Origin: a virus
Length of the DNA: 25,615 nt
Strand: one strand, 5' to 3'
IMG/VR virus record: IMGVR_UViG_3300032307_000175
Span: 1-25,615 of that record
Position 1 is the stretch's first letter; each line of letters begins with the position of its first letter. Shown in pieces: positions 1 to 25,615 of this stretch. The translations under genes were made by a program, and so were the position numbers. The notes below the pieces were generated by a model. It ran no database searches and was not told the origin of the DNA. It saw only the letters and a list, made by a program, of their open reading frames with translations.

Positions 1-1
1 A

Positions 2-280
2 TTTTACACGCAGACGGTAAACGTAATGTTGCAAAAATTATCAAGCGCAAAGCGTTTGGAATTGCAAAACGTTGCACAGGCTCGTGTGATTGTATTCGTT
101 CAAGACACTAACGGAAATTGGTGGGCAGTTGGTTACGAGTACGGAGCAGACCTTTCTACTGCAACAGCATCAACTGGAACAACTTTGGGTGACGCCAACG
201 GTTATACTTTGGCCTTCGTTCACGAAGCTGCGGTTCGCGCTTACAAATTAAGTGGTTCTCCTGCTTCATTGATTTCTTAA
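2..280 (+). CDS. Phage structural protein, C-terminal part (partial)
   Basis: The reading frame is open from the first base of the window and ends at 280, so this is the 3' end of a longer gene. The first ATG in view, at 26, is internal or at best an alternative start. The visible 92 or so residues are rich in small, aromatic and beta-forming residues. They include the pattern VFVQDTNGNWWAVG followed by a TASTGTTLGDANGYTL stretch. I know this pattern from virion proteins encoded next to the major capsid gene in Bacteroidota phages, so a capsid-region or tail-tube-like structural role is likely. No catalytic motif is visible. A hairpin terminator follows directly, as is common after highly expressed capsid genes. 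The exact role cannot be fixed from this fragment. Confidence 0.6.
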   Translation, partial: FYTQTVNVMLQKLSSAKRLELQNVAQARVIVFVQDTNGNWWAVGYEYGADLSTATASTGTTLGDANGYTLAFVHEAAVRAYKLSGSPASLIS

Positions 281-294
281 TAAAAAACTTTTAC

Positions 295-323
295 ACACAT
301 AGGGACAAAGCGTCCCTACGTGT
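295..323 (+). terminator. Hairpin, candidate transcription terminator after structural gene
   Basis: Bases 295-306 pair with 312-323 as a 12-bp stem with one A/C mismatch, closed by a 5-base loop (AAAGC). The core AGGGAC/GTCCCT is perfect. The downstream stretch TGTAATTTTAAC is T-rich but not a clean T-run, so termination may be partial. It lies in the only gap between the first two genes. Confidence 0.6.
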
Positions 324-352
324 TGTAATTTTAACGTAAAGTAAAGGATAGA

Positions 353-736
353 ATGGTTTATCTAAATACAAATACAGCGAATCAATACGCGTGGCTTTCG
401 TTAGATGAAGGTCGTCAGTATTTCAACGTTGCCTTTACGCATTATTTACTTGTTATGACTTACGAAATGACAGGTGAAAAACTCGCGCAAGTAGTTACCG
501 TAATAACCGAAAACGAACGCGTGACTAAAATAAGACTAACAACCGTTGGTTTGACCGATGCAGGACGTTATCACTACGAAGTGTATGGACAAAACAGCTC
601 AACGAATATAAACCCAACCAATTCGTCCGTCGTTGGATTGGTTGAAAAGGGGTTAATGATATTACAAGACGGAACAATTTACTTTGACGTTTCAACACCT
701 ACGATACCCGTAGACGTAATTTATACAGGTTCATAA
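353..736 (+). CDS. Small beta-rich phage structural protein
   Basis: The gene encodes a 127-residue protein starting at the ATG after an A/G-rich leader (aaaggatagaATG). It contains repeated beta-strand-like segments: AYEWLSL-type alternation near the N-terminus, then YLLVMTYEMTG, TKIRLTTV and GRYHYEVYGQ. It ends with IYFDVSTPTIPVDVIYTGS. There is no signal peptide, membrane segment or catalytic motif. It sits between the capsid-region gene and the portal gene, with one base between its stop and the portal ATG. It therefore probably belongs to the head or connector operon. I recognise similar small proteins in Bacteroidota phages, but I know no assigned function. A decoration or head-completion role is inference from position only. 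Confidence 0.65.
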   Translation: MVYLNTNTANQYAWLSLDEGRQYFNVAFTHYLLVMTYEMTGEKLAQVVTVITENERVTKIRLTTVGLTDAGRYHYEVYGQNSSTNINPTNSSVVGLVEKGLMILQDGTIYFDVSTPTIPVDVIYTGS

Positions 737-737
737 T

Positions 738-2420
738 ATGAGTAATATACAAGCAATAAACTTATCGGCTTATCAACCTGTTGAAGCGGTTGAAAAAGAA
801 AATAGAAGCGGTTGGATTGACTACGGACAAAACAACTTATTCCCTCAACATCTCATAAACCTTTACCAAAACTCACCAATACACAACGCGTTGGTGAACT
901 CAATTTCTTACATGATTGAGGGACAAGGAACGGGGACAATTCTCGACAACGCATTGCAAGGTATTGCGTTCGACTTAAAGTTACAAGGCGCATTTGTTGC
1001 TGAAGTAATTTGGTCAATGGACTTCACACGCGTTGTACAAATCAACCATTTGCCTTTTGAGAACTGTCGTTTAGCTTACGACAAAGAAGAGGACGATATT
1101 ACAGGAATTTTCTATTCGAAAGATTGGGCAAATACAAGAAGCAAAAGAGGAAAGCCAGAGTTTATCCCTGCGTTCAATCCGTCTATTGCACAAGAACAAC
1201 CGCGTCAAGTTATTTACGCTCACGGAATGAGTGCTGGAAGTGTTTACTATCCTAAACCCGACTACTTCGGAGCGTTAAACTACGTTGAATTGTCTTATCA
1301 AATGGGACTTTATCACGTTAACAATATCTTAAACGGATTGTTTCCTTCATTCATTATTAACTTCTTGAACGGTATTCCGCAGAAAGAAGAACGCGAAGCT
1401 ATTCGTCGTGAGTGGGAAACAAGATTGAGCGGTGCAAGTAACGCGGGTAAGTTCTTGATGACATTCAATGAAGATCCTACACGTGCGCCACAAATTCAAG
1501 ACTTTCCTCTTTCAGATGCTGACAAGCAATATCAGTTTTTATCAGAAGAAACAGCGAAGCAAATCATGGTTGGACACCGCGTTGTGTCACCTTTGATTCA
1601 CGGCATACGCGACACAACAGGATTCGGTTCGAACAAAGACGAAATGTTGGTAGGTTTGGAGATATTCAACAACCAAGTAATCAAACCTTATCAAAGAATC
1701 ATTGAAAGAGTTTTCACTCCAATTTTAGGAGAGATAAACATCGAAATGAACTCGCCATTTGACCCCGAAGTTGTAGTTGTTGAACCAACAGTACAAACTG
1801 CTGAATTAAAAAAAAAAGTTGTAACTGCTGAGAATGACTTTTCAGATGAACAAGGTCGTGTTTGGATTAACACACTAAAAGAGAAAGCTGAAATAGTAGA
1901 TTTGAACGAGTGGGAATTGTTGAGTGAAGAAGATGTAACAGACCCGCACAACGAATCTAATTTTCGTCAAGAATATATGAGTGTTCGCAGTTATGCAAAC
2001 GCGGACGAAAGGTCTACATTTGGCGACACAGGACTTTATAAATTACGTTATGCTTACTCACAAAATTTAAGCGAAAATAGTCGTGAGTTTTGTCAAGAAA
2101 TGGTTGGATTATCAAAGGCAGGTTTGTCTTTCAGATATGAAGACATTCAAGAGATGAGCGATGCAGGAGTGAACGGTGAGTTTGCTCCAGAAGGAAGTTC
2201 TTCTTATAATATCTTTATTTGGAAAGGCGGTTGTTTTTGCCACCACTTTTGGAAGCGTCAAATCTATATCAGAAAGAGAGATGCGAAAGGACGTGTACTT
2301 CCAAACAAAGGACTTGAAAACGACAAGCGTGTAGGTAACAACCCATACGTTAAGCCAAAAGGCGAAGAAGGCATTGCGCCAATTAACACACCAACACGTG
2401 GTTCACTTAAATACTCATAA
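738..2420 (+). CDS. Portal protein with MuF-like C-terminal domain
   Basis: This 560-residue protein fits a phage portal, the dodecameric channel at the capsid vertex through which DNA is packaged and ejected. Residues of about 30-370 carry portal-like features. These include an early NALVNSISYMIEG helix, an SAGSVYYPKPDYFGALNYVELS segment, and long helices with REEAIRREWETRLSGASNAGKFL-type packing. A later stretch reads VGHRVVSPLIHGIRDTTGFGSNKDEM. About residues 440-510 form a separate region with a SREFCQEM motif near C452 and a GGCFCHHFW cluster at 497-505. That layout resembles the MuF/head-morphogenesis domain, which is usually a separate protein encoded next to the portal. The next gene is a head-tail connector, which supports the call. 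Portal identity is fairly sure; the MuF-like reading of the tail is inference. Confidence 0.8.
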   Translation: MSNIQAINLSAYQPVEAVEKENRSGWIDYGQNNLFPQHLINLYQNSPIHNALVNSISYMIEGQGTGTILDNALQGIAFDLKLQGAFVAEVIWSMDFTRVVQINHLPFENCRLAYDKEEDDITGIFYSKDWANTRSKRGKPEFIPAFNPSIAQEQPRQVIYAHGMSAGSVYYPKPDYFGALNYVELSYQMGLYHVNNILNGLFPSFIINFLNGIPQKEEREAIRREWETRLSGASNAGKFLMTFNEDPTRAPQIQDFPLSDADKQYQFLSEETAKQIMVGHRVVSPLIHGIRDTTGFGSNKDEMLVGLEIFNNQVIKPYQRIIERVFTPILGEINIEMNSPFDPEVVVVEPTVQTAELKKKVVTAENDFSDEQGRVWINTLKEKAEIVDLNEWELLSEEDVTDPHNESNFRQEYMSVRSYANADERSTFGDTGLYKLRYAYSQNLSENSREFCQEMVGLSKAGLSFRYEDIQEMSDAGVNGEFAPEGSSSYNIFIWKGGCFCHHFWKRQIYIRKRDAKGRVLPNKGLENDKRVGNNPYVKPKGEEGIAPINTPTRGSLKYS

Positions 2421-2425
2421 AAATT

Positions 2426-2998
2426 ATGGCACTATCACCCGAAGTTCTACTCATTGACGAGAATTACATCAAGAAATATACATGGATAAACGGAAGCGTT
2501 GACCCTCTTTTGATGTACCCTGCAATTTATTTGTCACAAGACAAATACGCGCAGTTGTATTTAGGAACTGATTTGTACAACAAGATTAAAGAAGACGTTG
2601 TAAACGACGATATTACAGGTGCGTACGAAACGCTTCTTGACAACTACTTACGTCGTATGGTAATGTGGTGGACGATGTACGAAGTGCTTCCACATTTGTA
2701 CGTTAAAACCGACAATGGAAGTCTTGTAATTCGCACAAGCGAAGATACAACACCAATATCACAAACAGACTTGCAAAACTACCGCGACCAAGCGCGTTCA
2801 CAAGCAATGTTCTACACTCAAAGAATGGTCGACTATTTGTGTTTCAATCAATCAGACTTCCCAGAATACACAACGAACGTAACGCAACAAATTTGGTCAC
2901 AAACAAATGTTTATCCTTCCAACGCTTTCGAGATTAGCGACGGACGCGATAGACTACCATACGAATACAGACGACGCGGTTTAGGTTGGTTGAGATAA
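2426..2998 (+). CDS. Head-tail connector-like protein
   Basis: The protein has 190 residues and is mainly helical. It has LSPEVLLIDENYIKKYTWINGSVDP at the start, then a YLSQDKYAQLYLGTDLYNKI segment and long helices (YLRRMVMWWTMYEVLPHLY; SQTDLQNYRDQARSQAMFYTQRMVDYL). It ends in a basic region, YEYRRRGLGWLR. The size, the helical hairpin layout and the place right after the portal fit the head-completion/connector proteins that sit under the portal ring. I recall this sequence type from Bacteroidota phages, where it is annotated only as a domain of unknown function or as a connector. Only five bases separate it from the portal stop. Function is inferred from position and fold-like pattern; there are no catalytic residues to see. 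Confidence 0.6.
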   Translation: MALSPEVLLIDENYIKKYTWINGSVDPLLMYPAIYLSQDKYAQLYLGTDLYNKIKEDVVNDDITGAYETLLDNYLRRMVMWWTMYEVLPHLYVKTDNGSLVIRTSEDTTPISQTDLQNYRDQARSQAMFYTQRMVDYLCFNQSDFPEYTTNVTQQIWSQTNVYPSNAFEISDGRDRLPYEYRRRGLGWLR

Positions 2999-3012
2999 CT
3001 AAAATAAAATAC

Positions 3013-3129
3013 ATGGCAACAAGGGGACGAAAGAAAGACATGGTTAAACAGAAGGTGTACGAAGAAAAATTTCGTAAGTACCTTTTGAAAAAAGAGAAAC
3101 AAATAAAAAGACTTGTAAATGAAAGTTAA
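3013..3129 (+). CDS. Small highly basic protein (38 aa)
   Basis: The short open frame starts at ATG 3013, 15 bases after the connector gene, and ends inside the lysozyme gene with an 11-base overlap. Of 38 residues more than a third are Lys or Arg (TRGRKKD, RKYLLKKEKQIKR), with no membrane segment. The stop-start overlap with the lysozyme suggests translational coupling. Without it the 3000-3118 gap would be the longest in this block. Function is unknown. It could be a small nucleic-acid-binding protein or simply a coupling leader for the lysozyme. Confidence 0.5.
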   Translation: MATRGRKKDMVKQKVYEEKFRKYLLKKEKQIKRLVNES

Positions 3130-3565
3130 TGCAGATGGGTACGCCCTATTGAAAAAGTTCGAAGGTTGTGTTTTGAAAGCTTACAAATGCCCTGCGGGTG
3201 TATGGACGATTGGTTTCGGAAACACCTTCTACGAAGACGGTACAAAGGTAAAAGAAGGCGACGTAATAACGCAACAACGTGCGGACGAACTGGCGAAATA
3301 TATTGTTGAGCAATTTGCAACTTCTATTCGCGCAATGATAAAACAACCACTTAACGAGAATCAGTTTAGCGCGTGTGTTTCACTTGCGTACAACATCGGA
3401 ACAGGTGGCTTCAAAAAGTCTTCTGTATTAAGAAAGTTAAACGTCAACCCAACAGACCCAACAATAGCAGATTCTTTTCGTCTTTGGAACAAAGGTGGCG
3501 GGGTAATTCTTAAAGGTTTGGTTCGTCGTCGCGAAGCTGAAATTGCATTATATTTTAAGGCTTAA
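3119..3565 (+). CDS. Endolysin, GH24 phage lysozyme
   Basis: This is a T4/P22-type lysozyme (glycoside hydrolase 24) that cuts the beta-1,4 bond between N-acetylmuramate and N-acetylglucosamine in peptidoglycan. The 148 residues match a complete single-domain enzyme. The catalytic triad pattern E-x8-D/C-x5-T is visible as E15, C24 and T30 within KKFEGCVLKAY, CPAG and WTIGFGNT. Cys in the Asp position is common in this family. Later family motifs are NENQFSACVSLAYNIG and GLVRRREAE near the C-terminus. There is no signal peptide or signal-anchor, so a holin is needed for release to the periplasm. The downstream small membrane-protein genes fit that role. Confidence 0.93.
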   Translation: MKVNADGYALLKKFEGCVLKAYKCPAGVWTIGFGNTFYEDGTKVKEGDVITQQRADELAKYIVEQFATSIRAMIKQPLNENQFSACVSLAYNIGTGGFKKSSVLRKLNVNPTDPTIADSFRLWNKGGGVILKGLVRRREAEIALYFKA

Positions 3566-3585
3566 CGAAAATTATATTTTAAGCC

Positions 3586-3834
3586 ATGAACACTGAAAAC
3601 GAGATTCAATTGATACACGAAGAATTACAAGAAATGAATAAGAAGATTGACCGTATTTACAACGTGTTAATCGGAGACGACGAAATGAAAATTGAAGGTC
3701 TTGTGAGCAAGGTGCAGAAGCACGATAAATATATTCAAAATCAAAGATTGCAAGTTGCCCGTTTAGGTGGTATTGCAACCGCTGCTGGTATAATTGGTGG
3801 TCTAATCGTTCAACTTATTTTGAAGATGTTATGA
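3586..3834 (+). CDS. Coiled-coil protein with C-terminal membrane segment (XhlA-like, lysis-associated)
   Basis: The 82-residue protein has a charged heptad-like helix over residues 5-60 (ENEIQLIHEELQEMNKKIDRIYNVL...VSKVQKHDKYI). A single hydrophobic segment follows at about 62-80 (IATAAGIIGGLIVQLILKM). This is the layout of XhlA/haemolysin-type proteins that are encoded with endolysins and holins. It lies 20 bases after the lysozyme and overlaps the next membrane-protein gene by four bases (ATGA). A role in lysis or holin assembly is therefore likely, but no residue proves it. Confidence 0.7.
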   Translation: MNTENEIQLIHEELQEMNKKIDRIYNVLIGDDEMKIEGLVSKVQKHDKYIQNQRLQVARLGGIATAAGIIGGLIVQLILKML

Positions 3835-3992
3835 ACGAATATATCAAAGAACTCATTCAGTATGGCGCTTTGGGTGTTATCTGCATCGGTATGGGTTATA
3901 TGATTTTCAAGTATTGGCAGGCTGACCGCGCAGAAAAGCAGAGATTGATTGATCGTTTGGAAAAGTTAAACGACGAATTAAGAAAGAAATGA
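3831..3992 (+). CDS. Small single-span membrane protein, holin candidate (53 aa)
   Basis: The ATG overlaps the stop of the preceding gene as ATGA, and its own stop overlaps the next ATG in the same way, so all three should be translationally coupled. The 53 residues are a short polar start, a membrane segment at about 10-28 (YGALGVICIGMGYMIFKYW) and a strongly charged tail (DRAEKQRLIDRLEKLNDELRKK). One span plus a charged C-terminal helix is typical of BhlA-type or pinholin-like small holins. It sits right after the lysozyme. The specific holin label is inference. Confidence 0.65.
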   Translation: MNEYIKELIQYGALGVICIGMGYMIFKYWQADRAEKQRLIDRLEKLNDELRKK

Positions 3993-4267
3993 AAGAGAAT
4001 TTGAAGTCTTGGTTGAAACAATTGCTGACGAGTTCAACAAAGGTTTCAAGTAAGCGTTTTATTTCTATATTTGTGGTAATTAACTTAATTGCTTTTAGTT
4101 ACATTGCTACATTCACTATTTACAATTGTCCTATTGAAATGTTCGACACGTTGGCAATTCTCGCAGGTAGTTTGTTTGGTGGTACTGTAATTGAAAAGTT
4201 TACTAAACAAAAATCAAATGGCACGACCACAGACAGAAGCGAGGAAAATAACAGCGGAGATTTGTAG
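3989..4267 (+). CDS. Two-span membrane protein, holin candidate
   Basis: The 92-residue protein has a basic N-terminus (KENLKSWLKQLLTSSTKVSSKR), then two hydrophobic segments at about 24-44 (FISIFVVINLIAFSYIATFTI) and 52-68. A short turn containing NCPIEM joins them. The tail is hydrophilic and rich in Thr, Glu and Asn. Two transmembrane segments with both ends inside, in a coupled series with a lysozyme gene, fit a class II holin. Its 3' end overlaps the metallophosphoesterase gene by 50 bases in another frame. Which of the three small membrane proteins is the true holin cannot be settled by reading. Confidence 0.65.
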   Translation: MKENLKSWLKQLLTSSTKVSSKRFISIFVVINLIAFSYIATFTIYNCPIEMFDTLAILAGSLFGGTVIEKFTKQKSNGTTTDRSEENNSGDL

Positions 4268-5219
4268 CAAGTTTCCCGATGCTCCTTCGCATTCATTGGC
4301 TTCAAAGTTATTTACTGAATATCCAGAAGCATTCGATTCTTTAGAACATGCGCGTAATTACATTCGCACCGTTCGCGGTAAGATTGGAAAGCGAAGCAGA
4401 GTTTCTAACTCGCAAAAAGAATTGATTGACACAGCACCACGACCTTCCAACCCATACGCACTTCCTAAATCTTATTCGAAAAAACGTCGACACGTTGAAC
4501 TGAAGGGCAACAAGTTTTTGATTCTTTCAGATGTCCATTTGCCATACCAAGACAATGAAGCATTGGAGTGCGCTATTTCTGAAGGATTGAAACAAGGGTG
4601 TGACGCAATCATTTTAAATGGTGACGCGTTAGATTGTCATATGATTAGTGACTTTGTCAAGGATCCACGAAAGAGAAAATTCAAAGACGAGTTGTATTCT
4701 ATTCGTCAATTCCTTGCGTCGTTAAGACACACGTTCCCGAACGCTCACATTTATTACAAAGAAGGAAATCACGAGGAAAGATATTGGCGTTATATGCGAA
4801 TTAAAGCGCCAGAATTATTCGACATTGACGCGTTCGACTTTCCAACGTTAACTCATTGTGATAAACACGACGTCAAATGGATTGACGGAAAGAGCAAATT
4901 GAACATTGGTAAGTTGTCTATATTTCACGGACACGAATTTGGGAAACAATTCCTTCCGTCTGTCAACGTGGCGCGTGGTTTATTTATGAAGACGAAAGTG
5001 AGTTCTTTGTGTGGACATCATCACCAAACAGCTGAACACAACGAGCGCGATGCTAACGGGAAGTTTATTACCTGTTGGGGTGTTGGTTGCTTAAGTGAAC
5101 TTTCACCCGATTACAACCCATATTCGAAATATAATCATGGCTTCGCTATTGTAACTAAAGGAAAAAATGGTTACTTTAGCGTTCAGAATCTTCGAATACA
5201 CGAAGGTCAAATTTTATAA
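4218..5219 (+). CDS. Calcineurin-like metallophosphoesterase
   Basis: The protein has 333 residues from ATG 4218. An upstream in-frame TTG at 4191 is less likely because ATG 4218 starts a natural MARPQTEAR... N-terminus. The metal-binding motifs of the calcineurin-like fold appear in order: DVH at 105-107, GDALD at 135-139, GNHE at 183-186, HGHE at 237-240 and GHHH at 266-269. The enzyme should therefore hydrolyse phosphomonoesters or phosphodiesters with two metal ions; the substrate is unknown. Residues 1-70 form a separate helical, basic region that could bind DNA. The gene lies inside the lysis cassette, overlapping a holin candidate. In other phages such enzymes act on nucleic acids or nucleotides, so the location may not reflect a lysis role. 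Confidence 0.88.
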   Translation: MARPQTEARKITAEICSKFPDAPSHSLASKLFTEYPEAFDSLEHARNYIRTVRGKIGKRSRVSNSQKELIDTAPRPSNPYALPKSYSKKRRHVELKGNKFLILSDVHLPYQDNEALECAISEGLKQGCDAIILNGDALDCHMISDFVKDPRKRKFKDELYSIRQFLASLRHTFPNAHIYYKEGNHEERYWRYMRIKAPELFDIDAFDFPTLTHCDKHDVKWIDGKSKLNIGKLSIFHGHEFGKQFLPSVNVARGLFMKTKVSSLCGHHHQTAEHNERDANGKFITCWGVGCLSELSPDYNPYSKYNHGFAIVTKGKNGYFSVQNLRIHEGQIL

Positions 5220-5235
5220 CCTAAAAAAAACAACT

Positions 5236-5349
5236 ATGATTATTGCAACTATTTTCATTTGCACCGCGCTTGTTGGCGTGTTGTGGATTCGAGGCATCGA
5301 CAAGATGTCGAAAGAACATTCAGACTACAACGGAAACGATTTAATCTAA
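5236..5349 (+). CDS. Small membrane protein (37 aa)
   Basis: ATG 5236 follows an A-rich leader (CTAAAAAAAACAACT), 16 bases after the phosphoesterase stop. The protein is one hydrophobic N-terminal segment of about 17 residues (MIIATIFICTALVGVLW) followed by a short polar tail (RGIDKMSKEHSDYNGNDLI). It lies five bases before the spanin-like gene. It may be a small lysis accessory protein or a spanin partner. No lipobox is visible, although one Cys follows the hydrophobic run. Function is unknown. Confidence 0.55.
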   Translation: MIIATIFICTALVGVLWIRGIDKMSKEHSDYNGNDLI

Positions 5350-5354
5350 GCACA

Positions 5355-5936
5355 ATGGACGAAAGAAAATACCAACCCGACGCAGTTGTTGTAGTTATTG
5401 CAACATCTGTTTTTTGGATGCTTGTTTGTTTAGCTTTTTGGAACTTCAACCCGAAGATTGAAACGCAAGTTCAGATACAAAAACAGGACAGCATCATATA
5501 TTACAATACAAGCGAATACGATCGTTTGCTTCAAGAAGAAATAGACTTATACGGAACATATAGAAGATATGAAGACGCTCAACTTACGGCCAAAGCCACC
5601 TATCAAAGAACTCGTGATTCTATTATTGTTCGAGATACTATTGTTCGCGTGGATGTGGTACGTTTGGTGAACTCATGCGATAGCGTTATTGCTTCCGATT
5701 CACTTGTTATTGACAACCTCAAAGAACAAATTAACATCAAAGACGAAAAGACAAACAACTTACAAGAAGTTGTCGGTGCTTATGAACAGAAGACGGTGTT
5801 GTTGAGCGAAGAAATAAACACTCTAACTGCGGAAAACAAAAAGTTAGACAAACAAAAAAAGCGCCGTACTGGCGCTCTCGTTGTTGCTTCGTCCGTCGCT
5901 ATTTTGTCGACGTTTGTTCTTTCAATTTTACTTTAG
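5355..5936 (+). CDS. Spanin-like protein, membrane segments at both ends with coiled coil between
   Basis: ATG 5355 gives 193 residues. A longer frame begins at 5259, but it runs through the previous small gene. A membrane segment lies at about 11-29 (VVVVIATSVFWMLVCLAFW) and another at about 172-193 (ALVVASSVAILSTFVLSILL). Between them is a long charged helical region (EYDRLLQEEIDLYGTYRR; LKEQINIKDEKTNNLQEVV; LSEEINTLTAENKKLDKQKKRR). A protein anchored at both ends and spanning the periplasm would fit a spanin-type factor that disrupts the outer membrane at the end of lysis. Classic unimolecular spanins have an N-terminal lipobox instead of a first membrane segment, so this is a variant or a different protein. 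Its 3' end carries the terminator of the opposing operon and overlaps that operon's last gene. Confidence 0.6.
   Translation: MDERKYQPDAVVVVIATSVFWMLVCLAFWNFNPKIETQVQIQKQDSIIYYNTSEYDRLLQEEIDLYGTYRRYEDAQLTAKATYQRTRDSIIVRDTIVRVDVVRLVNSCDSVIASDSLVIDNLKEQINIKDEKTNNLQEVVGAYEQKTVLLSEEINTLTAENKKLDKQKKRRTGALVVASSVAILSTFVLSILL
5851..5876 (-). terminator. Rho-independent terminator of the leftward operon
   Basis: Read on the minus strand, 5876-5871 (AGCGCC) pairs with 5865-5860 (GGCGCT) as a perfect 6-bp stem with a 5-base loop, then runs into TTTTTTTGTT (5859-5851). This is a textbook intrinsic terminator for leftward transcription. It lies within the coding sequence of the opposing spanin-like gene, about 23 bases past the end of the last leftward gene. 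Confidence 0.85.
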
Positions 5937-6084
5937 ATTCGGGAACGTAGAACTTCAAAGAGAACTCAATTGCTTCACTTAAGAAAGTGTTGCGACTATT
6001 CTCACCTCTCTTTTCGTCTATCTCGTTCCAAAGGTCTTTGTGCAAGTAGACACATATTCCTTTTTTAGTTTTGCTTTCTGGCAT
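5899..6084 (-). CDS. Ribbon-helix-helix-like small protein
   Basis: The frame runs from ATG 6084 (MPESKTKKG...), with an alternative ATG at 6093 that adds three residues. The protein has about 61 residues. A short strand (GICVYLHKDLW) is followed by two helices (WNEIDEKRG and RNTFLSEAIEFSLKFY), the layout of Arc/CopG/MetJ-type DNA-binding dimers. It is the last gene of the leftward operon, overlaps the MazG-like gene upstream, and overlaps the spanin gene tail-to-tail by 38 bases. It might regulate phage promoters, but no target can be seen. The fold call rests on pattern only. Confidence 0.6.
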   Translation of the reverse strand: MPESKTKKGICVYLHKDLWNEIDEKRGENSRNTFLSEAIEFSLKFYVPESKVKLKEQTSTK

Positions 6085-6268
6085 CTTCTTCAATTTTAAG
6101 TTTCTTCAAATACAACGCAAGGTCTAACGCTTCCTCGTACGCGTGTTGAAGCCATTCTGAGCGCGTTAAGTCTTGTCGGTCGAGTGTTGTTCCATATGTT
6201 TCCATTCCCTTCAATTCACGCGCTTCTAATTCAGCAATAACCTGCGTGAGTAAATTACTTTTCTTCAT
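6065..6268 (-). CDS. MazG-like nucleotide pyrophosphohydrolase-type small protein
   Basis: The 67 residues carry the pattern ELEARELKGMETYGTTL, then SEWLQHAYEEALDLALYLKKL. The first is the R-x-x-KG-x-x-x-YG motif and the second an EEALD helix at about 45-49. In all-alpha NTP pyrophosphohydrolases (MazG superfamily) such Glu and Asp residues bind Mg2+. Phage members of this size may dimerise and hydrolyse NTPs or dNTPs, but many are uncharacterised and may lack activity. It overlaps its neighbours on both sides, typical of the packed leftward operon. Confidence is good for the family resemblance and lower for an active enzyme. Confidence 0.6.
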   Translation of the reverse strand: MKKSNLLTQVIAELEARELKGMETYGTTLDRQDLTRSEWLQHAYEEALDLALYLKKLKIEEDARKQN

Positions 6269-6467
6269 TCGGCTTCGACATCATTGAACCAATCATTAAC
6301 GCTAAATAGATTTTCTCTTTCGCGTTCAAGTCCTTTCGTTGTGAAAGTTCAATGAGAATATCTCCAAGAATCTTTCCCTGTTGAAAGTATGTTGCAAGCG
6401 AATTAACAATTTCGCGCTCTCTGTCGTAAGTCATTTTTAAAGACTCGTATAGTGGTGTGTTTTTCAT
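6255..6467 (-). CDS. Unknown small helical protein
   Basis: The 70-residue protein is mostly helix-forming: YESLKMTYDREREIVNSLATYF, then ILGDILIELSQR and AKEKIYLALMIGSMMS. It has no membrane segment of convincing length and no Cys clusters. It starts 24 bases downstream of the large terminase stop in the same operon and overlaps the MazG-like gene by 14 bases. I do not recognise a family. It could be a small regulatory or accessory protein. Confidence 0.6.
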   Translation of the reverse strand: MKNTPLYESLKMTYDREREIVNSLATYFQQGKILGDILIELSQRKDLNAKEKIYLALMIGSMMSKPNEEK

Positions 6468-6490
6468 TGTGCTAATATAGTCAACCTATG

Positions 6491-7789
6491 CTAACCCACA
6501 ACATATTGTCCATAAGAAGGATTAAGTTCGAAATACATTCTCATCATTATCGCGTCGGCAACGTCTGGAGAAATACCTTCGCGGTTCTTGATTACGTCCT
6601 TCGGTGTGACTTGCAATTTACCGTCAACGTCCGCGCGGTGTCGTTTAATCATTTCTAATTCACGGATGATTTGTTCTTTGCGCGTACTTGATAGAATAGT
6701 GAGCCGATTCTCCTCTACATATTGAGCGAGTTTGTAATAACATTCGCTTTTCAAGTTTTGGTATTGTGGGTGTTTGGGTTTTGATCCATTTTGAAAGCCA
6801 ACGCATTTAAGGTAATCAACCGCACCCGCTCCGATTCCGTCTTCATCTGCAATAACATTTTGCAGAAGAATTGAGTGTTCTTTCATTACAACGCGAATCT
6901 TGTTCACGACTTCGTCAATGGCTGCACGATTGAGTTCAATTATATCTATAATGGTAAGACCTTCCCAAACGATAATAATCGTTCTGTCCTTACCAAATCG
7001 CGCTATATCGGCTGTGATATACTTCTTGCCTTCATTGATTACTTCGTTCCTAAACATTCGAAGAAGATTCTCCGTGTTGAATAGTTTGTCGCTATCGTCG
7101 TCGAATTCCCAATTGCCTTCTAAAAGTCTTTTACGATCGTATTCTGGAAGTTTTTGTAAGTTCTCTAAATACGTCTGCGAAATGTACGGGTTATCGGTTG
7201 GCAATGCTTGGACAAACGCACGGTCATTTCTTAATTCACCTTTCAAATTAGCGTAGTAAAAATCATTATACAACCAACCTTTTGAAGGGTTACAAGTCAT
7301 TAATCCTTTTGCTCTGTCATTAATCAATTTGTAACGTACACGCGATTGAAGAATGTCAATACAACGCTTTGAAACTTCTGCAACTTCGTCAACAAAATAG
7401 TCTGTTATTTCAATCGACCCAAATCTTTGAAAGTCTGGGTCTGAGGGCATATCCGCTAAGTCCATTAATATCGTTTGGCTTCCGTTGTACCACTTAATAA
7501 CGTGGTCTTGTCCGTTGTATGTATAATGTACATTCGGTTTCAATCCGTGTAAGGTGCAAAGTTCAAAGAAAGTTTGCATCGTTGATAAGCGCAACTTCTT
7601 TAATTCCGCACGACCAATTAAACCCTTTGTCCCTGGGTACTTCAATCGTCTTTTTATCTGCCAATCGCAACCGAGAAAAGACTTCCCACTAAACACACCG
7701 CCACCATACAAGACCTGCGCAATAGGACTTTCATAAGAGAGAAGTTCCAATGCGTACTTTTGTTTGTCGTGGTAAATTATTTCGGGCAT
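6491..7789 (-). CDS. terL: Terminase large subunit (packaging ATPase and nuclease)
   Basis: This is the DNA-packaging motor protein, 432 residues and full length. The N-terminal ATPase has a Walker A at 30-37 (GGVFSGKS) and a Walker B ending in the DE pair D134-E135 (YFVDEVAEVS). The coupling motif MTCNP is at 164-168. The C-terminal RNase H-fold nuclease that cuts concatemers has acidic motifs at D261 (ITADIARFGKD), D315/D317 (VIADEDGIG) and D409/D412 (SPDVADAIMM). It starts nine bases after the GIY-YIG gene. The gene lies in the leftward early/replication operon, not with the head genes, and not beside the likely small subunit, which is on the plus strand near 15841. Confidence 0.96.
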   Translation of the reverse strand: MPEIIYHDKQKYALELLSYESPIAQVLYGGGVFSGKSFLGCDWQIKRRLKYPGTKGLIGRAELKKLRLSTMQTFFELCTLHGLKPNVHYTYNGQDHVIKWYNGSQTILMDLADMPSDPDFQRFGSIEITDYFVDEVAEVSKRCIDILQSRVRYKLINDRAKGLMTCNPSKGWLYNDFYYANLKGELRNDRAFVQALPTDNPYISQTYLENLQKLPEYDRKRLLEGNWEFDDDSDKLFNTENLLRMFRNEVINEGKKYITADIARFGKDRTIIIVWEGLTIIDIIELNRAAIDEVVNKIRVVMKEHSILLQNVIADEDGIGAGAVDYLKCVGFQNGSKPKHPQYQNLKSECYYKLAQYVEENRLTILSSTRKEQIIRELEMIKRHRADVDGKLQVTPKDVIKNREGISPDVADAIMMRMYFELNPSYGQYVVG

Positions 7790-7798
7790 TTCTGTAAT

Positions 7799-8176
7799 TT
7801 ATAAAACATTGCAAATTGGTTGTCTTGATTTGATTAATATATTTTCAATTTGGAACGCTTCATCTTCGTTCAACCCTGTAACAATTAATCTTACTTCATA
7901 AGTTGGAATAATTTTGATGTAATTAAACCAATTTGGATTTCTGCTTTTTTCTTGTTTTTGCCACGCTCTTTTTCCAGTTCCTTTTCCAACATAAAAACAC
8001 TCGTTAGTTATTGGATTGAAATGAGCATAAACATAAAAATCATTTTCGCTTTCAAAAGATTTGAAAAAATTGTACATTGTTTCAATTCGATTCTGAAGTA
8101 TAGATGCACTGAAATTAGATTTTGAACCAACAGGTCTTCCGTTTGGATTACCAGACTGTCCTTTTTTATATCCCAT
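7799..8176 (-). CDS. GIY-YIG nuclease with terminase-like N-terminal motif
   Basis: The protein has 125 residues. Residues 1-24 (GYKKGQSGNPNGRPVGSKSNF) carry the GQSGNPxGRP signature that I associate with the N-termini of DUF5681-type small-terminase-like phage proteins. From about 47 on the sequence is a GIY-YIG nuclease module: VYAHF at 49-53, YVGKG at 62-66, R70 (the expected catalytic Arg) and E111 (the expected metal-binding Glu) in an EAFQIENILI helix. Such enzymes nick or cut DNA, often as homing endonucleases. The gene lies directly upstream of the large terminase in its operon, where a small terminase gene often sits. It may be a small terminase whose body was replaced by a nuclease. 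The base composition appears more AT-rich than its neighbours, suggesting transfer. Confidence 0.85.
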   Translation of the reverse strand: MGYKKGQSGNPNGRPVGSKSNFSASILQNRIETMYNFFKSFESENDFYVYAHFNPITNECFYVGKGTGKRAWQKQEKSRNPNWFNYIKIIPTYEVRLIVTGLNEDEAFQIENILIKSRQPICNVL

Positions 8177-8177
8177 A

Positions 8178-8525
8178 TTAAAATAGTGTTAGTTGATTTT
8201 CAACCACAGGACAAAGTTCGTCTTGCAGTATTTGAATAATGCGGTCGTACTTCTTCGCATCGTTGTTTTGCTTTATTTGGTGAAATAGCAATTCAAGACC
8301 AGCGTTGAACGCTTCGTCTTTCGTTTTATATACGCAGTATTTAGCGTGGTAAATCAAAGGCTGCGACCAACCTTGATCCTGTCCTTTGAAACTAATTGAA
8401 TAACTCCAATTTCCGTTCTGAACAATGGCTACATTGACCTGCGCTTCATAACCCTTGATACATTTGTAAGTGTATAGAATTGGATTCTCGCAAACACCTT
8501 GTTCGTTGAATGTGAACTGACTCAT
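8178..8525 (-). CDS. Unknown phage protein (115 aa)
   Basis: The protein starts with a beta-rich half (QFTFNEQGVCENPILYTYKCIKGYEAQVNVAIVQNGNWSYSISFKG) and then has a helical half with a conserved-looking tail VVENQLTLF. The middle has a W/Y-rich QGWSQPLIYHAKYCVYKTKDEAFNAGLELLF segment, a pattern I have seen in small phage proteins of unknown function. Its start overlaps the upstream gene by four bases, and one base separates its stop from the GIY-YIG start. No catalytic motif is apparent. The ENQLTLF tail could be a binding peptide, but that is a guess. Confidence 0.65.
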   Translation of the reverse strand: MSQFTFNEQGVCENPILYTYKCIKGYEAQVNVAIVQNGNWSYSISFKGQDQGWSQPLIYHAKYCVYKTKDEAFNAGLELLFHQIKQNNDAKKYDRIIQILQDELCPVVENQLTLF

Positions 8526-9277
8526 TGCTTCGACAAATAAAGTTTGTACAACTCACGCAACCCTTCGAACTGAATTGATTCTTTGAGCAATTGTCTTTTG
8601 CGGTCGCTCATTCGTTCAACCATTCCTTTTGAAAGTTGTTGTTCTTGAAAGACAGTCTTTCGTGCCTTCGCTTTACACAGGTTGTATTCTTCGTCTGTGA
8701 ATGTTTCAAGCGTGATACGCTTACTTTCTTCGAGCCAACGCATCATTGATACACCTCGCAATTCTAAGGTCGTGTATTTGCCTTGTTTAAAACTCTCAAT
8801 ATCTTCTTTCAACATTCTTCTCCAGCTGTCGTCATTCACCGCCATTTCGTTTTCTTTTATTTGTTGTGATTTTTCTTCTATCGCGTTTGCTATTTCACGC
8901 TGAATTTGTAGGTTCGCTTTGTCCCTGTGTGGTTTGTAGTGTGTTAGTACGTCGCCAATGAAAGACACGCTCAACGCTCCGAAGTGTTCACATTTCTTTG
9001 TTAGTTCATTTGCTGCGTTTAGTTCGAACGCAAGATTGAAGTGTTCGAATGTAACCCACCGAAAGTGCTTACCTATGAACTCGTGCAGCATTTGCAACAG
9101 TTGCGCTTCGGGTAACGCTATTCCGTACATCGCGCAAACCTTTGAGCATAACTTAACGAACGTTGGAAGGTCGTAGTCGGCTACGAATGCGCTTTCACGT
9201 TCCGCACGATCAACCCTTTGTGTAATTGTGAGCGTCGTTGTAGATGCGTTGCGCAGCGTCTGAATCGAATTTTCCAT
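8522..9277 (-). CDS. Putative replication-associated protein (251 aa)
   Basis: The gene encodes a helical protein. A conserved-looking core lies at about 35-120 (TFVKLCSKVCAMYGIALPEAQLLQMLHEFIGKHF; FEHFNLAFELNAANEL; FGALSVSFIGDVLTHYKPHR). It is followed by a charged coiled-coil-like half and a C-terminal QFEGLRELYKLYLSKQ. I recall this core from unnamed proteins in replication modules of Bacteroidota phages. A helicase-loader or replisome-adaptor role is possible because it lies next to a protein with a replisome-organiser motif, but no Walker motif is present. The start overlaps the upstream gene by 68 bases. The leader before ATG 9277 (cacaaaaatcaaaaa) matches the A-rich leaders of its neighbours, so I keep that start. 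Confidence 0.6.
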   Translation of the reverse strand: MENSIQTLRNASTTTLTITQRVDRAERESAFVADYDLPTFVKLCSKVCAMYGIALPEAQLLQMLHEFIGKHFRWVTFEHFNLAFELNAANELTKKCEHFGALSVSFIGDVLTHYKPHRDKANLQIQREIANAIEEKSQQIKENEMAVNDDSWRRMLKEDIESFKQGKYTTLELRGVSMMRWLEESKRITLETFTDEEYNLCKAKARKTVFQEQQLSKGMVERMSDRKRQLLKESIQFEGLRELYKLYLSKQ

Positions 9278-9611
9278 TTTTGATTTTTGTGTTTTGGTTT
9301 GTTGTTGCGAATGTACTTAAATCCCACTTACGAACGGCAGCCTTCCAGTCCTTCATCGCGTTCCTTCCCACCTTCCAACCATTCGCTTCATAATGAGCGT
9401 GGAATTTCTCGGTAAATTTAAGCGCGTCGTCGTTGCTTAACTTTTCGCAGGCGTAGTCGTATATTTCGACAACCGTTGGCTTGACGAACGCTGTCTTTTT
9501 TTCTTTTGTTGGTGATGGAAGTTGAGCGGGTTGCGTTTGCGCTTTCAATAGTTCTTGAACCTGCGATTCGAGAATCTCGATTCTCTTTTTGAGTTGTAAA
9601 ATTAGCATCAT
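9210..9611 (-). CDS. Replisome-organiser-like protein with N-terminal coiled coil
   Basis: The protein has 133 residues from the first of two adjacent ATGs (9611; the second is at 9608). Residues 2-25 form a heptad-like helix (LILQLKKRIEILESQVQELL), followed by a Pro/Gln/Lys linker. A domain at about 45-100 contains HAHYEANGWKVGRNAMKDWKAAVRKW. This last motif is the signature I know from the C-terminal part of DnaD-like or helicase-loader/replication proteins of phages. It ends in a disordered Asn/Thr-rich tail. It is expected to act in loading the replication machinery, together with the neighbouring DnaA-like protein. The motif is clear; the function is inferred from the family. Confidence 0.65.
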   Translation of the reverse strand: MMLILQLKKRIEILESQVQELLKAQTQPAQLPSPTKEKKTAFVKPTVVEIYDYACEKLSNDDALKFTEKFHAHYEANGWKVGRNAMKDWKAAVRKWDLSTFATTNQNTKIKNGKFDSDAAQRIYNDAHNYTKG

Positions 9612-9624
9612 GTTTTTATTTTAA

Positions 9625-9828
9625 TTAGTCCCACCCTTCGCCTTTCGCGTCGTCGTCTGCGTCGTCCCATTCTTGACAATCAAAACAAAGTTTTATTTCT
9701 CCGTCTTCGTCAATGAGTTCGTAGGCTTCTTCGTAGGTTGGTAAATTTTGATCGTTGAGAACGGTGTTTACGCGTTCGTCAAGTTCTGCGCTTTCGCAGT
9801 TAGGACAAAATGTTAATTCACTTTTCAT
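9625..9828 (-). CDS. Small acidic zinc-ribbon-like protein
   Basis: Two CxxC pairs, CPNC at 8-11 and CFDC at 48-51, are placed as in zinc ribbons with about 36 residues between. The intervening and C-terminal parts are strongly acidic (ELIDEDGEIKLC; EWDDADDDAKGEGWD). The acidic tail could mimic nucleic acid or bind a basic partner. The gene is in the replication operon, with 13 bases to the next gene and 16 to the previous one. I do not recognise a specific family. Zinc binding is inferred from the Cys spacing. Confidence 0.6.
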   Translation of the reverse strand: MKSELTFCPNCESAELDERVNTVLNDQNLPTYEEAYELIDEDGEIKLCFDCQEWDDADDDAKGEGWD

Positions 9829-9844
9829 TGTTTTAGTTATTTGA

Positions 9845-10378
9845 TTATTTAAGTTTTGATTTTCTTTTCGCTTCGAGTTCTTTTTGTTGCTCTAAGTGTT
9901 CGACAAATTTAGTAAAAAATTTAATAGGTTTAGCATAACCCATTTCATTCATCAATTCACAGATGCGTTCAACCGTTGCGCGGTACGTTCTGTCCATTTC
10001 AATTTGCCATGTCGCTTGTTTGATTCCGTGCATAACGGTAGCGTGGTCTTTGCCGTAGTGTTTGCCTATTGAATCGAATGATTGAAAATAACAAGGGCGA
10101 ATAAGAAAGAAAATAATTTGTCGTGCTGTCACAATCTCGCGTCGTCTCGTTGGAGTGTAAAGCGTTTGCGATTGAAGACCTAACACGCTACAAACAACGT
10201 CTTCTAACGCACTCCAGAACACCTCACGTTCGTTTTCGAGTTCCTGTTGTATCCTTATTTGTTCGGTTGAAAGACGTTCGTATTTCGGCGTAAGCATCAA
10301 CCAAAGCGTTTCGAATCGTTCCATATGTGCAAATGGTATCATGTCCAACATTTGCTGTCTTATTTGTTCGTTAGTCAT
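9845..10378 (-). CDS. DnaA domain IV-like DNA-binding protein
   Basis: The 177-residue protein has a DnaA C-terminal DNA-binding domain at about 74-142. The key pieces are TPTRRREIVTARQIIFFLIR and SIGKHYGKDHATVMHGIKQA, the latter being the DnaA signature helix-turn-helix. The AAA+ ATPase domain of real DnaA is absent; the N-terminal 70 residues are helical with no Walker motif. It should bind DnaA-box-like DNA and may mark the phage origin, recruit host DnaA, or compete with it. It overlaps the upstream gene by eight bases and lies among replication genes. The domain call is strong; the exact role is inference. Confidence 0.88.
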   Translation of the reverse strand: MTNEQIRQQMLDMIPFAHMERFETLWLMLTPKYERLSTEQIRIQQELENEREVFWSALEDVVCSVLGLQSQTLYTPTRRREIVTARQIIFFLIRPCYFQSFDSIGKHYGKDHATVMHGIKQATWQIEMDRTYRATVERICELMNEMGYAKPIKFFTKFVEHLEQQKELEAKRKSKLK

Positions 10379-10610
10379 TTTCTTCGTTTATTAAAATTGT
10401 AGGTGTAAATGTGCTGAATACTTCTTCGCGTGAAAGTCCCGTGTGTAGGCAAATGTTGTTGAAGTCTTTGATTCTCATTCGTTCGGGGTGCGTAACGTAA
10501 AGGCGTGCTGTTGGATCGCTTATGCGAAGAACGTTCTTGAAGTTGTGCATCGTCTTGAATTGACTTTTGACGAGGCGACCGAATGGGGTTGAATAGATTT
10601 GTTTGTTCAT
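10371..10610 (-). CDS. Putative DNA-binding small protein (79 aa)
   Basis: The 79 residues are basic in the N-terminal half (NKQIYSTPFGRLVKSQFKTMHNFKNVLRIS). The middle resembles a short helix-turn-helix (DPTARLYVTHPERMRIKDFNNICLHTGLSREEVFSTF), as in XRE-like transcription regulators. The start overlaps the upstream stop by four bases and the stop overlaps the DnaA-like gene by eight, so it belongs to the same operon. A regulatory or replication role is inferred from context only. Confidence 0.55.
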   Translation of the reverse strand: MNKQIYSTPFGRLVKSQFKTMHNFKNVLRISDPTARLYVTHPERMRIKDFNNICLHTGLSREEVFSTFTPTILINEEND

Positions 10611-10900
10611 TTCTTTAATAATGGTTTAATCAACTGTTCTTTCTTCTTATTGGTAGCGTGGTTTGTTCCGCGTAGTTCTGGGTTATGTTCCTTAATCAAT
10701 CGTGCAATTCGTGTGATGTTGTCTGCGCTTATATACTTTCCGCTTTCGTACATAGCGAAGAAGTTGCTTGTGATGTCTTTGCGTTCTTCGAACTGTTGTT
10801 CCCAAACTTTCACACAAAGTGCTTTGTTGTTATTGCGAAGCGTCTTATACTTTTTGAGTAGATTCTCAACGCGCTTTTCAAGGCTTACTAATTTTTTCAT
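10607..10900 (-). CDS. Conserved phage protein of unknown function (97 aa)
   Basis: The protein is helical and basic, with an N-terminal coiled coil (SLEKRVENLLKKYKTLRNNNKALCVKVWEQQ). A second half contains a YISADNITRIARLIKEHNPELRG motif. I recognise the combination LRxNN...W...ESIxR.RxxxxxxxPELRG from small phage proteins found widely in replication regions, whose role is unknown. It starts after the A-rich leader cttaaaatcaaa. A strong hairpin lies between it and the upstream SSB gene. A four-base overlap links it to the following gene. Confidence 0.65.
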   Translation of the reverse strand: MKKLVSLEKRVENLLKKYKTLRNNNKALCVKVWEQQFEERKDITSNFFAMYESGKYISADNITRIARLIKEHNPELRGTNHATNKKKEQLIKPLLKK

Positions 10901-10917
10901 TTTGATTTTAAGATTAA

Positions 10918-10941
10918 GAGAGGGTGTATTTCAACCCTCTC
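10918..10941 (-). terminator. Perfect 8-bp hairpin after the SSB gene, possible attenuator
   Basis: GAGAGGGT (10918-10925) and ACCCTCTC (10934-10941) form a perfect 8-bp stem around an 8-base loop. On the minus strand it begins eight bases after the SSB stop and is followed by TTAATCTTAAAATC, which is only moderately T-rich. It could partly terminate the leftward transcript, or protect the SSB messenger's 3' end, so that upstream genes are expressed more than the distal ones. Confidence 0.55.
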
Positions 10942-10949
10942 GTTATTAT

Positions 10950-11735
10950 TTAGAATGGAAGGTCGTCTTCGTTCTCTGTTGGTTGAACTAAACCGCTTTG
11001 TTCCAACATTGCCTTTGCTTTGTTCATTTGATCCGCAGAACGCTCCAAACGTTTACTAAACTCAGCAGATGAACTCACTTTGTTTTGAAGCCACTCTGGT
11101 AACATCTTAAAACGTAAGTCGAAGTCTTCGCTGTCGTAGTCTAATAAGAACGAAGCGTTCACCTGTGGTGGACAAGTCATACCCTTCGCAAGTGGTGACG
11201 CTCCTTTTAAGTCTGCGTATGTGCGCCCTGTGTTTGCTGTGCGGTGCATTACGCTCACCATTGCTTCTTTGCCTAACAAAGTACCTATGTCGAATTTGTT
11301 TGCTTCTGCGTCGCTCATTGCCTTTCCAAGCCACGATTGAACGAAAGCGCGTAAGCCACTCTTTTCGTGCATAGACAATGTGAAGTCGCGACCGATTGAG
11401 AATGGTTGTTCGCCTTTACCGAAGTCAGCTGTTTCGAGAGGTAGTTCGAATACAAGACGAACCTTGTTCACTAACTTTTCTTCACCTTGATAAGTGTCGA
11501 CAATCGTTCCGATGTGAATGATTTGGTAGCATCTCGCTACGTGTGTACCTGCGGGAACTGTTTGACCTCCGCTGTTGTTGTTGTTTTGTTGGGCAATGAT
11601 GCTCATGTTGTTGTTATTTGTTTTGTTGTTTATATAAATTTCTAATTTGTTAGCGAGTTTCGCTTCTTCGTTTTGCCAGAACCATTCGTTCGCTGACATT
11701 TGCTCTTCCTCGCTTATTCGCTTGTAGTAACCCAT
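10950..11735 (-). CDS. Single-stranded DNA-binding protein-like, acidic DDLPF tail
   Basis: The protein is 261 residues from ATG 11735, or 218 from an internal ATG at 11606. The body has beta-rich segments (GTHVARCYQIIHIGTIVDTY; KVRLVFELPLET; FSIGRDFTLSMHEKSGLRAFVQSWLG; LLGKEAMVSVMHR). I know such segments from phage ssDNA-binding proteins of the p37/DUF669-like kind. The C-terminus, NEDDLPF, matches the acidic tip by which bacterial SSB proteins recruit replication and repair partners. The protein should coat single-stranded phage DNA during replication. ATG 11735 touches the previous stop (TAAATG), supporting coupled start. The internal ATG 11606 has an A-rich leader like its neighbours, so the first 43 residues (ending in an Asn-rich stretch) are uncertain. 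Confidence 0.75.
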   Translation of the reverse strand: MGYYKRISEEEQMSANEWFWQNEEAKLANKLEIYINNKTNNNNMSIIAQQNNNNSGGQTVPAGTHVARCYQIIHIGTIVDTYQGEEKLVNKVRLVFELPLETADFGKGEQPFSIGRDFTLSMHEKSGLRAFVQSWLGKAMSDAEANKFDIGTLLGKEAMVSVMHRTANTGRTYADLKGASPLAKGMTCPPQVNASFLLDYDSEDFDLRFKMLPEWLQNKVSSSAEFSKRLERSADQMNKAKAMLEQSGLVQPTENEDDLPF

Positions 11736-12017
11736 TTAGATATGGTCTTGAAAGATTCGGTAGTCGAACTCGAAAGTGATTCCGTCTTTCTTCAAACGGA
11801 CGTAGTGAATGTCGAATAGTGGTTCATCTTTGCGGAAGAATCGACCAAGAACATCGAAGTCGAAGGTGTTTCCTTTTTCGTCTGTGAACTGGCGACCTTC
11901 GTTCTCGTGAAACCAACCGTTCTCCTGTTCAAAGTTCTGTGCGATTACTTTGATTTCTTCATTCAGACGCTTAACGTCGTCCATACTAAAGTGATAAGTG
12001 ATTTTAGGATTGTACAT
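11736..12017 (-). CDS. Unknown phage protein (93 aa)
   Basis: The protein begins MYNPKITYHFSMDDVKRLNEEIKVIAQ (strand, then helix). It continues with an aromatic- and charge-rich beta part: GNTFDFDVLGRFFRKDEPLFDIHYVRLKKDG, then ITFEFDYRIFQDHI. There is no membrane segment or metal motif. The leader ctaaaaatcaaatca matches the A-rich leaders of the operon. Its stop directly abuts the ATG of the SSB gene. I do not recognise the family. Confidence 0.65.
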   Translation of the reverse strand: MYNPKITYHFSMDDVKRLNEEIKVIAQNFEQENGWFHENEGRQFTDEKGNTFDFDVLGRFFRKDEPLFDIHYVRLKKDGITFEFDYRIFQDHI

Positions 12018-12028
12018 TGATTTGATTT

Positions 12029-12214
12029 TTAGTGGTTACAAATATATTCAATTAGTTGATCGTTCCAACGCGCTTCCGAAAGTTTTTGACATTTCTCGAT
12101 GTTCGCGCTTATCTCGTTGTGTGTTAGGTTGTATGCTGACGCTGAGGAATAAACACAAACAAAGTTAGATTTCTTTTGTTGGCTCTGGTAGTTCTTTCCA
12201 AGTCGTTGTAACAA
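12029..12214 (-). CDS. Doubtful ORF overlapping the end of the 74-aa gene
   Basis: Downstream of the 74-residue gene a second frame stays open to 12029. It encodes a plausible polar, helical C-terminal part (SAYNLTHNEISANIEKCQKLSEARWNDQLIEYICNH). No ATG starts it outside the overlap. The nearest useful start is a TTG at 12214, which overlaps the upstream gene by 50 bases. It may be a separate small gene, or the second half of the upstream gene separated by a frameshift. Its reality is uncertain. Confidence 0.35.
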   Translation of the reverse strand: MLQRLGKNYQSQQKKSNFVCVYSSASAYNLTHNEISANIEKCQKLSEARWNDQLIEYICNH

Positions 12215-12389
12215 TGTGCTTGAATACTCGTTCAAGTTTGTCAATTCTATAGGAGCAATACGCATCCCAATCCAATGTTCCATTTCTCTTATCACCCCAA
12301 TAATTTTGGGCGACAATAATAGCTTCTTGAATTTCATTGATGTCTTCTGGAAAGAGAAGAGGTGTCTTGCATTTGTTTTCATTGTTCAT
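12165..12389 (-). CDS. Unknown small protein (74 aa)
   Basis: The protein has an acidic helical centre (FPEDINEIQEAIIVAQNYWGDKRNG, then LDWDAYCSYRIDKLERVFKHIVTTTWKELPE). The leader aaccaataaatca before ATG 12389 is typical of the operon. A larger overlapping frame in the same direction covers the same DNA, but its first half looks like a shadow (repeated Lys/Leu/Ile). I do not recognise a family. The abrupt ending EPTKEI, with a plausible coding stretch continuing in the next frame, is noted separately. Confidence 0.5.
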   Translation of the reverse strand: MNNENKCKTPLLFPEDINEIQEAIIVAQNYWGDKRNGTLDWDAYCSYRIDKLERVFKHIVTTTWKELPEPTKEI

Positions 12390-12403
12390 TTGATTTATTG
12401 GTT

Positions 12404-12574
12404 TTAGATTTCTTTTGATTCAATTACTTCTTCGCGTGGTGTCGCTGACTTGATTCGGTCGTATGCGTTCTTTGCATCTTCTAAAATGTTGTACGACATA
12501 TGAAACTCTCCGTTTACTTTGATGACGTAGTACATATCGGTCAACGTCGTCTTTTGAATTAATTCTACTTTCAT
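12404..12574 (-). CDS. Unknown small protein (56 aa)
   Basis: This short open frame starts at ATG 12574, which overlaps the stop of the preceding small membrane-protein gene as ATGA. The protein has a strand-rich start (KVELIQKTTLTDMYYVIKVNGEFHMSYNI) and a helical, charged tail (EDAKNAYDRIKSATPREEVIESKEI). This is a reasonable folded composition. The gap it fills would otherwise be unexplained in a densely packed operon. Function unknown. Confidence 0.6.
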   Translation of the reverse strand: MKVELIQKTTLTDMYYVIKVNGEFHMSYNILEDAKNAYDRIKSATPREEVIESKEI

Positions 12575-12684
12575 TTTGTTGTGTGATTTGGTTGTTGTTC
12601 TAATTGTCTTGTTGATTCGTCAATCGTTCCTGCGATTAACATTCCTGCCAAAAGCATCGCGATAAAGAGTAGTGTTTTTTTCAT
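12571..12684 (-). CDS. Small membrane protein (37 aa)
   Basis: ATG 12684 begins a two-Lys start, then a hydrophobic run of about 16 residues (TLLFIAMLLAGMLIAG) and a polar Gln/Thr-rich tail. It could be a membrane anchor or an uncleaved signal-like peptide. It is coupled to the next gene by an ATGA overlap and starts four bases after the preceding gene's stop. Small one-span proteins in early phage operons sometimes target host membrane functions. Here this is only a possibility. Confidence 0.55.
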   Translation of the reverse strand: MKKTLLFIAMLLAGMLIAGTIDESTRQLEQQPNHTTK

Positions 12685-12688
12685 TTGA

Positions 12689-12868
12689 TTATTTGCTTTT
12701 AAGTAAATTGATTTGAACATCTATAAGTTCTATTTCAATATTCAACATTTGCTGAATTGAACTAAATGAATTGCAAAAATTTGTATTTTGTAATTTCTTC
12801 TTTTCTGTTTCAAGTTGTTGAATCTTTTCAAAAATGAATAATCTGCTGTGTACTGTTAATGTTTCCAT
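12689..12868 (-). CDS. Small coiled-coil protein (59 aa)
   Basis: From ATG 12868 the protein is almost entirely helix- and heptad-forming: SRLFIFEKIQQLETEKKKLQN, then SIQQMLNIEIELIDVQINLLKSK. A short Asn/Phe/Cys/Ser break separates the two helices. A helical hairpin that dimerises is likely. It is preceded by an A-rich leader (aaaacaaaacaacacaa). Function unknown. Confidence 0.55.
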   Translation of the reverse strand: METLTVHSRLFIFEKIQQLETEKKKLQNTNFCNSFSSIQQMLNIEIELIDVQINLLKSK

Positions 12869-12939
12869 TGTTGTGTTGTTTTGTTTTTGATTATTTTGAT
12901 TTAGTTAATGTGCGTTGTTGAGCCGCACCCCTCGTTTGA

Positions 12940-13245
12940 TTAAATTAAAATAGTAACGTCATCTTGACTATCAACAGAAGAATACTTGCATTGACCCACG
13001 TTAATGCTAAATTCTACTCCGTCATTATCAACGCAAGTGATATGCGCGTATTCAAAATCTTGAACACCATTCGAATGTAAATAAATCTTTGGACTGCTTA
13101 CGCAAGTTGCATTAAATGGCTCAGAAACATATCCAGTAATTCTATGGTCACTATGTCTTCCACATTCGTATTCAGCACCCTTGTTAACAATTACTTTTGT
13201 TCCATTGCTAACCATTCCAGCTTTAATAAATTCTCTTGTTCTCAT
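12940..13245 (-). CDS. First gene of the leftward operon, unknown (101 aa)
   Basis: The frame is open further upstream to 13398. The promoter elements at 13292-13322 and the leader aaaacaaaacaac place the true start at ATG 13245. The protein is small and polar with beta-rich character (GTKVIVNKGAEYECG; HRITGYVSEPFN; KIYLHSNGV; HITCVDNDGVEFSINVG). It has four Cys at scattered positions and no helical or membrane segment. As the first gene behind the strongest early-type promoter in view, it may be made soon after infection. I do not recognise the family. Confidence 0.65.
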   Translation of the reverse strand: MRTREFIKAGMVSNGTKVIVNKGAEYECGRHSDHRITGYVSEPFNATCVSSPKIYLHSNGVQDFEYAHITCVDNDGVEFSINVGQCKYSSVDSQDDVTILI

Positions 13246-13291
13246 GTTGTTTTGTTTTTGTTTATCTTTGGTGTTGTTGTTAATTGTTTGA

Positions 13292-13322
13292 CAAATATAT
13301 GCTAAACTTTTGAGATAGCAAG
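13292..13322 (-). promoter_or_regulatory. Promoter of the leftward early operon
   Basis: On the minus strand CTTG (13322-13319) is followed after 19 bases by TATATTTG (13299-13292). This matches the Bacteroidota housekeeping promoter pattern TTG, about 19 nt, TAnnTTTG. The expected start lies about 40 bases upstream of ATG 13245. A weaker plus-strand match (TTG at 13284-13286, AACTTTTG at 13305-13312) overlaps it and could drive the rightward genes from 13367. Confidence 0.65.
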
Positions 13323-13366
13323 AAAAAAATAAACTTTTTTTGAAAATAATTTCTAACTGATTGAAA

Positions 13367-13771
13367 ATGAATGTAAAAACTTTTAATAAAACATACAAAA
13401 AAAGTAGTACAAAGCGTAAAATTGCACCCGAAAGCGAAGCGAACCAGCAAGAAATCGTTGTGAAATACCTTCGTTTAGCATATCCCGACGCGTTGTATTG
13501 CGCTTCTGCGGGTGGTATGCGAACGAGTTACTTGCAAGCAATCAAGATGAAGCGAACGGGTTACGTCAAAGGCTTTCCCGACCTATTCATTTACGAACCA
13601 CGCGGAGAATATCACGGTCTTGCTATTGAAATGAAGAAAGAGAAAGGTGGTACTGCATCACCAGAGCAGAAGCGTTGGCAGGAGCAATTGAGAAACAGGG
13701 GTTATAGTTCTTATATTTGTAAGGGAAACGAGGAAGCAATCAAAGTAATAGATGAATACTTCAACAGTTGA
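13367..13771 (+). CDS. VRR-NUC family nuclease
   Basis: ATG 13367 is chosen over the in-frame TTG at 13361. The 134 residues match a stand-alone VRR-NUC domain, a PD-(D/E)xK-type nuclease found alone in many phages. The catalytic pattern is GFPDLFI (D72) and IEMKKEK (E88, K90), followed by ASPEQKRWQEQLRNRGY. The early AYPDALYCASAGGMR also fits the family. Such small phage enzymes are thought to cut branched or flapped DNA during replication or packaging. The gene is the first of the rightward set and overlaps the sigma-like gene by four bases (TTGA). Confidence 0.9.
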   Translation: MNVKTFNKTYKKSSTKRKIAPESEANQQEIVVKYLRLAYPDALYCASAGGMRTSYLQAIKMKRTGYVKGFPDLFIYEPRGEYHGLAIEMKKEKGGTASPEQKRWQEQLRNRGYSSYICKGNEEAIKVIDEYFNS

Positions 13772-14268
13772 CACTTGAAACATACATAGAAGGAAGATAC
13801 AAACACTTCAAAGAGTTAGCGTATAATATCGCTCGTAAGGAACCATTCTACGAGGACTTGTTGCACGACTCTTTACTTTCTATGTTTGGTTCAAAACATA
13901 TCGAGAACCTAATCGACACAGGCGACTTTGAGTTCTATCTTATTCGCGTTATGTATTTATCGGTCAATAGTCCAACGTCGCCTTTTTACAAACAGACAAT
14001 CGCGTGGAACAGGAACAGACGCGACTTCAAAGAATACGCACACGAAGTGGACAAGACGTGGTTAGGCGCAAGGATGACAAACGAGCAACTGGACATTCTT
14101 ATTAGTCGTCTGAGCGAGTTTGAACGCTTAATCTTTCAAGAGTATATCTTTGAAGGCTTCACCTACCGAGAGCTGTCAAAACAAACAGGCATACCGATGC
14201 CATTCCTTTACCGCACCATTGATAATATCAAACAAAAAATAAGAGCCAATGTTATTCGCAAAAAGTAA
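13768..14268 (+). CDS. Sigma-70-like factor (TTG start)
   Basis: Translation appears to start at TTG 13768, whose last bases form the upstream stop (TTGA); no ATG occurs before residue 39 or so. The 166 residues have a region 2-like part (FKELAYNIARKEPFYEDLLHDSLLSMF). They also have a region 4-like helix-turn-helix (LSEFERLIFQEYIFEGFTYRELSKQTGIPMPFLYRTIDNIKQKIR). That layout matches small ECF-type or phage sigma factors that direct RNA polymerase to new promoters. It may activate late head, tail or lysis genes. Regions 2 and 4 are less well conserved than in host sigma factors, so the call is by pattern. Confidence 0.7.
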   Translation: MTLETYIEGRYKHFKELAYNIARKEPFYEDLLHDSLLSMFGSKHIENLIDTGDFEFYLIRVMYLSVNSPTSPFYKQTIAWNRNRRDFKEYAHEVDKTWLGARMTNEQLDILISRLSEFERLIFQEYIFEGFTYRELSKQTGIPMPFLYRTIDNIKQKIRANVIRKK

Positions 14269-14680
14269 TGAGTACAAAAGACGACTTGAAATTTGTCGCA
14301 CCTGTAAATTCTTCGAAGCATCAACGCAGTCTTGTGGACCATTGATCGTTGGCGACGAAGTAGAAACCGAAGTATTGTTTCGTCGCAAGTCAATTAAGTT
14401 GTGCGGTTGCGTTATGCCTATCAAAGCAAAGTTAGCCTTCGCATCTTGTCCTGCGTCAAAATGGGACGGTGTTCTTTCAATGGAAGAACAAATCGAGTTC
14501 AAACGTTTTCTGCTTGATATGAAAGCGCAAGGACGTTTGGAACAGAAAGATATGCTGAAGTTCTATTCGTTCAAGGATAAGGCTACAGGAGCGTTTAACG
14601 AGCGTTCTACTTGTTCGCCTTGCGTGAAGAAAGACATCAATACTTTTCTTGAATCAATGAAGGATGTGAACGTTGACTAA
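14249..14680 (+). CDS. Cys-rich (zinc-binding) phage protein
   Basis: The 143 residues have C16 and C19 (CRTCKFF), C29, C52 and C54 (KLCGCVMPIKAKLA), C67 (ASCPASKW) and a further CSPC at 122-125. Two zinc sites are likely. The set CxxC...C...LCGC...KxxxxxxxCP...KW is one I know from short proteins in many Bacteroidota phages, of unknown function. It starts inside the end of the sigma-like gene (20-base overlap), suggesting coupled translation, and may act with it in transcription control. The C-terminal half is helical and charged. Confidence 0.65.
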   Translation: MLFAKSNEYKRRLEICRTCKFFEASTQSCGPLIVGDEVETEVLFRRKSIKLCGCVMPIKAKLAFASCPASKWDGVLSMEEQIEFKRFLLDMKAQGRLEQKDMLKFYSFKDKATGAFNERSTCSPCVKKDINTFLESMKDVNVD

Positions 14681-14904
14681 ATGTACAAGTGAAATTCTTG
14701 TAAACTCGATACGTCGCCTCTGGTGTTCTTATTAATGTCGTGCCAACGCATACCACTCAAAAAGAAATCGACTGTCTTATTCGGTGTGAAAACGCGAAAG
14801 TGTCCGTGTTGGAAGTGATGCCAAGTAATAACATTGTTTGTCTTGTAGTTAGTAAGCAATTGAATGAATAATTCTTGCTTTGCTTTCTTGTTTATTTTAC
14901 TCAT
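14677..14904 (-). CDS. Unknown phage protein, lone minus-strand gene (75 aa)
   Basis: The protein has a basic start (SKINKKAKQELFIQLLTNYK), then WHHFQHGHFRVFTPNKTVDFFLSGMRWHDINKNTRGD. The F-x-x-T-P-N-K-x-V-x-F(F) pattern is like small phage proteins whose function is unknown. It overlaps the convergent Cys-rich gene by four bases. Its long upstream region carries a promoter about 450 bases away and a predicted structured RNA, so its expression might be controlled by that leader. Alternatively it may have an unseen promoter of its own. Confidence 0.6.
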   Translation of the reverse strand: MSKINKKAKQELFIQLLTNYKTNNVITWHHFQHGHFRVFTPNKTVDFFLSGMRWHDINKNTRGDVSSLQEFHLYI

Positions 14905-14935
14905 ATATTTTTGATATGGACATAGAAAGGTTTAT

Positions 14936-15351
14936 GGGTGAAAAGACATTAAACTCGCATTTATGCCTTATCATTAATCCTTTTAACTACTACTTTAATA
15001 GTGTTTAGTAGTTACTCATAATTCAGAAGATCCTGATGGGTCACAGGCAATCAGTTGACTATGTCTAGTTTCACCCCCAAGTTCCACCTCTGGATTGCTT
15101 GGATTATTTACAACTGTTGTTACTGGTTAATTGTATAATCTCACAAATGATACTAACGTCATCCATTACCACTACAAATAACCTTCCTTCTAATTATCAC
15201 GTTCATTCACCAACTTCACACTTCGTTGGTATGGGTTGAATGTGGACAAGACCATTTCTCAAATTGCTACAAAAGAAGTTGCCCCGCACACCGTACTCGT
15301 TAACTTAATAACAGCACAATGCTTGGGGCAATGCTTCTATATTAACGAGTA
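14936..15351 (-). ncRNA. Candidate structured RNA with two pseudoknots
   Basis: The 14905-15438 gap has no convincing gene, but a minus-strand transcript would fold strongly. 15342-15351 pairs with 15294-15303 (10 bp). 15325-15338 pairs with 15274-15285 (12 bp, 2-base bulge). The two interleave as a pseudoknot at the 5' end. Further on are a hairpin 15203-15214/15225-15242 with a bulge, GATTAT/ATAATC (15102-15107/15135-15140), and 15044-15054/15090-15101. The last interleaves with 14936-14943/15069-15076 (8 bp) as a second pseudoknot. A 9-bp hairpin lies at 14984-14992/15006-15014. A promoter at 15354-15387 would start the RNA just at the first stem. I do not recognise a known family. Confidence 0.5.
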
Positions 15352-15353
15352 TT

Positions 15354-15387
15354 CAAATATACATCATTCAATCAATAAAACAACAAA
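15354..15387 (-). promoter_or_regulatory. Promoter for the candidate RNA / leader
   Basis: On the minus strand TTTG (15387-15384) and TTG (15383-15381) lie 22 and 19 bases before TATATTTG (15361-15354). That is a full match to the Bacteroidota TTG/TTTG, about 19 nt, TAnnTTTG promoter. Transcription should begin near 15347-15350, at the first base-paired strand of the RNA candidate. No plausible minus-strand gene starts within the next 440 bases. Confidence 0.65.
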
Positions 15388-15403
15388 TAGATTTCAACAA
15401 CTA

Positions 15404-15434
15404 TTGAATGTTAATAATTCATTTTGTATCTTTA
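15404..15434 (+). promoter_or_regulatory. Possible promoter directly before the gene at 15439
   Basis: TTG (15404-15406) and TATCTTTA (15427-15434) are spaced by 20 bases. This is close to the Bacteroidota pattern, with one mismatch in the second box. The second box ends only four bases before ATG 15439, so the transcript would start at or just after the ATG, nearly leaderless. It may be a chance match. Confidence 0.35.
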
Positions 15435-15438
15435 GTGT

Positions 15439-15792
15439 ATGATAATCATTCCAGCTCAACTCGAAGCAGTAACAACACGAAAGGACAAGACACTCAAACT
15501 AACATTTGGAACGAATGAACTTTCACCTTCACAAGCGTCAGAACTATTTACAATAGCAAATCAGTTTGGTTATCTTGCATTCAAAGACGAAGACTTTAAG
15601 CGCGAAGAACTGGATGCAGTAGAAAGTCTCAAGTCTGAGTTAGAAGATACGCTTAAGAAGCCCTCACAACGATTGAGAGGTGTTCTCTTTCGACTATTCG
15701 AACAGGACAACGACGGGTTCAAGACATTCTCGAAATACTACGATAGCAAAATGGAGCAACTTATTAACCATTACAAAAGTAAATTAGGGTAA
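15439..15792 (+). CDS. Conserved phage protein of unknown function (117 aa)
   Basis: The protein opens with IIIPAQLEAVTTRKDKTLKLTFGTNELSPSQASELFTIANQFGYLAFK, then KKPSQRLRGVLFRLFEQDNDGFKTFSKYYDSKMEQLINHYKSKLG. I recognise this as a widespread small phage family with a conserved K-x-P-S-Q-R-L-R-x-V-L and a helical YYxSKMEQLI tail. Its role is unknown; it often lies near replication or packaging genes. Here it opens the rightward block that includes the small terminase. A short inverted repeat (GGTAA/TTACC, 15788-15800) overlaps its stop. Confidence 0.7.
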   Translation: MIIIPAQLEAVTTRKDKTLKLTFGTNELSPSQASELFTIANQFGYLAFKDEDFKREELDAVESLKSELEDTLKKPSQRLRGVLFRLFEQDNDGFKTFSKYYDSKMEQLINHYKSKLG

Positions 15793-15840
15793 TTGTTACC
15801 TTCGAAAAGAAAACGAGAGTAGTTTTTATATTTATAAATT

Positions 15841-16254
15841 ATGAGCAAGGAAGAAAACAAACCACAAAACGCAACACTAAAAAAGACTGCTATGCTAAAG
15901 GCTCTCGAAAGCACTTTGGGTGTGGTGACTTCTGCGTGTGAGATTGTAGGCATAGACAGAACAACACACTATCGTTGGTTGCAAGATGACGAAGACTACA
16001 AATCGAAGGTTGAATCGTTATCTGACCTTGCTGTTGACTTCGCAGAAAGTCAGTTGTTCGAATTAATTAAGGGAGCGCACCGCGAGGTGTCAACACCAGA
16101 CGGTGAAGTAATACGTATTCAAGACGCACCCAACACAAGCGCAACAATTTTCTATTTGAAGACACGAGGAAAGAAACGAGGTTACGTTGAGCGAAATGAA
16201 ATTGCAGGTGTTAACGATGCGCCTATTCAAATAATAATCAATGACAAGTTATGA
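15841..16254 (+). CDS. terS: Terminase small subunit candidate (HTH)
   Basis: The protein has 137 residues. A helix-turn-helix lies at about 15-50 (LKALESTLGVVTSACEIVGIDRTTHYRWLQDDEDYKSKV). A helical segment follows (LAVDFAESQLFELIKGAH), then the motif NTSATIFYLKTRGKKRGYVER near 110-125. The pair 'HYRWLQ..DYKSKV' and 'ATIFYLKTRGKKRGY' is the pattern of phBC6A51-type small terminases or terminase-like HTH proteins, which recognise the packaging site. The four-base ATGA overlap links it to the next gene. Unlike most phages, the large subunit is not next to it but on the other strand near 6491. Confidence 0.7.
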   Translation: MSKEENKPQNATLKKTAMLKALESTLGVVTSACEIVGIDRTTHYRWLQDDEDYKSKVESLSDLAVDFAESQLFELIKGAHREVSTPDGEVIRIQDAPNTSATIFYLKTRGKKRGYVERNEIAGVNDAPIQIIINDKL

Positions 16255-16496
16255 GTACCGCAACATTGACATTTGACCTTAACGATTCACACGATCGTGT
16301 TGAGTTCAACAGAATAACAAAGGCGCGTGATATGGCTTCGTTACTTTGGGAAATTGAAATGAACGGTTACAGGAAGTTTACGAAGTACAACGAACGTCAA
16401 GAAGCCGCGTATCAGGAAGGAATAGAAGAAGTATTTGAATACTTTCGCGCACTACTCAGCCATCACGAAATAGACATTGACCAATTGATTGTATGA
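16251..16496 (+). CDS. Conserved small phage protein (81 aa)
   Basis: The protein starts with MSTATLTFDLNDSHDRVEFNRITKARDMASLLWEIEMNGY and has a helical, acidic tail (QEAAYQEGIEEVFEYFRALLSHHEIDIDQLIV). The L-x-F-D-L-x-D-x-x-D-R plus K/A-x-D-M-A-x-x-L-W-E motif is known to me from many Bacteroidota and other phage genomes. There the function is unassigned and the gene is often close to terminase genes. It overlaps both neighbours by four bases or so. No catalytic motif. Confidence 0.7.
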   Translation: MSTATLTFDLNDSHDRVEFNRITKARDMASLLWEIEMNGYRKFTKYNERQEAAYQEGIEEVFEYFRALLSHHEIDIDQLIV

Positions 16497-16499
16497 ACG

Positions 16500-16556
16500 T
16501 ACCCGAAAGGGTAAAGTAATATGCAAAATGAACATAAAAGCACCCGAATGGGTAAA
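16500..16556 (+). repeat. Two repeated GAAA/GAAT-loop hairpins
   Basis: TACCC-GAAA-GGGTA (16500-16513) is a perfect 5-bp stem with a GNRA tetraloop. A near-copy lies at 16542-16553 (ACCC-GAAT-GGGT). The surrounding 15 bases (16501-16515 and 16542-16556) match at 14 of 15 positions. The pair sits in the short gap between genes. It may be a regulatory or processing signal, or a relic of duplicated coding DNA. Confidence 0.45.
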
Positions 16557-16617
16557 CTTTATAATGTGGATTCGTCGCAAGTATAGTAGATTTTTGCGAC
16601 AAAGAACGATAAAATAA
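16528..16617 (+). CDS. Possible small basic protein (29 aa)
   Basis: ATG 16528 opens a frame of 29 residues with a Trp-containing amphipathic start (MNIKAPEWVNFIMW) and a very basic tail (IRRKYSRFLRQRTIK). It could be a membrane-active or nucleic-acid-binding small protein, or a chance frame across the repeated hairpins, since the start overlaps the second repeat copy. Evidence for translation is only the A-rich leader and the packed arrangement. Confidence 0.3.
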   Translation: MNIKAPEWVNFIMWIRRKYSRFLRQRTIK

Positions 16618-16632
16618 ACTTATAATAAGGAT

Positions 16633-16776
16633 ATGCCAATACCAATACCAACCTCAACAGAAGCAAAAGACGAATTTATTGTTCGTTGTATGAGCGACGA
16701 AACAATGGTTGCTGAATACACAGATTCAACGCAACGTTACGCAGTTTGTATTAACACCTACAAAGAAAACAAATGA
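16633..16776 (+). CDS. Small conserved phage protein, PIPxP...RCM...QRxAVC type (47 aa)
   Basis: The sequence has an N-terminal Pro-rich start (PIPIPTSTEAKDEF) followed by IVRCMSDETMVAEYTDSTQRYAVCINTYKENK. The combination RCMSD...M..EY/F.D..QR.AVC is a recurrent small motif in phages, often next to or fused to capsid or protease genes, with unknown role. The leader (aataaggatATG) has a purine-rich patch. The stop overlaps the next start as ATGA. It does not stand out from the neighbours in codon use. Confidence 0.7.
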   Translation: MPIPIPTSTEAKDEFIVRCMSDETMVAEYTDSTQRYAVCINTYKENK

Positions 16777-16928
16777 GCGAAAACAAATTAAACTTTCTAA
16801 AATCACAGATACGCGCTTTCAATCCAGAGTGGACGAAAGAGCAAATTGAAATGGAAGCAATACGCATCTACAACGAAGCAAACACTATCGACGACGACGA
16901 CGAAGGGTGTTTGTATTGTGGTTCGTAG
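16773..16928 (+). CDS. Small acidic protein with C-terminal CxxC (51 aa)
   Basis: ATG 16773 overlaps the previous stop (ATGA). The 51 residues have a basic/amphipathic start (SENKLNFLKSQIRAFNPEWTKEQIEMEAIRIY), then an Asp run and a CLYC pair (residues 46-49) at the C-terminus. A single CxxC needs a partner or dimerisation to bind zinc. Function unknown. The packed arrangement, the in-frame overlap and the amino-acid composition support a real gene. Confidence 0.6.
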   Translation: MSENKLNFLKSQIRAFNPEWTKEQIEMEAIRIYNEANTIDDDDEGCLYCGS

Positions 16929-16970
16929 TCAACAAAAGCATCTTAATTGTAGATATTAAACAACAAAAGA

Positions 16971-17555
16971 ATGAGTATAAAAGTAAGCATACCCGCTGAC
17001 TATTCTTCAATCAGCGTCAAGCAATACGTTGACTACCACAACGCGAAAAGCGACATTGAGCGTTTAGTTTCAATCAGCAACTTGACCAAAGAACAGGCTG
17101 AGCAGATACCCTTCCAACACTTGCCGACGTTAATCCAAACGTTTGAAGGAACACTACTAAATGAGAGCGCAAAGTTCTTTGAAACAATAACAATCAAAGA
17201 TAAGGACTTTGGTTTCATTCCCGACCTTTACTCAATCAGTATGGGGGAGTACGCGGACATTTCAACGTGGGCTGCGGATGTGTCAACAAATATGGTTAAG
17301 ATAATGGGAACGCTTTACCGACCTATCGACAAACGCGTAGGTACAAAGTACACAATAATCCCACACAGCAAACAAAATCGTGAACTCGTTGAAGGCTATG
17401 TTGAGCAGATGACGCTCGAACAATTCAACGGTGCGATGCTTTTTTTTTCGACTTTGCTCAACGAACTAAGCAACACTTCGCTCGACTATTTGGAGACGGA
17501 AGTCAAGAAGTTGACGGAGGAGTTGACGGAGCAATTGAAGACAGAGACAACCTAA
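16971..17555 (+). CDS. Tail assembly chaperone, G-type product
   Basis: The 194-residue protein is helical: SIKVSIPADYSSISVKQYVDYHNAKSD, then LTKEQAEQIPFQHLPTLIQTFEG and YSISMGEYADISTWAADV. It has the size and position of phage tail assembly chaperones (gpG type). These coat the tape measure protein during tail building. A U UUU UUU heptamer near its end (17441-17447, in the right phase) and a long open -1 frame past the stop indicate a G/GT pair, as in phage lambda. The sequence itself has no recognised catalytic motif; the call rests on the frameshift and the order of genes. Confidence 0.75.
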   Translation: MSIKVSIPADYSSISVKQYVDYHNAKSDIERLVSISNLTKEQAEQIPFQHLPTLIQTFEGTLLNESAKFFETITIKDKDFGFIPDLYSISMGEYADISTWAADVSTNMVKIMGTLYRPIDKRVGTKYTIIPHSKQNRELVEGYVEQMTLEQFNGAMLFFSTLLNELSNTSLDYLETEVKKLTEELTEQLKTETT

Positions 17556-17731
17556 ACCAAGTGTTGGGACGCTACGGATGGTACCACCTTTTTATGGAAG
17601 CGTGCGGACGCGATATAACAAAGTTGGACGCAATTACGGAAAAAAGTGCTTGGGAAATATTTACATTTTTGACTTACCTAATTGATTATAATTATGTCGA
17701 ACGTACAAAGTTACAACGCGCTCATAGATAG
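16971..17731 (+). CDS. Tail assembly chaperone, GT-type frameshift product
   Basis: If ribosomes slip back one base on TTT-TTT at 17442-17447, translation continues in the -1 frame from 17447 to the stop at 17729-17731. It adds 94 residues to the first 159, about 253 in all. The extension contains a convincing helical part: LNQVLGRYGWYHLFMEAC, then GRDITKLDAITEKSAWEIF and TFLTYLIDYNYVERTKLQ. This part lies beyond the G stop, where the -1 frame has no start of its own. It overlaps the following gene by 38 bases. The T part of such proteins contacts the tail tube subunit. The frame logic is clear; expression is inferred. Confidence 0.75.
17441..17480 (+). promoter_or_regulatory. Programmed -1 ribosomal frameshift signal
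   Basis: The heptamer T-TTT-TTT (17441-17447) is in the classical X-XXY-YYZ phase of the upstream frame. Six bases later TTGCT (17454-17458) can pair with AGCAA (17469-17473). The loop CGAA (17462-17465) can pair with TTCG (17477-17480), forming a small H-type pseudoknot. The slippery run is nine T long in all, so slippage is chemically easy. The pseudoknot is short and only possible, not certain. Confidence 0.75.
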
Positions 17732-20432
17732 ATTCAAGGCTTTTGCCTCTGGACACTTTATATTAAAGAGATTCTCTCACGGACAAATCGAGGTTTCCGA
17801 CCTTGAAAAGTTTGGCGAATATCCATTTATGCACGTCATACCTTCGAACGTGACTTATTCGCAAGGGATGAAGACTTTCAGTTTTCAGATTGTCCTTGCT
17901 GACTTACCACGCGACAAAGAAGATAAGAGCGAATACCAACGCGAAGCGTTATCAGACCTTCAAAGAATTGCAGAAGACTTAATTGCTGAGATTACGAACC
18001 ACCGCGTTTTGTTTGGAGACTTAATCACGGTTAACAACGTAAGCCTTGAACCATTCTTAGAGGAGTTTCAGCATACGCTAACAGGTTGGACGGTTAGTCT
18101 TGACCTTCTTGTCCCTTACTATTGGGACGCTTGTTCTATTCCTGCGGAGTGGAACGACTTCTTTGAAAGTGGAAGCGGTGGCACAGGATCAATTTTAACG
18201 TTCATCGATTCAATCACTCGCGACGAGAATGGAAACGTTTCGTTGGTGAACGACGAAGCAGAACCTTCTCCGAACTACTACTACGGAACGAACGACGAAG
18301 GGGTGCGTGGTTGGTATCTATTGAGCGACGAAGTAGGTTTAACGTGCGTAACGCTTCCTTCTTGCCAGACGATAATTGACATTGAAGCGGCAATCGACGA
18401 CTTGCAAGAAGAAATACTTTTGAAGGCGAACACGGCAGATTTAGGAGCGGTTGCTTTCTCGAATGATTACAACGACTTAGACAACAAGCCAACTATTCCA
18501 ACAGGAACAGTTACTTCGGTAGGTCTAACAATGCCTTCAGCGTTCAGCGTGGCGAATAGTCCAATTACTTCGTCTGGAGATATAGCAGTAACAGGTGCAG
18601 GAACGGTATCGCAATATGTAAGAGGTGACGGAAGCCTTGCAACCTTCCCTTCTTCAACAGGCGGTGGTGCTTCATTGTCATTCTATTTGAATGGTTCGGT
18701 GTCGCAAGGAACATTTGGCGGTGTTGCTTTTAGAGAAATGGACAGAACACCTATCTTAGGTGCAGGAACAGATTTCACCATTGCAACGAATGGATATATT
18801 CAAAGTTTTATCACAGACGCTAACGTTCCAAACTTGTTAGAAATACCCGCAGGAAATTGGAACTTCGAAACTTATTTCAGCGCATCGAGTAATGGCGGTA
18901 CTCCTTCATATTACATCGAGTTATACAAGTGGAACGGCACGACATTATCTTTGATTGCTTCGGGTTCAGCTAATCCAGAAGGCATAACGAACGGAACGGC
19001 AACACACCTTTACGTTAGCGCGATAGCAGTACCACAAACCACGTTAGCTTTAACCGACAGATTAGCGGTTCGAATCTACGTCAACAATTCGGGTAGAACG
19101 ATTAAACTTCACACCGAGAACGGTCATCTTTGTCAAGTGATAACGACATTCTCAACAGGCTTGACTGCTTTGAATGGTTTAACGGCACAGGTGCAGAACT
19201 TCGCAACGGGAACAAGTGGAACTGATTTCGGTATTTCGTCTGCGACAAGTACGCACACGTTCAACCTTCCTACTGCTTCAGCAACGAACAGAGGTGCTTT
19301 GAGTTCAACAGATTGGTCTACGTTCAACGGCAAGTTCAACCTTCCTGCCTTGACAAGCGGCAGCGTTCTATTCAGCAACGGCACAACCATAGCGCAGGAT
19401 AACGCTAACTTGTTTTGGGATGATACGAATAAAAGATTTAGAATTGGCGCGGCTACAACCACTTCTAAATTTAGTGTTACCGATGATGTATTGGCTGAAA
19501 TTCAGTCTGCTGTTTATAGCAATACAGCAGGAAACGCAGGTGCTTTTTTAGTAAGAAAATCAAGAGGCTCAATAGCATCTCCTTCTGCTTTACTTAGTGG
19601 AGATAGATTGGGGGGATTCTTTTTTAGCGGGAACAATACAGGAAGTGGATTTCACAATCCTTGCGCTTTAATTGGATTTGCAGCCGAGAATTTCACAGGC
19701 TCTGCGGCAGGTGGTTATCTTGCCTTCGAAACAACTGCAAACGGCACAACGTCAAGAACTGAAAAAATGCGTTTGTTAGGTAATGGTAACATACTTATCG
19801 GCACAACAACAGACGCAGGGTTTAGGTTGGATGTAAATGGGACGGCGAGGGTGAGTGGTGCTGCTACAATTACTGCTCAAACTAAAATAGGAACGACTGT
19901 TTATACAGACGCTTCTTCGGGTTTAATACTTGGTAAAATGTCTGGTCAAGTTGCTGCGAGAGGATTCCTTGCATCAGATACCAATTATCAAGATTTTGGA
20001 TTTATAAACACAAATATTTCTTCTGGAAATGTTAACTCTTGGACATTTGGACAGCGAAGAGATACTGCTTTCGGAAATGCTCTTGGTTCATTTCTAATTG
20101 TTGGGGGATATTGGAGTAACAGCGGAATTCCAAGTCCAGTTGGGGGTGGTTATCGTGTGCCTCTTATTTGTAATCCAGACGGAACTGTGATAATTGCAGG
20201 CGCAAGTTCAAACGCAATTAATGGAAATGTACTTGTAGGAACTACTACAGATGTAGCATCTTCAAAGCTAACTATTGAAAGCACAACGCAAGGTTTCTTG
20301 CCTCCGAGAATGACCACAACGCAAAAGAACGCTATTGCATCACCTGCGGTAGGTCTTGTGGTTTACGATACAACTTTGGGTAAACTTTGCGTAAGAGGCG
20401 CATCAGCGTGGGAAACAATAACTTCAGTATAA
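17694..20432 (+). CDS. Tail-completion-like protein fused to a long tail-fibre region
   Basis: From ATG 17694 the protein has 912 residues. Residues 1-160 form a compact domain (SNVQSYNALIDRFKAFASGHFILKRF; FQIVLADLPRDKEDKSEYQREALSDLQRIAEDLIAEI; HTLTGWTVSLDLLVP). I know this domain from stand-alone phage tail-completion or minor tail proteins. A GSGGTGS linker at about 159-167 leads to a long Gly/Ser/Thr/Asn-rich beta region. That region has fibre-type segments, among them VTSVGLTMPSAFSVANSPITSSGD, LVGTTTD-VNGTARVSGAA and FLPPRMTTTQKNAIASPAVGLVVYDTT. The C-terminal VGLVVYDTTLGKLCVRGASAW motif is common in Bacteroidota phage fibres and adhesins. Host-receptor binding is the likely role of the C-terminal part. 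Confidence 0.72.
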   Translation: MSNVQSYNALIDRFKAFASGHFILKRFSHGQIEVSDLEKFGEYPFMHVIPSNVTYSQGMKTFSFQIVLADLPRDKEDKSEYQREALSDLQRIAEDLIAEITNHRVLFGDLITVNNVSLEPFLEEFQHTLTGWTVSLDLLVPYYWDACSIPAEWNDFFESGSGGTGSILTFIDSITRDENGNVSLVNDEAEPSPNYYYGTNDEGVRGWYLLSDEVGLTCVTLPSCQTIIDIEAAIDDLQEEILLKANTADLGAVAFSNDYNDLDNKPTIPTGTVTSVGLTMPSAFSVANSPITSSGDIAVTGAGTVSQYVRGDGSLATFPSSTGGGASLSFYLNGSVSQGTFGGVAFREMDRTPILGAGTDFTIATNGYIQSFITDANVPNLLEIPAGNWNFETYFSASSNGGTPSYYIELYKWNGTTLSLIASGSANPEGITNGTATHLYVSAIAVPQTTLALTDRLAVRIYVNNSGRTIKLHTENGHLCQVITTFSTGLTALNGLTAQVQNFATGTSGTDFGISSATSTHTFNLPTASATNRGALSSTDWSTFNGKFNLPALTSGSVLFSNGTTIAQDNANLFWDDTNKRFRIGAATTTSKFSVTDDVLAEIQSAVYSNTAGNAGAFLVRKSRGSIASPSALLSGDRLGGFFFSGNNTGSGFHNPCALIGFAAENFTGSAAGGYLAFETTANGTTSRTEKMRLLGNGNILIGTTTDAGFRLDVNGTARVSGAATITAQTKIGTTVYTDASSGLILGKMSGQVAARGFLASDTNYQDFGFINTNISSGNVNSWTFGQRRDTAFGNALGSFLIVGGYWSNSGIPSPVGGGYRVPLICNPDGTVIIAGASSNAINGNVLVGTTTDVASSKLTIESTTQGFLPPRMTTTQKNAIASPAVGLVVYDTTLGKLCVRGASAWETITSV

Positions 20433-20449
20433 TAAATAAATATAAAATA

Positions 20450-20704
20450 ATGGCTAAAATTCAACCAATCACTTTTCCTCTCAACGCAGGAACAGCAACA
20501 GAGATGAGTGTACTCATTCTGAACTTCGAAACATCTGCAACAACTTGCACTACCTACTACGAATTAAAGACTGAAGAAGGCACAGTCCTTTCAAATGGTA
20601 ACTACACTTTGACTGAAGAAGAGTTCGCAAGTTGGGGAACGGATAACGAGTGGGTAACCGAGTGCGTGGCTAAATCAATAGGAGTAACAATTTTATCTTT
20701 ATAA
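20450..20704 (+). CDS. Small conserved structural protein (84 aa)
   Basis: The frame is open from 20387, but ATG 20450 is the natural start: AKIQPITFPLNAGTATEMSVLILNFETSATTCTTYYELKTEEG, then NYTLTEEEFASWGTDNEW. This MAK-IQPITFP...GTAT...TTYYEL...EEEFA-WGTDN pattern is one I recognise from small genes next to fibre genes in Bacteroidota phages, and it is probably part of the virion. It follows the fibre gene by 17 bases of AT-rich leader. The role in the particle is not known. Confidence 0.7.
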   Translation: MAKIQPITFPLNAGTATEMSVLILNFETSATTCTTYYELKTEEGTVLSNGNYTLTEEEFASWGTDNEWVTECVAKSIGVTILSL

Positions 20705-20706
20705 TT

Positions 20707-20835
20707 ATGAATCTTACAGAGGAACATTTGAAGCAACTTGATGCTTTCATTCAAGAAATGCCTGTCAAATTTGGCTTACCATTGATTCAGTTTTTCAACA
20801 AGATAAAAGAGGAGCAAGAGAAGGACAATGGCTAA
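20707..20835 (+). CDS. Small helical protein (42 aa)
   Basis: ATG 20707 lies two bases after the preceding stop, and its stop overlaps the next gene by eight bases. The 42 residues are helical and acidic (LTEEHLKQLDAFIQEMPVKFGLPLIQFFNKIKEEQEKD). The sequence is a plausible small accessory protein in the tail operon. Function unknown. Confidence 0.55.
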   Translation: MNLTEEHLKQLDAFIQEMPVKFGLPLIQFFNKIKEEQEKDNG

Positions 20836-21364
20836 CGAACAGAGCGCACCAAACTTCTTCGCTGTGGTCAACGATATGGCAAAACGCTTTGTCGAATTGA
20901 TGCAGTCCGACTATCGTATGAAGCGAAAGGTCGGCAAGAACTTCACCAACGCGGTGGCAAGTGGTACGCTCGAAAAGTCTTTGAAATACAGGTTACAAAT
21001 CAAAGGTCAAAACATCAACGTTTCGGTCTATGCGAAGGGTAAGGCGTCGCAGTATTTTCTTGCGCGTGAGAACGGAAGGAAACCAGGAAAGCAACCGCCT
21101 GTTGACGCGATTCTTGAATGGATGAGAATTAAGCCTATCAAGTTACGCGACAAGGAAAGCGGTAAATTCAAGAAGCCAACGGAAGCGCTCAAAAGACAAG
21201 TCGCTTTCTTAATTGCTCGCAAGATAGGACGTGACGGAATCAAGGGGTGGAAAGCATTTGACTACGCAATGGAGAACATTTGGGACGAATACGAATCGAA
21301 GGTAGTCGCAGCATACGCGAAAGACTTTAGCGCAACAATAGAGAATCAATTAAACGACATTTAA
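20828..21364 (+). CDS. Head-tail/tail joining protein, HK97 gp10-like
   Basis: The protein has 178 residues and is basic. It has an N-terminal helix (NFFAVVNDMAKRFVELMQSDYRMKRKVGKNF) and a beta part (LKYRLQIKGQNINVSVYAKGKASQYFLARENGRKPGKQPP). A helical end contains VDAILEWMRIKPIKLRDKE and AFLIARKIGRDGIKGW. The LARKIxRDGIxGW motif and the PP-x-x-AILEWM segment are typical of HK97 gp10-type neck or tail-joining proteins, which help close the tail end or join it to the head. It lies among tail genes. The family call is by motif; the precise place in the particle is inferred. Confidence 0.65.
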   Translation: MANEQSAPNFFAVVNDMAKRFVELMQSDYRMKRKVGKNFTNAVASGTLEKSLKYRLQIKGQNINVSVYAKGKASQYFLARENGRKPGKQPPVDAILEWMRIKPIKLRDKESGKFKKPTEALKRQVAFLIARKIGRDGIKGWKAFDYAMENIWDEYESKVVAAYAKDFSATIENQLNDI

Positions 21365-21367
21365 AAT

Positions 21368-22603
21368 ATGGCAATTACAATCAACGATCAACCATACGAA
21401 TACACACCCATCGGTCAAAGACTTATGCTCGTTGCATCTTCAACGAACGTGGCGAACGCGGGATTTCGATTCGTGTTCGACTTTGGAGGTTTCAAAGTAA
21501 ACGTGCAGCCGAACTTTGCGAACAAAGGCATCTTAGACCTCGCGCCTATCTTTCGTGAATCGTTGCAACACGAACCTTCGAATCACTTCGAAACAAACGC
21601 TTCGGAAGATTCAAGCGTTGCTTTGATTTCGTGTACCATTCGCGAAGGTTGGTTGGTCGACGGAGTATTCACAATAAGCGGAAGTGGAGCGGTAGCCATT
21701 GACAACGTGTACGCGTTCCTTGCTGAATACCAAGTTGCAGACGGTTACAAACCAAACCCGAACACGCGTTACGCATTAGACGGAATAGACAAGTACGCAA
21801 TGAGTGAACGTACAACCGATACGCACAAATGGATTGAAGCACCCGCACGCGGTCTATCAAATGATTTTGTCTATATACCAACGCGTTTGGCTGACTATGG
21901 TGTTCTTTACGCTCCAACAGCTTCGATAATTCTTGAAGATAACAACTTTGATATTTTTGCCGTTACGACTTACGACGACAGCAATACGGTTGTTGACACT
22001 CAATTTTTCAATGTATCAACAAGCGACTCACGGGTAAACATCGCAGGAGCATTTGCTCAAAACATAACAAATTTAGGCTTTGATTTAAGCACCGTAAAAT
22101 ACTACACATTACAGTTTGGAAAAGAAATTGAAGTACCTATTTATACGCCCGTTTCACGCGTGTATTGTTTCTATCTTGTCGCTGACGATTGTCGTTTTGA
22201 CAATGTGCGTCTGGGTTGGGCGAACACTTGCGGTGGTGTGGATTACTTCAACTTCACGAAGAAGAGCGAGTTGTCGTTTAACTACGATCGTAAGCAATAC
22301 CAAAAAGTTGTAGGTTCTTACAACGAATCGACGTTCGGTTTCAACAATTACGACAGAGGAATGACGGACAGATATGTAACAACAACGAAAGGACTACAAA
22401 TAAACAGCGACTGGGTTTCTGTTGGAGAGTTCGAATTATTACAAACGCTTTGCCGTTCTAACGACGTTTACATAATCAACGACGACGGCACGATGACACC
22501 TGTTTTAGTCGATACTCAAAACTTTGTTATTAAGGACGAACGCTATTCAAAACTTTACAACGTTACTTTGAATTTAAAATACTCTCAACCTGTTGGCTTA
22601 TGA
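21368..22603 (+). CDS. Tail structural protein (411 aa)
   Basis: The protein is beta-rich throughout: ITINDQPYEYTPIGQRLMLVAS, FVFDFGGFKVNVQPN and LAEYQVADGYKPNPNTRYAL. Further on are SRVYCFYLVADDCRFDNVRLGWANTCGGVDYFNFTKK and YRSKLYNVTLNLKYS-type ends. Conserved W, Y and Cys residues (CRFDNV...GWANTCGGVDY) suggest a folded core. I recall this family from Bacteroidota phages with unassigned virion roles; baseplate or distal tail is possible. It starts two bases or so after the gp10-like gene and overlaps the next gene by four bases (ATGA). Confidence 0.62.
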   Translation: MAITINDQPYEYTPIGQRLMLVASSTNVANAGFRFVFDFGGFKVNVQPNFANKGILDLAPIFRESLQHEPSNHFETNASEDSSVALISCTIREGWLVDGVFTISGSGAVAIDNVYAFLAEYQVADGYKPNPNTRYALDGIDKYAMSERTTDTHKWIEAPARGLSNDFVYIPTRLADYGVLYAPTASIILEDNNFDIFAVTTYDDSNTVVDTQFFNVSTSDSRVNIAGAFAQNITNLGFDLSTVKYYTLQFGKEIEVPIYTPVSRVYCFYLVADDCRFDNVRLGWANTCGGVDYFNFTKKSELSFNYDRKQYQKVVGSYNESTFGFNNYDRGMTDRYVTTTKGLQINSDWVSVGEFELLQTLCRSNDVYIINDDGTMTPVLVDTQNFVIKDERYSKLYNVTLNLKYSQPVGL

Positions 22604-25239
22604 TGAATCAAGTGATATTAACGCTTACTGACAACGACGGAAACAGCGCGATTCTCGACCTTTACGAGAACGAGAAGATGCACCTCAATTATAAGTTCAC
22701 GGATATAACCGACTTCGCTTCAGTAGGCAATTACTCGCAGGAGTTTCGCGTTCCTGCAAGTAAGACGAACACGGACTTCTTCGGTGCTATCTTCAACGTA
22801 AACTTCGACGGGTGGTTTGACTTTAGAAAAAAGGTTGACGCGGTGTTAACGGTGAACACGATACCTATCGCAAGCGGTCACATTCAAGTGAAGAAGTTGT
22901 ACTGGCAGAGTGGTAAGTTGTTTGAATTTGAGGTTGTGTTTTTTGGTGAAGTACCAAACCTTGCAAGACTATTAAATGAAAAGAAACTTAAAGATATTGA
23001 ATCGATTGTTGCGGGTGATTTGGATTACGATTTACTTCACGCGAATGTTGAAACACCACCGAACGACCATACGATTTTAACGCTTTGCGACAAGTGGAAT
23101 CTGACGGCAAGTAATACTGAAGGTCAACCTGTCTATTCAAGTACTATCGGAGGACAACCTACCTATAAACCGCTTTACGTTGGTCACTTAACACCAGCGG
23201 TCAAGGCGCAATACTTGTTCGACCAAATAATGAACGACGCAGGTTTGCAGTATTCGAGTGATTACTTAGGAGATATTCTTGAAAACGTTTATGTTCCTTT
23301 CGTGAATGGTCAGTATTTGAACGCTTCACTTGGATTAAACGATAATGCTTCAAATCTTGCTCTTGCTTCAGACGTGAACGGATTGACATTTGCACCTTCA
23401 AACAACATTTACAATTTATACAGCGCGTTAACTGAATACGAAGACGCGGGATCAAATTGGAGCGGTGGTGTTTTTACTGTTCCTTACACGGCACAATACT
23501 CTTTTCGTATTACTGCTCACGGAGTAGTTAACACTTTGAATGGACAAGATTTCGGAAACTATCCTTTACGACTTTTAGTTTATGTTGACGACGTTTATAC
23601 ATACGACTACGAATTACTTCAAACAAGTTATTTGTTTTATTTAGACACAACACAAACATTCTCATTTAATGAAGGGCAAGAAGTAAAATTCAAATTACAA
23701 ATACTTCCGCAAGATTCAACGGCAGGAACATTTACTTGGGACGTTGATTTATACGGAAACGCAGGTGTTAATTCTTTTGGAACAGGTTTAGAAATTGTAA
23801 GTATTGGAACGTCTTTAACAGGCGACCAAGTAGTAATGGAGTTCAACGCTCCAGATATGAAGCAAATAGATTTTATTACGTCAATTCAAAAGATGTTCAA
23901 CCTTGTATTCGTAGCGGATAAGACATTGCCAAACACGCTTCGAATAGAACCAATGGTCGAATATATCGCAAGTGGAAACACTCTCGATTGGTCGCAGAAG
24001 TTGGACTTGTCGAAAGATATAATGTACTCACCAACGACTGACTTGCAAAAGGCGAAATTCTCTTTCACATACGCAAGTGATTCAGACTTTTTCAATTCAG
24101 TATACACCGACAACGGACGCACCTATGGACGTTATGAAGTGACCGAATCAGACTTCGAAGTAATCAATGAGTTCGCAACAGGCGAAGAAAAGATTGAGTT
24201 AGCGTTCGCGTCTACACCTTCAGCACCTGTCGAAAATACAGACGTTGTTGTTCCATTCTTCACCAACGCAGAAGGGCAATTCGTACAACCAAAACCACGC
24301 ATACTATATTATTTCGCAGACTTCTTTGTAAATATGTACGATGAAGTGAGTGGTGATGTGGTGCAAACAGCGGTTAAGTGTTTGAACAATTACTCGACGA
24401 TGAACGCAACGGTGTCAGATAGCGACTTAAACTTTGCTCCCGAAGTGCCTATTCACACAATCATTGCTAATCCATACAACAACCTTTACAATCGTTGGTG
24501 GAGAAATTACTACCGCGAACTATTCGACGGACAAGCGCGCATCTTGGAAGGAATGTTTGCACTAACCTTGAACGACATTTTCAGCTTTCAATTCAGCGAC
24601 AAAATATGGATAATCGATTCTTGGTGGAGAGTTCTTGAAATTCAAGGCTACGTTGTTGGCGAACAGGATATGACCAAAGTAAAACTTATTCGCGTTCTTG
24701 ACATTAACAACGACTGCGACCTTACACCTGTGTCCGCCAACCTTGACCAATCATTGAATTGGGAAAATGCGAATGGTGATCCTGCGACGATAACGCAAGA
24801 CTGTTGTCTTCGTTTCGGCTACAATTGGAACAGCACAAAGAACAACTGCTACGCGCAACCAAACAACGGAACGCGTTCTTTCATAACACAACAAGTTCCT
24901 TCGCTTGCACCAACGCGCTTCGGTGCGCCTGTGAGCTTCGGTGGTTCAATCAGTCAGCCAGTTAGAACGATTACGACCGACTACGTTGTAACGAATTTCG
25001 ACCGAATGATTTTCGTTGATACAACCGCAGGAAGCGTAACCATTTATTTGCCTTCAGCAACAACAACGGCAGGACGTGAATTGATAATACAAAAGTCGGT
25101 AGCGGCTAACGGAGTAACGGTACAAGCGTACACAGGAGAAACGGTTGAGGGTAGCGGAAGCGTGACCTTAAGCGGAATGGGTGACACAATAACAATTATA
25201 TCAAATGGAAGCGACTTCAAAGGAACATCTTCAAAATAA
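22600..25239 (+). CDS. Large tail structural protein (tail-tip or baseplate candidate, 879 aa)
   Basis: This 879-residue protein is beta-rich. The N-terminal part is MNQVILTLTDNDGNSAILDLYENEKMHLNYKFTDITDF, with FASVGNYSQEFRVPASKTNTDFFG. It continues through a middle with IASGHIQVKKLYWQSGKLFEFEVVF and FNAPDMKQIDFITSIQKMFNLVF. A later segment has WWRNYYRELFDGQARILEGMFALTLNDIF. A separate C-terminal piece from about 795 (DYVVTNFDRMIFVDTTAGSVTIYLPSAT to the end) resembles a small fibre-like repeat domain. Size and position suggest a tail-tip or baseplate component. Two adjacent ATGs open the gene; the first overlaps the preceding stop. No enzyme motif is evident. Confidence 0.62.
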   Translation: MMNQVILTLTDNDGNSAILDLYENEKMHLNYKFTDITDFASVGNYSQEFRVPASKTNTDFFGAIFNVNFDGWFDFRKKVDAVLTVNTIPIASGHIQVKKLYWQSGKLFEFEVVFFGEVPNLARLLNEKKLKDIESIVAGDLDYDLLHANVETPPNDHTILTLCDKWNLTASNTEGQPVYSSTIGGQPTYKPLYVGHLTPAVKAQYLFDQIMNDAGLQYSSDYLGDILENVYVPFVNGQYLNASLGLNDNASNLALASDVNGLTFAPSNNIYNLYSALTEYEDAGSNWSGGVFTVPYTAQYSFRITAHGVVNTLNGQDFGNYPLRLLVYVDDVYTYDYELLQTSYLFYLDTTQTFSFNEGQEVKFKLQILPQDSTAGTFTWDVDLYGNAGVNSFGTGLEIVSIGTSLTGDQVVMEFNAPDMKQIDFITSIQKMFNLVFVADKTLPNTLRIEPMVEYIASGNTLDWSQKLDLSKDIMYSPTTDLQKAKFSFTYASDSDFFNSVYTDNGRTYGRYEVTESDFEVINEFATGEEKIELAFASTPSAPVENTDVVVPFFTNAEGQFVQPKPRILYYFADFFVNMYDEVSGDVVQTAVKCLNNYSTMNATVSDSDLNFAPEVPIHTIIANPYNNLYNRWWRNYYRELFDGQARILEGMFALTLNDIFSFQFSDKIWIIDSWWRVLEIQGYVVGEQDMTKVKLIRVLDINNDCDLTPVSANLDQSLNWENANGDPATITQDCCLRFGYNWNSTKNNCYAQPNNGTRSFITQQVPSLAPTRFGAPVSFGGSISQPVRTITTDYVVTNFDRMIFVDTTAGSVTIYLPSATTTAGRELIIQKSVAANGVTVQAYTGETVEGSGSVTLSGMGDTITIISNGSDFKGTSSK

Positions 25240-25423
25240 AGCAGGCGCAATGGTCGCTTGTTTAGAGTTCATCAAACTCAACGTCAAGAGCGAAAGCAAG
25301 TTTGGAAAATTGGCTAACGGAAAGCGTAAGTTAAAAATGTGGAAGCACTACGCTTGGAAAGTAACGCGTATTTCGGTAAACATCGCGTTCTGGATATTTA
25401 TCTTATATAAACTACTATTCTAA
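25205..25423 (+). CDS. Small membrane protein before tape measure gene (72 aa)
   Basis: The frame starts at ATG 25205, overlapping the preceding gene by 35 bases; a second ATG at 25250 gives 57 residues. The protein is basic in the middle (ESKFGKLANGKRKLKMWKHYAWKVTR). A hydrophobic segment at about 54-71 (ISVNIAFWIFILYKLLF) reaches the C-terminus. It ends exactly one base before the tape measure ATG. It may be a small membrane protein linked to DNA injection, but this is a guess. Confidence 0.55.
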   Translation: MEATSKEHLQNKAGAMVACLEFIKLNVKSESKFGKLANGKRKLKMWKHYAWKVTRISVNIAFWIFILYKLLF

Positions 25424-25615
25424 ATGGCGAATACAATTGATTTAGTTGTAAAAACGAACGGTGTCACCGTCCTCAATCAGACGGCTGACGCGGCAGAAAA
25501 CACAGCGACAGGATTCAAAAGTGCAAAGGCGGAGTTACGCGCCCTTACGCAACAATTGTTGCAAATGGATTCGGCAAGTGAAGAGTTTAAAAAAGCCTCC
25601 GCTCGTGCTGCTGAA
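25424..25615 (+). CDS. Tape measure protein, N-terminal fragment (partial)
   Basis: The frame opens at ATG 25424 and runs off the window after 64 codons. The visible part (ANTIDLVVKTNGVTVLNQTADAAENTATGFKSAKAELRALTQQLLQMDSASEEFKKASARAAE) is helical. It shows the NGVxxLNQ...ELRALTQQLLQMD...FKKASARAAE pattern that opens many phage tape measure proteins. Those proteins set tail length and lie inside the tail. Identification is by N-terminus only. Confidence 0.75.
   Translation, partial: MANTIDLVVKTNGVTVLNQTADAAENTATGFKSAKAELRALTQQLLQMDSASEEFKKASARAAE

Follow-up and report, generated by a model that had tools for sequence, protein, structure and literature searches.

Few large structured phage RNAs have been described, and most have no known role. 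The phi29 packaging RNA is a structured phage RNA encoded near packaging genes, and in the HK022 put leader and the lambda 6S leader a structured RNA stands right at the start of a phage transcript. The Rfam family RF02932 (Betaproteobacteria-1), on which an incomplete literature search returned nothing, comprises stand-alone RNAs of about 350–450 nt from phages and genomic islands. GOLLD and ROOL are long, highly structured, phage-associated non-coding RNAs whose function is unresolved (PMC12286853). The locus described here, in a freshwater Bacteroidota phage, likewise holds a long, structured, phage-associated non-coding RNA, but one that has no Rfam match, is shorter than GOLLD and ROOL and is replaced among related phages by two others, so that three unrelated bodies (types A, B and C) stand behind one common 5′ module. 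It resembles the phi29 packaging RNA only in its position near a terminase-like gene and differs from it in having no Rfam match, in being much longer and in being read in opposite directions in type A and in types B and C. Types B and C could be read as late-operon leaders in the manner of put and 6S, whereas type A is transcribed away from the late genes, and the RNA is universal while the genes downstream of it change. RF02932 itself occupies the slot in phages with type B, and the type A RNA lacks the core of that family (GUCGG..ACGGCAG and ACUGUGGGA). Structured phage RNAs are thus a known kind, but to our knowledge, from a literature search that was incomplete, an exchangeable set of three types with a common 5′ pseudoknot has not been described.

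The window analysed here is a whole IMG/VR virus record, 25,615 bases long. The closest relatives of its large-terminase protein are those of Flavobacterium phage 11b (44%) and of Bacteroides and Cellulophaga phages, and the DNA of the whole window had no match among deposited or isolated phages. A gap of 534 nt (14905–15438) separates a minus-strand open reading frame (ORF) at 14677–14904 from a plus-strand ORF at 15439–15792. No reading frame within it is conserved among relatives; read on the minus strand, it holds the type A RNA (about 14905–15350) and then its promoter. The plus-strand genes upstream of the gap encode a VRR-NUC nuclease, a sigma-factor-like protein and a cysteine-rich protein (14249–14680, plus strand), the last of which is kept in relatives and bounds the RNA slot on that side. 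The other side is bounded by the gene at 15439–15792 (plus strand), which encodes a 117-aa protein conserved at 86–100% identity in 80 viral contigs and precedes a terminase-small-subunit-like gene. A 42% homologue of the 117-aa protein lies beside an ERF recombinase in Cellulophaga phage phi19:1, and a search of host genomes with this protein found no relative. Elsewhere in the window, the 177-aa product of positions 9845–10378 contains a DnaA C-terminal DNA-binding domain (E 2.5e-16), which is unusual in a small phage; the protein is possibly a replication initiator or a DnaA decoy.

The initial annotation proposed that the gap encodes a new structured RNA, transcribed on the minus strand from a Bacteroidota-type promoter. 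The promoter boxes lie where it had placed them (15354–15387, minus strand; TTTG at 15384–15387, TTG at 15381–15383 and TATATTTG at 15354–15361) and are invariant among relatives around a spacer of variable sequence and constant length, and transcription would begin near 15346–15351. The minus strand of the gap has a minimum free energy of −122.5 kcal/mol (z −3.9, or −5.2 when counted from the predicted start). Type A RNAs share about 93% identity across 16 distinct homologues, compared with about 57–61% at third codon positions of the neighbouring genes. We predicted the type A fold from the window alone and then tested it on the remaining homologues, all from one phage group with recombination. 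Across the 16 distinct sequences this minimum-free-energy fold has two-sided changes at 10 pairs and in 35 cells, with 93% of cells paired, whereas slid, misaligned control folds have 0–3 two-sided pairs and 37–43% of cells paired; E-values from our in-house covariation script are rough. Comparison across related phages thus shows, through compensatory changes, that the gap encodes a real structured RNA of about 430 nt that folds as RNA, on the minus strand and with its own predicted promoter, as had been proposed. The further argument that perfect stems in such number are unlikely by chance is a modest one, because dinucleotide shuffling of the gap yields an interleaved pair of at least 10 and at least 7 bp in 3% of cases; the sequence alone is suggestive and the comparative evidence decides.

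Searches against described RNAs fit a new RNA. The gap matched no Rfam family, GOLLD and ROOL included, and whether gathering or relaxed thresholds were applied, the candidates returned for the window were at chance level (for example MIR5291 and Toga_5_CRE, E ~1). ARAGORN and Rfam found neither tRNA nor tmRNA in the gap, and Rfam core models of group I and group II introns did not match, in agreement with the initial reading of the gap as neither tRNA-like nor a group I intron. Among 395 Bacteroidota genomes, the type A RNA gave only matches of 20–41 nt (E 0.002–0.009 per genome), close to chance. A 16-mer scan for type A found no homologue outside this phage group, and the extra contigs it returned do not align to the RNA. 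Isolated phages contained no DNA match to type A, B or C or to the RF02932 consensus.

At the 5′ end of the type A RNA, stem P1 (15342–15351 with 15294–15303, minus strand; 10 bp) interleaves with a bulged 12-bp stem P2 (15325–15338 with 15274–15285, minus strand), as first drawn from the window. This pseudoknot is supported by covariation: P1 changes UA to AU or the reverse at 15345:15300 and 15343:15302 in 5 of the 16 distinct homologues, and the GCCCC/GGGGC core of P2 is invariant in type A. Four hairpins of the body, all on the minus strand, also carry two-sided changes: 15211–15228 at 15228:15211 (CG in 12 sequences, UA in 4); 15144–15165 at 15165:15144 (UG/GU/AU) and 15164:15145 (GU/AU/GC), where the use of G-U pairs points to RNA; 15076–15103 at 15093:15084 (GC in 8, CG in 8), 15094:15083 and 15099:15080; and 15034–15045 at 15045:15034 and 15044:15035 (UA/CG and GC/AU). 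The last two are at odds with a second pseudoknot proposed in the initial annotation, whose stem 15090–15101/15044–15054 is contradicted because 15093:15084, 15094:15083, 15044:15035 and 15045:15034 co-change in favour of the local hairpins. Its other half, an exact 8-bp match of GGGUGAAA (15069–15076) with UUUCACCC (14936–14943) on the minus strand, is invariant in all 16 type A sequences and therefore speaks neither for nor against pairing. A 9-bp hairpin (15006–15014/14984–14992, minus strand) is also invariant and is not a terminator by consensus, since no U-run follows it and a terminator scan was negative. The nine letters UAUGAGUAA occur twice on the minus strand, 115 nt apart, at 15012–15020 and at 14897–14905, where they contain the start codon of the next gene. 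This repeat is kept in 16 of 16 distinct type A sequences, but because it never varies it could be chance, and we did not count it as proof of kinship with RF02932.

That next gene, ORF75 (14677–14904, minus strand), lies 3′ of the RNA in the same orientation, encodes a 75-aa protein and accompanies every type A RNA wherever the contig extends far enough; a scan between the two detected no terminator. Relatives of ORF75 at 56–61% identity follow some type B RNAs on the other strand, and the A-type and B-type proteins are distinct. Searches of Pfam, PHROGs and NCBIfam with ORF75 returned no match. An AlphaFold2 model (pLDDT 87) has an alpha-beta5-alpha arrangement, which gave no confident fold match and hence no clue to function.

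Scans for relatives show that the slot is shared by three RNAs. In addition to the 80 contigs found with the 117-aa protein, ORF75 identified 16, and a scan with the 14249–14680 protein, headed by its most distant relative, gave 80 loci on contigs that partly overlap those of the other scans. About 18 contigs from the 117-aa-protein and ORF75 scans keep the gap sequence itself; the remaining loci carry another non-coding sequence in the same slot, which is type B (about 420–470 nt) or type C (about 350 nt), and these two are encoded on the plus strand, opposite to type A on the minus strand. The 80 loci of the third scan comprise 15 of type A, 23 of type B and 40 of type C, and the other two run into contig ends; these counts include some contigs from the same samples. 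Exactly one RNA type is present in each of the 78 related phages with at least 500 nt beyond the 14249–14680 homologue, between homologues of 14249–14680 and 15439–15792, and among these informative loci none lacks an RNA and none has two types. The bodies of the three types are unrelated, and only the promoter box and the 5′ pseudoknot are common to all. Mean identity within a type is 93% (A), 91% (B) and 85% (C), against 57–64% at third codon positions of the cysteine-rich and sigma-like genes. Type B folds with z −2.8 to −4.4 on the sense strand compared with −0.8 to −2.1 on the other, and type C folds slightly better than shuffles (z −1 to −2.9). In one related contig (L028) the nuclease, sigma-like and 14249 genes are present twice with the second set inverted, either an inverted duplication or an assembly chimaera. 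Another has an Rfam tRNA match (39 bits) 3′ of the slot (L052:4706–4800), and the window itself has no tRNA.

RNA type changes 27 times on the tree of the neighbouring genes, compared with a mean of 31.6 (range 25–36) when labels are shuffled, which indicates that types are exchanged almost freely and nearly independently of phage ancestry. This comparison shows that types A, B and C have been swapped between phages and extends the initial annotation: as judged from these relatives, the window's RNA belongs to a set of three interchangeable types, all with a common 5′ pseudoknot module. Presence of an RNA in 78 of 78 informative phages, together with three unrelated bodies and their swapping, suggests an essential or strongly favoured function under diversifying selection, and the swapping makes this function testable by exchange. 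What lies 3′ of the RNA varies and can be ORF75 (all type A loci and some of type B), a DNA-methyltransferase-like frame, other ORFs or nothing; in this phage group, that position seems to serve as a site for variable accessory genes. One example of such a frame lies behind a type B RNA (L020:1–807), where the resemblance to a DNA methyltransferase was judged by eye.

In all three types a TAT(A/C/T)TTTG box is followed directly by an H-type pseudoknot, which occupies the first 60–80 nt after the TATATTTG-like box and combines a P1 of 8–10 bp with a C-rich/G-rich P2. For types B and C we scored the 5′ domain in 26 distinct sequences against a pseudoknotted model made up of P1, P2 and an inner helix, P2b. 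This domain has 98.7% of cells paired, 8 two-sided pairs and 40 two-sided cells compared with 11.9 in shuffles, and at most one two-sided pair is left when the partner is slid by 1–3 columns. The counterpart of P1 has two-sided changes at 4 of 8 pairs and is 99.5% paired, and P2 alternates between CCCCC/GGGGG and both CCCUC/GAGGG and CCCCU/AGGGG. When changes are placed on trees inferred only from the RNA bodies, partner columns change together on one branch in 24 of 30 events (80%) in type B and 42 of 103 (41%) in type C, against 10% and 16% for non-partner columns; co-change counts are inflated because the 5′ domain recombines, and these control rates measure the share that recombination contributes.

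One strand of this module has two possible partners. In type A, GUUA at 15309–15312 can pair with UAAC at 15299–15302 (minus strand) in an inner hairpin that competes with P1 for its 3′ strand, and the pairs 15311:15300 and 15309:15302 alternate between UA and AU in the same five sequences that carry the P1 change, so that three strands co-vary. In types B and C the 3′ strand of P1 likewise pairs either with the 5′ strand (columns 14:48) or within a small apical hairpin (48:55), and columns 14, 48 and 55 change together on 3 branches in type B and 9 in type C. Co-variation of P1 with the inner hairpin across three strands suggests a conformational switch, and the fact that two unrelated sequence families keep two mutually exclusive pairings of one strand suggests, on our reading of the alignments, a conformational choice. 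A fixed pseudoknot with folding constraints or intermediates under selection is a possible alternative to a regulated switch.

The type B body ties this locus to a known family. It matches RF02932 at 32 bits (E 2e-4 in a search of a 495-nt stretch), below the gathering score of 49.4, and keeps the conserved letters GUCGG..ACGGCAG, AUAAG and ACUGUGGGA. Outside this phage group, scanning with a pattern for RF02932-like RNAs yielded about 37 real loci in bacteria and 58 viral contigs. We built a covariance model, R1, from 29 outside sequences with none from this phage group, and used it to score the family core, the hairpin GUCGG..ACGGCAG followed by the ACUGUGGGA junction. R1 detects all seven type B loci tried (E 4e-13 to 5e-19), and on this score type B is a diverged member of RF02932. 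With filters off, R1 finds nothing in type C and no trace in type A (best E 1.4 with negative bits). Although named for Betaproteobacteria, the family is widespread in phages, beside integrases and in genomic islands. With neighbours identified by eye, bacterial copies have no constant neighbouring gene and are often found next to a tyrosine or serine recombinase or within islands that carry restriction and transposition genes, and copies in other phages lie among replication and recombination genes. Some phage members, such as L372, also carry a 5′ pseudoknot, but only 6 of 64 upstream regions have one at p ≤ 0.05 where 3 are expected, so that it marks a subset of RF02932 relatives at most and was rejected as a general feature. 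In one viral relative (L371) the likeness to type B, judged by eye, extends well past the core; this 75-kb contig has a possible 5′ pseudoknot at and upstream of 8717–8806, with a first stem of 9 bp (GACCACUCC/GGAGUGGUC; p 0.02 by shuffling).

The reading that we favour, and consider probable though well short of settled, is that this phage RNA of about 430 nt, with its own predicted minus-strand promoter and an H-type 5′ pseudoknot, acts in trans as a swappable module, being one of three exchanged types of which B belongs with RF02932. We infer that it acts as its own module because an RNA is present in the slot at every informative locus, whereas the following gene differs or is missing, and because the family of type B stands alone in bacteria. 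In such a module the pseudoknot would seal the 5′ end of the RNA, possibly toggling between P1 and the rival inner hairpin, with the alternative pairing rather than the pseudoknot alone as the regulated step. The body would serve as an exchangeable effector with a binding partner in the host or the phage. That unrelated bodies are freely exchanged behind one 5′ module fits, as a conjecture, an effector directed at a changing target such as a host or defence component. The main rival, which we hold to be possible but clearly the less likely of the two, is a structured 5′ untranslated region acting in cis on ORF75 in type A and, in types B and C, on the late operon or a different cargo, in the manner of a riboswitch, an attenuator or a put-like antiterminator, with P1 and the inner hairpin as its switch. 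Every type A RNA precedes ORF75 with no intervening terminator, the RNA and the following gene are always co-directional, and mutually exclusive pairings with three-strand co-variation would suit a leader. Yet types B and C can be followed by no gene, by ORF75, by a methyltransferase-like gene or by others, the bacterial relatives of RF02932 share no constant gene downstream, and type A points away from the late genes.

The recurrence of ORF75 behind all type A and some type B RNAs, in both orientations and with distinct A-type and B-type proteins, could also indicate a two-component unit, for example an RNA with a small RNA-binding or toxin-like protein; we regard this as improbable, since the majority of type B and C loci lack ORF75 behind the RNA, and ORF75 has no family or fold match. 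Still less probable is a DNA element whose inverted repeats serve a replication origin, a packaging site or bidirectional regulation. Location between divergent genes just before a terminase-small-subunit-like gene, strong conservation and an orientation that differs between types would all accord with such an element, but G-U pairs occur among the compensatory changes, the sense strand folds more stably (clearly so in type B), the stems lie directly behind a conserved promoter and type B matches an RNA family. Chance structure within a conserved non-RNA region, for which the interleaved 10/7-bp pairs found in shuffles leave a little room, is very hard to reconcile with co-variation in all three types and with the slide controls.

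Kinship with RF02932 also links the locus to that family's unusual matched variable repeats. In RF02932-like RNAs, the 7–9 nt after an invariant GGCUCC are the same as the 7–9 nt after an invariant CACC, usually 60–100 nt downstream, while the segment itself differs between loci (including L313, L333, L334, L365, L369, L377 and L393). Matches average 5.9 nt within a locus (20 of 31 at 6 nt or more) compared with 1.8 nt between loci (1.1% at 6 nt or more), and the segment is guide-, seed- or att-like. Type B RNAs, for example L012 and L019, have a repeat of the same kind, GGAGUAAUUA, which occurs twice, 96 nt apart; one position changes in both copies together (GG in 15, AA in 11), so that the copies stay identical. 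A bolder proposal, which we consider doubtful, is that types A, B and C are interchangeable alleles of one class, a phage branch of an RF02932-like family of programmable guide- or seed-like mobile RNAs with a 5′ pseudoknot switch, and that type A, which also has a 9-nt repeat, is a highly diverged form. Paraburkholderia and Caballeronia genomes contain several dispersed RF02932-like copies with their promoter region (L316–L318, L336, L340, L345, L346, L355 and L360), some of them truncated. Such dispersed and truncated copies suggest a mobile RNA gene or an integration site inside the RNA, and two of them, L317 and L340, break at the same point, GGTGGCGAAGTTA.
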